Shown here: piece by piece, positions 1 to 64,000 of the stretch
Position numbering within the stretch: the stretch's first letter is position 1
Layout of the letters: every line of letters starts with the position of its first letter
Assembly (NCBI GenBank): GCA_026014735.1
Contig: JAOZHT010000002.1
Span: forward strand, 620,001 to 684,000
Direction: 5' to 3'
Source: Candidatus Bathyarchaeota archaeon
Lineage (GTDB): Archaea > Thermoproteota > Bathyarchaeia > Bathyarchaeales > Bathycorpusculaceae
DNA length: 64,000 nucleotides
Notes under the pieces: model-generated
What the model was told of the DNA's origin: nothing
The model's input: the letters and a program-made list of their open reading frames with translations, nothing else
The model's database searches: none
Translations under genes and position numbers: made by a program

Positions 1-733
1 TGTTTAACATAAGTGAGGAGTAAGCTAGATCCATCATTAACTCCGAGGTGTCTTTCAGCTCCACAAATTCAGATACGATTTTTTCGAATTGCGCACGTTT
101 CTCGGTGTCTATGGTGGCGAGTTTGCCTTCGGCTAAATCCTTGAATTCCTCGATGCCTGAGGGTGCGCCGCGGGTGATGAGGGTGTCGCCCTGATAGACC
201 CTTTCGTTTTCTTTGGGGTTTAGAATCCAATCGTGGTTTCTGCGGATAGCAATTATGTCTACGCCCATGCTTGCAGCCAAGTCTAATTCATCAATTTGTT
301 TTCCGATAAGCGAGGAGTTGGGCTTTATGGTTACTTTCATTAATCGCTCCTCGACTTTCTCGAAGATCTCCCCGACGATGGGATGCACCCCGATGTCGTG
401 GGTTACGATGCCTGCGATGTCGGCTGCGGCGTCAGAGATTTTATCGGTGGAAGCCGCCACCGTGGAGACGCCTATGAGTTGCTCGGCGTCTTTGGGGTCT
501 CGTGCAGCAACCATGATTTCCATATCAAGCAAATAGGAGAGGTTGTCCACGCGGTCTTCCAGCGCTAAAACGTCCTCGGCGAGGTCTTTATCGTTGTAGA
601 GGGCAGAGGAATAGGCGAGGTCGATCATTAATTCGGAGAGGTTCTTCATTTCAAGCAACAATTGCCTGACGGGGATAGGTTTGTACTCTAATTTTTCGAA
701 ATGGTGCAACTTTAAAAGGGCACTCCAAACCAT
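1..733 (-). CDS. PhoU/RCK_C domain protein (partial, C-terminus outside window)
   Basis: Read on the minus strand from an ATG at 733; the frame stays open to base 1, so about 244 residues are visible and the C-terminus is missing. The N-terminal ~100 residues are helical and PhoU-like (LLLEMKNLSELMIDLAYSS, then charged helices). They are followed by an RCK_C/TrkA-C-like beta-alpha domain (VTIKPNSSLIGKQIDELDL, GVDIIAIRR, VYQGDTLITRG). A second PhoU-like helix (SELMMDLAYSSLML) begins at the window edge. RCK_C domains bind small ligands and gate cation transporters; PhoU modules are regulatory. It lies 39 bases downstream of the MgtE-type transporter on the same strand, so it probably regulates that transporter. 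The pairing of a PhoU+TrkA_C protein with an MgtE-like permease is known in archaea. The domain call is firm; the partner role is inference. Confidence 0.8.
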   Translation of the reverse strand, partial: MVWSALLKLHHFEKLEYKPIPVRQLLLEMKNLSELMIDLAYSSALYNDKDLAEDVLALEDRVDNLSYLLDMEIMVAARDPKDAEQLIGVSTVAASTDKISDAAADIAGIVTHDIGVHPIVGEIFEKVEERLMKVTIKPNSSLIGKQIDELDLAASMGVDIIAIRRNHDWILNPKENERVYQGDTLITRGAPSGIEEFKDLAEGKLATIDTEKRAQFEKIVSEFVELKDTSELMMDLAYSSLMLN

Positions 734-772
734 AGAATACCTATCCTAGCATATTTTACTTGTGCTCAGTTT

Positions 773-1936
773 CTAAAGGAAGAGTAAAATCGCGATAAAG
801 AGCGCTATCGTGGTCAAGGCGTCGGCCAAGGCGCTTCCGAGGGGGATAACAAAGTTGTCGGGGTCCAATCCGCGTTTAAACGTTAAAATCGAAATTGCAT
901 AAGTAATCAGGATGACCGCTGAGAAGGCAATCACGTTGGCGACTAAAAGAATCGGCAGCAAAGCCACGACGCCCTCGACGGTTAAAACGCCATTGATGGC
1001 TAGCGCCAGCATACCCGTGAAGACGAAGAGCAGAAGAGTCGATGCCCAGGCGCTCACAATGTTTTTGGCATGTTTTTTAATGGAGGAGAATGTGGGCGTT
1101 AAAATTCCCAGGGTGAGTTTCACTGTGGCCGCCGCCCCCACCACTAAGCCTGCGTCGCCTATCATGTCAATTATGGCGGGGTACACAGTGAAGATTACTC
1201 GTTGTCCGCCTACGACGTCGCTGATGCCCTTGAGGAACGTTCCAGTTATGTTAACCATAAACGCCACCAGAAGCATCGTGGGCAATGATTCCTTGATTAT
1301 GCTGCGGAACTCTAAGTCTCGGAGGCTCATCGGAACGATGAAGAGTACCAAAAACACGTTGATGAGCCCGAACATAATTATCGTCCACTGCCCCAGCCCC
1401 CCCGAGAAGTAGAGGCTCAGGACGGCGATGTAGAGGAAGGTTATGATTATGTTGGCGACTGTAGAGGTCAGCGGGTACCCGATGGTGTCGGGGTCGAGGC
1501 CGCGTTTGAAAGAGACAAAGGTGACTTTTACGGTTGTTAGGGTGATAAGTAGCCCCAAAGAGAGGGTTGCAAGCATCACGGAAAGGATGGCTGGAAACTC
1601 GTTTACGGTGACTCCCCAAAAGAGGATGCCGAAAAGAATCGATATCGCGCTTATGGTTGCGCTTGTCGCCAAAGTTAAAACAATCATGGCGCTGATGAGT
1701 CTACGGAAGCTTTTGGTGTTGCCTAAAAACTTCGGGTACACAGTGCCTAAATGCAGTGCAGTGCTCAGTCGCCCTGTAAGCAAACCCGTGAGGACGCCTT
1801 TTACGCTGATGACGGCGGGGTAAAGCGCGATAGCCCACGGGGACTCGTTAAAGAGGCCCAGCTGCAGGGCAACCATGAAGCCAGCGATTAAGCCGCCGAT
1901 GTCAAAGAGACATGCCAGTGAGGTTTCTTTAAACAT
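773..1936 (-). CDS. MgtE/SLC41-type divalent cation transporter
   Basis: A 387-residue integral membrane protein made of two homologous halves. The motif YPAVISVKGVLTGLLTGR in the first half is matched by YPAIIDMIGDAGLVVGAA in the second. Each half ends with a related segment (LDPDTIGYPLTSTVAN and LDPDNFVIPLGSALAD), as expected of a two-repeat SLC41/MgtE permease. About ten hydrophobic segments are visible. It lacks the N-terminal cytosolic N and CBS domains of bacterial MgtE; that sensing role may be filled by the PhoU/RCK_C protein encoded next. It is probably a magnesium or other divalent cation channel in the cytoplasmic membrane. The ATG at 1936 is the first in-frame start giving a complete first repeat. 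Confidence 0.85.
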   Translation of the reverse strand: MFKETSLACLFDIGGLIAGFMVALQLGLFNESPWAIALYPAVISVKGVLTGLLTGRLSTALHLGTVYPKFLGNTKSFRRLISAMIVLTLATSATISAISILFGILFWGVTVNEFPAILSVMLATLSLGLLITLTTVKVTFVSFKRGLDPDTIGYPLTSTVANIIITFLYIAVLSLYFSGGLGQWTIIMFGLINVFLVLFIVPMSLRDLEFRSIIKESLPTMLLVAFMVNITGTFLKGISDVVGGQRVIFTVYPAIIDMIGDAGLVVGAAATVKLTLGILTPTFSSIKKHAKNIVSAWASTLLLFVFTGMLALAINGVLTVEGVVALLPILLVANVIAFSAVILITYAISILTFKRGLDPDNFVIPLGSALADALTTIALFIAILLFL

Positions 1937-2294
1937 GCCAAAGAAACCCTTAGAGATGCCAGCATGTCCTATGTTGGCGCCCTCCTAGCATCCGCTGCTT
2001 TTTAGGTTAAATGAGCCATAAGCTGTGCTTCGGTTGCCTTCTACGCGAAGGGTTGGCGCTACGGACCTATTTTTTTGGAGATTGGTGCTGTGGACGTTTA
2101 CCATAATTTTTCGCCTCTTTGTTTGGCGGTCCACACTTCACTTATCGCGCCGTGTTTGGGCTGCCAAAGCCTCACTTTAACTGCCTGTAACTCTGAAAGA
2201 TGACTTTTCCTTAAATAGATTATGTATAAGGTTTACCCGCTAAGAGGTGAGTCCCCATACTATTACTGGCGGCATGCATGCCCGCTGGTTTCTT
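1937..2294. other. Intergenic region with no recognised gene
   Basis: 358 bases lie between the start of the MgtE-type gene and the end of the CPBP-like gene. I see no ORF with family features, no tRNA and no repeat shared with the rest of the window. A TATA-like stretch (ccttaaatag, near 2210) points rightward on the plus strand, but no convincing gene follows it. Part of the region must carry the transporter promoter. Confidence 0.4.
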
Positions 2295-3065
2295 CTAAAG
2301 CAACTGCAGCGTGATTTCAATCAGGCTTAAAAGGACTGCAATTAGGCATGCGCCGCAGACGTTTCTTGTCTTCCAAGTTACCCAAAGCGTGGTGGCGAAG
2401 GTGAGTGCACTGCATATTTGCCATGGCAGCGAGTTAGACATATAGCTCTGATAGGCCAGCCACGCTATCACCGCCAGTAGCAGCACGTTTTCTTTTCCGA
2501 GGAACCGATTGAAGAGGAAGCCGACGAAGAACACCTTTTGCAGCATAACTGAGACTACGCTGACAAGCAAAATCCACAGGATCATTCCGTCTTTGGTGTA
2601 TCCTTGGACCCACTGCTGGTGAAAGAAGAAATCAGTCGCCAAAAAAAAGGCGGATGCAAAAACTAATCCGGCGGCGCTAAAGGCAACGGTTCTTTTCCAG
2701 TTGCTAACTCTAAAACCGAAGTCGTCAACTGTAAGGCGCCTATTCAAGGCAAATATGGCCAGAATAGGCACAGCAGTGTAGGCTATGAGGTTTGTGAGGG
2801 CGTAGTTGAGGGTTAAGCCGTTGTCAAATAAGGGGCGTTCAGGCAGAGAGATGGGGAATATGTGCACTATTATGATGCCGTGGAAGGTCTGGAAGACAAA
2901 GCCCAGTAAAAAGAGCAGCAGGGTCAACTCAAACAACTTGGTTTGTCCCTGTTTGATTTTTAGGCAGACTGCGATTAAGAAAACAGCTGAAGCGACTGCA
3001 AGGACGGTTGCGTTTATTCCGATTGGCCCAAAATACATTGGCCGGGCATATATTGGGAGGCTCAT
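2295..3065 (-). CDS. CPBP-like (CAAX protease fold) membrane protein lacking catalytic residues
   Basis: 256 residues with about eight hydrophobic helices. The C-terminal half has the layout of the CPBP/CAAX-protease (Abi) family: a helix at the position of the catalytic EExxxR motif, followed by a short TR... motif and a last helix. Here the first motif reads QKVFFVGFLFNRF, with QK where two glutamates are normal. The later helix (TRNVCGACLIAVLLSL) lacks the usual histidine. If the homology is right, this is a non-catalytic relative. I cannot name a substrate. It stands alone between two intergenic regions of about 350 bp. It could instead be an unrelated multi-pass protein; a profile search would settle this. 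Confidence 0.5.
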   Translation of the reverse strand: MSLPIYARPMYFGPIGINATVLAVASAVFLIAVCLKIKQGQTKLFELTLLLFLLGFVFQTFHGIIIVHIFPISLPERPLFDNGLTLNYALTNLIAYTAVPILAIFALNRRLTVDDFGFRVSNWKRTVAFSAAGLVFASAFFLATDFFFHQQWVQGYTKDGMILWILLVSVVSVMLQKVFFVGFLFNRFLGKENVLLLAVIAWLAYQSYMSNSLPWQICSALTFATTLWVTWKTRNVCGACLIAVLLSLIEITLQLL

Positions 3066-3165
3066 GTGCTTTCGGTATGGGGCTGGGAAGATAGGTTTTG
3101 AGGTACAGTTGTTTACCCCAAAGGCAATCGGTGGTTTTAGTTAACAGTAAATCAACATAATCTGC

Positions 3166-3290
3166 TGTTCTGCTTGTGGCAGATTGCACAACCCGCCAGC
3201 AACCGCCTAAGCAGCCTAAAACAGAAAAGCAGCCGCCCCCAAAAGCCGCAGGTAGTTGTTGTGTAAAGGCGCCTTGCCACAACAACAACT
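3166..3290 (+). repeat. Dispersed repeat R1, copy a (hairpin-ended)
   Basis: A 125-base intergenic element about 93% identical by eye to 52458-52582, with a diverged third copy at 52161-52289. It starts tgttctgcttgtggca and ends in a hairpin whose stem is GTTGTTGTG pairing with CACAACAAC around a short loop containing ggcgcc. It lies in a 347-base gap (3066-3412) between two minus-strand genes. No recognised coding sequence explains it. Confidence 0.8.
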
Positions 3291-3412
3291 AATAAAAAAC
3301 AAACCCCCCAAACTGATTTACAGCAAAAGAAAAGGTGACGCCGCCCTATACCCTCTTCTCGGCGGCAATGTGGCATCTGGCTGCGTTTGCTGCCTGTTTG
3401 GCGGCTAAGCCC

Positions 3413-5506
3413 TTAAGGCTCCGACGTTTTTGCCTGCTGCTTTTTAGGCTGATACACACACCAGGGGTCCTCGGCTAAGTAATCGCTTTTCTGCTCGGTG
3501 GGCACATGGAGGTCGCCGCAGTAATCGACAAAGTCCCCTGATAAGCCATACGCTCGGGCTCGGCAGCCGCCGCAGACCACTTTGAATTCGCAGTCGCCGC
3601 ATTTGCCCTCAAGGCAACTGGGGTTGCGCAGGTTCTTGAAGACCGGTGAGTTAAACCAGATTTCCTTAAAGCTCACCTCACGCAGGTTCCCCAGCTTAAT
3701 AGGCAGATAGGGACAGGGGGTTACGTCGCCGTTAGGGTAGATGCGGCAGTAATGCATGCCGGCGAGGCATCCGCGGACCCACTGACGCATATCTAGGCCC
3801 ATGCCCTGCGCGATACGCATAAACTGGGGTGCGCAGCTGGGCTTTACGTTTAGGCGGTGCCGGTGGACTTTAGCGAAGGTTTTAGTTATCATCTCCTCGT
3901 ATTTCTCCGGCGAAATATCCTCCAATTTCACCCCGCGTCCCGTAGGCACAAGGAAGAAAAGATGAAAGTTTTCAACGCCAATCGATTCGGCAAGAGACAT
4001 GATGTCGTCGATTTGGCCATAATTGTCATGTGTAAGCGTCGTGTTAACTTGGACAAGCACGTTGTGTTTCCGCAGAGCCTTACAGGCGTCAACTGCTTTT
4101 TGCCATGCACCCTCAACGCCCCGGAACTCATCATGCTGCGAGGGGATGCTTGAGTCAATGCTGATCGAGACCGTGGCTACACCTGCAGATTTAAGCTTCT
4201 TAGCTACGGCGTCGTCGATGAGGTAGCCGTTGCTTCCCAACCCCATCTTCAGCCCCTTCTCTACGCCGTACTCGATAAGCTCATAGATGTCAGGGCGCAG
4301 CAGGGGCTCGCCGCCGCTGAGGATAAGCAGGGGACTGCTGACCTGGCAGATTTGGTCAATCACCATCTTGGCTTCTTGGGTGGATAATTCGTTGGGCAAC
4401 TGCTTTTCGGAGGCGTTGATGTAGCAGTGGCTGCATTTCATGTTACATTTAGCGGTAACGTTATAGGACAAGACAAGGGGAACAAACCGGTCCTTGGTCT
4501 CTGCCTGGGGCGAGTAGGCAAGTTTAAGGTAGTACTCGCATAAGCCGTCCTTAGCCATAAGTTTAGGCTGCCACAACGTGAAGGGAAACGGCAGAACCGT
4601 GTTAAGCATGGCTTTGGCATGTGCAAAGCAGAAGTGATTACAGAAAAGGGCGGAAACCTGGGGGTCGATGCCATATTTTTCCTGAGCATACCTGTGGCTG
4701 CCATAGATTGGGCAGTTGAGAAACTCCATTTTGCCGTCAAGTGCCGCTCCATCCATCACCATCTTGATAAAGTGGTCAGCCAGCATAACCGATTGCAGCT
4801 TCTCCCGACGCATACCCACCTTCAAGGTAACATCAAGAGCAATGTTAACGGTTTCCTGCCCAAACCTGTCCTGCACAGACGCCATCGCAGCTTCCACATG
4901 CTCAAAACCAAACAGTTTCACAAACGCAGAAAGCACCAGCAACCCCTTGATGGTCTCGTATTCTTGCTGCAGCCGCATCAAAATCACCTGTTGCGCCCAG
5001 TCACCAAACAGCTTCTCCACGGCTTCTGCTGCAGCGGGGTTGTTGCTGTTTAGCTGCGCCTCTGCCTGTTTGGTTTGCTCTTTTAGCTTTGTGATGAGAG
5101 CGATTTTTTCTTCGGAGGTCAGGTGCTTGGTTTCGGCGATTGCGTCTGCATCGTAGCTTAGTATCATGAACTCTTTGGTGAGTTCCTCTGCGTCAGAGTA
5201 GAATTCGTTGTAAAACCTGGCTAGGGCAGCTTTGATGTTAGGTAACTGGGCGTTTAGCTCAGTGAGGAGCACCTTTGTTTCTGACTCCATCTTAGTAACC
5301 ATAGCCATATGATAGAGCAGCGAGCCCATCATGCCTGGGTCAGCTTGTTTGCCGCTTGGGACGCCGCTAAAGATTTGGTTAAATAGCGCCTTTGCAGCTT
5401 CAAAATCGCCTGCTCCTATAGCGGCTGCTGCCTGATCAAGCTTACTTTTTCGATCAACAAGCAGCTGAGCCCATTTATGGCATTGTCTAACATCAAAGTT
5501 GGTCAT
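3413..5506 (-). CDS. Radical SAM/SPASM protein with N-terminal ATC-hydrolase-like domain
   Basis: 697 residues in three parts. Residues 1-190 are helical and unrecognised. Residues ~190-335 resemble the L-2-amino-thiazoline-4-carboxylate hydrolase-like family: FLNCPIYGS near 262, KYGIDPQVSALFC near 277 and LMAKDGLCEYY near 316, with cysteines 265, 289 and 323. Residues ~345-697 are a radical SAM enzyme with the cluster motif CNMKCSHC at 354-361 and the SAM-binding motif SGGEP at 397-401. A cysteine-rich SPASM tail follows (CRIYPNGDVTPCPYLP, then CGDCEFKVVCGGCRARAYG), as in peptide or haem-modifying enzymes (AhbC/AhbD/NirJ-like). The start is the ATG at 5506. No RiPP precursor or haem genes lie next to it. 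Both domain assignments rest on motifs; the substrate is unknown. Confidence 0.75.
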   Translation of the reverse strand: MTNFDVRQCHKWAQLLVDRKSKLDQAAAAIGAGDFEAAKALFNQIFSGVPSGKQADPGMMGSLLYHMAMVTKMESETKVLLTELNAQLPNIKAALARFYNEFYSDAEELTKEFMILSYDADAIAETKHLTSEEKIALITKLKEQTKQAEAQLNSNNPAAAEAVEKLFGDWAQQVILMRLQQEYETIKGLLVLSAFVKLFGFEHVEAAMASVQDRFGQETVNIALDVTLKVGMRREKLQSVMLADHFIKMVMDGAALDGKMEFLNCPIYGSHRYAQEKYGIDPQVSALFCNHFCFAHAKAMLNTVLPFPFTLWQPKLMAKDGLCEYYLKLAYSPQAETKDRFVPLVLSYNVTAKCNMKCSHCYINASEKQLPNELSTQEAKMVIDQICQVSSPLLILSGGEPLLRPDIYELIEYGVEKGLKMGLGSNGYLIDDAVAKKLKSAGVATVSISIDSSIPSQHDEFRGVEGAWQKAVDACKALRKHNVLVQVNTTLTHDNYGQIDDIMSLAESIGVENFHLFFLVPTGRGVKLEDISPEKYEEMITKTFAKVHRHRLNVKPSCAPQFMRIAQGMGLDMRQWVRGCLAGMHYCRIYPNGDVTPCPYLPIKLGNLREVSFKEIWFNSPVFKNLRNPSCLEGKCGDCEFKVVCGGCRARAYGLSGDFVDYCGDLHVPTEQKSDYLAEDPWCVYQPKKQQAKTSEP

Positions 5507-5581
5507 GTATGGTACCCCTAAAACTTAAGAGTCCCCTTTGATGGTAAAAAAAGCTAGCGGTACCGTAGCTGCTAGACGATT

Positions 5582-5974
5582 ATGCATCTGACGCTGCAGC
5601 ATAGATTCGATAGCCTAATTAACCTCCGCCTGAAAGCATATGTCTACGAAAAGGTGGACTCATTGGATTTCGACTTCAACTTAATCTACGCTTTAGTCGG
5701 CTTCGTCATCATGTTCGGGTACCTAGGCGTCATCGGCATCAACAAACCCCGCGGCATGAGCATGAAAACATGGTGCGCAGGCTACCTTGCCATGGCCATT
5801 GTGTTTGATGTATTAGCCGTCGTCGGCATGGTCTTCGGCTACACCTGGCTAACCTTCCTGCTTATCGGATTAGCCGCCGGCGCATCAACGGGTCTAGCAC
5901 TGCATGTTTGGCATCACATCACCGAAGAAGGTGACCATGAACACGGCGATGGCGCCTCCATTATGGGTTTTTAA
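5582..5974 (+). CDS. Small three-helix membrane protein, unknown
   Basis: 130 residues, divergent from the radical SAM gene with a 75-base shared upstream region. It has a hydrophilic N-terminus (~35 residues) and about three membrane segments (LIYALVGFVIMFGYLGVIGI, YLAMAIVFDVLAVVGMVFGY, LTFLLIGLAAGASTGLAL). The tail is rich in histidine and acidic residues (HVWHHITEEGDHEHGDG) and could bind a metal. No family is recognised. A TTG in frame near 5661 would give a shorter protein beginning at the first membrane segment, so the start is uncertain. Confidence 0.6.
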   Translation: MHLTLQHRFDSLINLRLKAYVYEKVDSLDFDFNLIYALVGFVIMFGYLGVIGINKPRGMSMKTWCAGYLAMAIVFDVLAVVGMVFGYTWLTFLLIGLAAGASTGLALHVWHHITEEGDHEHGDGASIMGF

Positions 5975-6023
5975 CCCCGCCCATACCCTTTTTCATTTCT
6001 CAAAAAAACCAAGATAGAACCAA

Positions 6024-7292
6024 CTATGGGCTAGCTGCCTCTTCCCCAGAACCTTTTTCCTCAAGCAGCACACCATATAAGCTCATGTAATCGCGCAGTT
6101 GACACAGTATCAGAAAATTCTCCCGCACAAACTCTTTGCCTTTAGCGCCCATCTGCTTTGCCGCCTCCCTGTTTTTTAGAAGAAAAAGCGTGCGCTCAGC
6201 CGCCTGCTCCACCGTATTTATCAAATAGCCATTTTCCCCGTCTATTATCTGCAGCGGGATTCCACCAACACGGCGCCCCACCACTGGAACACCTTTCCAA
6301 AGCGCCTCCGCCACCGTTAAACCGAAGCCTTCACGCGTGGACATCTGCAAAACCACCTGGGAGGCACTTTGAAATGCATTCACTTCTCGCTCGCGGACTC
6401 CTTTAAGGTCAGTGAGGAAATGAATGTCGGGGTCTTCGCCTGCGTGTCTAGCTGACTTTTCAAGGTAAAGCCAGCCTTCAGGGTCATCAGCCGCCATCCC
6501 CGCGATGAGGAGCAACTGCACCTCTGGAATCTGCTGCTTAACTATCCGGTACACGTCTATGGCGCCTGAGGGGTCCTTCCAGGGGTCGAAGCGTCCCACC
6601 TGAGTGATGATGGGTCGGTCCGCTCTGATGTTGAAGCGCTCCAGAATCGAAAGCACCTCCGTGTCGGGGAGGCTGCGGTTCTTCTCGCTTAGAGGATTAA
6701 TGCTGGGGGGGCGGATGGCGAGGTTAGGCACGTTGAGGCTGGGCACAACGTATTCTTTGGCGGTGAAGACAGCGGCGTCATATTGGCTGATGTAGGGTTC
6801 CAGAAATCCCCAGACCGCTAAATTGGGCGTGGAGAGGTCGACGTGGCAGCGCCAGATCCAACTGTTTTTTCGGTTAGGATAATACTGTATCAGGGCGGCG
6901 GGTTGGGCGTCATGCACCATCACGATGTCTGTGTCGAGAATCGAGAGTTCACTGTTCATCTTGTTAAATTCAAGATACATGTTCTCGTCTTCTTTGCTGA
7001 GCATTATATTCATGCCCTGCAGGGCGTTATGGATTTTTTTGGTAACGGTAAAGAAGTCAAAGTCGCCCTTGATGACTTCCCAGTGAGCATCCAAACCTAC
7101 ACTGCGCATCAACGGTACTAGGCTGTGGAGGATTTCCGCTACGCCTCCCCCGAAGGGTGTGGAGTTCACATGCGTCACCGATTTCCCCTTTAACTTCTCA
7201 CCTAGCTCCCGCACAGCCTCTATGAGGTCAGGGGACGCGACGTTATCGAAGTCTTTAAGCTCGATTTTCCTAGTTAACTCAACGTTTAACAC
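6024..7292 (-). CDS. treT: GT4-family trehalose synthase (TreT-like)
   Basis: 422 residues with the two-Rossmann GT-B layout. The N-terminal signature VTHVNSTPFGGGVAEIL is characteristic of TreT-type trehalose glycosyltransferases, which join NDP-glucose and glucose reversibly. The C-terminal donor-binding half has ITQVGRFDPWKDP, an E-x7-E type segment (STREGFGLTVAEALWKGVP) and GGIPLQI. The length fits TreT (about 410-430). It is divergent from treZ and belongs to the same carbohydrate block, which gives the cell two routes to trehalose. A related GT4 function, such as another sugar acceptor, is possible but less likely given the context. Confidence 0.88.
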   Translation of the reverse strand: MLNVELTRKIELKDFDNVASPDLIEAVRELGEKLKGKSVTHVNSTPFGGGVAEILHSLVPLMRSVGLDAHWEVIKGDFDFFTVTKKIHNALQGMNIMLSKEDENMYLEFNKMNSELSILDTDIVMVHDAQPAALIQYYPNRKNSWIWRCHVDLSTPNLAVWGFLEPYISQYDAAVFTAKEYVVPSLNVPNLAIRPPSINPLSEKNRSLPDTEVLSILERFNIRADRPIITQVGRFDPWKDPSGAIDVYRIVKQQIPEVQLLLIAGMAADDPEGWLYLEKSARHAGEDPDIHFLTDLKGVREREVNAFQSASQVVLQMSTREGFGLTVAEALWKGVPVVGRRVGGIPLQIIDGENGYLINTVEQAAERTLFLLKNREAAKQMGAKGKEFVRENFLILCQLRDYMSLYGVLLEEKGSGEEAASP

Positions 7293-7460
7293 AAAAAGCC
7301 CTCAAAAACAGTTCCAACGCTTTGGACAAAATATTATTTAGGTCGCCTCTACTAATAATGTTTGTTGGAGTTTTAACGGTTAAACAGCTAGGTCCCCCAT
7401 GATTTTGAGCGCCCTTTTGTTGACCCTAAAGCTCCGCTTTGACGTTGTGAGGAAAAGCCT
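7293..7460. promoter_or_regulatory. Divergent promoter region between treT and treZ
   Basis: 168 bases separate two divergent genes. On the minus strand an AT-rich TATA-like box (ctaaataatattttg) lies at 7327-7341, about 35-50 bases before the treT start. On the plus strand the treZ start (TTG at 7461) is preceded by gaggaaaag, a good ribosome binding site. No regulator gene is adjacent. Confidence 0.5.
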
Positions 7461-9299
7461 TTGCGTGTGGGAGCGGATTATCAAGATGGTACCTGTCACT
7501 TTACAGTGTGGGCTCCAAACCGAAGCCGAGTCACGCTTTGGCTCACCGGCGAAAACCAGCATTTAGCCATGGACCCAGCCGGCGGCGGCTACTGGGCGCA
7601 TGTTGCAGAGGGCTTTGAACCCGGAACCCTCTACATGTATGAGCTCGACGGCGAAGCGGGCTTGCCTGATTCAGCGTCGCATTATCAGCCCGATGGCGTT
7701 TTTGGCGCCTCGCAGGTAATTGACCACGATGCTTACCGGTGGAGTGATCGCGGTTGGCGTGGATTGGACCTGAAGGATCTGGTGTTCTATGAGTTGCATG
7801 TGGGCACCTTCACTGGGGTGGGCACCTTTAAGGCGGCTGCTGAACACGTCGCTGAACTCTGTGACTTCGGTGTAAACGCCATAGAGTTGTTGCCTATCGC
7901 CCAGTTTTCAGGCAAACGCAACTGGGGCTACGACGGCGTGTTTCCCTTTGCAGTACAGAACAGCTACGGGCGACCCGACGACCTCAAAGCCCTCGTTGAC
8001 GTCTGCCATCAGCATGGGGTAGCGCTGTTTGTGGACTTCGTCTACAACCATCTGGGCCCAGAGGGCAACTGCCTAAACAATTACGCACCCTACTTTCCCA
8101 GCACAAGCATGGGGCAATGGGGCTCCAACCTTAACCTCGACGGAGAACAAAACGGGGGAGTACGCAATTACTTTTTGGAGAACACCCTGCATTGGCTAAG
8201 CCACTACCACCTCGACGGCATCCGCCTCGACGCCATATACGCCATGCATGACAGCAGCGCATGCCACTTTCTAGCTGAGCTAAACCAGAAAGTCCACCAT
8301 TACGCTGAGGGCGCAGGCAGAAAAATCCATCTGGTCGCGGAAAGCGGCTACAACATCCCCCAGGTGCTCACGCCAATCGAGAAGGGAGGCTGGGGGTTTG
8401 ATGGGCAGTGGCTAGACGATTACCAGCATGCACTCTTTGCGTTGCTCACTGGAGAGAAGGAAGGATACTATAGCCTCTACGGGGGGCTGCCGGATTTAGC
8501 TGACGCCCTAAGTGACGCCTACGTTTACGTGGGACAAGAACCCGATATGAAGCGCCGATTACCCAGCGAATCCTACAGGTGGATACCCGCATGGAAACTG
8601 GTGGTTTTCTCGCAGAACCACGACCAAGTCGGCAACCGCCTCAGCGGAGACCGCCTCTCAGCCATCGCAGGCACCGAAGCTGCTAAGCTTGCCGCTGGCG
8701 TTGTTTTGCTCTCGCCCTATGTGCCGCTGCTCTTCATGGGTGAAGAATACGGGGAAACAGCGCCGTTTCTCTTCTTCACCGACTACCAGAACCCGGAGCT
8801 TGGCGACGCGGTAAGAGAGGGCAGAATACGGGAGTTTGCGCATTTCCACTGGCAGAGCCAAGCCCCTGATCCCCAAAGCGCCGAGACCTATGAGCGCTCA
8901 AAGCTTAACTGGCAACTGCGCTACTCGGCTAGAGGCGAGGAGGTTGCGTCGTATTACCGTGCCCTGCTGATGCTGAGGCGAAAGTACCCTCTCTTTAGGG
9001 TGCAGGCTGAGAGGCAAATCAGGCAGGTCAGCATCCAGGGAAATTTACTATTCATGGATAAGCAGGGTGGTGAGGCAGCAGCCGGAGTTGTCGCCAACTT
9101 TGGAAAAGACGCGGCTAGCTATGCTTTTCCCTTCGAAGGCGGCGGATACAGCAAAATTTTTGATTCAGCCGACTATTCAGCGGCCGATAAAGCCTCAGCT
9201 TTGTCTTCTTCAGCCGCGGAGGGGGAAACGCAGGTGATAGGGGGCTTCGGCTTGGCTGTCTACTATAAAGAGCCGCAGGAGACGCTGCCGGTTGGCTGA
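7461..9299 (+). CDS. treZ: Malto-oligosyltrehalose trehalohydrolase (TreZ)
   Basis: 612 residues. It has an N-terminal carbohydrate-binding beta domain (FTVWAPNRSRVTLWL), then a GH13 barrel with the family landmarks DFVYNHLGPEG, DGIRLDAIYAM (nucleophile Asp), LVAESG (acid/base Glu) and FSQNHDQVGNR. FMGEEYGETAPFLFFTDY near the end is typical of TreZ. It releases trehalose from the malto-oligosyltrehalose made by TreY. The TTG start is chosen because a strong gaggaaaag site sits just before it and the N-terminal domain begins there. Its last codons overlap the GH57 gene by 8 bases, so the two are co-transcribed. Confidence 0.93.
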   Translation: MRVGADYQDGTCHFTVWAPNRSRVTLWLTGENQHLAMDPAGGGYWAHVAEGFEPGTLYMYELDGEAGLPDSASHYQPDGVFGASQVIDHDAYRWSDRGWRGLDLKDLVFYELHVGTFTGVGTFKAAAEHVAELCDFGVNAIELLPIAQFSGKRNWGYDGVFPFAVQNSYGRPDDLKALVDVCHQHGVALFVDFVYNHLGPEGNCLNNYAPYFPSTSMGQWGSNLNLDGEQNGGVRNYFLENTLHWLSHYHLDGIRLDAIYAMHDSSACHFLAELNQKVHHYAEGAGRKIHLVAESGYNIPQVLTPIEKGGWGFDGQWLDDYQHALFALLTGEKEGYYSLYGGLPDLADALSDAYVYVGQEPDMKRRLPSESYRWIPAWKLVVFSQNHDQVGNRLSGDRLSAIAGTEAAKLAAGVVLLSPYVPLLFMGEEYGETAPFLFFTDYQNPELGDAVREGRIREFAHFHWQSQAPDPQSAETYERSKLNWQLRYSARGEEVASYYRALLMLRRKYPLFRVQAERQIRQVSIQGNLLFMDKQGGEAAAGVVANFGKDAASYAFPFEGGGYSKIFDSADYSAADKASALSSSAAEGETQVIGGFGLAVYYKEPQETLPVG

Positions 9300-11727
9300 G
9301 CGCTCCATCTGCATCCATGGCCATTTCTATCAGCCGCCACGCGAAAACCCCTGGCTTGAAGAAGTTGAGTTCCAGGAATCCGCGCAGCCCTACCATGACT
9401 GGAACGAACGCGTAACCGCCGAATGCTATGCCCCCAACGCGGTGTCAAGGGTGATGGATCAGGATTGGCGCATAATCGGCTTAATCAACAATTACACTCG
9501 TATCAGCTTCAACTTTGGGCCCACTCTGCTGCATTGGTTGGCAAGGGCAAAGCCGCAGGTGTACGAGGCTATCCTTAACGCTGACCGCGAAAGCATGAAT
9601 AACTTTTCGGGGCATGGCTCCGCCATAGCGCAGGTCTATAACCACATGATTATGCCGCTGGCGAATCGGCATGACAAGCAGACGCAGGTGAAATGGGCAA
9701 TCGCTGATTTCCAGAAGCGGTTTGGGCGGTTCCCCGAGGGCATGTGGCTGCCTGAAACCGCCGTTGACACCGAAACATTGGAGGTTCTGGCAGAGAACAA
9801 CATGAAATTCACGATTCTTTCTCCGCATCAAGCACTCAAGATGAGGCAGATAGGCAAGGAGGAGTGGCTGGATGTGTCGGATAGTAAAATAGACCCCAGA
9901 CGCGCCTACCGCTGCGATTTGCCCTCTGGGAAAGTTATTACGCTGTTTTTCTTTGATAAACGCACCGCAAGCGACATCGCCTTTGGCAACCTGCTTAACA
10001 ACGGAGAAGCCTTCGCTAAACGGTTAATTGACGCCTTCAAAGACAACAGTGAAGAGGCGCTGATTGAAAGCGTCGCCAGCGACGGCGAACTCTACGGGCA
10101 CCATCACCCCCACGGCGACATGACGCTGGCATACTGCATCTACCATATAGTGCTAAATGAAGCTGCGAAACTCACGAACTTCGGAGAATTCCTCGAAAAG
10201 CATCCGCCCCAGCATGAAGTGCAGATTCAGCAGAACACTTCTTGGAGCTGCATTCATGGTGTTGAGCGGTGGAGAAGTGACTGCGGAGACAACATGGGCA
10301 GGCCGGGTTGGCATCAGGCTTGGCGTAAGCCCCTGCGGGAAGCCATGGATATGCTTCGAGATGCGTTGCTTCCCCGTTTTGAGGCGGATGCTTCCCTGTA
10401 CCTCAAGGACCCTTGGGCTGCCCGGGATGACTACATCGAAGTGATTTGGGATCGCTCCAAAGAATCCATCACCAACTTCCTTTTTAAGCATGCAACACGC
10501 GTGTTGACTGAGGCGGAGGTGCGGCGTGTAATCAAGCTGATGGAGATGCAGCGGCACGCGATGCTCATGTACACAAGCTGCGGCTGGTTCTTCGATGAAA
10601 TCTCAGGCATCGAAACCGTGCAGGTAATGATGTATGCTGCCCGCTCAATGCAGCTAGCCGAGGAACTATTCGACATAGACCTCGAAACGCCCTACGTAAA
10701 AATCCTGCGGGAAGCGCCCAGCAACATACCTGAATTCAAAAACGGCGCCAAAATCTACAGCATATTCATCAAACCCGCCGTTGTTGACTTCGCAAAAATC
10801 AGCGCCCAAAACACCATTCGAGAAATCTTCGCAGAGAACATCCAATCCGCTCCCACCCTGCCCAAGATGCCTAATTACTGCTTCAGTGCATCCGTTGACA
10901 GCGAAGTAAAACGGGACGACGGCAAATTCCGCCTCATTGTAAATCAATCCACCATCTTCTCCAAAGTCACGCTTGAAGAAGAAAATTTTAGCTGTGCCGC
11001 CATCTGGATGGGCGACCATAACGTTACCTGCGCCGTTAAAGCCGACATGAAAAAGCACCTGTTTAGCAAGATGCGCAGCGAGTTGGTTGCAAGCTTCGAG
11101 AAAGGCCAGATAAACGAGATAATTGTGGAGTTAGCACGGCATCTGGGGCAAGATAGCTATTCGCTTAAGGACCTCTCCAAAGACGATCAGCGCTTCATCC
11201 TCGAGTACATCGTTGAGGACGGCTTAAAGAAAGCCAAAGACCTCTATGACATCATCTACCATGATAACTCTACCCTGCTGCGGTTTATGAAGGAAAGCCG
11301 TATTCCATCGCCTAGACCCCTGCGGTCCGCCGCTGAAATTGTCATCAACATGGATATGGAAAACCTGCTTTATGAGGAATCGGTTGATTTGAAAAAACTC
11401 GAGAAACTCATCGGGGATTCTCGTTCCCTATCGGTGAAGCTTGACTCTGAGCTTTTAGGGTTTCAGGCCAGCCAGAAAATCGCCTCTGAACTCAGCAAAC
11501 TCGCCATGAACCCAAGGGACATAGAAGCCCTTAAGAGGACCACGGAACTGATTCGCCTGCTCATCGTGCTGCCGATAGCGCTTAACCTTTGGGAATCCCA
11601 AAACATCGTTTTTACAATCGTCCAGAATCAGTATCAGACCGTGAAGGACCATGAGGATGAAGATTCAAAGACATGGGTTGCTGCCTTCAATGAACTATGC
11701 AACCTTTTAGGGATAAGGCTGGTGTAG
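9292..11727 (+). CDS. GH57 glycoside hydrolase with C-terminal DUF3536-type region
   Basis: 811 residues. The N-terminus IHGHFYQPPRENPW is the first conserved GH57 block. MWLPETAVDTETLEVL and SVASDGELYGHHHPHGD are the later blocks expected to carry the catalytic acidic residues. The long C-terminal half is helical, as in DUF3536 members of GH57. GH57 enzymes are amylases, pullulanases or branching enzymes acting on alpha-glucans; the exact activity here cannot be read from sequence. A TTG start overlaps the end of treZ by 8 bases, and treY starts 4 bases after the stop. Its place between treZ and treY suggests glycogen or maltodextrin processing. No signal peptide, so intracellular. Confidence 0.88.
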   Translation: MAERSICIHGHFYQPPRENPWLEEVEFQESAQPYHDWNERVTAECYAPNAVSRVMDQDWRIIGLINNYTRISFNFGPTLLHWLARAKPQVYEAILNADRESMNNFSGHGSAIAQVYNHMIMPLANRHDKQTQVKWAIADFQKRFGRFPEGMWLPETAVDTETLEVLAENNMKFTILSPHQALKMRQIGKEEWLDVSDSKIDPRRAYRCDLPSGKVITLFFFDKRTASDIAFGNLLNNGEAFAKRLIDAFKDNSEEALIESVASDGELYGHHHPHGDMTLAYCIYHIVLNEAAKLTNFGEFLEKHPPQHEVQIQQNTSWSCIHGVERWRSDCGDNMGRPGWHQAWRKPLREAMDMLRDALLPRFEADASLYLKDPWAARDDYIEVIWDRSKESITNFLFKHATRVLTEAEVRRVIKLMEMQRHAMLMYTSCGWFFDEISGIETVQVMMYAARSMQLAEELFDIDLETPYVKILREAPSNIPEFKNGAKIYSIFIKPAVVDFAKISAQNTIREIFAENIQSAPTLPKMPNYCFSASVDSEVKRDDGKFRLIVNQSTIFSKVTLEEENFSCAAIWMGDHNVTCAVKADMKKHLFSKMRSELVASFEKGQINEIIVELARHLGQDSYSLKDLSKDDQRFILEYIVEDGLKKAKDLYDIIYHDNSTLLRFMKESRIPSPRPLRSAAEIVINMDMENLLYEESVDLKKLEKLIGDSRSLSVKLDSELLGFQASQKIASELSKLAMNPRDIEALKRTTELIRLLIVLPIALNLWESQNIVFTIVQNQYQTVKDHEDEDSKTWVAAFNELCNLLGIRLV

Positions 11728-11730
11728 ATT

Positions 11731-14316
11731 TTGAAGGCGCCTACAGCAACCTACCGTATCCAACTTAACAGGGGCTTCACCTTCAGCGACCTCAAAGACA
11801 TCTTGCCCTACCTTAAAACGCTGGGCATAAGCCACATCTATGCATCTCCGATTTTCCAAGCCAAAGAAGGCAGCCTCCACGGCTACGACGTAACTGATCC
11901 CGACAGCATCAGCGATGATTTGGGCGGACGAGCCGGCTTCGAGGAAGTGTCGGATGCAGCGGCGGCTTTAGGGCTGGGCTGGCTGCAGGACATAGTTTCC
12001 AACCATGCTTCCTACTCGGTTCAGAACTTGCGAATCAAAGACGTATTCTCAAAGGGCGCGGGGTCAGCGTATGCCTGCTTCTTTGATGTCGACTGGAACC
12101 ACCCCTCCGCCAAGCTTTTCGGCAAGCTTATGGCGCCGTTTCTACCTGAACCCTACCGTAAAAGCCTACAGTCAGGGCAAATAAGGCTAGTCAATGATGG
12201 AGAATTCAAAATTAAGGCTGGAGCATTTGAGCTTCCAGTTAACTTGGCGACGCAGCAGCATCTGGAAATGGACGGCGCCGTCGAGCAAACGCTTGAGAAA
12301 TACAACAGCCGCCCCGAATTCCTCGACGCAATCCTTGTCAAGCAACACTACAGTTTATCTCACTGGCGCACGGCGCTGCGACACATTAACTACCGCCGCT
12401 TCTTTGACATCATCGACTTAATCGGTGTACGCATGGAGAACCCCGCTGCCTTCGAGCAGATGCAGACGCTCTTTTTTGAGCTAGCGCAATCAGGCAGATT
12501 CAGCGCTCTTAGGTTTGACCACATCGATGGCCTCTCTGGACCCCAAGCGTATCTTGAGCATATGCGAAGCTGTCTCCCCCAGACCTACCTGGTGGTGGAG
12601 AAGATCCTCACAGGCCAAGAGCAGCTGCCCCTCTCCTGGCCGGTTCAGGGTACCACCGGCTATGATTTCTGTGACCGCGTAAACAAACTGCTGGTGCAGA
12701 ATGAAAACGAAGCCGCATTCGATGAAATCTACCGGTCTTTTGTAGGCGAATCTGAAGCCTTCGAGGAGATGCTCTACAGAGAAAAAAAATCAATCATCCT
12801 AACCTCCTTTATGGGTGATGCACGTAACCTAGCTCGGCTCTTCGATGATTCTCTGCGTAAATCTGCCTACCGAAAACCCTGGAGCCGCCGGGGACTGCTA
12901 GCTGCCCTTGTTGAGGTGATGACTTGCTTTCCCATTTACCGCACATACATCGATGAGGGCCACCGCGACGACGCCGCATTCAAGGATGCACTGTGGAGTG
13001 CCCGGCAACGCAGTCCCCAGTTCGCCGACGGCTACTCCGCGGTTGATTTCATCCTTAAAGCCAGCCGCGCTTCACCTGACGCTTTGGAGGCAGTTATGAG
13101 GTTTCAGCAGTACAGCGGCGCAGTCATGGCGAAGGGCTTCGAGGACACGGCGCTCTACAGCTACAGTCGCCTGCTCTCGCTTAACGAGGTAGGTTCCAAT
13201 CCAAGTCAATTTGGAATCTCTTTAGAGGAGTTTCACCGCTTCAATGAGCTACGCAGGGAAAACTGGCCGCTGACTCTTAACGCCACCAGCACTCATGACA
13301 GTAAACGAGGCGAAGACGTGCGGGCACGGCTAGCGGTGCTAAGCGAGCTTCCCGGGCAATTCCAAGCCAGCCTGCTTTTGTGGCGCGAAATTAATGCAGC
13401 CAAAAAACTGACCGTTGACGGCACCCCTGCACCCGACGCATGTATGGAATATTATCTCTACCAGACGCTTCTTGGCGCCTACCCGTGGCTTAAATCAGAG
13501 AGGGAGACCTTTACGGCGCGGGTTGGGATGCACATGGTTAAGGCGCTGCGGGAACAGAAGACTCATTCAAGCTGGCTTTCGCCGAATCTGCCCTACGAGG
13601 AGGCCGTCGCCGACTTCGTCAGGGCAGTTCTTCCTGACCGCGCCTTCTTGGATGCGTTTTTGCCGCTGCAGCAGAAAACCGCGTGTCTAGGCGCATTAAA
13701 CAGCCTCAGCCAGACCCTGCTTAAAGTCGCCTGCCCCGGCGTTCCCGACTTCTATCAGGGAAGCGAACTCTGGAACCTCAGCTTGGTGGACCCCGATAAC
13801 CGAGGACCCGTCAATTTAACCGTTGCAAAGTCTCTTCTGTCGGAAGTAGCCGCTCTTGAGCCCACTCAACTGCCGGGTTTACTGTCGGATTTCTCTGATG
13901 GAAAAGCCAAACTTTACCTCATCTATAGGGCGCTTCGGTTCCGCAGCAGCCAAAAACGGCTCTTCGAGCAGGGCACATATCATCCGCTGGCTCCGCAGGG
14001 CAAACATGCAAGGCACGCTGTGGCTTTCTGTCGGAATCAAGACGCAGACTGGGCGGTTGCGGTGGTTCAGCGTTACCCTTCGGGCCTGCTTTATATAAGG
14101 GGAGGGAGGCCTGCTGAGAGCAACAGCGAATCATCCATGGCTTGGGGCGAACTCGATTGGGCAGACACCTACATTGAACTGCCGAAGAGTGCACCTAACG
14201 AATTAACCGACATATTTACCGACAGAACCCACCGAGTGCATAGCGGGCGGCTACTGTTCTCCGACATTTTAGAAAAATTCCCAGTAGCGTTGCTCTGGGG
14301 GAAAAGCAACGGCTAG
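11731..14316 (+). CDS. treY: Malto-oligosyltrehalose synthase (TreY)
   Basis: 861 residues; the family is usually about 700-900. It begins TATYRIQLNRGFTFSDL, the TreY N-terminal signature. GH13 landmarks are DIVSNHASYS, LRFDHIDGL (nucleophile Asp), YLVVEKIL (acid/base Glu) and the TreY-specific ATSTHDSKRGEDVRARL. The C-terminal PGVPDFYQGSELW is also typical. It converts the reducing end of maltodextrin to a trehalose linkage; TreZ then cleaves it. The TTG start follows the GH57 stop by 4 bases, so this is the third gene of an operon. Confidence 0.94.
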   Translation: MKAPTATYRIQLNRGFTFSDLKDILPYLKTLGISHIYASPIFQAKEGSLHGYDVTDPDSISDDLGGRAGFEEVSDAAAALGLGWLQDIVSNHASYSVQNLRIKDVFSKGAGSAYACFFDVDWNHPSAKLFGKLMAPFLPEPYRKSLQSGQIRLVNDGEFKIKAGAFELPVNLATQQHLEMDGAVEQTLEKYNSRPEFLDAILVKQHYSLSHWRTALRHINYRRFFDIIDLIGVRMENPAAFEQMQTLFFELAQSGRFSALRFDHIDGLSGPQAYLEHMRSCLPQTYLVVEKILTGQEQLPLSWPVQGTTGYDFCDRVNKLLVQNENEAAFDEIYRSFVGESEAFEEMLYREKKSIILTSFMGDARNLARLFDDSLRKSAYRKPWSRRGLLAALVEVMTCFPIYRTYIDEGHRDDAAFKDALWSARQRSPQFADGYSAVDFILKASRASPDALEAVMRFQQYSGAVMAKGFEDTALYSYSRLLSLNEVGSNPSQFGISLEEFHRFNELRRENWPLTLNATSTHDSKRGEDVRARLAVLSELPGQFQASLLLWREINAAKKLTVDGTPAPDACMEYYLYQTLLGAYPWLKSERETFTARVGMHMVKALREQKTHSSWLSPNLPYEEAVADFVRAVLPDRAFLDAFLPLQQKTACLGALNSLSQTLLKVACPGVPDFYQGSELWNLSLVDPDNRGPVNLTVAKSLLSEVAALEPTQLPGLLSDFSDGKAKLYLIYRALRFRSSQKRLFEQGTYHPLAPQGKHARHAVAFCRNQDADWAVAVVQRYPSGLLYIRGGRPAESNSESSMAWGELDWADTYIELPKSAPNELTDIFTDRTHRVHSGRLLFSDILEKFPVALLWGKSNG

Positions 14317-14338
14317 CAAAAAACGCGCCAGCGGCGTA

Positions 14339-15802
14339 TTGCTCCACATCACCTCATTGCCCTCCGCCTTCGGCATAGGCGACTTGGGTCCCGAAAGCTT
14401 TCGATTCGCCGATTTACTTGCCGCCCAAATGCAGCGCTGCTGGAGCATTCTGCCCCTCTCGCCCACGCGCCTCACAGACGGCAACTCCCCATATCAGGCC
14501 AGCTCCGCCTACGCAGGCAACCCCCTCTTAATCAGCCCCGAACTTTTAGCCCAAGAAGGGTTCATCCCAAAAGCTCCCATGCCGCAGCCTCAGCGGGCCA
14601 ACCAAGTTAACTTCAAAGCAGTCTATCCGCAGAAGCAAGCCGTCCTCAACATGGCCTACCTCGCCTTCAAAGCATCCGGTCAACAAGCCCGCGAGTTTCG
14701 TGTTTTCTGCGAAGAGAACCGCAGTTGGCTAAACGACTATGCCCTCTACGTGGCGCTTCATGCTAAGTCGGGGCTGCCGTGGCATCAGTGGCCGCCCTCG
14801 CTGCGTAGGCGCCAACCAGAAGCCGTCAGCAGAAAACTGGAACTGCATAAAATGGAGGCTGAACAGGTAATGTTTAGCCAATACCTGTTTTTTAGGCAGT
14901 GGTGCCAGCTGAAGGCGTATTGCCGCAGCCGCAGAATCCAAATCGTCGGTGACCTGCCCTTCTATGTTGCCTACGACAGCGCCGACGTCTGGGTACACCC
15001 TGAGCTTTTCATGCTATACAAAAACGGCAAACCCCGCTACGTCGGAGGCGTCCCCCCGGATTACTTCAGCGCATCGGGGCAGCTGTGGGGCAACCCCGTT
15101 TATGATTGGCTGAGGCATGAGGAAACAGGGTTTGAATGGTGGATAAAGCGGATACGCCACAGCCTAAGCCTCTGCGATCAGCTGCGGCTGGACCACTTCA
15201 GGGGGTTTGTGGCGTACTGGAGAGTGCCTGCTCGAGCTGCAACAGCCCAGTCTGGACGATGGATTAAGGCGCCAGCGAAAGCTTTCTTTGCAAAAGTCAA
15301 AGCCGCTTATCCACAGCTGCCCTTTATACCCGAAGACCTCGGATACATCGATGACCCCGTCAAAAAAGCCATTACACAGTTGGGTGTCCCCGGCATGAGG
15401 GTTATGCTGTTTGGCTTCGACGACCAAGCCGACAACCCGCATCTGCTCAGAAACCACACTGTGAACTCGGTGGTTTACACGGGAACCCATGACACCAACA
15501 CCGTCCGAGGATGGTACACAGAGGAAGCCACAGAAAAGGAGCGCCGAGTCCTCTCCAAGGCAGCGGGCGGAAAAGTCACGGAGAGCACAGTCAGCGTTAA
15601 AGTAGTTGAGTTAGCCGCATCTTCTGCCTCTGACCTTTGTATTGTGCCGCTTCAGGATGTTCTGGGGCTGGGGGCGACGGCTCGGATGAATAATCCAAGG
15701 TACCCCGCTGGGAACTGGGCTTGGCGGGTGACCAAGAGGCAGCTGGAAGGCGGCAAACTGGCTATGCTAGGCGATTTGTCCTTGAAGTTTAGCAGGGCAT
15801 AG
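14339..15802 (+). CDS. malQ: 4-alpha-glucanotransferase (MalQ, amylomaltase)
   Basis: 487 residues of GH77 type. Landmarks are LHITSLPSAFGIGDLG at the N-terminus, GDLPFYVAYDSADVW, RLDHFRGFVAYW (nucleophile Asp), PEDLGYIDD (acid/base Glu) and YTGTHDTNTVRGWY. It transfers glucan segments and supplies longer maltodextrins to TreY. The start is unusual. Homologues begin a few residues earlier (R-x-SGVLLHITS), and that sequence is present upstream in frame (KKRASGV). However, the only start codon between the in-frame stop and the motif is the TTG at 14339, inside it. Either this short start is used or a rare codon initiates. It follows treY by 22 bases. Confidence 0.92.
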   Translation: MLHITSLPSAFGIGDLGPESFRFADLLAAQMQRCWSILPLSPTRLTDGNSPYQASSAYAGNPLLISPELLAQEGFIPKAPMPQPQRANQVNFKAVYPQKQAVLNMAYLAFKASGQQAREFRVFCEENRSWLNDYALYVALHAKSGLPWHQWPPSLRRRQPEAVSRKLELHKMEAEQVMFSQYLFFRQWCQLKAYCRSRRIQIVGDLPFYVAYDSADVWVHPELFMLYKNGKPRYVGGVPPDYFSASGQLWGNPVYDWLRHEETGFEWWIKRIRHSLSLCDQLRLDHFRGFVAYWRVPARAATAQSGRWIKAPAKAFFAKVKAAYPQLPFIPEDLGYIDDPVKKAITQLGVPGMRVMLFGFDDQADNPHLLRNHTVNSVVYTGTHDTNTVRGWYTEEATEKERRVLSKAAGGKVTESTVSVKVVELAASSASDLCIVPLQDVLGLGATARMNNPRYPAGNWAWRVTKRQLEGGKLAMLGDLSLKFSRA

Positions 15803-15864
15803 CTTGGGCTGTAAGCGAAGACGCTAAATAGGCATTCACCGCATCCTAGCAGCGAGGTAGAGAA

Positions 15865-16617
15865 ATGCGGATAAAACTCAACAGATTCACGGCAGTGGTT
15901 TTAGCCGCGGTTGTATTCATATTCGTCAGCAGCGGCATCCTCGCATGGTCCTACAGGGAAAGTCTAGACTCCGATTCCAACCTTGCTTCTCTGCAGCAAA
16001 TCCGCGACGAAACAATTCTCTACCTAGTCGCTAATCACACTGAAACAGCCAAGTTAACCAGCAACCTCTCCTGGACAGGCGGTCTAGTCGAGGAAGGCGT
16101 TTTAGGCTCTGAAACCTATCTCTTCACCAGCGGCAACTGGCAAATTCAAGTCACCTACCCCGTGGTCAAAAGCCCCCTCTACAGCATCAGCGCTAATTAC
16201 TCCTCCCCGGAAGCCACAGTCATCTGGAAGGGCACCTACCAAAACGGCATACTAAAAGAGGTAAGCAGCGACATTTTGGTGTCCACTTCAGGCGCACTTT
16301 CGCAGGCGCAAATCCGTGATTTAACAATGAATTATGTTAAAACATTCCATAATGAAACCGCCTCCTACATGCAGGCCCTCGCATGGACCGGCGGAAAAGC
16401 GACTACGGAGGGAATTGTGGGCTCAGAAACCTACTGCTACATGAGCGGCCTCTGGAACCTGACTCTACAGTATCCCGTGGTCGCAGCTCCCATTTACACC
16501 ATAGCAGTGCAGTACGATACCTCTAGCGATCTTGGTTTAGGCTCAGCGACGATTAATTGGCAGGGCACATTCCAAGAGGGGCTTATAATCGAAAAAGCAT
16601 ACAACTACACCCCATAA
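15865..16617 (+). CDS. Secreted or membrane-anchored protein with a duplicated domain
   Basis: 250 residues. One N-terminal hydrophobic segment (FTAVVLAAVVFIFVSSGILAW) acts as signal peptide or anchor; the rest is extracellular. Residues ~45-140 and ~150-245 are two copies of one domain. LSWTGGLVEEGVLGSETYLF, YPVVKSPLYSISANY and WKGTYQNGI match LAWTGGKATTEGIVGSETYC, YPVVAAPIYTIAVQY and WQGTFQEGL. NxT/NxS sites suggest glycosylation. The domain resembles small beta-rich surface domains; no named family is recognised. It lies 62 bases after malQ and could be the last gene of that operon, or separate. Confidence 0.7.
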   Translation: MRIKLNRFTAVVLAAVVFIFVSSGILAWSYRESLDSDSNLASLQQIRDETILYLVANHTETAKLTSNLSWTGGLVEEGVLGSETYLFTSGNWQIQVTYPVVKSPLYSISANYSSPEATVIWKGTYQNGILKEVSSDILVSTSGALSQAQIRDLTMNYVKTFHNETASYMQALAWTGGKATTEGIVGSETYCYMSGLWNLTLQYPVVAAPIYTIAVQYDTSSDLGLGSATINWQGTFQEGLIIEKAYNYTP

Positions 16618-16804
16618 CCCTTTTTGCAACCATCCTGAGGCGGTGAAACCCTAGTAGTTCAGGCTTAAGCCAAGTCTTAACAATCTTTATTAGCCCATCT
16701 CGCCGCTTCAAATATTGGAGAAGTATTCTCCGCCGTTTTGTTGTAAGTTTTGGGGATGAATCCACCTGAATGGCGCAGTCATTTTAAACGCGTTCTCTCA
16801 TTTT

Positions 16805-17803
16805 TTGAAGAATAGGGGCGAATTGAAATTCGCTTTTGTGCAGGTGACAACTCGCTGCAACGCAAAATGCACCGACCGATGTAACATCTGGGCTTCCTCT
16901 CCCTACGATATGCCCATAGAAGAATTAAAATTCACAATCGACGTTCTGTCACGGAACAACTTTTCTGTAGTTTACTTTACCGGAGGAGAAACCAGCCTCT
17001 ACCCCCACATAGTTGACGCCTGCATCTACGGCAAACAAAAGGGGATGGTGACTTCTTTAACTACAAACGGCACGATCTCTTCCCAAACCATCAGACAACT
17101 CCGGGGCAGCCTAGACGTCCTCTCGATTTCTGTTGACCACTACAACGAGGAAATCTGGGATCAGACAAAGCATGTAGCGGGTATTTCTAGAAAAGCAAAG
17201 GACGCTATAAAAACGGCTAAGGAGGCCGGCTTGAAAACCTACGCCATAACTTTTCTGAACCCCAACTGGAGCGTCGATAACGTCGAAAAAACGCTGCATT
17301 ACATCAACGATGAATTAGGCGTTTCCTTCGCGCTATCTTATCCCTACAGCGCCTCTAACGGCGGAACCTATAGGGTGGACAGCAAACTCTCCAACCTCGG
17401 CAACCAAGATGCAGCGGCTAACCTGCGAGGTATGGTGGCAAAAATTTTGGAGCTTAAGCTTCAGGGCGCAGATGTTGCTACCGTCACAGGTTACATGCGG
17501 GATGTGCTGAGGGCGCATGATGGCATACCCATGAAGTACCCCTGTAATGCAGGCAAAAGCTCCTTTGTCATCGACTGCAACCTCAACGTCTTCCCCTGTT
17601 ATCGGCGCCCCAAACTGTTTAACCTCAAAGAATGCCAAACCCTCGCTCCCCTGGACTTTGATAGCTCCGTCTGCGATAACCGCTTCTGCCTGATTAACTG
17701 CTTTAAAGAGGGCTCCATGGCTTCCAGGCAAACCTGCCTCCGTGCAGTAAAGGAAGAGCTGTTTTCTAACCCAAAATTCTACCTTAAATTACTCAAAAGA
17801 TAA
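16805..17803 (+). CDS. Radical SAM protein with CX3CX3C cluster motif
   Basis: 332 residues from a TTG start. The cluster motif reads CNAKCTDRC (Cys18, 22, 26), one residue longer in its second gap than the usual CX3CX2C. VYFTGGETSLYPH is the SAM-binding GGE motif. The C-terminus has a second set of cysteines (CNAGK, DCNLNVFPC, then CDNRFCLINC), consistent with a twitch/SPASM-like auxiliary cluster. Just upstream, an ATG at 16756 opens MNPPEWRSHFKRVLSFF, which ends at a stop after a T6 run (16801-16806). Removing one T would fuse it in frame to this gene, so the true start may be 16756 with a frameshift or sequencing error. Another radical SAM gene follows 104 bases later. Substrate unknown. 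Confidence 0.75.
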   Translation: MKNRGELKFAFVQVTTRCNAKCTDRCNIWASSPYDMPIEELKFTIDVLSRNNFSVVYFTGGETSLYPHIVDACIYGKQKGMVTSLTTNGTISSQTIRQLRGSLDVLSISVDHYNEEIWDQTKHVAGISRKAKDAIKTAKEAGLKTYAITFLNPNWSVDNVEKTLHYINDELGVSFALSYPYSASNGGTYRVDSKLSNLGNQDAAANLRGMVAKILELKLQGADVATVTGYMRDVLRAHDGIPMKYPCNAGKSSFVIDCNLNVFPCYRRPKLFNLKECQTLAPLDFDSSVCDNRFCLINCFKEGSMASRQTCLRAVKEELFSNPKFYLKLLKR

Positions 17804-17907
17804 CCCGGAAAGGAGACTGCAGAAACATAAACACACCAAAAACCGCTAAGAAAAAACCCTCCCGGGAAATCAGCGATCAAGCCAGATTTTTAGGCGTAGC
17901 ATACTCG

Positions 17908-18891
17908 ATGCTTAAGTCGCGGATGACTCATACCCCCTTTTTTTTGGCGCATGCAATAACCTACGACTGCAACTCCAGATGCAAAACCTGCACTTACTGG
18001 CAGATGTCGCGGCGGCGAAACGAGGATTTATCTACAGAAAAGGTTTATCAGCTCCTTGACCAGGCCTACCGCTGTGGAATGCGGGGTTACTACCTCTTCG
18101 GGGGAGAACCTACCCTTCGCGAGGACATAGGTGAAGTGGTGCATTACGCCAAGAACAGAGGCTTCTTGACCACTATGAACACCAATGGTTCACTGCTGGC
18201 TGCAAAGGCAGAGGTGCTCAAAGACATCGATTTCCTCTTTGTGTCCCTTGACTACTGCAACCGCTACCACGACTTCATAAGGGGAAGACCCGGATCATTT
18301 GATGAAGTGATTGAGGGTATCCGCAGAATCAGGTCGGCAGGCGATGCCCGGGTAGTACTGGTCGCTACCATCAGCCGCCTAAACTATGATGTGGTTGAAC
18401 CTATGGCGGAGTTCGCCAAGAAAATGCATGTTGGCATCTCATTCAACTCGGTGGAACCCACCGTTGCATCTAGCTTTGAAGCGGGGCGATCAGTGGTGCC
18501 CGTGGGGGACTACGGCTTAGCTGAGCCGCAACTGAATTTCTTCTACGATAGGCTGCTGAGGCTAAAAAACATGGGTTATCCCCTCATGGAAACCAAACAG
18601 GTTCTTGAACATTTTGTCGAGCATCGAAGTTGGAAATGTCATTTTCCCAAGATGTTTGTGTATGTCTCGGCGGACAACAAAATCTTCAACTGCACCTACA
18701 ACCACACCTATGACCTCAACCGCGGCTCCTTTAGCGATTACTTTGCAAGCAGCCTCTTCAAAAACCACGTTGCCGCCGCAGAGAAATGCAACGTTTGCAT
18801 CCGCACCTGTGTCCGCGGCTACTGCTACACCTATGCCCTTAGTCCCCTGCACCTGCTAAATCTGGTGTCTGACGCAAAGAATCTGCTATAG
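17908..18891 (+). CDS. Radical SAM protein, unknown substrate
   Basis: 327 residues from the ATG at 17908. It has the canonical motif CNSRCKTC (Cys21, 25, 28), GYYLFGGEPTLR for SAM binding, and a cysteine-rich tail (FNCTYNHTYD; CNVCIRTCVRGYC) that could hold an auxiliary cluster. The frame stays open about 26 codons upstream with plausible protein sequence (REISDQARFLGVAYS) but has no ATG, GTG or TTG there, so either the start is 17908 or an unusual codon is used. It follows the CX3CX3C radical SAM gene and the two may act in one pathway. Its end overlaps the convergent nucleoside deoxyribosyltransferase gene by 6 bases. Confidence 0.78.
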   Translation: MLKSRMTHTPFFLAHAITYDCNSRCKTCTYWQMSRRRNEDLSTEKVYQLLDQAYRCGMRGYYLFGGEPTLREDIGEVVHYAKNRGFLTTMNTNGSLLAAKAEVLKDIDFLFVSLDYCNRYHDFIRGRPGSFDEVIEGIRRIRSAGDARVVLVATISRLNYDVVEPMAEFAKKMHVGISFNSVEPTVASSFEAGRSVVPVGDYGLAEPQLNFFYDRLLRLKNMGYPLMETKQVLEHFVEHRSWKCHFPKMFVYVSADNKIFNCTYNHTYDLNRGSFSDYFASSLFKNHVAAAEKCNVCIRTCVRGYCYTYALSPLHLLNLVSDAKNLL

Positions 18892-19461
18892 ACCATGTTG
18901 GCTTTGGATTTGCCGTAGCAGCCTCTCAAAGCCGCCTAAATACGTGAATAACTCGTTTTCAGGGGCTTCCTCTATCACCAGCACTTTGCCGTTTGCATAT
19001 ATGCAGCCGTCCACCATCAAGTTATCGGTTAACTCAACTTCCTCTATGAACATGCCCCATCGGTCCCGCAGTTTCCCATCCACGCCGCGGTTAACCTGGT
19101 CACCGAGGGCTTTTACGGTGCGCTCCGTAAATGAAGCGGATAGGTTGGTGTAAGCGTACACTTTTTTGCCTAAGCCATGCGCATAGCCCATTTCATAGAC
19201 GGTTCCCACATCTGCGCTTGGACCCCGAAACGGCGTGATGTTTGCAACAACGATTTCGCAGCTGCGAATAAGCTCTTCGTTTATGCTGCTGATACATAAA
19301 CCCAGTTCCCTTGCCGTTTTGCCTTCCCCATCTACTTCTACATCGATTGGGAAAACGCCTTCAAACCCGTATTTTCGGCATAAACCCTTTTTTTTCTTAC
19401 CGATTTCTTTAGCGTCGGCTAGAAATACTTCTGGACCTGCAAGGTACACCCGCTTAGACAT
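18886..19461 (-). CDS. Nucleoside 2-deoxyribosyltransferase-like protein
   Basis: 191 residues. KRVYLAGPEVFLADA at the N-terminus is the nucleotide-binding start of the family. IVVANITPFRGPSADVGTVYEMGYAHGLGKKVYAY holds the conserved D-x-GT-x-x-E-x-G region with the nucleophilic Glu. The family swaps bases between deoxyribonucleosides or hydrolyses deoxyribosyl bonds. Length is slightly above the usual 150-170. It is convergent with the radical SAM gene. Salvage is likely but substrates are not readable. Confidence 0.85.
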   Translation of the reverse strand: MSKRVYLAGPEVFLADAKEIGKKKKGLCRKYGFEGVFPIDVEVDGEGKTARELGLCISSINEELIRSCEIVVANITPFRGPSADVGTVYEMGYAHGLGKKVYAYTNLSASFTERTVKALGDQVNRGVDGKLRDRWGMFIEEVELTDNLMVDGCIYANGKVLVIEEAPENELFTYLGGFERLLRQIQSQHGL

Positions 19462-19518
19462 ACTTAACTCCAGCAGACTGTAGCGTAGAAGAGTATTAAA
19501 ATTTGATTTAGTCGAACC

Positions 19519-20256
19519 CTAACTTGCGGCTATGGACTGGGCTGCGTCGTCCTCAACCTGCCGCTGCGGAACGGGGTCCTCGATTTTGCGTTCCTTTTTT
19601 TCTACGCTGTAGAAGGACCGGTAAGCGATGAATAGGAAAATTGCTAACCCCACATATCTTGTGAAGAGTGATCCAGCGAGCGCTGAAGAGCTTGCGTCCA
19701 GATACCAGAACAGCAGCGAATACTGACTTATTGCTAGGAAAATGAAGCTTAACGGAATCCAGATGGTTGATGGGTCAGCGTCCTTTACGTGGCTGCGGAG
19801 CGTGTAGAGTGAAATGTAGCAGAGGCAAATCAAGTTAAAGATCCTTATGTACACGTTGGCGCTGAGGTAGCTTAAATAGGCATATTTTGGATCAACAAAA
19901 ACCACAATTAGTATGGCGGCAAGGGCAACTGTTAACAGGCTAATGGTTATTTCTGCGATAAGTTGCCCGCTTTTTGAATCTCTTTTAGAAAACATGTATG
20001 TTGTAGCGATAAAGACGAACGCGAAGGTTCTGGTGAAGAACTGAACCCACACTAGTGCTAGGTTGCCAACCTGGGAGTATGCTATGGCTGAGAGGGTAAA
20101 GGAGATGCCTAGGAACGCAAAGCCAAGGGGTAAGCCCAGGAAGCTGTTTTCTCCTGTGAGCCGATATGGCTTCATCATGAACCATACAAGTACAAAGCAG
20201 ATGACTGCAGAGATGACTTCTGATAGCTCAATCGTAATTTTTACTAGGTCCCACAT
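19519..20256 (-). CDS. Seven-helix membrane protein, unknown
   Basis: 245 residues with about seven hydrophobic segments, a short N-terminus outside or in the membrane, and a charged C-terminal tail (VEKKERKIEDPVPQRQVEDD). The layout recalls archaeal 7-TM sensor-like or histidine-kinase N-terminal membrane domains, but no kinase or output domain is present. It lies 57 bases from the deoxyribosyltransferase start on the same strand and is divergent from the first PQQ protein gene. Function unassigned. Confidence 0.6.
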   Translation of the reverse strand: MWDLVKITIELSEVISAVICFVLVWFMMKPYRLTGENSFLGLPLGFAFLGISFTLSAIAYSQVGNLALVWVQFFTRTFAFVFIATTYMFSKRDSKSGQLIAEITISLLTVALAAILIVVFVDPKYAYLSYLSANVYIRIFNLICLCYISLYTLRSHVKDADPSTIWIPLSFIFLAISQYSLLFWYLDASSSALAGSLFTRYVGLAIFLFIAYRSFYSVEKKERKIEDPVPQRQVEDDAAQSIAAS

Positions 20257-20513
20257 GTCGCCAAGCTATTGTGATTTTACCTTTATGACTTTTTCTCCTC
20301 TATCGTTTGCTTTTTCCCAGCCAACCTTATCGGCAGCTAATTACGTTCTAGCGCCTGATTTTTTGTTGAATAAGCTGTTTTTTGCCAATAAGTCTTGGCA
20401 TGGTTTACGATTCAATGGCTTCTTTAAACATTTTTTTGTTAAAACAAATTGTTCGTGACTCTTATTAACGAAAAACGCTGCACTACTGACTTACAAACTT
20501 AGGAGAATACAAA

Positions 20514-23027
20514 ATGAAAAATATCATAAACGCAGTAAAATCAATCCGTAAATCCAAAAACTACTCCGCTGCCTTTCTAACGCTGCTCATCACAGTATCT
20601 ATTGCTTTACCGATGATGGCTATGACCCAAACCGCTAGCGCAGAGGCAGGTATATCCATAAAAACCTACGCGCTACTCTCGGTTGGACCAAACCCCGTCG
20701 GTGTCGACCAAAAACTCGCCATAGTCATGTGGCTAGACAAACTTCCGCCGGTCCCAGCAGTCCAAACATCCACCGTACGCGCTATTCCCTTTACAAACTT
20801 CACCTTAGAAGTCACAAAGCCAAACGGCGAAATGGAAACCTTCGGCCCCTTCACTTCTGATGCCACTGGCTCAGCAGCAACCAGCTATGTCCCTGACACG
20901 GTAGGCAACTACACCTTCCAGGTTAATTATGGAGGCGAATGGCTTACTGGTGCACGCGTTGCTGGCGCTAACATAACCACCGACTACTACCAACCAAGCA
21001 AAACCCAGAAAGTAACAGTCGTTGTACAAGAAGAGCCCATATATGCTACTCCAGGCGCACCCCTTCCAACTGAATACTGGACCCGACCGATTGACGCACG
21101 AAACTATGAATGGGAAACACTGGGCGGAAACTGGCTCGGATTACCCTTGCAGTTCGCAACAGGATGCAATGAAGACGGAACCTTCAACCCATACTCTGCA
21201 GCTCCAAAAACCTCACACGTTCTCTGGAGTATCCCGCAGTCCTTCGGAGGCATCGTAGGCGACAACTTTAACGAATCAGACTACTACACTGGCTTATCCT
21301 ATCAAGCAAAATTCAACTATGGCGCAAGCGCAGTTGTTCTCAACGGCAGACTATACTACCACCCGACATATGGCCCCGCAGCAACCTCACAGGGCTTGTC
21401 ATGCGTTGACTTAGCAACCGGCAAAGAACTCTGGTTCTTAAACGGCACGAGAATCTCTTTCGGTCAACTATTGTCAACTGAAAACATGAACGTTCACGGC
21501 GTAAACTCATACCTTTGGAATTACGCTTCAGGCACCTCCACGATGTATGATGCCTACACAGGTCTTGCATTGCTGAAGGTTACCGGATGCCAAGCAGCAA
21601 CAAAAGTTGCCATGTCAGAAACCGGTGACGTATTAGTCTACACTTTAAACGCTAACGCAAAATGGCTATCTCTGTGGAACTCAACTAAAGCAATCAACCC
21701 CACCGATGAATTGACCTTCTCACCGAGCCTTACAAAAACCTACAACTGGGCTGACGGCTTAATGTACAACGTGACAATCCCCGACATATCCGGTCAAACC
21801 CTCAGCTCCTTTGGCGACGGCGTACTAATCACTGCAGCCGCCTTCAGAGAAGCTGACCCAGCAGTCAGAACCGTTGCAGGCTACGATACAGCAACTGGCA
21901 AAAACCTCTGGATCATGAACCTAACTGACTACACTATACGCCCACAATACAACTTTAGCCCCGTAACTGAAGGCTGCTTTGCATGGTTCAAGCAGGAAAC
22001 AACCGAATGGTATGGTTTCGATGCTCAAACAGGCAAGAAACTCTGGGGCCCAACTGAACCCTACGCTGACTCATATGGCATGTACAGTGCATCATTCGCT
22101 GGCGCAGGCGCACCTAACCCGCAAGTTGCATACGGCAAAATCTTCACCGCAGGCTACGACGGCGTTGTCCACGCAATCGACATTAAGACAGGCAAAACCG
22201 TTTGGGAATTCTCCAGCGGCGCAACCATCGACACAGTATACGGTCACTATCCATTCTACGGCGGCGTTTCAATCGCAGACGGCGTGGTCTTTGCAACCGC
22301 AAACGAGCACACACCCAACGATCCACTTTGGCGTGGCGCAAAAGTCTATGCAATAAACGCTACTGACGGCACTCCAGTCTGGAACATTTCCTCTTGGGCT
22401 ACAGGCACAGTTGTCGCAGACGGCAAACTGCTTGAATACAACAACTACGACAGCGAACTCTACACATTCGGTAAAGGCACCAGCTCAACTACCGTTGATG
22501 CACCCATGAATGCTGCAACCTTAGGTTCCTCAGTCACCATCCGTGGCAGAGTCATCGACACATCGCCAGGCACACAGCAAAGCGAATTAGCACTACGATT
22601 CCCAGAGGGCGTCCCAGCAGTTGCTGACCAAAGTATGAGCGGCTGGATGGAATACCTCTACATGCAGCAGGCAAGACCAGCAGACACCGAAGGCGTTCCA
22701 GTTACCCTTAGCGTTGTTGACGGAAACGGCAACTACCGCGAAATCGGAACAACCAAAACCACAGATGGCTTCTTCACTTTCAACTGGAAACCAGACATCG
22801 AAGGACAATACACTGTCTACGCTTCCTTTGCAGGCAGCGAATCCTATTGGCCATCACATGCAGTGACTTCGTTCGCAGTTGACCCCGCAGCCGCAACACC
22901 CGCACCTTCGCCTTCACCCGCACCATCCATGGCTGACACGTATCTGCTTCCAGGCATTGCAGCAATTATTGTTGTGATCGTTTTAGTCGGCGCAGCAATA
23001 ATTCTGGTGCTCCGCAAGCGACCATAA
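20514..23027 (+). CDS. Surface PQQ-type beta-propeller protein with C-terminal anchor (paralogue 1)
   Basis: 837 residues. An N-terminal signal peptide/hydrophobic segment (AAFLTLLITVSIALPMMA) is followed by an Ig-like domain (VGPNPVGVDQKLAIVMWL) and a beta-propeller with repeats ending DLATGKELWF, DTATGKNLWIM, DAQTGKKLWG, DIKTGKTVWEF and NATDGTPVWNI. A C-terminal Ig-like domain comes next. The tail is a Pro/Ala linker, SMADTYLLP, a membrane helix and LRKRP. This is a cell-surface protein, not necessarily PQQ-binding; such propellers often serve as scaffolds or adhesins. The closest relative in the window is 25298-27868. It has a good ribosome binding site (taggag) 7 bases before ATG. Its tail may be processed by the archaeosortase at 47715-48827 (inference). 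Confidence 0.85.
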   Translation: MKNIINAVKSIRKSKNYSAAFLTLLITVSIALPMMAMTQTASAEAGISIKTYALLSVGPNPVGVDQKLAIVMWLDKLPPVPAVQTSTVRAIPFTNFTLEVTKPNGEMETFGPFTSDATGSAATSYVPDTVGNYTFQVNYGGEWLTGARVAGANITTDYYQPSKTQKVTVVVQEEPIYATPGAPLPTEYWTRPIDARNYEWETLGGNWLGLPLQFATGCNEDGTFNPYSAAPKTSHVLWSIPQSFGGIVGDNFNESDYYTGLSYQAKFNYGASAVVLNGRLYYHPTYGPAATSQGLSCVDLATGKELWFLNGTRISFGQLLSTENMNVHGVNSYLWNYASGTSTMYDAYTGLALLKVTGCQAATKVAMSETGDVLVYTLNANAKWLSLWNSTKAINPTDELTFSPSLTKTYNWADGLMYNVTIPDISGQTLSSFGDGVLITAAAFREADPAVRTVAGYDTATGKNLWIMNLTDYTIRPQYNFSPVTEGCFAWFKQETTEWYGFDAQTGKKLWGPTEPYADSYGMYSASFAGAGAPNPQVAYGKIFTAGYDGVVHAIDIKTGKTVWEFSSGATIDTVYGHYPFYGGVSIADGVVFATANEHTPNDPLWRGAKVYAINATDGTPVWNISSWATGTVVADGKLLEYNNYDSELYTFGKGTSSTTVDAPMNAATLGSSVTIRGRVIDTSPGTQQSELALRFPEGVPAVADQSMSGWMEYLYMQQARPADTEGVPVTLSVVDGNGNYREIGTTKTTDGFFTFNWKPDIEGQYTVYASFAGSESYWPSHAVTSFAVDPAAATPAPSPSPAPSMADTYLLPGIAAIIVVIVLVGAAIILVLRKRP

Positions 23028-23055
23028 ACAAACCAAAACAAAACTATCCTTTCCC

Positions 23056-23062
23056 TTTTTTT
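23056..23062 (+). terminator. T-tract terminator after PQQ paralogue 1
   Basis: Seven T residues, 29 bases after the stop codon and preceded by a pyrimidine-rich stretch, match archaeal T-tract termination. The paralogue at 27868 is followed by a similar T7 run (27888-27894). Confidence 0.5.
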
Positions 23063-23083
23063 GGAAAAGCATTGGAGTTGGAG

Positions 23084-23190
23084 GGCTGAAAGGGCTCGGT
23101 ATTGCATGATGAAACTGCATAGTCATCGTGTTTGCATTTGTCTTTTCTCCTAGTGTCGGTGCCGGGCCTCAGCAAACCCTCAATTTCTGC
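23084..23190 (+). repeat. Dispersed repeat R2, copy a
   Basis: About 105 bases starting ggctgaaagggctc. It contains gtcatcgtgtttgcatttgt, ctttctcct-like sequence and cctcagcaaaccctc. It matches 27921-28023 along its length and 28424-28495 over the second half. This copy starts 56 bases after the stop of PQQ paralogue 1. The remaining bases to 23400 hold nothing I recognise. Confidence 0.75.
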
Positions 23191-23399
23191 TTCTCAATCC
23201 GCTGTTTTTGCCTATGTGAATGATGTGCCGTGCCTAAGTTCTTATTTCTACGGTAGGTTTGAAGCAAAAATAGCCTGCATAGTGCACTATCTTAGTTACT
23301 GGCTGCCGAAGTGAAGGTGCGCCCCGCGGATTCCAGCCTGAGCATCCGAGCGGGTCAAGGTTTGGCTTCAGCTTTTGGAATGCGATGGGTTTTTGAAAA

Positions 23400-23411
23400 T
23401 TTTTATATACT
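23400..23411 (+). promoter_or_regulatory. TATA box of TrmB-family gene 1
   Basis: The stretch tttttatatact ends 22 bases before the ATG at 23433, the spacing of a nearly leaderless archaeal transcript. No ribosome binding site is visible before that ATG, which agrees. Confidence 0.6.
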
Positions 23412-23432
23412 TACTGACCCTATTTCATACAA

Positions 23433-24236
23433 ATGTTTCCTGAAGATAGAGGCTCTGATGATCTCCAGACTTTAGCGGGGCTAGGTCTGACTCCTCGTCA
23501 GTCAAAAATCTATCTTATCCTTATCCAGTTGGGGAAAGCATCAATCAATAACCTCTCTTCAACGTCAAAAATTGATAGAGCTAACGTTTACCGCACAATA
23601 AAACAACTGCAGGACCTCAAGATAGTTGAAAAACTAGACACGAAACCAACCGCATTCAAGCCGTTACCGGTAAACGAGGGCATATTATTGTTACTTGAAC
23701 AAAGCAAAATTAAATTTAAAGAAAACGAAGCTGAAGCAAAAATCCTGCTTGAAAAATATCCGAAAGATCATAAATCAAGTGCCCATGAAAAATACTCTAA
23801 TTTTTCCCTCTTGCCAGATGGAAAAATCATGTTCAATAAAATCAGTGAAAAACTTGAATCAACCACCAAAACCCATGAAGCCATTGTTTACTGGGAAGAC
23901 TTCGAATATATGCCTGATTTGGTTGCTGACGTATGGAGAAAGCTACTGCAAAGAGGCGTAGAAATGAAAGTCATCGTTTTCTCGAAGAGTGACAAGCATC
24001 TTCCTGAAAAATTCAGGGAGTTTAGCGGCTTAGAAAAAATAGAAGTTAGGTTAACAAAAAAACGCCCTCGAACCACATTAGCCATATATGACGGGAAGAC
24101 AGCGCTGGTTTCCACGATGCCGAAGATTTATGATCCTTTGAACGCTTTTTTATTTATGGATAACGCGGCTCTTGTAGGGGTAATTCAAGAATACTTTAGT
24201 CTCCTCTGGCGTAATTCTAAACCGATGCTACAATGA
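23433..24236 (+). CDS. TrmB-family transcriptional regulator 1
   Basis: 267 residues. The N-terminal winged helix-turn-helix (GLTPRQSKIYLILIQLGKAS, then KIDRANVYRTIKQLQDLKIV) is a TrmB/MarR-like domain. The C-terminal half has the alpha/beta region of TrmB-like proteins (ETHEAIVYWEDFE-type segment, VEMKVIVFSKSDK, TTLAIYDGKTALVST), probably for ligand sensing. It is a close paralogue of the next gene, 122 bases downstream. Both lie between two paralogous surface proteins, which they are likely to control. Confidence 0.85.
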   Translation: MFPEDRGSDDLQTLAGLGLTPRQSKIYLILIQLGKASINNLSSTSKIDRANVYRTIKQLQDLKIVEKLDTKPTAFKPLPVNEGILLLLEQSKIKFKENEAEAKILLEKYPKDHKSSAHEKYSNFSLLPDGKIMFNKISEKLESTTKTHEAIVYWEDFEYMPDLVADVWRKLLQRGVEMKVIVFSKSDKHLPEKFREFSGLEKIEVRLTKKRPRTTLAIYDGKTALVSTMPKIYDPLNAFLFMDNAALVGVIQEYFSLLWRNSKPMLQ

Positions 24237-24273
24237 TTTCCAGCTGCAGTGTCTTCGTTTTGCTATTCGAACC

Positions 24274-24311
24274 TGTGTATGCTGCCAGCAACCACAAGTT
24301 TATAAATACGG
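24274..24311 (+). promoter_or_regulatory. Operator-like sequence and TATA box of TrmB gene 2
   Basis: cctgtgtatgctgccagcaa is followed by a TATA box (tttataaatac, about 24299-24309). The whole stretch aligns without gaps to 25220-25255 upstream of PQQ paralogue 2. The core GCTGC-CA-GCAAC is a near-perfect palindrome just upstream of the TATA box, a place where archaeal regulators often act as activators or repressors. Confidence 0.6.
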
Positions 24312-24358
24312 TTACTTGATAAAAGGCTTGACGGGTCTTCAAAGAAAAGTTTGATAGT

Positions 24359-25156
24359 ATGTCCGGTGAAGATGGCTATACCGATGATATTCAAACGCTG
24401 ATAAACCTTGGGTTGACTTATCGGCAATCCAAAGTTTTTCTGGTGCTTTCTCAGATGGGGAAAGCAACGATTAAATCTGTATCCTGTAACTCAGGCATTG
24501 ATAGAGCAAACGTCTATCGCACAATAAAACAACTCCAAGAGCTCAAGCTAGTTGAGAAGTTCATCACAAACCCAACAACCTTCGAATCCTTATCAGTGAA
24601 CGAAGGTGTTTTGTCTTTACTCGAACGCAAGAGAAGGTCTCATGCAAAGACTGAGGTGAAAATAAAAGAGTTCCTCAGAAAACATAAGCAGCGTCAGGAG
24701 GCAAGCGCAGCAGAGGAAGGGCAGTTTGTTTTGGTGCCCGGTGGAAAATTAACGCTAAAAAAGCTCGATGAATTGGTTGACTCAACCGAGCGGACTCATG
24801 ATGGTCTGCTTTTTTATAAGGATCTTGAAGCCAGAATGGATGTTTTTGTTGATTTGTTTAAGGCGCTATCGTTTAAGGGTGTCGTCATAAGGCTCATAAT
24901 TTACGTAGAACCTGACAGAGAGATATCGCCGAAATTCGAGGTGTTAAAAAACCTTAAAAACACAGAGGTAAAAAAGGATGTTACTAAACCTGGAACAACA
25001 GTCTCATTATGGGACAAGAGGAAAGCTTTCCTTACTACCAAACCCATGATTTCTCAGCCTATGGCTGACAGCTTACTAATAGACAATCCGGCAATGGTGG
25101 GGTTAATCCAGGATTGTTTTGAACTGAGATGGCGGTCTTCTAAGCCAATATTTTGA
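24359..25156 (+). CDS. TrmB-family transcriptional regulator 2
   Basis: 265 residues, with the same architecture as the preceding gene: an N-terminal wHTH (GLTYRQSKVFLVLSQMGKAT, GIDRANVYRTIKQLQELKLV) and a C-terminal sensing region (ERTHDGLLFYKDLEAR, GVVIRLIIYVEPD, TTVSLWDKRKAFLTT). The recognition helix RANVYRTIKQLQ is identical in both paralogues, so they may bind the same DNA site. The palindrome upstream of this gene recurs before PQQ paralogue 2, suggesting autoregulation and control of that surface protein. Confidence 0.85.
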   Translation: MSGEDGYTDDIQTLINLGLTYRQSKVFLVLSQMGKATIKSVSCNSGIDRANVYRTIKQLQELKLVEKFITNPTTFESLSVNEGVLSLLERKRRSHAKTEVKIKEFLRKHKQRQEASAAEEGQFVLVPGGKLTLKKLDELVDSTERTHDGLLFYKDLEARMDVFVDLFKALSFKGVVIRLIIYVEPDREISPKFEVLKNLKNTEVKKDVTKPGTTVSLWDKRKAFLTTKPMISQPMADSLLIDNPAMVGLIQDCFELRWRSSKPIF

Positions 25157-25219
25157 TAAATCCACACGGTATTTTAGCGGTTTTGTCCATTTTTTTTCTC
25201 GCCAGATTTAGCAAGCGCC

Positions 25220-25255
25220 TGTGTCTGTTGCTGGCAACCGCCATTTATTAAATAC
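25220..25255 (+). promoter_or_regulatory. Operator-like sequence and TATA box of PQQ paralogue 2
   Basis: cctgtgtctgttgctggcaa is followed by tttattaaatac. The palindrome GTTGC-TG-GCAAC is perfect here. It matches the element before TrmB gene 2 with the same spacing to the TATA box. The coding start is about 45 bases downstream and has a ggagaaaag ribosome binding site. Confidence 0.6.
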
Positions 25256-25297
25256 AAATTATGGGCTATTCTGCTCTTACAAATTGGAGAAAAGAAA

Positions 25298-27868
25298 ATG
25301 AACAAAAAACTATCGGCAATGATAATTTTTGTGCTGATTGCGGCGATGGCTATACCTTTAGGTATAACTAATTTCTCTGCAGAAGCGCAAACGACGACGT
25401 ACACTAACATGCAAGAAGGAGGCTCAATACCCCTTCCCGCAGGCGTTACACCGGACAGTACATTAAGCACTATTTCGCACCTTAGCTTTAACCCTAACCC
25501 CGTAGGCGTAAATCAGAGCGTTACCGCTTTCATGTGGCTATCTCCCCCAACACACGCAAGCAGATACCTCAGCAACTTCACATTGGTGATAACTGATCCC
25601 TCTGGTAACAAAGAAGTCATCACAAAAGAAACCTATCGTGCAGACACAACATCATGGGCAACCTTTACACCCGACGAAGCAGGCACATGGAAAATCGAAT
25701 TCATATTCCCAGGCGCATATTACCCCACAGGAAACTACACAGTCGCAGGCGGCGGAGCACTCGGCAGCCAAGTGACAAGTTTCACACAATCAGTCTACTA
25801 TAAGCCAAGCTCGGATGGACCCTACAACCTTACTGTTCAAGCTGAACCGGTGGCGATTCGCCCTGAATCTGCTCTTCCAGCCGATTACTGGGAACGTCCA
25901 ATAGCTTCAGCAAACAGGGAATGGTGGAGTATTTTAGGTTACTATCCAGCAACCGGCGTAGTGGGCAATCCAGACGACGACTACTGGCCAGATGAAACCA
26001 ACCCATACATGAGCAATTACAAGTATCTTCCTTACGTTCAAGGACCCGAATCTGCGCACGTAGTGTGGAAGAAGCAGTACGCGATAGGCGGCTTAGCTGA
26101 CGCAATAATTCCTCGAACAACCTGGACTAGTCTTAAAGGTGGTTCGCCATCAATTATTTATGCTGGCAGATGCTACGAAACAATTCCCAAATCGATAAAC
26201 GGAGTTGCCACCAACGTTTGGACCTGTTATGATTTAAGGACCGGTAAAACGATATGGGAACAGCCGGGAATTACACAGATCCCTACAATGGTGACATTCA
26301 ACACTGGCTACGGAGACGTACCTGGCGCTGACCCACAATGGGGACGAAGAACCTTCTTGACCTACGTGGGCGGAGGCCGTTGTATATGCTACGACCCCTT
26401 CACTGGTGCAGTAGCAACAGGTGCAAGCAGTACCTCACCATACAACGTGTCAATTGCTCCCCTGACGACTGGTACCCTATATGCTAACTTGGATTACCCC
26501 TACTTCCTAAGCGTGCAAGACCTAGGTGCATCAGCAGCCCCCAACAGATACCGACTCGTAAACTGGACAGTGAAAGGCGATTACGGATTGAACATGGCTA
26601 CTGTGAACGTTGGCTTCCGTGTCATGAGCAACATATCTTGGCCCTACAGCAGCTTAAGCAGTCTAGTTGATTACGAAGCAGGCGTAGCTGTTACCTCCTC
26701 GTCAGGATACAACGCAGCTATGGGCGCAAGCATAGATGCAAACCTTACCGCAGTCGACATCTACACTGGACAAGTACTATGGACCAGAATGGCTGATGTT
26801 CCCTACAATGTCTGGCCTGCATCTGTTGCAGATCACGGAAAAGTTGCAGTTCGCTTTGAAGACGGCTACTTCTACTGCTGGGACATCAAAAACGGTAAAT
26901 TCCTATGGAAGAGCGAAATGTCAAGCTGGCCTTGGGGAACCTTCGGCGCTTACGACATTGCCTCATACGGTGGAAACATTATCTTCACGCAATACGACGG
27001 CGTAGCTGCATATGACTGGGATACAGGCGAAGTTTCATGGCTATACCAAGCGAAAGAGAAATATCCATACGACAGCCCCTACCAAGACAACTATCCGTTC
27101 TTCTGTATAGAACCTTTGATTGCTGACGGAAAAGTCTATGCTGTTAACACTGAACACACCCCCACTGAACCTCTGACCCGCGGATGGGAACTTCACTGCA
27201 TTAACGCTACCTCAGGCGAAGGCATATGGAGCATGCCCTCCATGATGGAAGCTTCTCCAGGCGTCAGACCCTGCGCAATAGCCGACGGATACCTAGTAAA
27301 CGCCAACGGATTAGACGGAATCACCTACTGCTACGGCAAAGGCAAAAGCCAAACAACCGTTTCGGCACCCTCAACAGAGCTAACAGTTGGACAGAAATTC
27401 ACCATAACTGGCACAGTCTTAGACATGTCACCTGCCCAGGAAGGCACCGCTGCAATATCTGATGAATCCATGAGTGCTTGGATGCAGTATCTCCACATGC
27501 AAGCTTCAAAGCCCACCAACGCAACCGGTGTCTCTGTAACCTTAACTGCAATCGACCCCAACAACAACGTAATCAACATAGGCACAGCCACCAGCGACAC
27601 AAACGGTGTCTACGGTTTAACATGGGCACCTGAAGTTTCAGGCATGTACAATGTCATCGCATCCTTCGCAGGCTCAGACTCCTATGGCAGCTCAGTAGCA
27701 TCAACCTACTTCACCGCAACCGACGCACCCGCTGCAACACCCCAACCAACCGCTGCACCAGCTTCCATCGCCGACGCCTATTTCATTCCAGCAGTCGCAG
27801 GCATAATCGTCGCAATCTTCGCAGTCGGAGCAATATTAGCAATCTTGATGCTCAAGAAAAGGCCCTAA
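25298..27868 (+). CDS. Surface PQQ-type beta-propeller protein with C-terminal anchor (paralogue 2)
   Basis: 856 residues, homologous throughout to 20514-23027. It has a signal peptide (AMIIFVLIAAMAIPLGI), an N-terminal Ig-like domain (FNPNPVGVNQSVTAFMWLS) and propeller repeats (DLRTGKTIWEQ, DIYTGQVLWTR, DIKNGKFLWKS, DWDTGEVSWLY, NATSGEGIWSM). A C-terminal Ig-like domain precedes a tail of linker, SIADAYFIP, a membrane helix and LKKRP. Many NxT/NxS sites are present. Regulation is probably by the adjacent TrmB proteins through the operator at 25220-25255. The function is at the cell surface; the ligand is unknown. Confidence 0.85.
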   Translation: MNKKLSAMIIFVLIAAMAIPLGITNFSAEAQTTTYTNMQEGGSIPLPAGVTPDSTLSTISHLSFNPNPVGVNQSVTAFMWLSPPTHASRYLSNFTLVITDPSGNKEVITKETYRADTTSWATFTPDEAGTWKIEFIFPGAYYPTGNYTVAGGGALGSQVTSFTQSVYYKPSSDGPYNLTVQAEPVAIRPESALPADYWERPIASANREWWSILGYYPATGVVGNPDDDYWPDETNPYMSNYKYLPYVQGPESAHVVWKKQYAIGGLADAIIPRTTWTSLKGGSPSIIYAGRCYETIPKSINGVATNVWTCYDLRTGKTIWEQPGITQIPTMVTFNTGYGDVPGADPQWGRRTFLTYVGGGRCICYDPFTGAVATGASSTSPYNVSIAPLTTGTLYANLDYPYFLSVQDLGASAAPNRYRLVNWTVKGDYGLNMATVNVGFRVMSNISWPYSSLSSLVDYEAGVAVTSSSGYNAAMGASIDANLTAVDIYTGQVLWTRMADVPYNVWPASVADHGKVAVRFEDGYFYCWDIKNGKFLWKSEMSSWPWGTFGAYDIASYGGNIIFTQYDGVAAYDWDTGEVSWLYQAKEKYPYDSPYQDNYPFFCIEPLIADGKVYAVNTEHTPTEPLTRGWELHCINATSGEGIWSMPSMMEASPGVRPCAIADGYLVNANGLDGITYCYGKGKSQTTVSAPSTELTVGQKFTITGTVLDMSPAQEGTAAISDESMSAWMQYLHMQASKPTNATGVSVTLTAIDPNNNVINIGTATSDTNGVYGLTWAPEVSGMYNVIASFAGSDSYGSSVASTYFTATDAPAATPQPTAAPASIADAYFIPAVAGIIVAIFAVGAILAILMLKKRP

Positions 27869-27920
27869 AAAGCCACCCCTTTCTTCTTTTTTTAATTCAT
27901 GAAACGGTACGCTAAATAGA

Positions 27921-28023
27921 GGCTGAGAAGGCTCTGGAATCGCGATGATATTTGCATGGTCATCGTGTTGCATTTGTCTTTCTCCTAAAGATTTTGCCGG
28001 GGCCTCAGCAAACTCTAAAATTT
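27921..28023 (+). repeat. Dispersed repeat R2, copy b
   Basis: Starts ggctgagaaggctctgg, contains tggtcatcgtgttgcatttg and ggcctcagcaaactc, and ends exactly where the CCA end of the tRNA-Ser gene begins. It lies 53 bases after the stop of PQQ paralogue 2, as copy a does for paralogue 1, so the pair may have been copied along with the genes. Copy c breaks that pattern. Confidence 0.75.
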
Positions 28024-28148
28024 TGGCGCCGGGGAAGGGATTCGAACCCCTGCGGGCGCGAAGCCCACCAGCTATCCCGCCAGTAGTTAATCTGGCACCC
28101 TTTGATATGATCTCGAGGCTGGCGCGATAACCACTCCGCCACCCCGGC
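28024..28148 (-). tRNA. tRNA-Ser (CGA) with 38-nt intron
   Basis: The acceptor stem GCCGGGG pairs with CCCCGGC, followed by discriminator G and an encoded CCA (28026-28024). The D arm runs GCGGAGTGGTTATCGCG. The anticodon stem CCAGC pairs perfectly with GCTGG; the loop is CTCGAG-A with anticodon CGA at 28115-28113. An intron at 28111-28074 sits between positions 37 and 38, the standard archaeal site. It contains its own hairpin (GCCAG/CTGGC). A long variable arm (GGGC...GCCC) marks a type II serine tRNA. The T arm is AGGGG-TTCGAAT-CCCTT. Confidence 0.93.
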
Positions 28149-28173
28149 TCCGCAGATAGAGTTGTGGTTCCCG

Positions 28174-28192
28174 CATAAAGAGTTTTTCAATT
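28174..28192 (-). promoter_or_regulatory. Promoter of tRNA-Ser
   Basis: On the minus strand, ttgaaaaactctttatg ends about 26 bases before the mature 5' end and holds a TATA-like ctttat. The same sequence (attgaaaaactcttta, 31340-31355) is kept beside the decayed tRNA copy. Confidence 0.5.
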
Positions 28193-28423
28193 TGTCTAGT
28201 GAAATCGCTTAAACAGTACTGTACGGACAGCGCAAGGATACACAGTAATAGTTTCAACGCCCGTCGGAACATGATACCAGCGCTCAACGGACTATTGTCT
28301 CCAAGCCATAATCAAGGTGTCCCTGATGGCATTCTTATTTGGCACAAGCACTTCTTGGACTACCGGTTCTTCAAGTTCAACGAACTTGGGACTCCTTACT
28401 CCTTATACTTTCTGGGCGAAAAT

Positions 28424-28495
28424 GTGTAGACATCATGTGCATTTGTTTTTCTCCTTGGTTTCGGTAAGGGTCTCAGCAAACCCTCAGTTCCTGCC
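28424..28495 (+). repeat. Dispersed repeat R2, copy c (partial)
   Basis: Contains catcatgtgcatttgttttt, ctccttgg and gtctcagcaaaccctcag, matching the second half of copies a and b. It lies 21 bases from the 3' end of a minus-strand radical SAM gene, so in orientation it is not that gene's 3' UTR. The stretch 28196-28423 has no recognised gene. Confidence 0.65.
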
Positions 28496-28515
28496 ACGAA
28501 GCCAAAGCTAACTAT

Positions 28516-29502
28516 TCAAACTATGGACGACTCTATAGCATCCAAGAGTTCTTTAGGAGCTTCACGGTATACCTCGCCAAGGCATGCTGTATTACCTAAA
28601 ATTTGCTTCAAATGGTCGCTCCCACCTTTGAAATTTATGAAATTTATGTTCAGAAGTTGCTTTAAGAGATTGGATTCCTCAATAATGGCGGCTAATTTAT
28701 TTTCTTTTATGTTACCCAAAAAAAACTTTGGCGAAGACAAAACATGGCATGGATAGATTGAACCGTCTGGAAGAATGTTAACGTATTTGCCAACGCCACA
28801 GTTACCGCAACTTATGAGGCTGGGCTTCTTTATGGATTCTTGGTTTAAGGGGATACCGAAATGTCGCTGCCAAAAATCAGCCATAACCAATCTGATCTCA
28901 GTAGATGAACAGTCAAGAGCAGGTTGAAGAGAGCCTCTGCCAATTTGTCTAAATTGCGTCAAGTGAAACTTTGTCGCAATCCCTTCCTTAAGTATAAAAG
29001 ACAACCACTTTGAGAGATGGGGGAGGTTTGCCGAAGTGACAGTTATGCTGAGGCTCGGATAAATTCCTGCCTGCTTAAAATAATGAATCGCTCTCATTGC
29101 ATCGTCAAATGAACCTGGGCCTCTGAGGTTATCGTTGATTTCTTTTGGGCCATCTATACTAACCCGTACCTCGTCGAACACTTGAGCGATACAACCTGCT
29201 TTTTCCTCATCTATCAGCTTCCCGTTTGTCATTAGACACATTAGAGTTCTTTTATATGGGTCCAAACTACGAAGATAAGTTGCAATATTCAGGAGGTCAC
29301 TTCGAAGCAGGGGTTCGCCTCCTGTAAAGACAACTTTTTTTGGGGAGATTGTCAATATTTCCTCGCAGAGTCTGTAAAATTCGTCACTTGACATTTCATT
29401 TTTCATGACTTCGCTTGCGTCAAAATAACAGTATTTGCAATTGAGATTACAGGCATGCGTAAGGTGAACATAGATTTTGTTAATGGGGTGTTTCTTGTAC
29501 AT
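28516..29502 (-). CDS. Radical SAM/SPASM protein of the HEAT-linked pair
   Basis: 328 residues. The cluster motif CNLNCKYC (Cys18, 22, 25) is followed by KKVVFTGGEPLLR for SAM binding and a short SPASM-like tail (SCGNCGVGKYVNILPDGSIYPCHVL). The tail looks shortened: fewer cysteines follow than in full SPASM proteins (one, in NTACLGEV). The gene is AT-rich next to its neighbours. It lies 34 bases downstream of the HEAT-repeat gene on the same strand, so the two are probably one operon. Both sit between the intact and the decayed tRNA-Ser copies. SPASM enzymes often modify peptides or proteins; the HEAT protein could be partner or substrate carrier (inference). Confidence 0.8.
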   Translation of the reverse strand: MYKKHPINKIYVHLTHACNLNCKYCYFDASEVMKNEMSSDEFYRLCEEILTISPKKVVFTGGEPLLRSDLLNIATYLRSLDPYKRTLMCLMTNGKLIDEEKAGCIAQVFDEVRVSIDGPKEINDNLRGPGSFDDAMRAIHYFKQAGIYPSLSITVTSANLPHLSKWLSFILKEGIATKFHLTQFRQIGRGSLQPALDCSSTEIRLVMADFWQRHFGIPLNQESIKKPSLISCGNCGVGKYVNILPDGSIYPCHVLSSPKFFLGNIKENKLAAIIEESNLLKQLLNINFINFKGGSDHLKQILGNTACLGEVYREAPKELLDAIESSIV

Positions 29503-29536
29503 TTTCTCCGCTTTCTAAGGGAAATATGGTGTTTGC

Positions 29537-31123
29537 TTAAGATTTTTTGTAGTTTTGAATATCATATGGAGGATTACTCCTTTTTTTTAATTCGTTTAGT
29601 GCCTGTTCACGTTGATTTTGAAAACTCAACTCTTTGGTAACGTAGTTTGTTTCGATCTCTGGGCAGCCTTCAGAATAATAGATGCTGATGTCTTTTTTCT
29701 GTGAAATCAGGTGTAGTATGTTACTTGTAACGGGAGAGACATAATTACAGAGATTGCTAATTGCTTCATTAGACTGCATAAGTGTAAGATTCGTGGTCTC
29801 CCATCCTCCGATGTTAGTCACTTCTTCGGCTTCAAATGTTGATGCGTATATCGTCCAATAAACGACTGTATCTGTAAGAGAGGACAGAGGAACTAAAAGA
29901 TCGAGTTCCTTTTTCAAAGCCTCAAGTTCACTAGAAAGTTTGGATTCCTCGAATTTGTTCAAATTCAACTTATGCGTATAATTGAAATTAGCTGGATCAA
30001 ATATTGACTTGAGTTTTTGGTCAACTTCTTCGGGAGATATGCTAAAAGAAGGACTGTTCAGCTGTCCTAATGCTCTGGAAGCTGCTCTGCGAACAGAGAA
30101 GTCGTTGTCCATTCTAAATACTGCAACTAAAGCGTCAGTTGCCTGTGAATCGCCTATTTCACCTAAACTTGTCGCTGCGAGTCTTCTTATTTCGATGCTT
30201 TCGTCTTTAAGCAGAGGAACTAATGCGTTTGTAGCTTGTAAATTATGAATAGACCCTAATGCTTCAATAGCGCATCTGCGTGAATTTACATCTTGGTTTT
30301 GAAGAGTAAGTATGAGTGCATTTAGCGCTTTTTCTCTACCGATTTTCACCAAAGCCTCTGCCGCAGGTTTGCATACAGTTGCATCTTTAAGAATATCCGC
30401 CAAGGGCTCTATCGCTTTTATATCGCCTATTTTGTTTAAAGTATCAATTGCTTGTAATTTGACCGCATTGTTCTCGTCTTTAAGGGTCACAATTAATGAT
30501 TCTACTGCACGGCGGTCTCCAATTATTCCTAGTGCTTTTGCCGCATCTTTGCGAGTGGAGGCTTTCGGATCATGAAGGGCAGCTATCAATGTGTTTAGCG
30601 CTTTATCCCCGCCTATCTTTCCTAACGCCTCAATTGACGAGTGGTTTAAATCATCATCCGACTCATTGAGGACCGCAACTAACCCCTCAACTGCTCGCTC
30701 ATTATGCAATTCACCTAGTTCCTTTGCCGCCTCCGGACGTGATCTCCACTTCCGGTCTGCAAGCAAATAGAGTAGCCCATCGATTTTATGTTCGCCGTTT
30801 GTTCTCGAGAGCATGTATGCCGCGTTTTGACGTACCCAATAATCTGTGTCTTTGAGCGCAAGATGCATTGAATTTTCTGCTCGGTCATCCACTAAGTCCC
30901 TTAATGTGGCTGAAGCGTTTTGGCGCACTTCAACCACTGGGTCATTGAGTGCCGCAATTAATGCGTTGATTGTGCGTCTATCTCTAATCATAAATAAGGC
31001 ACGTGATGCCTCTATTCTAACTGAGGGATCTTTCTTGTATTCCAGTGCATTTATCAAGCCGTCTATGTCGCCGTTAGCCTGCATTTTTTTTACCTTTGAT
31101 TTTGATAAACCAAAAAGATGCAA
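29537..31123 (-). CDS. HEAT-repeat (PBS-lyase-type) scaffold protein with unknown C-terminal domain
   Basis: 528 residues. Residues ~15-355 are about eleven HEAT repeats of ~31 residues, with the recurring pattern AVESLIVTLKDENNAVKLQA and ALGEIGD/ALGKIGGDKAL. The last ~150 residues are different: a coiled segment (KLSSELEALKKELDLLVPL), then a non-repeat domain (VVYWTIYASTFEAEEV...) that I do not recognise. HEAT arrays bind proteins. It is upstream of, and apparently co-transcribed with, the radical SAM gene. The poly-A/T start context and AT content are unlike the flanking ribosomal genes, which suggests an acquired segment. Confidence 0.82.
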   Translation of the reverse strand: MHLFGLSKSKVKKMQANGDIDGLINALEYKKDPSVRIEASRALFMIRDRRTINALIAALNDPVVEVRQNASATLRDLVDDRAENSMHLALKDTDYWVRQNAAYMLSRTNGEHKIDGLLYLLADRKWRSRPEAAKELGELHNERAVEGLVAVLNESDDDLNHSSIEALGKIGGDKALNTLIAALHDPKASTRKDAAKALGIIGDRRAVESLIVTLKDENNAVKLQAIDTLNKIGDIKAIEPLADILKDATVCKPAAEALVKIGREKALNALILTLQNQDVNSRRCAIEALGSIHNLQATNALVPLLKDESIEIRRLAATSLGEIGDSQATDALVAVFRMDNDFSVRRAASRALGQLNSPSFSISPEEVDQKLKSIFDPANFNYTHKLNLNKFEESKLSSELEALKKELDLLVPLSSLTDTVVYWTIYASTFEAEEVTNIGGWETTNLTLMQSNEAISNLCNYVSPVTSNILHLISQKKDISIYYSEGCPEIETNYVTKELSFQNQREQALNELKKRSNPPYDIQNYKKS

Positions 31124-31220
31124 CTTTCGTCACCATAGCCCAAAGCTATTGTGTATCATTAGATTGTTTATCTATTTAGGTTTTGTTAATAATGTGAAAA
31201 TTTTTTGCAATTGAAAAAGT

Positions 31221-31323
31221 TGGTCCCGGGGAAGGGATTCGAACCGCTGCGGGCGCGAAGCCCACCAGCTATCCCGCCAGTAGTTAATCTGGCACCCTTT
31301 GATGTGATCTCTGGCGCGATAAC
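31221..31323 (-). pseudogene. Decayed copy of tRNA-Ser(CGA)
   Basis: Matches 28024-28131 (3' end through the intron into the D arm) at over 90%. Five bases covering the anticodon loop and stem (28115-28119 region) are deleted, one T-stem pair is broken (AGCGG against CCCTT), and the 5' acceptor strand and D-stem start are absent. The upstream promoter sequence is retained (31340-31355), so a whole gene with leader was duplicated and then decayed. It is in the same orientation as the intact gene. Confidence 0.88.
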
Positions 31324-31415
31324 TTTTACGGTTCAAACCTAAAGAGTTTTTCAATGCCCCGACGCTAAAGTCTGTGGCGTAGGGGTGCGGCAGATAGGTT
31401 GAGCCTGTGGTTGAT

Positions 31416-31515
31416 TCTATAAATAGAGGGGGGATAGGTGCCCTCAAGCAGCAGCAGTCCACATAGGCTGCGCATACGTTTCCATATACTGCCTATTTAA
31501 AAGGGGCTATAGAAA
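31416..31515 (+). repeat. Dispersed repeat R3, copy a
   Basis: Begins tctataaatagaggggggat and continues through gcagcagcag and tgcgcatacgtttccatata to ctatttaaaaggggctatag. The last ~50 bases match the reverse complement of 35010-35056 almost exactly; the first ~30 match other R3 copies. It lies ~180 bases upstream of the L3 start. The gap 31124-31693 holds the decayed tRNA, this repeat and the L3 promoter, and no coding gene that I can support. Confidence 0.8.
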
Positions 31516-31645
31516 TCGGGGCAGAACGGTTTTATTGTTGTAGTGTTTTGTTTATCTGCAGGCAGGGTTTAGCCACTATGTGCCTCTGAGGTGCGGTTTT
31601 GGCTTTCTTTGCGTTTCGCCGGGCTTTTGCGTTTTAGACGGCAAC

Positions 31646-31653
31646 ATTTATAA
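31646..31653 (+). promoter_or_regulatory. TATA box of the L3 operon
   Basis: atttataa lies about 40 bases before the L3 ATG at 31694, consistent with a short 5' leader. Confidence 0.55.
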
Positions 31654-31693
31654 CCTCATGTACTATTTGCTAAAGGCGCGAAGCGGAAGTACA

Positions 31694-32707
31694 ATGGGAC
31701 ATCGTAAACATCACGCTCCAAGACATGGTTCACTTGCTTATTTACCTAGGAAACGCGCCAAGAGTCCAGTTGCGCGCATACGCTACTGGCCAAAAATCGA
31801 CGCGGATAGCCCTAGGCTACTTGGTTTCACAGCCTACAAAGCAGGCATGACCTACATATTCACTATCGAAGACCGGAAGCGTTCACCAAACTTCGGCAAA
31901 GAAGTTATGCGTGGAGCCACGGTCCTAGAAACCCCGCCAATTATGGTGTGCGGTATCAGAACCTACACTAAAACGCCTTATGGACTCCAGAACCTCACTG
32001 AGGCCTGGATGAAGGAGCCGCCGGCAAGCCTAGATCGGCTACTGGTTTTGCCGGAAAGCTTCGACACAGACGCCATGCTTGAGAAAATCCAAACCAACCT
32101 CGAAAGCACCTCTGTGGTCAGAGTAATCACCGCAACCCAGCCCAGCCAAAGCAGCCTCTGCAAAAAGAAACCGGAAACCTGCGAAATCCAAATCGGCGGC
32201 GGAACAATCCAGCAGCAAATCGACTACGCCAAACAGCTGCTCGGAAAAACCGTCACCCCCGAAGAAGTCTTCAAAGACGGACAATACATCGACATCGCAG
32301 GCGTAACCGTCGGCAAAGGCTACCAAGGCCCAGTAAAACGTTGGGGCGTAACTTGCCTGCAGCATAAAGGCAGAAAAACCAAACGCGGCATCGCCACACT
32401 CGGCCCCTGGAACCCCCATCACCTCATGTACAGCGTTGCCCGCGCAGGCCAAATGGGTTATCATCAACGCATCGAATTCAACAAGCGCATCCTCAAAATC
32501 GGCAAAGACGGCAAAGAAGTCACCGTTAAAGGCGGCTATGTCCGCTACGGCGAAGTCAATGGCCCCTACATGGTTATCGAAGGCAGCATCCCCGGCACCG
32601 AAAAACGCACCATCCGACTCCGTGTTCCCGCTCGTCCACCCACTGAAGTCCCCGAGGCGCCGCCGCAAGTAACATATATCTCACTGGAGTCTCCTCAAGG
32701 AAAATAG
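31694..32707 (+). CDS. rpl3: 50S ribosomal protein L3 (uL3)
   Basis: 337 residues from the ATG at 31694, chosen because archaeal/eukaryotic L3 begins MGHRKHHAPRHGSLAYLPR; the frame is open further upstream, but that sequence has no L3 character. KGYQGPVKRWGVTCLQHKGRKTKRGIATLGPW is the conserved central loop region that reaches the peptidyl transferase centre, and GQMGYHQRIEFNKRI and GPYMVIEGSIPGTEKRTIRLR follow. It is the first gene of the L3-L4-L23-L2-S19 run, 12 bases before L4. Confidence 0.97.
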   Translation: MGHRKHHAPRHGSLAYLPRKRAKSPVARIRYWPKIDADSPRLLGFTAYKAGMTYIFTIEDRKRSPNFGKEVMRGATVLETPPIMVCGIRTYTKTPYGLQNLTEAWMKEPPASLDRLLVLPESFDTDAMLEKIQTNLESTSVVRVITATQPSQSSLCKKKPETCEIQIGGGTIQQQIDYAKQLLGKTVTPEEVFKDGQYIDIAGVTVGKGYQGPVKRWGVTCLQHKGRKTKRGIATLGPWNPHHLMYSVARAGQMGYHQRIEFNKRILKIGKDGKEVTVKGGYVRYGEVNGPYMVIEGSIPGTEKRTIRLRVPARPPTEVPEAPPQVTYISLESPQGK

Positions 32708-32719
32708 GTTGAATAGCAC

Positions 32720-33505
32720 ATGGCACAGAAAACCGCAGAAATCTTTGATTTACAGGGCAAATCCAACGGGAAAATCACTCTCCCAGAGGTTTTCTCTACA
32801 CCGCTAAGACCCGACGTGATAAAACGTGCAGTCCTAGCCATACAGTCCAATCGCCTCCAGCCTCAGGGCAGAGACCCCATGGCTGGCAAACGAACCACGG
32901 CAGAGTCACGCGGCACAGGCAGCGCCACCGCAAGGGTTCCCCGCGTTAAAGGCGGCAGCGGCAGAGCAGCGTTTGCCCCCAGCACCGTAAAAGGCAGACA
33001 GCCTCATCCGCCCCGCGCAGAGAAAATCATAGTTAAAGCCATACCCAAAAAAGAAGCCAAACTCGCCTTAACCTCCGCCATCGCAGCCACTGCAGAGAAA
33101 GATGTTGTGGCAGCCCGCGGACACAAAATCGAGGAAGTCCTCGCGTTGCCGCTGGTAGTCGACAACGCCTTTGAAGCTTTAACCAAAGCCAAAGACGTCG
33201 AAGACGCCTTCGCAAGCCTCGGATTCACCGCCGAACTCACGCGGGTTCGCGAAAGCCGCAACGTCCGCGCAGGTAAAGGTAAACATCGCGGCAGAAAAAT
33301 GAAGCAGGCTGTTGGTCCACTCATCGTGGTTGTGGAGGGCAAGAGCCTTGCTAAAGCAGCCAGTAACCTTCCAGGCGTCGAAGTCACCAGCGTCACAAAC
33401 CTTAACACTGAGATGCTTGCTCCGGGTACTCAACCGGGCAGGTTGACGCTTTGGAGCAGCGGCGCAATCGAGAAACTTTCAACTCTATATGGAGAAGCAG
33501 CATAA
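32720..33505 (+). CDS. rpl4: 50S ribosomal protein L4 (uL4)
   Basis: 261 residues of archaeal/eukaryotic L4 type. LRPDVIKRAVLAIQSNRLQPQGRDPMAGKRT is followed by GTGSATARVPRVKGGSGRAAF, the extended loop lining the exit tunnel. Later blocks are KAKDVEDAFASLGF and RNVRAGKGKHRGRKMKQAVGPLIV. Its TAA stop shares a base with the L23 ATG (TAATG), so translation is probably coupled. Confidence 0.97.
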   Translation: MAQKTAEIFDLQGKSNGKITLPEVFSTPLRPDVIKRAVLAIQSNRLQPQGRDPMAGKRTTAESRGTGSATARVPRVKGGSGRAAFAPSTVKGRQPHPPRAEKIIVKAIPKKEAKLALTSAIAATAEKDVVAARGHKIEEVLALPLVVDNAFEALTKAKDVEDAFASLGFTAELTRVRESRNVRAGKGKHRGRKMKQAVGPLIVVVEGKSLAKAASNLPGVEVTSVTNLNTEMLAPGTQPGRLTLWSSGAIEKLSTLYGEAA

Positions 33506-33765
33506 TGAACATTGATGATGTAATCTTTTTTCCGTTGATGACTGAATCAGCCAGCTTGATGGTTGAGAAAGACAACAAACTCATCTTCATGGTTAACCTT
33601 AAAGCGGATAAAGCAGACATAAAGCGCGCTGTTGAAACCATGTATGAAGTGAAGGTTAAACGAATCAATCTGCTTATCACTCCGCAGGGCGAAAAGAAAG
33701 CCTTCGTGAAGCTGATGCCAGAGTTCCGTGCATCTGACGTCGCGATTAAACTTGGAATACTCTAA
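33505..33765 (+). CDS. rpl23: 50S ribosomal protein L23 (uL23)
   Basis: 86 residues from the ATG at 33505 (MNIDDVIFFPLMTESASLM). The frame is open upstream inside L4, but that extension is not L23-like. KLIFMVNLKADKADIKRAVE and VKVKRINLLITPQGEKKAFV are the family core. L23 sits at the tunnel exit and binds SRP. Start overlaps the L4 stop by one base. Confidence 0.96.
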   Translation: MNIDDVIFFPLMTESASLMVEKDNKLIFMVNLKADKADIKRAVETMYEVKVKRINLLITPQGEKKAFVKLMPEFRASDVAIKLGIL

Positions 33766-33783
33766 CATATGGTGGCTTGACTT

Positions 33784-34524
33784 ATGGGAAAACGTATCCG
33801 TGTACAAAGAAGAGGGCGTGGCGGACAGAACTTCCGCGCTTCCACTCACAAACGTGTTGCACCCGCAAAATATCCAGCTATTGCCCCCAAGGAATCCTTT
33901 GAAGCTGAACTCGTCGGCGTCATCGTGGATTTAGTTCATGATCCCGGTCGAGGTTCCCCGCTTTCATTTATCGAATTCGAGGATGGCTCATCAATCTACA
34001 GCATCACTCCTGAGGGCGTCTACACAGGTCAAGAAATTGTTTACGGCGGAAAAGCCCCTGCTGAAATCGGCAACATTCTTCCATTGGGCAAGATGCCTGA
34101 GGGAACTTTGATCTGCGATCTTGAGCTTCGCCCTGGCGACGGCGGCAAGATGGCTCGCAGCAGTGGCGCCTACGCGACTGTGGTGGGTCACACTCCTCAG
34201 GGCACCATGATTCGGTTGCCTTCCGGTCGCACCCGCTATGTTAACGATTACTGTTTAGCAACCATCGGCGTCATATCCGCTTCTGGCCGTATCGATAAGC
34301 CTTTCCTTAAGGCAGGCGAGAAATTCCACCTGATGAAGGCGAAGGGCCACAAGTATCCACGTACCAGCGGCAGAAAAATGGTTCCCGCTGTTCACCCCTA
34401 TGGTAGCAGCAAACGCAGCGCTCGCCGAACCACAACTACAAGTCACGGTGCACCGCCAGGACAGAAAGTCGGCTTAATTGCCGCTCGTGGTCCAGGCCAG
34501 AAAAAGAAACGAGCTATAAGATAA
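33784..34524 (+). CDS. rpl2: 50S ribosomal protein L2 (uL2)
   Basis: 246 residues. [27 protein letters not shown] is the archaeal N-terminus. [19 protein letters not shown] and the C-terminal [27 protein letters not shown] mark L2, which supports the peptidyl transferase centre. Eighteen bases after L23, 16 before S19. Confidence 0.97.
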
Positions 34525-34540
34525 AAAAGGAGAATGGAAA

Positions 34541-34945
34541 ATGCCAAAAGAATTTAGTTTCCGCGGTCACAGCCTCGAAAGCCTCTCAGCGATGTCTATG
34601 GATGAATTCATCAACATGCTTCCCAGCCGCCAACGCCGCAGCCTCCAACGCGGATTAACCGCAGAGCAGCGTATACTGCTTGAGAAACTCCGCACTGCCA
34701 AAGAAGGCAAAAAAGCAGAGAAGGAAGGCGGAATCAAAACCCACGTGCGCGACCTCATTATCCTGCCAGAGATGGTGGGTGCAAAAATCAGCGTGCACAA
34801 CGGCAAAGAATTCGTCGCCATGACTATCCGACCTGAAATGATTGGCCACTACCTCGGCGAGTTTGCCATCACAAACAAGCCAGTGCGCCATGGAACTCCA
34901 GGTATCGGCGCTTCGCGGTCATCTATGTATGTGCCGCTAAAATAA
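34541..34945 (+). CDS. rps19: 30S ribosomal protein S19 (uS19)
   Basis: 134 residues, archaeal S15/S19 type. [32 protein letters not shown] at the start, then [25 protein letters not shown] and the conserved ending [29 protein letters not shown] gagaatgg-type ribosome binding site precedes ATG. The usual next genes (L22, S3, L29) are absent: the operon ends here with a T-rich terminator and an R3 repeat. Confidence 0.97.
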
Positions 34946-34949
34946 GCCC

Positions 34950-34980
34950 TCTTTTCATCTATTTTCTTAATTTTTTGTTT
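34950..34980 (+). terminator. T-rich terminator after S19
   Basis: cttttcatctattttcttaa followed by six T residues, starting 5 bases after the S19 stop, matches archaeal T-tract termination and marks the real end of the operon. Confidence 0.55.
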
Positions 34981-35006
34981 ATTTAAGCCCAGTTGCGCTT
35001 GCGCAG

Positions 35007-35103
35007 ATCTATAGCCCCTTTTATATAGGCAGTATATGGAAACGCATGCGCAAGCCCCCGCACTTCTGTTGCTCTGCCACGTCTATCCCCCCTCTACTTA
35101 TAC
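35007..35103 (-). repeat. Dispersed repeat R3, copy b (inverted relative to copy a)
   Basis: On the minus strand it reads aagtagaggggggatag, cgtggcagagcaacagaagt, tgcgcatgcgtttccatata and tgcctatataaaaggggcta. GCTTGCGCA and TGCGCAAGC near the two ends of its distal half form a perfect 9-bp stem. Its proximal end overlaps the last codons of the minus-strand gene 35094-35915. Confidence 0.8.
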
Positions 35104-35915
35104 TGCCCTTGTTTTCCCCAGAAGTTCACATGCACATGATTAACAGTCATGCTCTTTGAGGGTAAAGCAAACGTGTAGGTGCCTGATTCTGTGAATTCTG
35201 CTTTTGTTTTTCTTAGCTTAGACTTTCCTTTAATTTTGGCTCCGATTATCAGGCCCAGAGAGGCCACACCGATGAAGAAGAACGGGATGTCTGGAACGTA
35301 CTGCAGCGCCACCATAGCTGCCCCGATGAACAAGGCATAAACGGTTAGGGCATAGAAGAGCGGGCGGTTTGTCTTTGGATACTTCAAAAACAGCAGCGCC
35401 AGCGGAATCATCGTTGTAGGGCACCCCATCAACCCATAAGCGCCAAACAGCAGCTCTTTAGGGTCAAAGTTCAAACCGACTCCCCAAGTGTAGGGTGGAT
35501 ACCAAAAACCCCAGATGAAAAACGGCACAACAATCAACAACCGCCACTTCTCAAAACTGCTAAAATCCAAGTCTAACTGAGGCTTTCGGTATTCCTGTAT
35601 CCACTGATAAAGGATGACTAGAAGTAACACAGGCGTAGCTGCATACATCGCCAGCGACGGGATTCCCAGCCGCTGAAACAGTTGAAGACTAAACCAGCCT
35701 CCAACAAAAACCACCAGCCACACATAGTTCAATATAAAATAGACTGTGAAGGCTTTCTGGAAGCGTTGCCCATAGCGGAAAACAAGGAAAATGAGTGCCA
35801 ACGTAACAATGTGTAGCAGAGGCGACAGCCAACTGTATTCTGTCCGGTATTGCCCAGTCAGTTGCCCCATGGTAATGCCAAAGAGTGACGGGTCAAAATC
35901 AACCATCGATTGCAC
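35094..35915 (-). CDS. Multi-pass membrane protein (DUF6064-like)
   Basis: 273 residues with about seven membrane segments. It begins with a short loop (YRTEYSWLSPLLHIVTLAL) and has GAYGLMGCPTTMIPLALLFL, a motif I associate with DUF6064-type proteins. The C-terminal ~45 residues are soluble (TESGTYTFALPSKSMTVNHVHVNFWG). The last codons and stop lie within R3 copy b, so the repeat may have supplied or altered the C-terminus. Function unknown. Confidence 0.6.
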   Translation of the reverse strand: MQSMVDFDPSLFGITMGQLTGQYRTEYSWLSPLLHIVTLALIFLVFRYGQRFQKAFTVYFILNYVWLVVFVGGWFSLQLFQRLGIPSLAMYAATPVLLLVILYQWIQEYRKPQLDLDFSSFEKWRLLIVVPFFIWGFWYPPYTWGVGLNFDPKELLFGAYGLMGCPTTMIPLALLFLKYPKTNRPLFYALTVYALFIGAAMVALQYVPDIPFFFIGVASLGLIIGAKIKGKSKLRKTKAEFTESGTYTFALPSKSMTVNHVHVNFWGKQGQYK

Positions 35916-36043
35916 CTCAGGGTTTAGTTTGAGTTAATTAGGCTAAGCATAGCAACTTTCCTACTTTCTTCACAGCTACAAGGTACTCTGTTTTTGTTTT
36001 AAGCTTTAACTCCAGCGAACTTAAAACGAGTAAAACAAAGCAG

Positions 36044-36120
36044 CTTATTGTTTGTCGTATTTCCATGACTTCATTATTCATGATGGTAAGCTCGATGCCT
36101 GCTTGCTTAAACATTTTCAA
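36044..36120 (-). pseudogene. 3' fragment of the dCMP deaminase gene (attachment-like direct repeat)
   Basis: About 77 bases match the last 23 codons and stop region of the deaminase at 38286-38789 (MFKQAGIELTIMNNEVM in both). One extra C near 36064 shifts the frame after that point, so the tail differs. It is in the same orientation as the intact gene and lies at the far side of a 2.16-kb AT-rich insert, the position expected for a displaced 3' end after integration. Confidence 0.85.
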
Positions 36121-36136
36121 TGGTGGACCGAATAGT

Positions 36137-36694
36137 TCACTTTGACTGAACCAACACGTTTACTTGGCTGTCGATTTCTTTGCCAAAACTTGAAAAGGTA
36201 TTATCAAAGACGATATGGTAAGTCGTATTTGGCAACAACAGGACAGATAGGTCGGCAGCATTTACTTCGCCTGTATCATAAACAGCATCAAAACTCTCTT
36301 TAACAAGCCAACGGCTAAAGTTTGCGTTATCCAAAATGTATAGCCTCACACAGTCACCGCTATCTCCCGAAACTGTAAAGTTGCCCTCAAGCCGAGCCCA
36401 AGAAAAATCCTTGAGTGTAAACTCGTAAGAATAGTATGAACTGGCATTAATTACGATTTGTCCATTCAATAATTTTTCTACTGACGGCGTGTATACTATA
36501 TTGATATCGTGGTCTGGGGAACTGTTTTCTTCACTATCGTTTGAATTGGCTTCGTTACTCTTCTGAGGGGTGCTATAAACAGTGCTGTTATTACTCGAGT
36601 TTATTGGTTGACTTGATAGAACTGGCAACAGAGTTATGACAATTATGAGGGTGAGACTACTTAATGCTGCCAAGCATTTATACTTTCGAATCAT
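36137..36694 (-). CDS. Secreted beta-sandwich-like protein in the deaminase-linked island
   Basis: 185 residues. It has a signal peptide (CLAALSSLTLIIVITLLPVLS), a long Asn/Ser/Glu-rich linker, then a compact domain (IVINASSYYSYEFTLKDFSW, SGDSGDCVRLYILDNANFSRWL, NTTYHIVFDNTFSSFGKEID). That pattern recalls GOLD/emp24-like or pre-peptidase beta-sandwich domains seen on archaeal secreted proteins; the match is by pattern only. Several N-glycosylation sites. It is AT-rich relative to its surroundings and lies within the island bounded by deaminase gene copies, with another secreted protein divergent from it. Confidence 0.6.
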   Translation of the reverse strand: MIRKYKCLAALSSLTLIIVITLLPVLSSQPINSSNNSTVYSTPQKSNEANSNDSEENSSPDHDINIVYTPSVEKLLNGQIVINASSYYSYEFTLKDFSWARLEGNFTVSGDSGDCVRLYILDNANFSRWLVKESFDAVYDTGEVNAADLSVLLLPNTTYHIVFDNTFSSFGKEIDSQVNVLVQSK

Positions 36695-36771
36695 TAACTT
36701 TATACTATCGACATTTATTATTTAAGTCTTTTTAAACGGATGTTTTTTATTCTGAGTCTGAGGCTGATTTA

Positions 36772-36783
36772 TTTTTATATATT
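36772..36783 (+). promoter_or_regulatory. TATA box of the island's rightward gene
   Basis: tttttatatatt lies about 52-63 bases before the proposed GTG start at 36835, with aggaag close before that start. Confidence 0.45.
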
Positions 36784-36834
36784 ATTACTGATGTATGCTT
36801 ACTTGGGAAAAGCTATTTTCCCTAAAAACAGGAA

Positions 36835-38219
36835 GTGGAAAAAACGAAAAGAACAAAAGCAATTTTTTCGCTGCTCTTAATATTATCATTAGCTACAACT
36901 GCAGGCGCAATCCAGATATGTGGTGTCAATGCCCAAATATCAGTGAATAAAAGCCCTCAACTTTCTTTAATCCCTCGATTTTAAGTTCAGATATAATCGC
37001 AAACAACGCAAGCGGTAACTTAAGGAATCAACAATCGAATCTAACAGAGTATAAACCTGAACCAGCAGTTAATTCAACATTAATCTCACCTGTATGGACA
37101 CCTCGGCTAGTTCAAGATCCGGATAGTAATCGCACTACCTTACAATTTGATACGTTGAGACAAAATCGTTGGGGCTACATAACCTACTGGGCAACTACGG
37201 GGGGAGGTCAATTACCCTCCAGTCTAACTGGCACATTTAACGCGGTATCTAATACAATCGATGGACTCGATGAAGGTGATTGCATAATGTATTTGCCTCT
37301 GAATGTTGCTTATGGAACATCTGTTAATAATTGCGTTTGGTTCCAGATGTCGGTCCAATTTAACGATGATGATTCTATTACTTGGGCGATTTTCGATATT
37401 CGGGGACCAGGAGACAGTCCAGATGATTTCGAATACTATAATATTCCAATCGATTATGTACCCGGACACAGCTATAGCTTTTCGATTGCACCAAATGGAG
37501 GCACAATAACATTTTCAATTACTGACACAACTACACAAACCCCTTGGGCGATAAGCACTTGGCATTTTGATATACCGAGCCTTAATATGCTTTACAATAC
37601 AAATTGTTTCTCCCCTGCTAGTGCGATAGAAGGCGTTACATCAAGCGGTCAACTTACAAATGTGCCTTATTTTGAAACATACATGGGATATGGACAAACT
37701 ACCTTTTGGGAATGGGCAAGTGGTTCAAGACCCCTAGGTATAGCTGCGAGAACTTGGCCTGGCTCTACTAATTATTACCACTGGGAAATGCTAAGACAGC
37801 ATTATGTATCAAACTATCTTTCACCACCTACAACTTGGGGACAGGGTGCAGTCAATAATCCAAGCGGATTAGTAGGCGACTACAACGACAGAAGTTATGT
37901 TCAACTTTGGGGCGGAAACTATGGTGATGGCGGATTAATAATTGGTCAGATGGCCGATACTTCGACGGGCGGAATCAATCTCTGGGGGTACTCGGGTACA
38001 GGATACTATTCGCATGTTTACGTCTTTGTTTCCTATAACAACTACTATGACTGGGACCAAGTTGTCTGTTTGACGGTATATGGCGATGGTACAGGACCTC
38101 ATTGGATATACTGTGGTTCTTGGTGGAACGATTTCCGATACATAGCCATTGTAGCGATTGACGATAACGGAATGAGCGCCAATTTCTTCGTAGATTCCGT
38201 ACAAGTAACGGCAGCATAG
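36835..38219 (+). pseudogene. Secreted protein gene split by a frameshift (signal peptide out of frame)
   Basis: A GTG at 36835, preceded by aggaag, opens a typical signal peptide (KAIFSLLLILSLATTAGA) that runs to a stop near 36984. The long mature protein is in another frame, open from about 36951 (PSTFFNPSILSSDIIANNAS...) to 38219, with no good start codon before a TTG at 37155. One indel near the aataaaag run (36946-36953) would join them. The mature part (~420 residues) is beta-rich and aromatic, with many Gly, Trp and Tyr (WGYITYWATTGGGQLPSSLT; YVFVSYNNYYDWDQVVCLT), and ends in a free C-terminus without an anchor. No family is recognised. This could be a real pseudogene, a sequencing error or recoding. 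Confidence 0.65.
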
Positions 38220-38285
38220 CAATACTTAATCAGTAAAACTTCCCTTTTTCTTTTGATCGTTTTTAGAAATCATACGGTAAGCGGT

Positions 38286-38789
38286 TTATTGTTTGTCGTA
38301 TTTCATGACTTCATTATTCATGATGGTGAGCTCGATGCCTGCCTGCTTGAACATATCAATTGTGTCGGCGTCGGCGTGGTAACGTTTCTCGCAGACCACC
38401 CGCTTAATCCCCGCGTTAATTATCATCATCGCGCAGGTGCGGCAGGGCGTCATCTTGCAGAACAATGTTGCGCCCTCAAGGGGAATCCCAAACCGCGCTG
38501 CCTGCAAAATCGCGTTCTGCTCGGCGTGGAGTGTGCGGACGCAGTGCTGGGTGATTTCTCCGTTGCCGTTGGTGACTTGGCGCATGTCATGCCCGACTTC
38601 GTCGCAGTGCGGCAGCCCCGCGGGTGCCCCAACGTAGCCGGTGGTCATGATGCGTTTGTCTTTAACGATGACGGCGCCGCATTTGCCGCGGTCGCAGGTT
38701 GCGCGTGCAGCGACGGCTTCGCACATGTCAAGGAAGTATCGGTCCCAGTTTGGTCGTGAATGATTGTTGCTATTTTCTGTTGCCATCAA
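38286..38789 (-). CDS. dCMP deaminase (ComEB-type cytidine/deoxycytidylate deaminase)
   Basis: 167 residues. Zinc motif HAEQNAI (88-94, catalytic Glu) and PCRTCAMMIINAG (115-127) are complete. TCDRGKCGAVIVKDKRIMTTGYVG is the family start. It converts dCMP to dUMP for thymidylate synthesis. Two adjacent Met codons could start it. Its 3' end is duplicated at 36044-36120, and the AT-rich island between the two copies abuts its stop codon. The gene itself is intact. Confidence 0.92.
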   Translation of the reverse strand: MMATENSNNHSRPNWDRYFLDMCEAVAARATCDRGKCGAVIVKDKRIMTTGYVGAPAGLPHCDEVGHDMRQVTNGNGEITQHCVRTLHAEQNAILQAARFGIPLEGATLFCKMTPCRTCAMMIINAGIKRVVCEKRYHADADTIDMFKQAGIELTIMNNEVMKYDKQ

Positions 38790-38857
38790 GGTGCCTTCTA
38801 AGGTTTAGGAAGATAAAAACACACAAATTAATAAATTGTGGGCTTAGCGTTTGGCAG

Positions 38858-40150
38858 CTACTTTTGGAGTATGTGGATTTCTCTGCCGACTTTATGGCGC
38901 TCATCAATCTCAACCAGCGAGCCCGAATGCACCAGCCGCGCCACATCCGACTCCTCGCTAAACATGTCTCGCTCGAAGACGTAAACCCGCTTAAACCCAG
39001 CCTGCTCCAGCTGCTCATCCACTCGCATGGTAGCGGCTTCACCTGACCGCGTGGCTATGTAGGGCGTCACCAGCACCAGCCGCCCATTGGGCTTTAAGGC
39101 GGCGTAGGCTTGTTCGATGAAGCCATGAAAAAGCGGCTCAAGTTTCTCCACGATTTTCTCCGCGTAAGCAACAGTCGGGAAATCTTTGAGTGCAGGCCCC
39201 AAATCAGGCTCGGAGACGATGCAGTCCATGCTTTCCAAGCCCACCTTCGCCGTTAATTTCCCCACATCGCTTTGCATGACACGGAACTCCGCGCCCTTCA
39301 AACCGTACTCGCCGATTAGCCACTCCAAATTTTCCTCCGCCGCCTCCACGCACCAGCCATTCACGTCTAGCCCCACAACGGATGCCTCCTCCAGCAGCGC
39401 CTCCTGCAGTATGGTGCCGACGCCGCAGAATGGATCCAGCAGCGTCTTGCCTTTGGTGCAGGCGGAAAGATTCACCATCATCCTTGCCAGCCGCGGGGGC
39501 ATGGCGAAGATTTTGCGTTGGTTGGGTTTGTAGATGTCTCTTTTCTGGAACTCAAAGGGGTTATGCACCGCCACTGTGGAGGCTATCCAGGTGGTTTTTT
39601 TGCCGATGCAAACCAGCACCTCAGCCTGGTTTTCCACCAGCTGCTTTTTGAGAACTTCCACGTGGCTAAGTTGGACTCTGCGGTCACTGGAGTAACCCAT
39701 AAAATCGGATTTTTTGCCCTTGGCTGCCAACTCGTCTTTGATGGCGCTGCCGACAAAGCGCTGCATGCGCCCCGCAACGGGGTGAAGGGTGTTGTCGGTG
39801 AAGTAGACGCTGACGCCGAAGAGCACTTTTTGGGGCGATGCGAGCATGCCGCCAAAGATGGGGCTTTGGGCTATGGTTTGCGCAAGTTGTTTTTGGGCTG
39901 CCTTGTTTTTCTGCAGGAACGCTTCTTTGATTGTTTGGGTGGGCAGGGTGTTTTTTGCTTCTGCGATTTTTATGGTTCCTCCGAGGTCATCGATGACTTT
40001 GGCGCCCGTGGCCTCTGGGAAGGTGAGGGTGAAGAATTCCCTTGAGAAATACTCGATTTTGAAGGGTACGTTGCGGGTTTTATAGTAGGCTGCCAGCTCC
40101 GCTAGCGAGAGAACCCAGTTTTTGCCTGCGATAAACAACTGCGTGGACAT
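38858..40150 (-). CDS. THUMP-domain RNA methyltransferase (TRM11/Trm-G10-like)
   Basis: 430 residues from the ATG at 40150 (STQLFIAGKNWVLSLAELAAYY); a GTG at 40168 adds six unlikely residues. The N-terminal half is THUMP-like. The C-terminal Rossmann methyltransferase has DPFCGVGTILQEALLEEASVVGLDVN. The usual catalytic DPPY/NPPY motif is replaced by VSEPDLGPAL. TRM11-like enzymes methylate G10 of tRNA; the altered motif may mean a changed target or a subfamily using S/T-E-P. It is divergent from L10e, 169 bases away. Confidence 0.82.
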   Translation of the reverse strand: MSTQLFIAGKNWVLSLAELAAYYKTRNVPFKIEYFSREFFTLTFPEATGAKVIDDLGGTIKIAEAKNTLPTQTIKEAFLQKNKAAQKQLAQTIAQSPIFGGMLASPQKVLFGVSVYFTDNTLHPVAGRMQRFVGSAIKDELAAKGKKSDFMGYSSDRRVQLSHVEVLKKQLVENQAEVLVCIGKKTTWIASTVAVHNPFEFQKRDIYKPNQRKIFAMPPRLARMMVNLSACTKGKTLLDPFCGVGTILQEALLEEASVVGLDVNGWCVEAAEENLEWLIGEYGLKGAEFRVMQSDVGKLTAKVGLESMDCIVSEPDLGPALKDFPTVAYAEKIVEKLEPLFHGFIEQAYAALKPNGRLVLVTPYIATRSGEAATMRVDEQLEQAGFKRVYVFERDMFSEESDVARLVHSGSLVEIDERHKVGREIHILQK

Positions 40151-40272
40151 TTGGGAAAAGAAAAGCACTCAGCCTATATAAGTAAATGACGGACGCGTCG
40201 CGGTTGAATGTTTGTTGGGGATGGGTTAGAATACCAGAAAAGCACGGGGGCAACGCAATATTTTTACAAATC

Positions 40273-40289
40273 GTTTAAATATTTAAAGG
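40273..40289 (+). promoter_or_regulatory. TATA box region of L10e
   Basis: gtttaaatatttaaagg lies about 30-47 bases before the L10e ATG, a strong AT-rich core promoter. Confidence 0.6.
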
Positions 40290-40319
40290 TGTGAGTATTG
40301 CTACCGAAAGTGACGTCGC

Positions 40320-40865
40320 ATGCACGCAAGAAATTATAGACACGTAAAGAACCGAGCATACACACGCAAAGAGTACGCTCGAGGTTTTCCGCCACCAAAA
40401 ATCGTCAAGTTCACAATGGGCGATACTAGAGGCCAATTCGACATAGAGGGCCAGCTTATATCAACCCAGCGAGTTCAAATTCGCCACTGCGCACTGGAAG
40501 CAGCACGCGTCGCAACCAACCGTGTCTTGATGGATAAACTAGTTAACGATTACCTCATGATTGTCCATCCTTACCCACACATTATCCTACGCGAAAACAA
40601 AATGATCTTCGGAGCACACGCAGACCGACTTCAACAGGGAATGAGGCGGTCTTTTGGCACAGCCGTGGGCACAGCCGCTAAAGTCGAAGACGGCCAAACC
40701 CTCATTACCGTCCGCGTAAAGGCGGGGCAAGCAGAATTAGCCAAAGAATCCCTCAAGCGAGGCAGCGCAAAACTCCCCATAGCCTGCAAGATTGTAATCT
40801 CCAAGATTCAAGCTTCCCCAGCAGCCCCTGTTGAGAAAGCCTCCCCGGAGACGGAGACCGCTTGA
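40320..40865 (+). CDS. rpl10e: 50S ribosomal protein L10e (uL16)
   Basis: 181 residues. NYRHVKNRAYTRKEYARGFPPPKIVKFTMGD is the archaeal L10e start. IRHCALEAARVATNRVL and HPYPHIILRENKMIFGAHADRLQQGMRRSFG are the core blocks near the tRNA-binding sites. Its TGA stop overlaps the TTG start of the PEP synthase gene by four bases, so an essential ribosomal gene is translationally linked to a metabolic gene. Confidence 0.96.
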   Translation: MHARNYRHVKNRAYTRKEYARGFPPPKIVKFTMGDTRGQFDIEGQLISTQRVQIRHCALEAARVATNRVLMDKLVNDYLMIVHPYPHIILRENKMIFGAHADRLQQGMRRSFGTAVGTAAKVEDGQTLITVRVKAGQAELAKESLKRGSAKLPIACKIVISKIQASPAAPVEKASPETETA

Positions 40866-43282
40866 GCGCCAAAGACAAAGAGCTTGTTTTATGGTTTGAT
40901 AATTTAAGAAACACTGACGTATCCATTGTTGGCGGCAAAAACGCCAGCCTCGGCGAAATGATTCATGCTGGGCTCCCTGTTCCTTTTGGTTTTGCAGTAA
41001 CAGCCTACTCGTATGAACGCTTTATCGTCGAAAAGAAAATCGCTGAGAAAATCTACGAAATTATCAAAGCCACCGTAATTGACCCCAACGACCCCAAGCA
41101 GTACGAGGCAGCATCCAAACGCATCCGGGAACTCATCGAGAAAACCCAGATGCCTAAAGACATCGAGGAAGCCATAAGAGCCGCCTACATCGAACTAAAC
41201 CAGCGATTCAGCCTTAAAGACACCTTTGTGGCTGTGCGTTCAAGCGCAACCGCCGAGGACCTGCCTGACGCATCCTTTGCGGGGCAGCAGGAAACCTACC
41301 TTAACGTGAAGGGCTCCGACGACCTCATCGAGAAAGTCGTGAAGTGCTGGAGCAGCCTATTTACGCCCCGAGCCATCTTTTACCGCAACGAAAAGGGTTT
41401 CCCCCATGAGAAGGTTTTCATTAGCGTCGGCGTCCAGAAGATGGTTAACAGCCGCGCTGCCGGCGTCATGTTTACAATTAACCCCGTCACGGGCAACCAT
41501 GACGAAATCGTCATCGAAGGCAACTTTGGACTCGGCGAAACCGTAGTGTCGGGCGCCGTGAACCCCGATGACTTCGTGATTGACAAAGCCGCCATGAAGA
41601 TTAAGCAGCGGCGTATCGCGAAGAAAACGGTGAAGTACATCCGTGACCCCAAAACGGGCAAAACCATCCACCTTGACATCCCCGAGGCGGAGCAGAAGCA
41701 GGTCTGCGTAACCGACACTGAACTCCTCTACCTTGCAGGCTTAGCTAAACGCATCGAAGCCCACTACAACAAACCCATGGATATCGAGTGGGCAATCGAT
41801 CAGGACCTCACCTACCCCCAGAACATGATGCTGGTTCAGGCGCGTCCAGAAACAATTTTCGGTTTAAAGTCACAGGAGGCAACCAAAACGGAAGAAAACA
41901 ATTTAGGTCCACTAAAAGTTGTTGTGCGAGGCATCTCCGCTGGCCGCAGAGGCTACGGCACAGGCATAGCTAAAGTTGTGCTTAACCTCGAAGACGCCAG
42001 CAAACAGATGCAGAAAGGAGACATCCTCGTCACAGCCATGACTGACCCCGACTTTGTCCCATTCATGAAGATGGCATCGGCCATAGTCACCGATAAAGGC
42101 GGCATCACCAGCCACGCAGCCATCGTCAGCCGAGAACTCAACATCCCCTGCGTCGTCGGAACCGAAATCGGCACACAGGTCATGAAGACAGGAACCGAAT
42201 ACACCGTTGACTCACAGAACGGCATAATCTACGATGGCTACCTCGAGCAGGCAACAAAATCCCAGAGCAACGGCAACTCCGTGACGGTTGCTGCGGAAGC
42301 AGCGCCGGTAACCGCGACAAAAATCTACATGAACCTAGGCACCCCCGAGATGATTGAGCAATACAAGAATCTGCCTTTTGAGGGCATAGGCTTGATGCGC
42401 ACCGAATTCATCATGGCAAGCAGCATCGGCAAGCACCCGATGGAATTCATCGAGGAGGGCAAAGGCCAAGAATTCATCGATAAATTCGCAGACGCAGTCG
42501 CCCATGTTGCACGAGCAATTCAACCCCGCCCCGTCGTGGTGCGTCTCAGCGACTTCAAAACCAACGAGTACCGCAACCTGAAAGGCGGCGACAAATACGA
42601 AATCCTAGAGGAAAACCCGATGCTGGGCTGGAGAGGCTGCAGCCGCTACATCAGCAAATGGTATGAGCAGGCTTTCCGGCTGGAATGCAAAGCCATCAAG
42701 AAGTGCCGCTCAGAATGGAGCCTTAAAAACGTCTACGTTATGCTTCCGATGGTCCGCACGCTCTGGGAAGCCAAGGCGGTGCTGGAAATCCTCAAGCAAG
42801 AGGGATTGGAACGCAACCGGGACTTCAAAATCTGGTTTATGGCTGAAACCCCCTCTATCGGCATCATGGCTGATGAATTCAGCAAACTCGTCGACGGCTT
42901 CAGCATAGGCTCAAACGACATGACCCAGGGTGTCCTCATGATTGACCGCGACAGCGAACGATTGGGCCAAATGGGCTACTTTGACGAACGCGACCCAGCA
43001 GTTAAACGCATCATCGCACACCTTATCCGCGCCGCCCACGAAAACGGCTGCACCGTAAGCATCTGCGGCGAAGGCCCCAGCAACCTGCCTGACTTCGCAG
43101 AGTTTTTGGTCCGCGTAGGCATCGACAGCATCTCAGTCAACAACGACGCAGTCGTCGCCACCCGCAAAAACGTAGCTAGCGTCGAGCAGAAAATCATCCT
43201 TGAGCGTCTCGCCGAGCAAGCTGCTCTTGCACGGGGTCAACCCCTCAAAAAGCCCAAACCCGACTGGGAATGGACTCCATAG
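40862..43282 (+). CDS. ppsA: Phosphoenolpyruvate synthase (pyruvate, water dikinase)
   Basis: 806 residues, full length. The N-terminal ATP-grasp domain opens with VSIVGGKNASLGEMIHAGLPVP and has RSSATAEDLPDASFAGQQETYLNV. The phosphohistidine swivel is GGITSHAAIVSRELNIPCVVG. The C-terminal PEP barrel has GLMRTEF, IGSNDMTQ and ICGEGPSN with its catalytic Cys. It makes PEP from pyruvate and ATP, feeding gluconeogenesis and hence the glucan/trehalose block. A TTG start overlaps L10e by 4 bases. Confidence 0.95.
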   Translation: MSAKDKELVLWFDNLRNTDVSIVGGKNASLGEMIHAGLPVPFGFAVTAYSYERFIVEKKIAEKIYEIIKATVIDPNDPKQYEAASKRIRELIEKTQMPKDIEEAIRAAYIELNQRFSLKDTFVAVRSSATAEDLPDASFAGQQETYLNVKGSDDLIEKVVKCWSSLFTPRAIFYRNEKGFPHEKVFISVGVQKMVNSRAAGVMFTINPVTGNHDEIVIEGNFGLGETVVSGAVNPDDFVIDKAAMKIKQRRIAKKTVKYIRDPKTGKTIHLDIPEAEQKQVCVTDTELLYLAGLAKRIEAHYNKPMDIEWAIDQDLTYPQNMMLVQARPETIFGLKSQEATKTEENNLGPLKVVVRGISAGRRGYGTGIAKVVLNLEDASKQMQKGDILVTAMTDPDFVPFMKMASAIVTDKGGITSHAAIVSRELNIPCVVGTEIGTQVMKTGTEYTVDSQNGIIYDGYLEQATKSQSNGNSVTVAAEAAPVTATKIYMNLGTPEMIEQYKNLPFEGIGLMRTEFIMASSIGKHPMEFIEEGKGQEFIDKFADAVAHVARAIQPRPVVVRLSDFKTNEYRNLKGGDKYEILEENPMLGWRGCSRYISKWYEQAFRLECKAIKKCRSEWSLKNVYVMLPMVRTLWEAKAVLEILKQEGLERNRDFKIWFMAETPSIGIMADEFSKLVDGFSIGSNDMTQGVLMIDRDSERLGQMGYFDERDPAVKRIIAHLIRAAHENGCTVSICGEGPSNLPDFAEFLVRVGIDSISVNNDAVVATRKNVASVEQKIILERLAEQAALARGQPLKKPKPDWEWTP

Positions 43283-43335
43283 CCCCACTTTACCCCATTT
43301 CTTTTATTTTATCTTCACCTATCAGTGGATAGAAG

Positions 43336-44337
43336 ATGTCAGGATTCGACTTTGAGGAACAGAGAATAAAGCAGCAGATAGTTAGACTTGACGCTAAACG
43401 GGTGCTGCTGCAGATGCCTCAGGGACTTAAGCCTCAGGCTACCCGGCTTGCTAAGCTGGTGGAGGACTACGGGGCCGTACCCATCATTTCCTCTGATCCC
43501 TGCTATGGCGCCTGCGACATCGCCGAAACCGAGGCTGCAAGCTTAGGCGTGGACTTAATCGTGCATTTTGGGCATACACGGCTCGTTAAGGAAGAAAAAA
43601 CCCCCACGCTCTACATAGAAGCCTACTCCGATATCAAAATCGACGCCGCCGTAACTCAAGCACTTCCGCTTTTGAGTTCCTACCGCAGCGTCGGCTTAGT
43701 TACCTCAATCCAGCATATCCTAACAGTGGAAACCGCCAAGCAGCTTCTTACCCAAGCAGGCAAAGTTGTGTTTGTAGGCGACGCTGGCCAAATGGGTTAC
43801 GCTGGGCAAGTTATAGGCTGCAACTACAGCAACGCCACCGCCATCACGCGGCAGGTCGACGCCTTCCTTTTCCTGGGAGGCGGCATGTTCCATGCCCTCG
43901 GCGTCGCGTTAGCCACCGGCAAACCCACAGTCGTCGCTGACCCCTACGACAGCCGAGCCTACACAGTCGATGACGAGGCAGGTCGCATCCTAAAACAACG
44001 CTACGCAGGCATCCAGGAAGCCAAAAACGCCAAATCCATCAGCATCTTGGTGGGCTTAAAACCCGGGCAGAAACACCTCGACTATGCCCTGCAAGTGAAG
44101 GCGATGGCTGAAAAAACTGGGCGCGCCGCGTTTGTGTTGGCTGGCAGAGAATTAACCCCTGAGGTGCTGCTTGATTTCACCTCAATCGACGCTTATGTGA
44201 ACACAGCGTGCCCAAGGATCTCGCTGGATGCTCCCGGCAAATTCAAGAAGCCGATGTTAACGGTTAACGAGTTCAGGGTGGTCTGCGGCGAGGTCTCATG
44301 GACGGACATGCTCAAAAAAGGCTTATTCGAAAACTAG
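43336..44337 (+). CDS. dph2: Diphthamide synthase (Dph2), radical 3-amino-3-carboxypropyl transferase
   Basis: 333 residues. The three cluster cysteines appear in DPCYGACDIAETEA, GQVIGCNYSNA and YVNTACPRISLD, the non-classical [4Fe-4S] arrangement of Dph1/Dph2. It adds the 3-amino-3-carboxypropyl group to a histidine of elongation factor 2. ATG at 43336 follows the agtggatag-type leader. It overlaps the next methyltransferase gene by 40 bases. Confidence 0.94.
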   Translation: MSGFDFEEQRIKQQIVRLDAKRVLLQMPQGLKPQATRLAKLVEDYGAVPIISSDPCYGACDIAETEAASLGVDLIVHFGHTRLVKEEKTPTLYIEAYSDIKIDAAVTQALPLLSSYRSVGLVTSIQHILTVETAKQLLTQAGKVVFVGDAGQMGYAGQVIGCNYSNATAITRQVDAFLFLGGGMFHALGVALATGKPTVVADPYDSRAYTVDDEAGRILKQRYAGIQEAKNAKSISILVGLKPGQKHLDYALQVKAMAEKTGRAAFVLAGRELTPEVLLDFTSIDAYVNTACPRISLDAPGKFKKPMLTVNEFRVVCGEVSWTDMLKKGLFEN

Positions 44338-44996
44338 ACCTTGAACTTTTCCTTGGCTCGCTGGCGGCTATGCCTAATCCGCAGGCGCATCTTGAACAGT
44401 ACACCAGTTCTGAGCAAATCGCCGCCAACATGCTCTATCTGGCCGCATACAGTTTCGGCGACATCGAGGGCAAGCGGATTCTGGATTTAGGCTGCGGGAC
44501 GGGGCGGCTGGCGTTGGGCGCAGCTTTTCTGGGCGCAAAAGAGGTTGTGGGCGTTGATGTTGACCGCCAAGCCATAAGGACCGCGAGGGCAAACGCGGAG
44601 AAGGCAGGCTTAAAGGAGAGGGTGCAATGGATTCTGGGGGATATATCCGCCGTCGCAGGGCAGTTTGATGTGGTGCTGCAGAATCCGCCCTTTGGCGTGC
44701 AAACCCGCGAAGCCGATCGCGCTTTCTTGGTGAAGGCGCTGCAAGTTGCCAGCCGCGTTTACTCGCTGCATAGTCACCCCGAAGTTGACCAGCGCCTCAT
44801 CCGCCTGCTTAAGTCAGGTGGGGGCATGGTGCAGGTGCAGCCCAACGGCTTTCTGGAGCACTTCATAGCAAAACACGGCGGCGAAGTCGAGGCAGTGTAT
44901 GCGATGCTCATGACGATTCCCCGGATGTTTGAGTTCCACAGCAAAGCCAAACATGACTTCGTCATAGACCTATACGTTATCCAAAAGCCAAGTTAA
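44298..44996 (+). CDS. METTL5-like adenine-N6 rRNA methyltransferase
   Basis: 232 residues. DLGCGTGRLALGAAFLGA (63-80) binds SAM and LQNPPFGVQTREADRAFL carries the NPPF catalytic motif of N6-adenine methyltransferases. LEQYTSSEQIAANMLYLA is characteristic of METTL5-like proteins, which methylate small-subunit rRNA. The ATG lies inside dph2; no later start keeps the N-terminal family block. Its end is convergent with the DUF4256 gene. Confidence 0.85.
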   Translation: MDGHAQKRLIRKLDLELFLGSLAAMPNPQAHLEQYTSSEQIAANMLYLAAYSFGDIEGKRILDLGCGTGRLALGAAFLGAKEVVGVDVDRQAIRTARANAEKAGLKERVQWILGDISAVAGQFDVVLQNPPFGVQTREADRAFLVKALQVASRVYSLHSHPEVDQRLIRLLKSGGGMVQVQPNGFLEHFIAKHGGEVEAVYAMLMTIPRMFEFHSKAKHDFVIDLYVIQKPS

Positions 44997-45004
44997 CCCA
45001 AACA

Positions 45005-45592
45005 TTAAACCCTGAGAACGCCGCGGAACGCCCTTGTACTGTACCATGACGGCGCACTGTTATGATAGACAAAGACATGGTTGTAGCGGCGGTCTGCAAA
45101 AAGGGCTCCGCCTAGGTCCCTAATTTCAGCAGGAGTACTTATCCAGCTTGACGTTTTCGTATCGAATTCTCCGTGTTTCTGCAGCTCCCGATATTGCTCT
45201 TCAGTTAACAACTTAATGCCCATGGCTGCTGCCATGTCAACGGCGTTGCCTGCTGGTCGAGCCCCTTTTTTCGCTGCTTCCGCCTCCGCCTTGCTGTCAT
45301 AGCAGGCTCTGCGTCGTCCTTGCGGGGTCTCTGGGGAGCAGTCACAGAAAACGTATTCATCCGCTTTTTGGTCGCACCATACAACATCTGGTTCGCCCCC
45401 GGTTCGCTCCATTTCGCCAAGTGACCACAACTTTTCAGGGTTCGCTTCCAGCTTCGCTTCTATTTTAGCCCATTCAAGTCCCATATGGCGGTTAGTGTTT
45501 TTCTGAAAACGGGCTTCAAGAGCGCTGAGGAGTTCTTGGCGTTGGGTTGGCGGCAACTGTTTGGATGTAGAAGCAACAGATGATTTAGGCAT
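45005..45592 (-). CDS. DUF4256 protein
   Basis: 195 residues, full length for the family. NRHMGLEWAKIEAKLEANPE, WSLGEMERTGGEPDVV, CDCSPETPQGRRRACYD, FDTKTSSWISTPAEIRDLGGALFADRRY and the FRG-LRV end are family hallmarks. Its biochemical role is unknown. It is patchily distributed among bacteria and archaea, so transfer is plausible. Isolated on the minus strand and divergent from csl4. Confidence 0.88.
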   Translation of the reverse strand: MPKSSVASTSKQLPPTQRQELLSALEARFQKNTNRHMGLEWAKIEAKLEANPEKLWSLGEMERTGGEPDVVWCDQKADEYVFCDCSPETPQGRRRACYDSKAEAEAAKKGARPAGNAVDMAAAMGIKLLTEEQYRELQKHGEFDTKTSSWISTPAEIRDLGGALFADRRYNHVFVYHNSAPSWYSTRAFRGVLRV

Positions 45593-45716
45593 ACTTCTTT
45601 ATTAGCATTGGAGCTTATAAGAAATCAGGCGTTAATCGTCTGCGGCTTATTCTGTTGTTTATCAAAAGGTTTATTGCGCAGATTGGAAACTAAGCATATG
45701 CACTTATCAAATTAAG

Positions 45717-45728
45717 CTTTATAATTTA
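45717..45728 (+). promoter_or_regulatory. TATA box of csl4
   Basis: ctttataattta lies about 21-32 bases before the ATG at 45749 and starts the csl4-rpoL unit. Confidence 0.6.
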
Positions 45729-45748
45729 CCCTGTAGTGATGAAGTAAC

Positions 45749-46336
45749 ATGGCATTGAAAGCTCCTCAAGAAAAAAGCGGACAACTAGTTTTGCCCGGCG
45801 AACGATTGGGCGTTATCGAAGAGTTCATTCCTGACTCAGGAACCTTCGTGAAAGACGGCGTTATATTCAGCAAAATCGTGGGGCGCTCCCTGGTGGATCT
45901 GCAGAACCGCCGCGTCAGCGTCTACCCCGTAGCTAAATCGGCGACGGTTCCCAAAGCAGGCACAGTCGTCATCGGGCAAATAGGCAACGCACAATCCGAC
46001 AACGTCTTAGTCAAAATCTTCCGCGTCGGCAAAAAACAGATATCCGGCAGCTTCGGCGGCATCCTCCACGTCAGCGACGTATCCGACCGCTACATAGACT
46101 CCATGAGCGATGTATGCAAACCCGGCGACATCGTCAGGGCAAAAGTGATCAGCGAGAAAAACCAGATTTTCCATCTGTCCACCAACGATAAGAACCTGGG
46201 GATTATTCATGCTTTCTGCAGCCGCGACGGAACCCTGCTTGAACAGCAGCCACAGCGCTATGATTTGCGGTGTCCCAAATGCGGAAACGTGGAGGGACGC
46301 AAGATCGCTCCAGATTACGGGAAAGAACCACTCTGA
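45749..46336 (+). CDS. csl4: Exosome complex RNA-binding protein Csl4
   Basis: 195 residues. N-terminal domain VLPGERLGVIEEFIPDSGTFVKDGVIFSKIVG, a central S1 domain (GQIGNAQSDNVLVKIFRVG, ILHVSDVSDRYIDSM) and a C-terminal zinc ribbon (RCPKCGNVEGRKIAPDYG, with a partner Cys in HAFCSRDG). It caps the archaeal exosome and helps recruit substrates and DnaG. It is 13 bases before rpoL. Confidence 0.94.
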   Translation: MALKAPQEKSGQLVLPGERLGVIEEFIPDSGTFVKDGVIFSKIVGRSLVDLQNRRVSVYPVAKSATVPKAGTVVIGQIGNAQSDNVLVKIFRVGKKQISGSFGGILHVSDVSDRYIDSMSDVCKPGDIVRAKVISEKNQIFHLSTNDKNLGIIHAFCSRDGTLLEQQPQRYDLRCPKCGNVEGRKIAPDYGKEPL

Positions 46337-46349
46337 GAGGGAATAGCAA

Positions 46350-46631
46350 GTGAAAATTAACGTGTTGAAGAAATCTGAAACTGAGCTTAAAATCGAAATC
46401 GAAGGCTCCAGCCATGGCCTCTGTAACCTGATCCAAAAGCGGCTCCTTGAGGATTCCCGCGTGGACTTCGCAGGCTACGATGTGCCGCATCCGTTGGCGT
46501 CAAGCCCCATCATTTACCTGCGCATGAAGGAAGGCGGCAAACCCGTCGATGCACTGGTGGATGCAGTGGCAAAGATTCGGGAACTCAACGACGCCTTCGG
46601 CAAAGAGCTTGAGCGCGCCGTAACCGCTTAA
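46350..46631 (+). CDS. rpoL: DNA-directed RNA polymerase subunit L (Rpo11)
   Basis: 93 residues from a GTG at 46350. SHGLCNLIQKRLLEDSRVDFAGYDVPHPL is the conserved Rpo11/Rpb11 core that pairs with Rpo3. Follows csl4 by 13 bases in the same operon. Confidence 0.94.
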   Translation: MKINVLKKSETELKIEIEGSSHGLCNLIQKRLLEDSRVDFAGYDVPHPLASSPIIYLRMKEGGKPVDALVDAVAKIRELNDAFGKELERAVTA

Positions 46632-46691
46632 CTTCCCCTTTCCCTAACTGTTTTTAACCCAACCTCCCTTATGCTCTAGTGGTAACTGTCT

Positions 46692-47273
46692 TTGAGCAGC
46701 CCCAAACCCTTAGGCACCATAAAACCCGAAATCCGGGTACTCGGAGTAGACGACGGCAAATTCACTCCACACACCGAGGGGCAGGTGCTCGTAGTCGGCG
46801 TGGTTTTCCGCGGCGGCTGCTCCATAGAAGGCGTTATGCACACTAAAATCGCCTTAGATGGTTTAGACGCCACCGAGAAAATCGCGGAGATGATTAAGGC
46901 TTCGCCGCATCGGCGGCAGCTGCGGCTGGTGATGCTTAGCGGAGTTACCTTCGCGGGATTTAACGTCGTGGACATCCAAAAGCTCCATGCTGACGTGGGG
47001 TTGCCTGTGGTGGCGGTGACCCAGAACAAGCCAGACTTAGACGACATCCACCGTGCCCTCTCTCATCTGCCCAACTCGGAGGAGCGCTGGCGCATCATAC
47101 AGGCCGCCGGCGAGGTCCACGCGGTAAGGAACAGGGGCGCTAAACTTTACGTGGGACTGGCGGGGTTGACGCTGACGGATGCCCAGGTACTTCTCGAGTT
47201 AACTTCTAAAAGGGGCGGCTACCCTGAACCGCTGCGTGTTGCCCACCTCATCGCCTCGGGGATCACGCATTAG
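46692..47273 (+). CDS. DUF99 family protein (endonuclease V-like fold)
   Basis: 193 residues. KPEIRVLGVDDGKFTPHTEGQVLVVGVVFRG, MLSGVTFAGFNVVDIQKLH and GLPVVAVTQNKPDL are DUF99 hallmarks. The family is related to endonuclease V in fold; a role in DNA or nucleic-acid repair has been proposed. The TTG start is the only good one at the family N-terminus. It is 67 bases before tfs, likely a separate leader. Confidence 0.87.
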   Translation: MSSPKPLGTIKPEIRVLGVDDGKFTPHTEGQVLVVGVVFRGGCSIEGVMHTKIALDGLDATEKIAEMIKASPHRRQLRLVMLSGVTFAGFNVVDIQKLHADVGLPVVAVTQNKPDLDDIHRALSHLPNSEERWRIIQAAGEVHAVRNRGAKLYVGLAGLTLTDAQVLLELTSKRGGYPEPLRVAHLIASGITH

Positions 47274-47339
47274 AGTTTTGAAACCTAGAAAAGGTATAAA
47301 TTCGTCTGTGCTAAGGAAATCCCCCCAGTGTGAAGAACT

Positions 47340-47693
47340 ATGGAGTTTTGCCCTAAATGCGGCTCGCGTCTTGAGCCCAAGAAATCCAAGGCTGGCAAGG
47401 AAGCAACTCTGGTTCTTGCCTGTGCTAAATGCGGCTACAAGAAACCTGAAGAGGCAGAGAAGATTGAGCCTAAAGTGGCTAAGGTCATCCAGCATAGCCC
47501 TCAGCAGTTCGTAGCTGTAATCGGCAAGGAAGAGCAGAAACTAAGCACCCTACCGACCGTCAGGATAGAATGTCCCAAATGCGGCAACAACACCGCCTAT
47601 GTCTGGCAGGTACAGACCCGCGGAGCCGACGAGTCCTCGACGCAGTTCCTCAGGTGCACCAAATGCAACTACACCTTTAGGGAATACAGTTAA
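47340..47693 (+). CDS. tfs: Transcription factor S (TFS, TFIIS-like)
   Basis: 117 residues with two zinc ribbons: N-terminal CPKCGSRLEPK...CAKCGYKK and C-terminal CPKCGNNTAYVW...CTKCNYTFREY. The acidic tip normally D-E sits in RGADESSTQF, complete. It stimulates RNA cleavage by stalled RNA polymerase. The ATG follows a T-rich AT leader. It ends 21 bases before the archaeosortase. Confidence 0.95.
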   Translation: MEFCPKCGSRLEPKKSKAGKEATLVLACAKCGYKKPEEAEKIEPKVAKVIQHSPQQFVAVIGKEEQKLSTLPTVRIECPKCGNNTAYVWQVQTRGADESSTQFLRCTKCNYTFREYS

Positions 47694-47714
47694 ACCGCTT
47701 TTTTTCTCCAGGGC

Positions 47715-48827
47715 ATGCCATGGCGTGTCTTGGACAAATCCTTTTTTAAACCGCATCCACATGGATTGGTTGTGTTCGGCGTGAAAGATACTCCAGCCCA
47801 ACCCAGACGCCTGCTGCAGAAGGATTTTCTGGTTAAAACCCTGCCGCTTATAGCCTTCGTTGCTCCCCTGGCGCTGCTCTACCTCCTCAATCCCCCTGAC
47901 CCCTACCTTAACGTTTCAGCGCAGCAATCCTTTGAGTTGATGTGGAAGGGCAGGACGTTCCAGCTGTTCTTTGTGTGGCTTATCTCCTTAGAGTTCATTT
48001 TAGGCTGGGAATCGATAAAAAATAGAATCAACCTCCAAAACCGTGCAGCCGCCGCAGCTTACGCACTGGTTCTTTTGCTTCCCTCAGTCTACGTTGTCTT
48101 GGAGTACTATTTGGGGTTAAACGGCGCCATCGCGGCTTGGATGCAGCAGGCTGGGGTAGCATTCGCCGCTTCTATGCCGCTTGCCATCGAGTACCTTGCC
48201 TTCTGTGGTCTGTTCTGCGTGGTTGTTTTCGCAGCTTTCGGCAAACGGGGTCTCTTGGGGTTTGCTCTCCCCGCGCTTTTCGTCGCCCTCATCGGCGTCC
48301 TCTACACCATCGACAACATGTTTCCCTACGGGGAATTCACGCCGTTTCAGCTATTGGTTCCCACCACGGCATCGCTTGCCGGCGGCGTCCTGGGCTTGAT
48401 GGGTTATCAGGTGGCTTCGGGAACCGATTTCGTAAGCGGCATGCCTACGCTGTCGGTTTCGGGGTCTGTGGGGTCGGCGACGTTTGCGATTGCTTGGCCC
48501 TGCGCCGGCATTGAAAGCCTCCTTATCTTCACTGCGGTGGCGCTGCTTTTCCTAAAACGCCTCAACATCAGCTGGCAGGCAAAAGTGGGCTTTTTTGTGT
48601 TCGGCGCCGCTGTCACCTACCTGATTAATGTGCTGCGGATCGCTAACATATTCGTTTTAGGCATGCAGTACGGCGTGTACTCGCATGAAGTTGACATGTT
48701 CCACTTCTACTATGGCCCCCTCTACGCCATGACCTGGATAGTGGCTTACCCCCTCATAATCATCGCCGCCACCGCTGCCTACCAGAAATTTATGCAGCGT
48801 CCACCAAAACCGCCAGCCCCTGCTTAA
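47715..48827 (+). CDS. Archaeosortase/exosortase-family membrane transpeptidase
   Basis: 370 residues with about nine membrane helices. The catalytic triad of the family is present: Cys263 in WPCAGIESLLIF, Arg308 in LINVLRIANIF and His330 in VDMFHFYYGPLYAMTW. Archaeosortases remove C-terminal sorting signals and attach surface proteins, often to lipid. Likely substrates in the window are the PQQ propeller proteins with matching tails. The N-terminal ~40 residues before the first helix are charged, and a shorter start is possible. Its 3' end overlaps the convergent GINS gene by 38 bases. Confidence 0.88.
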   Translation: MPWRVLDKSFFKPHPHGLVVFGVKDTPAQPRRLLQKDFLVKTLPLIAFVAPLALLYLLNPPDPYLNVSAQQSFELMWKGRTFQLFFVWLISLEFILGWESIKNRINLQNRAAAAAYALVLLLPSVYVVLEYYLGLNGAIAAWMQQAGVAFAASMPLAIEYLAFCGLFCVVVFAAFGKRGLLGFALPALFVALIGVLYTIDNMFPYGEFTPFQLLVPTTASLAGGVLGLMGYQVASGTDFVSGMPTLSVSGSVGSATFAIAWPCAGIESLLIFTAVALLFLKRLNISWQAKVGFFVFGAAVTYLINVLRIANIFVLGMQYGVYSHEVDMFHFYYGPLYAMTWIVAYPLIIIAATAAYQKFMQRPPKPPAPA

Positions 48828-49410
48828 CCAATATCTGCGCGTTCATCGAGGGCAAAGACGCCACATCCTCAGCTTGGTAGGGGCCATAAGACTTCATGTC
48901 GGCTCCCATGATGGCGGGGATGTTTTTGGTGAAGCGCAGCGTAAGGCGCTTGTGGGTGACGTGGGCTTCGGGTTTAATGATGACTTTAACAGTGGGGATA
49001 TCCTGCATCTGCTGCGGCTGCTGGGGCGGAGGTTCAACATGCACTATATGCTCGCCCTGCTTGAGGTTCTTGGCGAAAACGCGGTATGCCTCAGAGAAGC
49101 CAACAAAGCCCTCGCACATTTTAGCTTCCTCTGCTGTAAGCAGCTCTAAGGGTGCCTTGTGGAGTTTAGTTATGGTTTTAAGGATTTTTCTGTACCGCAT
49201 ATCCAGCAGTTCCCCAAGCATCCGATCGACGTTGCGGGCTTCATGCTCAAGCAGGCTGGTTTTAACGGTTTTCTTCTCCGCGGGTTTACTTTGGTCCTCT
49301 TTGAGGTGCGCAAGGTACGCCGCGATTTTAACGTAGAAGTCCGGCTGCAACCCGCCCAGCGTGACGTCGTCGATTTCGCGTCTCCAAGCCGCATACAGCA
49401 GGTCATACAT
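48790..49410 (-). CDS. GINS complex subunit (Gins51/15-like)
   Basis: 206 residues. The helical A domain is visible (NVDRMLGELLDMRYRKILKT, then LELLTAEEAKMCEGFV), followed by a C-terminal B domain with FTKNIPAIMGADMKSYGPYQAEDVASLP, typical of archaeal GINS51. GINS links MCM to primase and polymerase. The gene starts 8 bases inside the end of priS, a pairing common in archaea. Its end runs into the archaeosortase. Confidence 0.88.
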   Translation of the reverse strand: MYDLLYAAWRREIDDVTLGGLQPDFYVKIAAYLAHLKEDQSKPAEKKTVKTSLLEHEARNVDRMLGELLDMRYRKILKTITKLHKAPLELLTAEEAKMCEGFVGFSEAYRVFAKNLKQGEHIVHVEPPPQQPQQMQDIPTVKVIIKPEAHVTHKRLTLRFTKNIPAIMGADMKSYGPYQAEDVASLPSMNAQILVKQGLAVLVDAA

Positions 49411-50650
49411 CGCTTAAAATCTCCGCTCGTTTCTTGCAGATAAGCATAACCGCCGCTGCAGTCGGCAACAACACAGTTTGCTTCTTGAAAGGACCCAACG
49501 TTTCTCCCCCTAAACTAAACTCCGGCGCATCAGACACAAACACTTTCACGTTGCCCTTTTTAAAAGCTACCGCTCCAACAAAGGGGTCATAATCTTGCAG
49601 TTCATTTGGGGCAAACTCGACTTTTTTGAGTCCCGTTTTGCCATGCAGGGTGCCGTTCATGCGGATGAGGCGGTGGATGTCGGTGGTGACGACGGTGTCG
49701 ATTTTGGCGGTTTGGGTTTCGCGGATGTGCTCGGCAAGTTTAAGCCATGTTTGGCTGCTGACGCCGGGGACGCTTTCCCATAACCCCTCGTTTATGGCAC
49801 GTTTTATAGCGACTTCTTTGCTGTCGAAGAGCGCTTTGTTACGGAGCCCCACGGCTTTAAGGTCCTCTTGGCTGGCGGTCTGCAGAAACTTTTCCATCCC
49901 CACCTTTATTCGGCGGTTCCAGCCGAAGTCATGCAGCATAAACTTCTTTGCTCCTCCACGCTTGCCACCACCCCTCTTATCCTCTTTTGCCTCCGGATCA
50001 AGAACCGAAACCCCCAGCCCCGTCACGTAATCCACGATTTCTTTGCGGGCCATCGCATCCAACCCACGCACCACCTCACTTTCCAGATGCACATGGTAGC
50101 CGCGGTGCCCCGAAAAAAACACTCGGACCTCACTTTGGGAGAAGCCAAAATCGTTTTGGAGCATGTCGAGGAGCTTGGCGGTTTCTTCGCGGGCGGATTG
50201 GATGCAGAGTTCGCAGGGCCAGGTTTTGGCTTCGAATTTGGTGCTTTCGCAGTTGGGGCAGACCTCGGGGGTGATGCCTCTGCCGCTGAACCCGCATTTG
50301 ACGCATCGGTATTCATCGTGCATTTTGTCGCAGGCGGTGGGGATGTGGTCGGCGTCTATGTCAAAGACTACGTCGCTGCCTACCCAGCCCTTCTTGTCCA
50401 TGTCGTAGTCGGGGTTTTCATAGTAGGCGCAGCTGTGGTAGACGTCGGAGGGCACTGTGTCGGCGAGGACGGCTCGGAGGTTTTTGATGTCGTTGAATCT
50501 GCGGTGCCGCACCATGAAGCGTTCCCTGAACATGAGGTAGCCGAATTCACGTTGCTCTGGAGAAGGTGGAGACGGGACCGGGTTGGCGGGGTCACGGTAG
50601 AATTCGCTGAATTTCTGGTAAACGAATTCTCTGGCAGCCTCCAACCCCAA
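49403..50650 (-). CDS. priS: DNA primase small subunit PriS
   Basis: 415 residues. Catalytic aspartates are in VFDIDADHIP (95-104); a zinc-binding knuckle follows (CDKMHDEYRCVKCGF...CPNCES...CELC), then FFSGHRGYHVHLE, the nucleotide-binding motif. The C-terminus has TTDIHRLIRMNGTLHGKTGL. It synthesises primers with PriL. Overlaps GINS by 8 bases. The partner priL lies 4.6 kb away with PCNA on the same strand. Confidence 0.95.
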   Translation of the reverse strand: MGLEAAREFVYQKFSEFYRDPANPVPSPPSPEQREFGYLMFRERFMVRHRRFNDIKNLRAVLADTVPSDVYHSCAYYENPDYDMDKKGWVGSDVVFDIDADHIPTACDKMHDEYRCVKCGFSGRGITPEVCPNCESTKFEAKTWPCELCIQSAREETAKLLDMLQNDFGFSQSEVRVFFSGHRGYHVHLESEVVRGLDAMARKEIVDYVTGLGVSVLDPEAKEDKRGGGKRGGAKKFMLHDFGWNRRIKVGMEKFLQTASQEDLKAVGLRNKALFDSKEVAIKRAINEGLWESVPGVSSQTWLKLAEHIRETQTAKIDTVVTTDIHRLIRMNGTLHGKTGLKKVEFAPNELQDYDPFVGAVAFKKGNVKVFVSDAPEFSLGGETLGPFKKQTVLLPTAAAVMLICKKRAEILSDV

Positions 50651-50821
50651 CGCTTCCTAAGCTAAATCTGGTATGGTATTGTATGGTTCAACAATTTAAC
50701 TATACCCTACCCAAACCAGAAACACGGTGAAGCCTCTGAATTTTCATCGACAAAGCGCAGAGCCCCCACATTAGCCGTTTTTGGGCAAGTTTAAAATAGG
50801 TTTAGGGTCCCTAGACGGTTA

Positions 50822-52156
50822 ATGCAGCCTCGAATGTACGGTTTCTCCTTGCTTTTCCTGTTACTTTGCTCTATGTTCATAGGCGCTTTTCCCCTCTTTA
50901 CTGCCCAGGCTGAGGGTTCGCCTGATTTTTTCGTTGGAATCGATATGGCATATGGCGACGTGGAAGATGTTAAGCAGTTAGCTGACCAGGTGAGCCCCTA
51001 CACTAACCTCTTTGTGCTGGGATGCACTGCCGTCACTCATGACCGGTTGAAACTTGAGGAGGCTTGCCAGTACCTCTACGATAAAGGCCTCTATTTCGTT
51101 GTCTATCAAGAGTACCCGGTGGACTACAATTGGCTCTCCGCGTCCAAGTCAGAGTGGGTCCAGACCGCTAAGGAGCGGTGGGGCAATCAGTTTCTGGGTA
51201 TTTACTTCACTGACGAGATTGGGGGGCGCCAGCTGGATCATGTTTATGGGTGGATGACTGTGGAGCAGGCAGAAAACTACTCTGATGCAACACTACAATT
51301 TAACCAGAAAGCAAGCGATGCCGTCAGCTGGTTTAGGGATGGCTACAGCGGCGGCGACGAGGTTACTTTGTTCACCTCCGATTATGCCCTTTACTGGTTT
51401 GATTATCAAGCCGGATACGATGTTGTTTTAGCCCAGTTAGGCTGGAACTACAGCAGGCAACTAAATGTTGCCCTCTGCAGAGGCGCCGCAACCGCCCAGA
51501 ACAAAGACTGGGGCGCAATGATAACTTGGACATTCAAGCAGCCGCCGTACATGGAATCGGGCCCTGAACTCTACGCTGACCTTGTACTGGCTTACGATAG
51601 CGGAGCAAAATACATAATGGTCTTCGATTCAAACAAACAATACACAGCTGGCACCCTAAAGGAGGAGCATCATGCTGCGTTAAAGCAGTTCTGGCAGTAC
51701 ACAAAACAGAACCCCAGAAACCCTGTTCCGGTTGGTGAGCGCGCCGCCTATGTGCTGCCCCAAGCATACGCCTATGGTTTTAGGGGTCCAAACGACAAAA
51801 TCTGGGGGCTCTGGGAAGCAGACCTCTTGTCCACCCCGATCAGTGTTGAATTAAGCGGCATAATAGAGCAGCATGGCTCTAACCTGGATATAATCTATGA
51901 TGATGCCCTTGGATTAATAAGCAGCCGGCAGTACGCGTCAGTTGTTTACTGGAACAGCTCAGATGAAATTCCGCTGCCCTCGGCTTCGCCGACAAGTTCA
52001 GGTGACACAACCAGGTCGCGTGGTCCCTTAGGAAGCCTGCTGGACCTGTTTTCTTTCCTCGCTAACCCAATCGTTTGGGTAGCGCTAGCTGCAGTTTTAG
52101 CCACCACGGTAGGCGTTATACTGTTTGTGAAAGGGAAACAGCCTAAAGCAAAATAG
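50822..52156 (+). CDS. Secreted TIM-barrel-like (glycosidase-like) surface protein
   Basis: 444 residues. A signal peptide (FSLLFLLLCSMFIGAFPLFTAQA) is followed by a ~340-residue domain with barrel-like alternation (FFVGIDMAYGDVEDVKQLAD, TNLFVLGCTAVTHDRLKLEE, GLYFVVYQEYP, FLGIYFTDEIGG, AMITWTFKQPPY, AKYIMVFDSN). The D-E in FTDEIGG could be catalytic. The C-terminus is a Ser/Thr linker and a membrane helix (ANPIVWVALAAVLATTVGVI) with a basic tail. The fold resembles secreted glycoside hydrolase-like proteins in archaea; no activity is proven. It precedes the repeat-rich gap and glycosyltransferase genes. Confidence 0.65.
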   Translation: MQPRMYGFSLLFLLLCSMFIGAFPLFTAQAEGSPDFFVGIDMAYGDVEDVKQLADQVSPYTNLFVLGCTAVTHDRLKLEEACQYLYDKGLYFVVYQEYPVDYNWLSASKSEWVQTAKERWGNQFLGIYFTDEIGGRQLDHVYGWMTVEQAENYSDATLQFNQKASDAVSWFRDGYSGGDEVTLFTSDYALYWFDYQAGYDVVLAQLGWNYSRQLNVALCRGAATAQNKDWGAMITWTFKQPPYMESGPELYADLVLAYDSGAKYIMVFDSNKQYTAGTLKEEHHAALKQFWQYTKQNPRNPVPVGERAAYVLPQAYAYGFRGPNDKIWGLWEADLLSTPISVELSGIIEQHGSNLDIIYDDALGLISSRQYASVVYWNSSDEIPLPSASPTSSGDTTRSRGPLGSLLDLFSFLANPIVWVALAAVLATTVGVILFVKGKQPKAK

Positions 52157-52160
52157 ATTC

Positions 52161-52289
52161 TTCTGCCCGTTCAGCTTGTGGCAGCTTGCACCACCAATCT
52201 GCATAAACCTTAAAGTCTATTTCCAAAAAGCGTTGTTTTAGGCAAACCTTGGGTTGTTGTTGAGTAAAGAGGGGTGCCCCACAACAACT
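52161..52289 (+). repeat. Dispersed repeat R1, copy c (diverged)
   Basis: Keeps the ends of R1: cagcttgtggcagcttgcac at the left and a hairpin gttgttgttgagtaaagagg...ccccacaacaac at the right. The middle is diverged. It starts 5 bases after the stop of the secreted barrel gene and could serve as its terminator. Confidence 0.6.
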
Positions 52290-52324
52290 ACCGAAAAACA
52301 GTAAGCGCCAGATTTTTGTTCTTT

Positions 52325-52440
52325 TTATATGGGGAGGGAGGTAGTGGTGGAGCAGCAGATGCCGCTTCTATGTTGCTATAAATAGAGGGGGGTAGAGGCT
52401 GTTGGAGCAGCAGACGCAGCAGTTATGACTCTATATGTAG
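52325..52440 (+). repeat. Dispersed repeat R3, copy c (two tandem partial units)
   Basis: Unit 1 (tttatatggggagggaggta then ggtggagcagcagatgc) is followed directly by unit 2 (ctataaatagaggggggtag then tgttggagcagcagacgcag). Both follow the TATA-like box, G tract and gcagcag pattern of R3. The longer right half seen in copies a and b is missing. Confidence 0.65.
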
Positions 52441-52457
52441 GAGACTAAAGTTTTTGG

Positions 52458-52582
52458 TGTTCTGCTTGTGGCATACTGCACAACCCGCCAGCAACCGCCT
52501 AAACAGCCTAAAGCGGAAAAGCAGCCGCTCCCAAAAGCCGCAGGTAGTTGTTGTGTAAAGGCGCCTTGCCCACAACACAACT
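52458..52582 (+). repeat. Dispersed repeat R1, copy b
   Basis: 125 bases, nearly identical to 3166-3290 with eight or nine scattered changes. It includes cccgccagcaaccgcctaaa, cccaaaagccgcaggtagtt and the terminal hairpin gttgttgtg...cacaacac. It lies 81 bases beyond the 3' end of a minus-strand glycosyltransferase gene. The whole gap 52157-52663 contains only repeats. Confidence 0.8.
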
Positions 52583-52663
52583 AAAGAAAAAAGGGACCCG
52601 GCAAATTTTGACCAATCCAAGACAAAGCAGCAGACTCATCGTAGAACACCCCAAGTCCACCTG

Positions 52664-54376
52664 TCAACCCCAAAAAAACCCAACAAAGTTGCCGATTAAC
52701 TGCATAAAATTGAAGCCTAACCCGCCAGTATATAGCACTCCGACAAGGACAGTTAACCAAAGGACGGTTGCTGTGGCTTGCTTTTTGTCCTGCGCCAGAA
52801 AAACGTTGGCGTAAATGAAGGGTATGTACCAGTTCTGGAAATACGGCAAAAAGAAGCTGGGCACGAGCAGGAAGAGCGCTGAAAGCGTAAGGAGACGATT
52901 TTTGTTTAGCATATAGAGCGCATAAACTACTGTGGCGGCAAGCGTGAAAAGCACAGCGAAGGCATGTATATTCCATGTGATTTGGGGGCGAGGCGCAAAG
53001 GCGTTGACGCCGTTCATGACCATTTCAGGTCTAGTCCCCATCAGATAGGGTGCACTTACGTATGCAGTGGCGCCGCTGATAAGCAAGAATATTGTCCCCA
53101 GCACCACCGCCCAGTTACGCAGCAGGCGGGGTAGGCTGTTGTTTTTAAGGAGCATCAAAATCCCCACAATCATCAAAGGAAACAAGAAAAGCGCCATTTG
53201 GTACTTGATGAAAATCGAAACAGCGATAAACAAAAAGAACCTGTCGTAGCGGCCGGTCATGAACATGAAGACGGCGAAAAGCGAAAAAAAGAAGGCGACA
53301 GAATCAAACATGCCGTTGGCAGCGTAAATAACCAGCGACAAATAAACAATCAGAAAACCCACCAGTTTTAGGCTCACATGAATGGGCTGCTTTAGGAAGT
53401 AAACCATGAAAAAGAAAAGGCAAACATGCGCAACAAGCAGGAAAAACGAGATTTCCAGCTGGAAAACCAGAAGCGGCAAGACCCCATTCTGCAACATAAC
53501 CCCAAACGGCAAGAAGATGAAGATGCTGCCCAGCGGATAAAGATGCGACATTTCAGGCCACGTTACAAACATGTAAAATGAGTTATCGTGGCTTGCAAGC
53601 GTTTCCAGCGGTTGCCCAAACACGGCGAAGCCGTCTTTGAGGAAAAGGCTTGAAACATACGAATGGCGAGCATGGTCAGTGTACCAGTTCTCCAGGGTTC
53701 CAAGAGAATTCGGCGCAAGCGCAGGCAAAAGCACCCAGGTAGCCAAAAACCAAAACGCAAGCGAAACCCCCACAAGCGCCAACAATCGGCGTCGATCAAC
53801 CCCCTCAAGCGAGGGCAAAGAGGTCTTGATGGCCTGATTAGAAATCAACTTTGAAAGACCCCCACCTAAAATCGCCAGCGTCGCCAAAGCTAAACCGGCG
53901 ACAAAGAGGATTTTGCCTGCCAGGTTAAGTGCCTCAAAGGGGAAAAGAACCAATGGACGCTCCACTTGCGCTTCGAAGTGGATTGTGCCTGATTGGTTTG
54001 TGGAGAAAACGGCTTCGTAGTAGTCTGCGGCGGCTTGGAAACTGTAGGTTATGTTTTCGGATGTGGTGAGGTTGTATCGGGAGCCATTGTAGGTGGATAG
54101 AGAAAATTCTTTGACAAATATGTCTGAGCTAGTGGCGGTTAAGGTGAGTTTTTCGTTTCCTTCGAATGCTCCTAGCCCTTGATGGTGGATTTCATGGGGA
54201 CTTAAGCGGAAGGTTTGATTAACCATCACGTTTGACCGCGTGTGGATTGTGGCAGCGGGGTAGATGCTTACGACACCGAACATTACCCCCAGCACTAGCA
54301 AAGCCAATGCAGCAAAGAAAACAACCCTAAACTTGCCGTCTACTTTAAGCCTCAAACCGCCAGCCTGTCCTCTCAC
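52664..54376 (-). CDS. GT-C-type membrane glycosyltransferase-like protein
   Basis: 570 residues. An N-terminal membrane helix and a ~130-residue extracellular beta domain (NVMVNQTFRLSPHEIHHQGLG...) are followed by about ten membrane helices. The first big loop has NWYTDHARHSYVSSLFLKDG and TWPEMSHLYPLGSIFIFLPFG, resembling lipid-phosphate-sugar-dependent GT-C enzymes. The immediately upstream gene is a dolichyl-phosphate mannose synthase, which would supply the donor. Probable role is adding a sugar to surface glycans or glycolipid. The family call is by topology and context. Confidence 0.65.
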   Translation of the reverse strand: MRGQAGGLRLKVDGKFRVVFFAALALLVLGVMFGVVSIYPAATIHTRSNVMVNQTFRLSPHEIHHQGLGAFEGNEKLTLTATSSDIFVKEFSLSTYNGSRYNLTTSENITYSFQAAADYYEAVFSTNQSGTIHFEAQVERPLVLFPFEALNLAGKILFVAGLALATLAILGGGLSKLISNQAIKTSLPSLEGVDRRRLLALVGVSLAFWFLATWVLLPALAPNSLGTLENWYTDHARHSYVSSLFLKDGFAVFGQPLETLASHDNSFYMFVTWPEMSHLYPLGSIFIFLPFGVMLQNGVLPLLVFQLEISFFLLVAHVCLFFFMVYFLKQPIHVSLKLVGFLIVYLSLVIYAANGMFDSVAFFFSLFAVFMFMTGRYDRFFLFIAVSIFIKYQMALFLFPLMIVGILMLLKNNSLPRLLRNWAVVLGTIFLLISGATAYVSAPYLMGTRPEMVMNGVNAFAPRPQITWNIHAFAVLFTLAATVVYALYMLNKNRLLTLSALFLLVPSFFLPYFQNWYIPFIYANVFLAQDKKQATATVLWLTVLVGVLYTGGLGFNFMQLIGNFVGFFWG

Positions 54377-54426
54377 TAAAAATGGTTCCAGCTATATTTT
54401 AATTAATATCCAGATAAAAAACGAAT

Positions 54427-55170
54427 CTAAGACCGCAGAACAGCCCTGAAAGTGTAAGACAGAAAACTCTCTATTTCCGTCCAAGTCAGCTTAGATTTAC
54501 CCCGCTTCCGATTCACAAACAACACCGGAGTCTCCTTAACATGAAAATTCCGCAACGCAGCCTGCCGAACCGTCTCAATCTGAATTTCATAGGTGTGGCT
54601 ATGCAGGTTCCCGATGACTTCCCGAAGAAACCCCGTGGAGTAACAGCGAAAGCCGCTGGTGCAATCCTGCAGTTTCAGCCCCAAAGAGGCCCTTGCGATG
54701 GCGTTGGCGGTTCGGCTGATGATTTTACGTGACAGCGGCCAGCCGTCTATTTTTCCTCCTCTGCTGTATCGGCTGCCGATAACTATGGCGGATTCGGATT
54801 CCCGCATGACCTCTAAGAGTTTTGGTATGTCTTTGGGGTCATGGGAGTAGTCAGCGTCCATAGTGAAGACGTATCTGGGCGGTTTGGGGGCTGAGAGAAA
54901 AATCTTAAAGCCATCCGTGATTGCGGTGCCTAACCCCGATTTTTTTGGTCGACAAAGAAGCACCAGATTCTCATAGTTGGCTTGGTTTTGTTTGACGATG
55001 TCAGCGGTTGCGTCGGGGCTGGAGTCGTCGATGACCAGAATCGCCGCGTTTAAATTCAGCTGCTGAATATCCTTTATCAAACGGGCTATGTTATCTGCTT
55101 CGTTGTAGGTGGGTAAAATCACGCCTATCTCGCTGTTTGAAGAGAAATCTCCAGATAATTGGTCGCCCAT
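54427..55170 (-). CDS. Dolichyl-phosphate mannose synthase-like GT2 glycosyltransferase
   Basis: 247 residues. IGVILPTYNEADNIARLI, AILVIDDSSPDATADIV, FTMDADYSHDPKDIP (DxD metal site), GSRYSRGGKIDGWPLSRKIISRTAN and LQDCTSGFRCY are the DPM1 blocks. There are no membrane helices, as in the soluble DPM1 class. It makes a polyprenyl-phosphate sugar, probably mannose or glucose. It lies 50 bases upstream of the GT-C gene on the same strand. Confidence 0.88.
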   Translation of the reverse strand: MGDQLSGDFSSNSEIGVILPTYNEADNIARLIKDIQQLNLNAAILVIDDSSPDATADIVKQNQANYENLVLLCRPKKSGLGTAITDGFKIFLSAPKPPRYVFTMDADYSHDPKDIPKLLEVMRESESAIVIGSRYSRGGKIDGWPLSRKIISRTANAIARASLGLKLQDCTSGFRCYSTGFLREVIGNLHSHTYEIQIETVRQAALRNFHVKETPVLFVNRKRGKSKLTWTEIESFLSYTFRAVLRS

Positions 55171-55223
55171 AAATTTCTCAACTTATAGCAGTGACTGTAA
55201 ATTAATAAACCTTAACGGGCTAT

Positions 55224-56264
55224 TCAGGCTGAATCTTTTGCCTTCTGCTTCACTAAATAGTATTTGAGGGGGTGGTAGATGCGGCGGCAGAGTTCGTCGC
55301 GGTTTTTGCATACGCCATGGGTTTGCAGAACCGAGCACTGCGGCGGCGTGTAATGTGTGCCTGAGCCGCGTTCGCCGGCGATGTGTTCGATTTGGTAGCG
55401 GGTTAAGCGTTCGTTGTAATCTGAGAAGGTTTTAAACATCTCGTTGACGGCTTCCGCGGACATGCCGATGTTAACCAGAAACGAGGTTAAGGTGAAGCGG
55501 CCGATGTGGCTGAGGTGATGTGCTGCGGCGGCGTCGGCGTAGAGCGCGTTTATGCAGGGTGGAAACGCTGCTTGCACCACGGTTTTAGGCATCTCTTCCA
55601 CTTCCTGCCCCATGATTTGCTGCGCCAACTCGGAAAGGTGGTTGGCGATGAGGTTTATGTCCTCGGGGAGGTTTTTGAGGTCGCCGATGTCGAGGCGTTT
55701 TTCCACGCGGCTTTTGATTTCCTCCTGCAGGAGCCGTGCGGCTTTGTCTTTGCCGAGGTAAATCATGCCGTGGTCGAGGATTTGGTTGGTGAGTTTCCAG
55801 GTTGCGCCGTGGAGGTGCCCGGCGTTTTTGAGGTAAAAATTGAAGCCCAACTTGAAGTCCTTGTAGGGTGCGCCATCGTTTATGTCCCAGCTGAAGTCCT
55901 GTGCAACCGCGTAGATTTTTTGTTTAGAGGCTTTCTCGAGTCGCAGCTGGGTGTAGGCGGTTTTGGCGACGGCGAGGGCGTAGCGTTTTTTTATCCAGCT
56001 GTTTTTGGTGGCGATAACCAGAATCAGCGAGGCTGCATACGAGGAGATTTCGGTGCGTTTGTCCCGTGCGGGTTCGCCGGTGTGGGCTTCCATGATGGCT
56101 TTTTCCACGCGGTTTTGGGCGCGGTCCAGCACTTGGGGGTCTTCGGCGATGTTTTGGATGGTGAGTTCGAGTTCCTGGATTTTGCTGGAGGCTTTTTTTA
56201 GAAAGGGATATTTGGCGTAGTCCTCGACGGATAATGCAGACGCCAACTCCATGGGTTGCCGCAC
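55224..56264 (-). CDS. priL: DNA primase large subunit PriL
   Basis: 346 residues. The helical N-terminal part is followed by a C-terminal iron-sulfur domain with four cysteines: FPPCINALYADAA, PPQCSVLQTHGVCKN and RDELCRRIYHPLKYY. RFTLTSFLVNIG is the conserved core helix. It regulates PriS and primer length. The ATG overlaps the PCNA stop by one base, so the two are coupled. Confidence 0.93.
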   Translation of the reverse strand: MRQPMELASALSVEDYAKYPFLKKASSKIQELELTIQNIAEDPQVLDRAQNRVEKAIMEAHTGEPARDKRTEISSYAASLILVIATKNSWIKKRYALAVAKTAYTQLRLEKASKQKIYAVAQDFSWDINDGAPYKDFKLGFNFYLKNAGHLHGATWKLTNQILDHGMIYLGKDKAARLLQEEIKSRVEKRLDIGDLKNLPEDINLIANHLSELAQQIMGQEVEEMPKTVVQAAFPPCINALYADAAAAHHLSHIGRFTLTSFLVNIGMSAEAVNEMFKTFSDYNERLTRYQIEHIAGERGSGTHYTPPQCSVLQTHGVCKNRDELCRRIYHPLKYYLVKQKAKDSA

Positions 56265-57019
56265 TATTCCGTTTCGATTCTTGGCGCCAAAAAGAAGGTG
56301 AGTTTGCCCTCTTTAGTTTGCTGGAAATCGATTCTAATGGGCATATCCGAGCTGAATTCGAGGGTGGCGATGTCGCTTGTGGCTGATGCGGCTTTGATGA
56401 TTTCGCTGAGGTAGCTGAGGCTGAAGGTGGCTTTGGCGTTCTCTTTGACTTCGAGGTCGAGGAGTGCGTCGCTGCCTTTGGGGATGATGATGTTTGCGCC
56501 CATCAAGTCGCCCGATGCGGAAAGTGTCATTTTTTCTGGGTCTGCTTCGATGCGTACGTGGTCTGAGACGAGCTGGGCGTCTTCGATGGCTTGGCTTAGC
56601 CCCGACGTGGTGGTTTTGGCTTTGACGTTGAAGCTGATTTTGGGCGTCGGCACCTCTTCCTCGGATGCTTCCAGCGTGGGCATGGTGAAGTTGCGGCTGT
56701 ATTTGCCTGTGATTTTGACGAGGAGTTTGCCGGTTTTGTCGTCGAGGGATAATTCGACGGCTTCGTCTTTTCCGGCGCGTTTGAGGAGTTTTAAGAGTTC
56801 GCTTATGTTGAGGCACATTTTGCTGGGTTCAGCTGCTTCGTACTCTTGGAATATGGCTTTGGGCCATTCGAAGTCGATCATGGCGACGCGGCTGGGATCC
56901 ATGGCGCGTAGCTTGAGTCCATCGGGCTCGACTTTGAAGGTTGCTTCGTCCACAAGGATGGAGATGGCGGTTGCCATGTCTCTTAGGAGCTTTGCATCTG
57001 AAACTTTAAGCTTAAACAT
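56264..57019 (-). CDS. pcn: DNA polymerase sliding clamp PCNA
   Basis: 251 residues, standard size. KLLRDMATAISILVDEATFKVEPDGLKLRAMDPSRVAMIDFEWP shows the first clamp domain including LRAMDPSRVA, and the interdomain loop and second domain follow (KISFNVKAKT...). The C-terminus ADMPIRIDF-type segment here reads SDMPIRIDFQQTKEGKLTFFLAPRIE. It forms a trimeric ring. It starts the PCNA-PriL unit; the promoter lies in the repeat-bearing gap beyond 57019. Confidence 0.96.
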   Translation of the reverse strand: MFKLKVSDAKLLRDMATAISILVDEATFKVEPDGLKLRAMDPSRVAMIDFEWPKAIFQEYEAAEPSKMCLNISELLKLLKRAGKDEAVELSLDDKTGKLLVKITGKYSRNFTMPTLEASEEEVPTPKISFNVKAKTTTSGLSQAIEDAQLVSDHVRIEADPEKMTLSASGDLMGANIIIPKGSDALLDLEVKENAKATFSLSYLSEIIKAASATSDIATLEFSSDMPIRIDFQQTKEGKLTFFLAPRIETE

Positions 57020-57141
57020 GAAGTTTATACCTCTCTTCCTCGCCTATGCATACAGTACAGCGTTATATTAGCTTATCAGTACAGTCTTCCAATATAAATT
57101 TAGCCTGCAAAAACCCCCAAAACAGCCGCTTAAGCCGCAAA

Positions 57142-57200
57142 GGGCTACATACGCCCAGTCGCTGTTGCTCTGCCACCTCTACCCCCCCTCTATTTATAGG
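57142..57200 (-). repeat. Dispersed repeat R3, copy d (partial)
   Basis: On the minus strand: cctataaatagagggggggt, aggtggcagagcaacagcga and gcgtatgtagccc. It matches the first half of R3. It lies 123 bases upstream of PCNA and in the orientation of PCNA transcription, so it may act as its promoter or produce a separate RNA. Confidence 0.7.
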
Positions 57201-57430
57201 CTAAATCGGCGATGAGGATGTAGGCAACAGAAAACAGTGAACAGCGCAGTGCAGTCGGGCACTAGCATGGCCCATTCGGTATATTCGCCCGTAACAGCAG
57301 ACAACCCAGCCGGCTCCTATAAACCGTTTTGTACCCTACACGACCCCACGGCGGGGCCAAAAGCCCGCTGATTTCCAAGCAGCTACCTGGCATCTTCAGA
57401 TCGCATCTCATCCCGCGGCCTCTGACCCTT
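57201..57430. other. Structured intergenic stretch, possible non-coding RNA
   Basis: No protein gene is supported here. Several short hairpins are visible, such as gaccccacggcggggc and gctgatttccaagcagc. On the minus strand an AT-rich box (atcatttaaaattttgc, 57454-57470) sits before it. I cannot assign a known RNA family. Confidence 0.35.
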
Positions 57431-57435
57431 AGGCG

Positions 57436-57481
57436 ATGATTACTTGTGCTAGCGCAAAATTTTAAATGATTACTGCACTAG
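57436..57481 (+). promoter_or_regulatory. Direct repeats around the TATA box of the MntA-HepT operon
   Basis: atgattacttgtgctag (57436-57452) and atgattactgcactag (57466-57481) are near copies, spaced about three helical turns (30 bp) apart, with aaaattttaaat between them. This looks like a paired operator for autoregulation, as is usual for toxin-antitoxin operons. Confidence 0.5.
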
Positions 57482-57500
57482 TAGTATTTGCGAGTAAGTG

Positions 57501-57552
57501 CCTATCCGAAGCAATGATGCCCGCACGTGTGGGATGGAAGCACTAGGATAGG
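57501..57552 (+). promoter_or_regulatory. Stem-loop leader of the MntA-HepT operon
   Basis: CCTATCC (57501-57507) pairs with GGATAGG (57546-57552), and inside it CCCGCAC pairs with GTGTGGG with one mismatch. The fold ends 8 bases before the aaaggtg ribosome binding site, so it could control translation of the antitoxin. Confidence 0.5.
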
Positions 57553-57565
57553 GTTCGCAAAGGTG

Positions 57566-57865
57566 ATGCCTCTGCAGACAACCAAACAAATAAAAAACAA
57601 ACTTGCAACCCTGATGCCTACCCTGCAGCAGACATACCACGTCTCATCCATCGAAATCTTCGGCTCCTACGCCCGAGCAGAGCAATCCCAAAAAAGCGAC
57701 CTGGACCTACTCATAACCTTCTCAAAGCCCTACAGCCTCTGGGAACTACTGGACGTAAAAGAGTTTTTAACTGCAAAACTTCGGATAAAAGTGGATTTAG
57801 TCCCAAAGGACTCGATTAAACCAATACTGAAGGAACAAATCCTCCAAGAAGCCATCCCAATATGA
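57566..57865 (+). CDS. mntA: MntA-type minimal nucleotidyltransferase antitoxin
   Basis: 99 residues from the ATG at 57566, which follows aaaggtg; an in-frame upstream start at 57527 adds unrelated residues inside the leader hairpin. IEIFGSYARAEQSQKSDLDLLITF carries the complete GSX10DXD motif. MntA enzymes add AMP to the HepT toxin and so block it. The stop overlaps the HepT start (ATGA). Confidence 0.9.
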   Translation: MPLQTTKQIKNKLATLMPTLQQTYHVSSIEIFGSYARAEQSQKSDLDLLITFSKPYSLWELLDVKEFLTAKLRIKVDLVPKDSIKPILKEQILQEAIPI

Positions 57866-58212
57866 CAAGAAGCTACGCCCTATTTCTCAAAGACATCTAT
57901 GATGCGATTGATGAGATAGAGCAATTCACAAAAGACCTAACAGAACAAGACTTCACCAAAAACAGGTTGGTTGTCCGTGGCATAATAACTGACTTAATCA
58001 TTATCGGGGAAGCGGTAGACAAAATTCCAAAGACCGTCAAGTATGAGTTTCGGAAGATTCCTTGGCGGACATGGGAACGAATGCGCGAAACCAGAAACGA
58101 GCTAGCCCACGAATACTACAACGTAAAACCCGAAGTTTTATGGTCAATAGTGAAATATGAGCTTCCGCCTCTAAAACCACTAATTAAAGAAATGATTGAA
58201 AAAGAAACATAA
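57862..58212 (+). CDS. hepT: HepT-type HEPN toxin (DUF86)
   Basis: 116 residues, all helical. The RX4HXY motif is complete in RNELAHEYYN, with the tyrosine that MntA modifies. HEPN proteins of this type are ribonucleases. Four-base overlap with mntA shows translational coupling. Such pairs act in stress or phage defence; the target is unknown here. Confidence 0.9.
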   Translation: MTRSYALFLKDIYDAIDEIEQFTKDLTEQDFTKNRLVVRGIITDLIIIGEAVDKIPKTVKYEFRKIPWRTWERMRETRNELAHEYYNVKPEVLWSIVKYELPPLKPLIKEMIEKET

Positions 58213-58223
58213 GGTGCTTGTCA

Positions 58224-58565
58224 ATGGATGATTTCCCAGCGTTTATGAAAAACCCCCAAAACCAAGTCCCCGCCCAAAACCAATACAGCGATGGCATCGA
58301 AGGCTACTACTACACCGCCAACAACGGCGCGCAAATCGCTTTTTGGACCGCCCACACAGAAGGCACCAGCAAAACCCACAGCCACCCCTACGACGAATAC
58401 GTAGTCTGCATCCAAGGCAAATACACCCTGCTCATCGGCAACCGCGAAATCGACCTATTGCCCGGCGACGAATATCACATCCCAAAAGACACACCACACG
58501 CCTGCAAACGCACGGCAGGAACAAGAACCATCCACGCATTCGGAGGACAACGCATACAAAAATAG
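58224..58565 (+). CDS. Small cupin-domain protein
   Basis: 113 residues from the ATG at 58224 (aaggtg upstream); a TTG at 58218 is an alternative. HSHPYDEYVVCIQGKYTLLIG and LLPGDEYHIPKDTPHACKR are the two cupin motifs with metal-binding His/Glu/His. Single-domain cupins may be enzymes or ligand sensors. It lies 11 bases after hepT and could be part of that operon. Confidence 0.85.
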   Translation: MDDFPAFMKNPQNQVPAQNQYSDGIEGYYYTANNGAQIAFWTAHTEGTSKTHSHPYDEYVVCIQGKYTLLIGNREIDLLPGDEYHIPKDTPHACKRTAGTRTIHAFGGQRIQK

Positions 58566-58707
58566 CCTCAACAAAACCTGACCAAGCTACCAAGCCCACC
58601 AACAAGTAAAAACCGCCAAACCATAAAAAAGAACACGACGAATGGCTTATAGCCTCAATCAGAAAAAGGAAATTCGTTACCAAACTTCGCCGTATTGTCA
58701 TTTTAAA

Positions 58708-59952
58708 TTACGTGGAATTCAGGAAGAGTTGTATAAGACCTATTATTGATGTAATTAGTAATCCTGATGAAGCGATAAGCAAACCATAAAGAGAGTATAA
58801 CTCCTCTTTGGACTTACCTAACATCGAAAGAAAACTCGTTGCTGGATGTCTATATTGATTGGGCGGCGAGTAAATGTCCACATTAGCTATATGGGCTGAA
58901 AATAGTGTAAAACCCGGTGCAAGAACGTTCGTAGTTAGGGGATTGCCCTCTTCATTCTTATTAATTATAGTTTTTTCGTCTGGTTGAAGAGGCTTAACTG
59001 GGTATTTAAACTGGACAAACTGATCGTTTGGTGGCTTCATTATGATATAAAGCGTGTCTCCCGGAAAAGGTCGTGAATCTAGATTAGTTATCTCCCATGA
59101 AACTTCAATCTCGGAACCTACCACTATTCCCAATATGTTTCTAGGTTTTATTGTCCCTTTTAAGCCAATTTTGAAATTGTTTGATTGCGCTTGTGCGCCT
59201 CCTTGCAGCTTACTTGGATATGGGCATCCCAAAGTTTTATCGCCGTTTGTTTCTGGTGCAACAGAAGGATTGTTTGAAAGTTTGTTTTCGGCTACGTTGA
59301 TGTTATCCTTCCAACTACGTAAGACCTTATCAATTTCTTCTGAGTTCATCCCAGTTACTTCTAACTCACAACCATTACATTTTAACGTAATTTTATGACT
59401 AAGTGGTGTTTGCGTTAGTTCTTCTTTCTTGCTTCCGCTTAGGCGTTCTCTTTCATGGATAACGTATGTTGCAACTATGAAGATACTGACAATCATAAAT
59501 AGGGCGAGAAGGAAAGCCATCCAAGCAAGTTTTATAGCAAGCCCAAAAAATACCTCGCCGCCAGCGATATTCAAAAGGCTGAAGAAAAGGAAAATAACTA
59601 TTAAGGGAATGTTCGCCAATACAGTAATGATAAAGGCTACTGTTTTACGGTCATCTTTGGAAATATTCGTTAAAAAAATGCCGCTAAAAGTTGCCATAAA
59701 CCCTATTATGACACTCGTTGACGCAATAATTCCATTGACTACCGTAGGCGCTGTTTGAGCTGAAATCTCATTTAGCGTCGTCGTATTGGTGATTGTGTCA
59801 TTTATTGAAATGCCCCAGTTTGTTATAACGTTAACTCCTGAGGTTGTGTGAATTCTAATAGTAACAACAAACCACATCCAACCAACCATAAACCCAATCA
59901 GGATTGCGAAAATAATAATCCCGGCAACGGTTGCTAGTAAGGAGCGCTTCAT
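58708..59952 (-). CDS. Membrane protein with extracellular/cytosolic beta domain, unknown
   Basis: 414 residues, AT-rich. An N-terminal helix (VAGIIIFAILIGFMVGWMWFVV), a ~45-residue loop, three more helices to residue ~170, a soluble region with a zinc-like pair (LKCNGCELEV) and an Ig-like beta domain (KPRNILGIVVGSEIEVSWEITN... FTLFSAHIANVDIYSPP), then a final C-terminal helix. No family is recognised. It is divergent from the PLD-like gene with 193 bases between them, and the two share low GC, which suggests a joint acquisition. Confidence 0.6.
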   Translation of the reverse strand: MKRSLLATVAGIIIFAILIGFMVGWMWFVVTIRIHTTSGVNVITNWGISINDTITNTTTLNEISAQTAPTVVNGIIASTSVIIGFMATFSGIFLTNISKDDRKTVAFIITVLANIPLIVIFLFFSLLNIAGGEVFFGLAIKLAWMAFLLALFMIVSIFIVATYVIHERERLSGSKKEELTQTPLSHKITLKCNGCELEVTGMNSEEIDKVLRSWKDNINVAENKLSNNPSVAPETNGDKTLGCPYPSKLQGGAQAQSNNFKIGLKGTIKPRNILGIVVGSEIEVSWEITNLDSRPFPGDTLYIIMKPPNDQFVQFKYPVKPLQPDEKTIINKNEEGNPLTTNVLAPGFTLFSAHIANVDIYSPPNQYRHPATSFLSMLGKSKEELYSLYGLLIASSGLLITSIIGLIQLFLNST

Positions 59953-60145
59953 CTCTTTTTCCTCAAACTATCCTTTCAATCGTATTACAGCTATAAATTT
60001 TTGCATCGCTATGTTACTTGCTATATACGTACCATTCAGGCTATGGTGACTTTGCTAATACCCTGTAAAGGGGCTTTCGATTTTATACTATCGTTACCAA
60101 AAACCAAATATGTCAAACTATACCAGAGCTATTTGAGACAAGCGT

Positions 60146-61243
60146 ATGAAGATTAAGCAACCTCAATCTAACGACCCTATAGTATCACTTTGGCATCATC
60201 TGGATGAGGCAGAGTTTGCATTTAGGAATTGTGCTGCCAACAAGCATAATGCCACTTCTATTATCTACGCTTCTAGTCTTTTAATAATGCCGAACGTGGT
60301 TTTGGCTGGTGTAAGATTAATTGATCGATTAGTTGATATTGCAAATCTCTATCCCAATTGTATTTGTCTGGTTAGGACAACAACCCCCGAATATTTTAGG
60401 GGAAGAATGAGGCTTTTGCAGAAAACGGCTCTTGACACTTTGAGAAACAAATGTTATGTTGTTGTTTTTTCTCCTTATCGAGAGTTTTTGAATCATGCGA
60501 AGTTTCTACTTTATTATAATTTTTGTTTATCCGAACAGGTTGTTCAATACGGTACTTTCTTTGGCTCCACCAATTTCACTTGTGTTGGACTTGGGCGTAA
60601 TGCTGCAATGAGAGGAAATTATGAGGAATTTGCCGAAAGTAGAGATTTAGTAAAAAAAGCCTATAAAACGAATAGCAAAGACAGAGATTACTTGAAAGAG
60701 ATTTTATACCTGATTAACTATAAGGCTTGGCTGTATACCGATTCAAAGTACCTAGAAAACCATGTATCTGAGCATCTTAAATCTATTGAACGACTGCTTG
60801 CTCAAGAGCCGGTTCACTATCAGTACTCCGAAACCAATAGGTTTAGAAACTATTTGCTGTCAACGGTTTCGTACAATCAAACGTTAGCTTTACTTGATGA
60901 CATACCTGGCAAAAGGATTACTGAAAAAATAATTGAGGAATTAACTTCTGTTCATCCTCCCGAGGACCCCTTTGAAATAGAAGCCCTATCAGGGAACGAA
61001 AACTTGCCTGATTCATTGAAAGGTTATGGAGTTGTTCAGAACTACGAAGATTTGACCAAAAACAACATCAAAGCGCTTACGCTTGCATCAAATCTGATTA
61101 GAGAAAGGTATTTGCCAAAAATACATGAAATAAAACAATACGCAGACGAACGAGAGAAAGAGTTGATCAACGATCTAGAAAAGAATCATTCTAATCGTGC
61201 AACAAATCTTGAGAGTATTATAAATCCCTCAAAATACACTTAA
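60146..61243 (+). CDS. Phospholipase D-like nuclease-type protein
   Basis: 365 residues, AT-rich. LNHAKFLLYYNF (HxK at 117-119) followed by YGTFFGSTNFTCVGLGRNA (GSxN at 140-143) and NYEEF is a single PLD/HKD-like site. The aspartate normally four residues after the Lys is not evident and the H-K to GSxN spacing is longer than usual. The rest is helical (SEHLKSIERLLAQ; RYLPKIHEIKQYADEREKEL). Single-HKD proteins of this kind include restriction-like and Nuc nucleases that dimerise. The neighbouring TA pair and membrane gene make a defence role possible (inference). Confidence 0.6.
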   Translation: MKIKQPQSNDPIVSLWHHLDEAEFAFRNCAANKHNATSIIYASSLLIMPNVVLAGVRLIDRLVDIANLYPNCICLVRTTTPEYFRGRMRLLQKTALDTLRNKCYVVVFSPYREFLNHAKFLLYYNFCLSEQVVQYGTFFGSTNFTCVGLGRNAAMRGNYEEFAESRDLVKKAYKTNSKDRDYLKEILYLINYKAWLYTDSKYLENHVSEHLKSIERLLAQEPVHYQYSETNRFRNYLLSTVSYNQTLALLDDIPGKRITEKIIEELTSVHPPEDPFEIEALSGNENLPDSLKGYGVVQNYEDLTKNNIKALTLASNLIRERYLPKIHEIKQYADEREKELINDLEKNHSNRATNLESIINPSKYT

Positions 61244-61369
61244 CAGTAAAAGATCGTCCGATGGTTGCAGATCGTTTTGACAACCGCGTCTTAAGTAGAG
61301 GGGTAGTCTTTTTTGTTTATATGTCATAAAGTATAAGTGTATGTGTGTTTCCTTAATTGGAAGCTGGTC

Positions 61370-61654
61370 GTGAATAACGTGAACGTTCCTAAAGAAATCA
61401 ACACGTACTGTCCTAAATGTAAAGCTCACACAATCCACACTGTATCCCTCTATAAAGCCGGTAAACGCCGAGCCCTCGCGCGGGGCGAACGCCACCATGA
61501 ACGCGAAAAGGAAGGATACGGCGGACAAAAGTATCCGTTGCAGCATGAGTTTGCTAAAACCACTAAGAAGCAGACTCTGCGTATGAAGTGCAAGAAATGC
61601 AATTTCATGTACCATAAAGACGGTATACGCCTAAGGAAACTAGCATTAGTTTAG
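61370..61654 (+). CDS. rpl44e: 50S ribosomal protein L44e (eL42)
   Basis: 94 residues from a GTG at 61370, preceded by ggaag; a second GTG at 61379 is possible and matches the family start NVPKEINTYCPKC more tightly. Zinc cysteines are CPKCKAH and MKCKKCNF. GKRRALARGERHHEREKEGYGGQKYPLQHEFAKTTKKQTLR is the conserved E-site loop. First gene of the L44e-S27e-aIF2alpha-Nop10-PAC2 operon. Confidence 0.95.
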   Translation: MNNVNVPKEINTYCPKCKAHTIHTVSLYKAGKRRALARGERHHEREKEGYGGQKYPLQHEFAKTTKKQTLRMKCKKCNFMYHKDGIRLRKLALV

Positions 61655-61674
61655 ATTTATAGGAGAAAAAAGTT

Positions 61675-61872
61675 ATGTCTGATTGGAATAAACTTATCCC
61701 CAAGCCCCGAAGCGTGTTTCTGCGCGTTAAATGCCAGAAATGCGGCAACGAGCAACTCGTCTTCAGCAACACAGTTAACAAAATCAGCTGCAACGTATGC
61801 GGCGAAGTTTTAGCTGAACCCACCGGCGGAAGAGCAAACATCAACGGCGAAGTCCTCACCGTCCTCGAGTAG
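61675..61872 (+). CDS. rps27e: 30S ribosomal protein S27e (eS27)
   Basis: 65 residues. The C4 zinc finger is VKCQKCGNEQLVF...ISCNVCGEVLAEPTGG, standard for archaeal S27e. A taggag ribosome binding site precedes ATG. Spaced 20 bases after L44e, 12 before aIF2-alpha. Confidence 0.96.
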   Translation: MSDWNKLIPKPRSVFLRVKCQKCGNEQLVFSNTVNKISCNVCGEVLAEPTGGRANINGEVLTVLE

Positions 61873-61884
61873 GAGACCGCCAAG

Positions 61885-62670
61885 ATGGCTGAGCGTAAGC
61901 CCCAATGGCCCGAAGTCGGCGACCTCGTCATCGCCACCATAGAAACCGTCACGGACTACGGCGCTTACGCTAAACTCGACGAATTCGACAAACGCGGCCT
62001 TCTACACGTATCCGAAATTTCTTCCTCATGGATCAGAAACATCCGCGACTTCGTGCGGGAAGGACAAAAACTCGTCCTCAAAGTTCTCAGAGTCGACCAC
62101 GATAAAGGCCACATAGACCTCTCGCTGCGCCGCGTCACCAAACGGGAACGCATCGAAAAAGTCATGTCCTGGAAAAAAGAACGCAAAGCCGACGCATTAC
62201 TCCGAGGCGTCGCAGAGAAACTGGGCATGACCAGCGAGGAAGTTTACCAGAAAGCCGGCACCGTCATCGAGGCAAAATATGACCTCTACGAGGGCTTCGA
62301 AAAAGCAGCCATCGAAGGCCCCGAAGCACTCACCGAAATCGGCGTTCCCCAGGAAATCGCGGAGGCCTTCAGCCAAGTCGCCGAGGAACGCATCCACGTA
62401 AAGATGGTCAAGGTGCGGGGCGTACTGGAAATCAAAGTTTCTAAACCCAACGGCGTAAAAGTCATCAAGGAAGCCTTCGGCAAAGCAAAGGGCGAAAAAA
62501 TCAAGGACGCCAAAATCACCTTCTACGTCATCGCCGCCCCAAAATACAGCATCGAGGTGCAGGCGGAGAACTATAAACGCGCAGAGGATGTTATCCAGAA
62601 AACCGCCGACAACGTCATCGGCAACGTAACCAAAGCCGGCGGACAGGGCACTTTTAGAAGGGAAAAATAG
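61885..62670 (+). CDS. aif2a: Translation initiation factor aIF2 subunit alpha
   Basis: 261 residues. N-terminal S1 domain (PEVGDLVIATIETVTDYGAYAKLDEF, GLLHVSEISSSWIRNIRDFVREGQ), a helical middle, and a C-terminal alpha/beta domain (KGEKIKDAKITFYVIAAPKYSIEVQAENYKRAEDV) that contacts aIF2-gamma. Its stop shares a base with the Nop10 GTG. Confidence 0.96.
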   Translation: MAERKPQWPEVGDLVIATIETVTDYGAYAKLDEFDKRGLLHVSEISSSWIRNIRDFVREGQKLVLKVLRVDHDKGHIDLSLRRVTKRERIEKVMSWKKERKADALLRGVAEKLGMTSEEVYQKAGTVIEAKYDLYEGFEKAAIEGPEALTEIGVPQEIAEAFSQVAEERIHVKMVKVRGVLEIKVSKPNGVKVIKEAFGKAKGEKIKDAKITFYVIAAPKYSIEVQAENYKRAEDVIQKTADNVIGNVTKAGGQGTFRREK

Positions 62671-62852
62671 TGGTTTGGCAGCTACGCCGATGCGTAAAAT
62701 GCAGCGCATACACCCTCAACAAGACGGTGTGCCCAGTATGCGGCGGCGCAGTGCATATTCCTCATCCACCCAAATTTTCACCCGACGACAAATACTTCAA
62801 GTACCGCATGGCGGCAAAAAGGAGCCAAGAAAGTGAAGGAAACCTACATTAA
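62670..62852 (+). CDS. nop10: H/ACA ribonucleoprotein Nop10
   Basis: 60 residues from a GTG. LRRCVKCSAYTLNKTVCPVCGG is the zinc ribbon (CX2C, CX2C) and HPPKFSPDDKYFKYRMAAKR the linker and helix that bind Cbf5. It takes part in pseudouridylation. Overlaps both neighbours. Confidence 0.95.
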   Translation: MVWQLRRCVKCSAYTLNKTVCPVCGGAVHIPHPPKFSPDDKYFKYRMAAKRSQESEGNLH

Positions 62853-63603
62853 AGAATTCGCGCAGATCCAACCCAGCAACCCCGTGCTCATCGAAGGCCT
62901 GCCCGGCCTGGGCCTTGTGGGCAAAATCGCGTTGCGCTACCTCATCAAGCAGCTGAAAGCCAAAAAAATCGCTTACCTCTACTCCCCGCATTTCCCCTAC
63001 TTTGTGCTCGTAAACAAGAAGGGCGACGTGCGGCTGCTACGCGGCGCATTCTACTACTACCAAAACCCCAAAGGCAACGACATCCTCCTCTTCACCGGCG
63101 ACAGCCAATCCCAAACCATCGAGGGACAATACGAAATCGCCGACCGCATGCTCGACTTCTCTGAGCGCCACGGCGTAAAAACCATCGCCACCATCGGCGG
63201 CTACCGCATGGAACCCAAAGAGAAACCCAAAGTCTACATAGCCGCAACCGACCCCAGCCTACTCCAAAAAGCCCTTGACGGCGGCGCCACCCTAAGCGAA
63301 TCCGGCAGCCCCATCGTCGGCACCGCAGGCCTCATCCTGGGACTCTCCAAATTCAAGCAAATCGAAGCCATCTGCCTGCTCGGCGAAACCCGCGGTTACC
63401 TCCCCGATCCCCAAGCCGCCAAAAGCGTTCTTGAAGTGCTCAGCGCCACCTTCAACTTCGACCTTGACCTTAAAGGCCTAGACGAGGAAATCCAGAAAGC
63501 CGAAACCATGGTGACTAAGCTCCAGCAGATCGAAGCCAAACGCGTGCTTGAAGCTGAAGAAAACCGCAAGCAAGAAGACAAGAAAACCACCTATATTTCC
63601 TAA
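62833..63603 (+). CDS. PAC2 family protein (proteasome assembly chaperone-like)
   Basis: 256 residues from a GTG overlapping Nop10 by 20 bases. NPVLIEGLPGLGLVGKIALRYLIKQLKAK is the family start; FTGDSQSQTIEGQYEIADRMLDF, TIGGYRMEP and GTAGLILGLSKFKQIEAICLLGETRGYLPDP follow. The C-terminal ~40 residues form a charged helix. Archaeal PAC2/PbaB-like proteins act in proteasome assembly or as chaperones. Its place after nop10 is widely conserved in archaea. Confidence 0.9.
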   Translation: MKETYIKEFAQIQPSNPVLIEGLPGLGLVGKIALRYLIKQLKAKKIAYLYSPHFPYFVLVNKKGDVRLLRGAFYYYQNPKGNDILLFTGDSQSQTIEGQYEIADRMLDFSERHGVKTIATIGGYRMEPKEKPKVYIAATDPSLLQKALDGGATLSESGSPIVGTAGLILGLSKFKQIEAICLLGETRGYLPDPQAAKSVLEVLSATFNFDLDLKGLDEEIQKAETMVTKLQQIEAKRVLEAEENRKQEDKKTTYIS

Positions 63604-64000
63604 ACAAAATTTTCTTTTATTATCTCCACTGTTCTCTGGGCAGCATGGCCGCCGCCAAACGGAGACGCAGAGGGCAAGGGCGTTTCTGATGCAAGCGCCT
63701 CGTTCATGGCTGCTAAGATGCGGTTTTTATCTGTACCCACCACCCTGGCAAAGCCTGCCTCCGCAGCTTCGGGGCGCTCGGTGCTGAGGCGAATAACCAG
63801 CACGTGCTTGCGAATTTGGGGCGCGGTGGCTTCTTCCTGGATGCCGCCTGAATCAGTGATAATTAAGCGGCACATCTTCTCCAGCATCAAGAAATCCAGG
63901 TACCCCAGCGGCGGCAAAACCAGCACGTTAGGCATCTCCATGAGCGCGGAGAGTTTGCCGTTTTCCTCCAGCCGCCTTTTGGTCCTTGGATGCATCGGAT
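63600..64000 (-). CDS. wecB: UDP-N-acetylglucosamine 2-epimerase (partial, N-terminus outside window)
   Basis: The last ~133 residues are visible; the frame runs off the right edge. MHPRTKRRL, LGYLDFLMLEKMCRLIITDSGGIQEEA and TERPEAAEAGFARVVGTD are the conserved C-terminal blocks, with SGGIQEE in the UDP-binding site and TERPE nearby. It converts UDP-GlcNAc to UDP-ManNAc for surface polysaccharide or glycans. Convergent with the PAC2 gene, with a four-base overlap. Confidence 0.92.
   Translation of the reverse strand, partial: PMHPRTKRRLEENGKLSALMEMPNVLVLPPLGYLDFLMLEKMCRLIITDSGGIQEEATAPQIRKHVLVIRLSTERPEAAEAGFARVVGTDKNRILAAMNEALASETPLPSASPFGGGHAAQRTVEIIKENFV

Follow-up and report, generated by a model that had tools for sequence, protein, structure and literature searches.

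A dCMP deaminase gene in the genome of an uncultured Bathyarchaeia archaeon is followed by a second, damaged copy of its own 3′ end, and the question that this locus raises is what kind of event installed the DNA between the two copies. The stretch that was analysed (the window) is 64,000 nucleotides long and corresponds to contig C2:620001-684000 of a 2.91-Mb genome in 10 contigs that is 99% complete. The intact target gene lies on the minus strand (38286-38789) and encodes a protein of 167 aa, which matched Pfam PF00383 (E=1e-25) and a PHROG dCMP deaminase (2e-46). The extent of the repeat was determined by local alignment. The right, att-like copy (38279-38364, minus strand) consists of the intact 3′ end of the gene, comprising about 26 codons and 9 nt beyond the stop, and the left copy (36038-36125, minus strand) is a displaced and decayed fragment in the same orientation; 88 nt could be aligned with 89.8% identity. 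The alignment score was 127, compared with a maximum of 28 in 100 shuffles. In a whole-genome search the deaminase 3′ end was found in exactly these two places, and the next-best match within 1.65 Mb of the same genome was 15 nt exact (E=0.4).

A first-pass annotation of this DNA had described a same-orientation recurrence of the last deaminase codons, and the score obtained here confirms it. The repeat is slightly longer than the roughly 23 codons and 77 bp (36044-36120) given there, and instead of one inserted base the left copy has two, an additional A (in GAAAATG) and an additional G (in ATGGAAA). Due to these insertions it is not a coding copy. No tRNA gene was found at the repeat itself. 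What is present is an attL/attR-like direct repeat with the 3′ end of the gene inside it, the gene restored on one side and a same-orientation fragment downstream on the other. The structure is a real insertion scar, and the earlier view of an integrase-like geometry on a protein-coding target with no integrase present is supported, as is the old age of the event.

Five coding substitutions separate the two copies, every one of them at a third codon position, and they change a single residue, an Asp in the intact gene; the left copy has Glu at this position, as do most relatives. A xenologous origin of one copy was considered on the basis of this third-position pattern and was rejected: after polarisation with the relatives, only two or three changes fall on the left copy, so that the pattern is compatible with the ordinary decay of a duplicate.

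The island between the repeats (36126-38278) measures 2,153 bp and has a GC content of 40.0%, compared with about 50% in its flanks, in agreement with the AT-rich segment of 2.16 kb, bordered by the intact gene on the right and the fragment on the left, that had been noted before. Similar DNA was absent from 31 same-genus genomes except for short stretches of 363 bp at 68% in one species (G016) and 128 bp in another (G012), both matching the C-terminal domain of the longer cargo protein. The cargo reads as two secreted proteins, as described earlier, with the correction that the longer gene is frameshifted between signal peptide and body. The shorter one, cargo A (36137-36694, minus strand), encodes 185 aa with a signal peptide recognised by eye. 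Searches of Pfam, PHROGs, NCBIfam and PADLOC gave no significant family for it, and of the order's 163 genomes only 2 others contain relatives. Its structure model (pLDDT 55) bears a weak Foldseek likeness to SEC14-like and p24 GOLD domains, so cargo A may, with low confidence, be a secreted protein with a GOLD-like beta-sandwich. Cargo B (36835-38219, plus strand) has its signal peptide starting from a GTG at 36835 and its body of 422 aa (36951-38219) in another frame, the frameshift lying near 36970; either the gene is broken or the assembly contains an indel. Homologues of cargo B occur in 17 relatives, the best long match being 36% over 348 aa in G017, and its C-terminal domain recurs within secreted proteins of these 17 relatives. 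The cargo B domain is that of a secreted protein family encoded on the chromosomes of this genus, not by viruses. Viral genes as the source of the cargo were rejected, as in the libraries searched neither relatives in viral contigs nor a PHROG match was found. Direct repeats around the G017 homologues were also dismissed as signs of further islands, since they are upstream promoter-type repeats, and a single-sequence structure model of cargo B was discarded because of its poor quality.

Neither the island nor the rest of the window holds a recognisable integrase or other recombinase. The whole-genome search with PF00589 gave three integrase-like genes, none of which lies in the window. Integrases of this genome are located at C1:279175, C1:315295 and C2:805045. 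Neither cargo protein matched integrase or transposase families. Signs of a casposon or DDE transposon were not observed either: in a repeat search across 33000-42000 the island ends were free of paired inverted repeats, and neither ORF matched a transposase. The 2.15-kb island also contains no replication gene.

The distribution of the insertion was assessed by comparison with 31 other species of the genus, and the deaminase locus was read in 20 same-genus relatives; the deaminase relatives that bear a name are Candidatus Bathyarchaeota and Candidatus Bathycorpusculum assemblies. The deaminase-methyltransferase-L10e-PPS block is conserved at all 20 loci, and each of the 20 has a single deaminase 3′ end with no cargo behind it. 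A co-linear empty site was not found, because the nearest relatives are too distant and the gene order downstream differs among species. Four arrangements occur past the deaminase stop: one is common to G006, G007 and G018, G011 and G015 each have their own, and the fourth is that of the present genome, with the L3-S19 operon turned round and S19 facing the deaminase. In several members of the genus the flank behind the deaminase is thus a rearrangement breakpoint, and the insertion is specific to this lineage among the species compared. Outside the repeat lies another lineage-specific neighbour, a membrane protein gene (35094-35915, minus strand) with a weak DUF6064 match (Pfam E=0.003, below the cut-off). 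Its protein had no match in same-genus relatives, and none of the 20 loci has a DUF6064-like gene downstream of the deaminase. No relative carries the cargo at this place without the second fragment, and a whole-gene tandem copy of the deaminase was not found. Elements at the same codons, which had been suggested as something to search for, do not occur in the 20 relatives: in the 1-15 kb read per relative there was no second 3′ copy behind the deaminase, and the idea of a recurrent integration site in the genus was rejected.

A 45-bp inverted repeat (31469-31513 and 35008-35052) flanks the L3-L4-L23-L2-S19 operon in the window, and its right copy runs antisense into S19, without a gene of its own. 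This repeat was considered as a scar of the same event and rejected, because the motif to which it belongs is promoter-like and dispersed, matching the genome at 31 places.

Among the explanations that we considered for the deaminase locus, the one we put first, tentatively and at slightly less than an even chance, is an old integrative island that holds cargo only and was moved by a recombinase that either worked in trans or has been lost. A DNA circle would have carried the two accessory secreted-protein genes together with its own copy of the last 26 or so deaminase codons, and one crossover between this circle and the resident deaminase 3′ end would have integrated it. The incoming copy (38279-38364) would now complete the deaminase gene, and the resident 3′ end would have been displaced 2.15 kb downstream (36038-36125), where it lost its function and decayed. 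The recombinase would most likely have been a tyrosine integrase, which a resident element provided in trans or which has since been deleted. A recombinase is our first choice because of islands of the same build at tRNA genes of this genome and because of archaeal and bacterial precedents (PMC6563490, PMC6379469).

Integration at the 3′ ends of protein genes is already known in archaea, and the deaminase island is of a known kind. In Thaumarchaeota, 14 of 68 located elements lie in 3′-distal regions of protein genes, one of them a Zn-finger gene (PMC6563490). These elements share with the deaminase island the archaeal host and the direct repeat derived from a protein gene 3′ end. However, they have a gene for an integrase or a casposase (in the cryptic class the integrase is part of the definition), are at least 2.6 kb in size and have mostly short repeats, whereas the deaminase island has no recombinase and an 88-nt repeat. 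In Escherichia coli, prophage e14 duplicates 163 bp of the 3′ end of icd, with one Asp/Glu difference between the two ends (PMC6379469). As in the deaminase island, a metabolic enzyme gene has received a new 3′ end from incoming DNA, its old end is retained and an Asp/Glu codon distinguishes the two; e14, on the other hand, is a site-specifically integrated prophage, whereas the cargo here is two genes without phage genes or an integrase. Several points weigh against an integrative island. There is no recombinase, a circle of 2.15 kb would have no replication gene, the site is unused in the 20 relatives, and no attP-like match to the repeat was found in viral contigs. The repeat is also long: most tRNA repeats of the same genome measure 22-48 nt, and crenarchaeal att sites of 29-69 bp (PMC6563490) are shorter than its 88 nt.

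The genome was compared with itself for further islands of this type; this comparison and the island counts cover 1.65 of the 2.91 Mb. Close direct repeats (at least 45 nt, at least 82% identity, 0.3-25 kb apart) are rare, with just 13 in 1.65 Mb, and several of them flank islands, namely those at the deaminase, tRNA-Ser(CGA), a 52-codon gene, tRNA-Leu(caa) and tRNA-Ser(gct). At least six tRNA genes in this part of the genome have a copy or fragment of their 3′ end downstream in the same geometry. The search with tRNA 3′ ends gave downstream same-strand copies for Leu(caa), Pro(cgg) (two tandem fragments), Ala(cgc), Val(gac), Lys(ttt), Leu(tag) and Ser(gct). With a strict 24-nt tRNA probe, 4 of 4 free hits were downstream on the same strand, and none was seen in three control arrangements. 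Two of the tRNA genes are associated with large elements, one of 74 kb at tRNA-Lys(ttt) (C1:278831-352972) and one of 35 kb at tRNA-Leu(tag) (C2:804597-840167). Both carry a PF00589 tyrosine integrase at the att side, adjoining the fragment or the tRNA.

Five further tRNA islands are small (0.8-4.4 kb), hold one to four accessory genes and have no integrase. They are located at tRNA-Leu(caa) (L304:4009-6236), in tandem at tRNA-Pro(cgg) (L306/L307, C1:439250-444546), at tRNA-Ala(cgc) (L316:3511-5739) and at tRNA-Ser(gct) (L312:3105-4381). The Leu(caa) island carries a split OLD-like nuclease, the first Pro island a B12/iron-type substrate-binding, radical-SAM and ABC-transporter set, the second Pro island an AbrB-VapC-like pair, the Ala island an OLD-like ATPase and the Ser(gct) island a Fic protein; the genes of the Pro and Ala islands were identified by eye. 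Since integrase-less islands and integrase-bearing elements of like build exist in the same genome, the earlier suggestion of a cargo-only element or one mobilised in trans gains weight, while the action of a recombinase at the deaminase stays conjectural.

The 3′ ends of protein genes were examined in the same manner. Among 1,885 ORF 3′ ends scanned, those of the deaminase, FEN1 and the 52-codon gene stand out, in the sense that a near-identical copy lies close downstream that is not the end of a full-length paralogue. The 52-codon gene forms a whole-gene direct repeat of 165 bp with 97% identity around a segment of 4.8 kb (L294:3781-8927; C1:183781-188927), which encodes proteins of 476 aa and 1019 aa. 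The 1019-aa ORF (C1:185.6k) contains two copies of the cargo B C-terminal domain and is the only other locus with this domain in the whole genome. That this second locus also lies inside a repeat-flanked segment supports the integrative-island reading. The FEN1 3′ end has a 30-nt copy 0.8 kb downstream, around the gene for a 169-aa secreted membrane protein (C2:480805-481607, within L265/L264, C2:479776-481826; FEN1 and GlmS were named by eye). At its far end this island has a 3′-end fragment of glmS, the next gene (77% over 78 nt), directly followed by the displaced FEN1 fragment. Such a composite junction, containing a fragment of the next chromosomal gene, is unexplained by an integrase and weighs against the favoured reading; it fits better with an inserted piece of a relative's FEN1-X-glmS locus, from which it would be expected.

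Because of this FEN1-GlmS junction, homology-anchored illegitimate recombination (insertion-duplication) is a near-equal rival, and we regard it as quite possible for the deaminase locus, if short of probable. A chromosomal fragment of a relative, linear or circularised, with secreted genes behind its deaminase would have paired at the resident 3′ end and been joined illegitimately on the other side, with no mobile element taking part; the left fragment would be the old resident end. Both deaminase copies resemble functional alleles at sister-species distance, with 5 third-position differences in 78 nt compared with 4 in the closest relative pair, and the similarity ends just beyond the stop, where intergenic DNA diverges between species. 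The assignment of the cargo B domain to the chromosomal secreted proteins of the genus points the same way. The same geometry of an intact gene, new downstream genes and then the displaced old 3′ end with the old downstream genes is known from Vibrio T6SS effector loci, where orphan 3′ ends were explained by homology-facilitated illegitimate recombination (PMC5361080). There a variable effector gene makes up the replaced part, whereas here it is the end of a conserved housekeeping gene, and the process is rare where it has been measured (PMC5361080). A donor with the cargo beside its own deaminase was not found among the 20 relatives with their flanks or in a genus-wide DNA search, and the far end of the deaminase island has no neighbour-gene fragment comparable to the glmS fragment. 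The tRNA 3′-end islands, which suggest an active recombinase-type process in this genome, would also be left unexplained. The observed structure fits a hybrid gene formed by a homologous join on one side, with a join outside homology on the other, but a single integrase crossover yields the same structure. The integrative island and illegitimate recombination have a common core: at the deaminase 3′ end, one crossover or an equivalent step brought in foreign DNA and pushed the resident end away.

It is improbable that the island is a by-product of chromosomal rearrangement, in which repair of a break duplicated the 3′ end and trapped filler DNA as the block ending in L3-S19 was turned. The variable 3′ neighbours of the deaminase in the genus and the second lineage-specific gene (35094-35915) in the same junction would agree with this. 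However, an inversion with staggered breaks gives inverted copies at two breakpoints and not a direct repeat 2.2 kb apart, other rearranged species are without a second 3′ end, and a fragment that holds exactly the 3′ end of the gene would not be accounted for. Tandem or xenologous duplication of the whole deaminase, with later truncation of one copy and entry of accessory genes between the two, is very improbable even with two copies nearby and duplicated whole genes flanking islands in this genome (the 52-codon gene, tRNA-Ser), as the similarity has a sharp start some 26 codons ahead of the stop and the other 140 or so codons have left no decayed remnant, and none of the relatives shows another deaminase 3′ end in the vicinity.

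To return to the favoured integrative island, it might, in a more general form that we consider unlikely, be one cassette of a wider system, in which islands of 0.8-5 kb with 1-4 accessory genes and no recombinase would be set into tRNA and a few protein-gene 3′ ends by recombinases acting in trans from large resident elements. Helper-dependent mobilisable elements, including CALINs (integrase-less cassette arrays), also carry cargo without a recombinase of their own that is possibly moved in trans, as in the deaminase island (PMC11389934). CALINs, however, are arrays with attC sites moved by integron integrases, whereas the targets here are tRNA and protein-gene 3′ ends. The repeat-flanked integrase-less islands across the genome, which the first-pass annotation did not contain, are more interesting than the deaminase scar. 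Small islands without a recombinase are easily overlooked because detection usually starts from an integrase. That a single genome of uncultured Bathyarchaeia holds several of them at tRNA and protein-gene ends, with genes for defence, toxin-antitoxin pairs, transporters and secreted proteins, shows one route of gene gain in such archaea, and poses the question whether they were moved in trans by resident integrases or arrived by homologous recombination of neighbours' DNA.

The window itself contains a further repeat-flanked segment. An intact, intron-bearing tRNA-Ser(CGA) gene (28027-28148, minus strand) and a decayed copy (31214-31335) flank an AT-rich island of 3 kb (28027-31335), which encodes a HEAT-repeat protein and a protein of the radical SAM/SPASM type that is pVip-like in PADLOC (E=2e-20). 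Here, the decayed copy lies upstream, not downstream, of the intact tRNA. The relative G007 has a single tRNA-Ser(CGA) of this kind, which is located beside L3.
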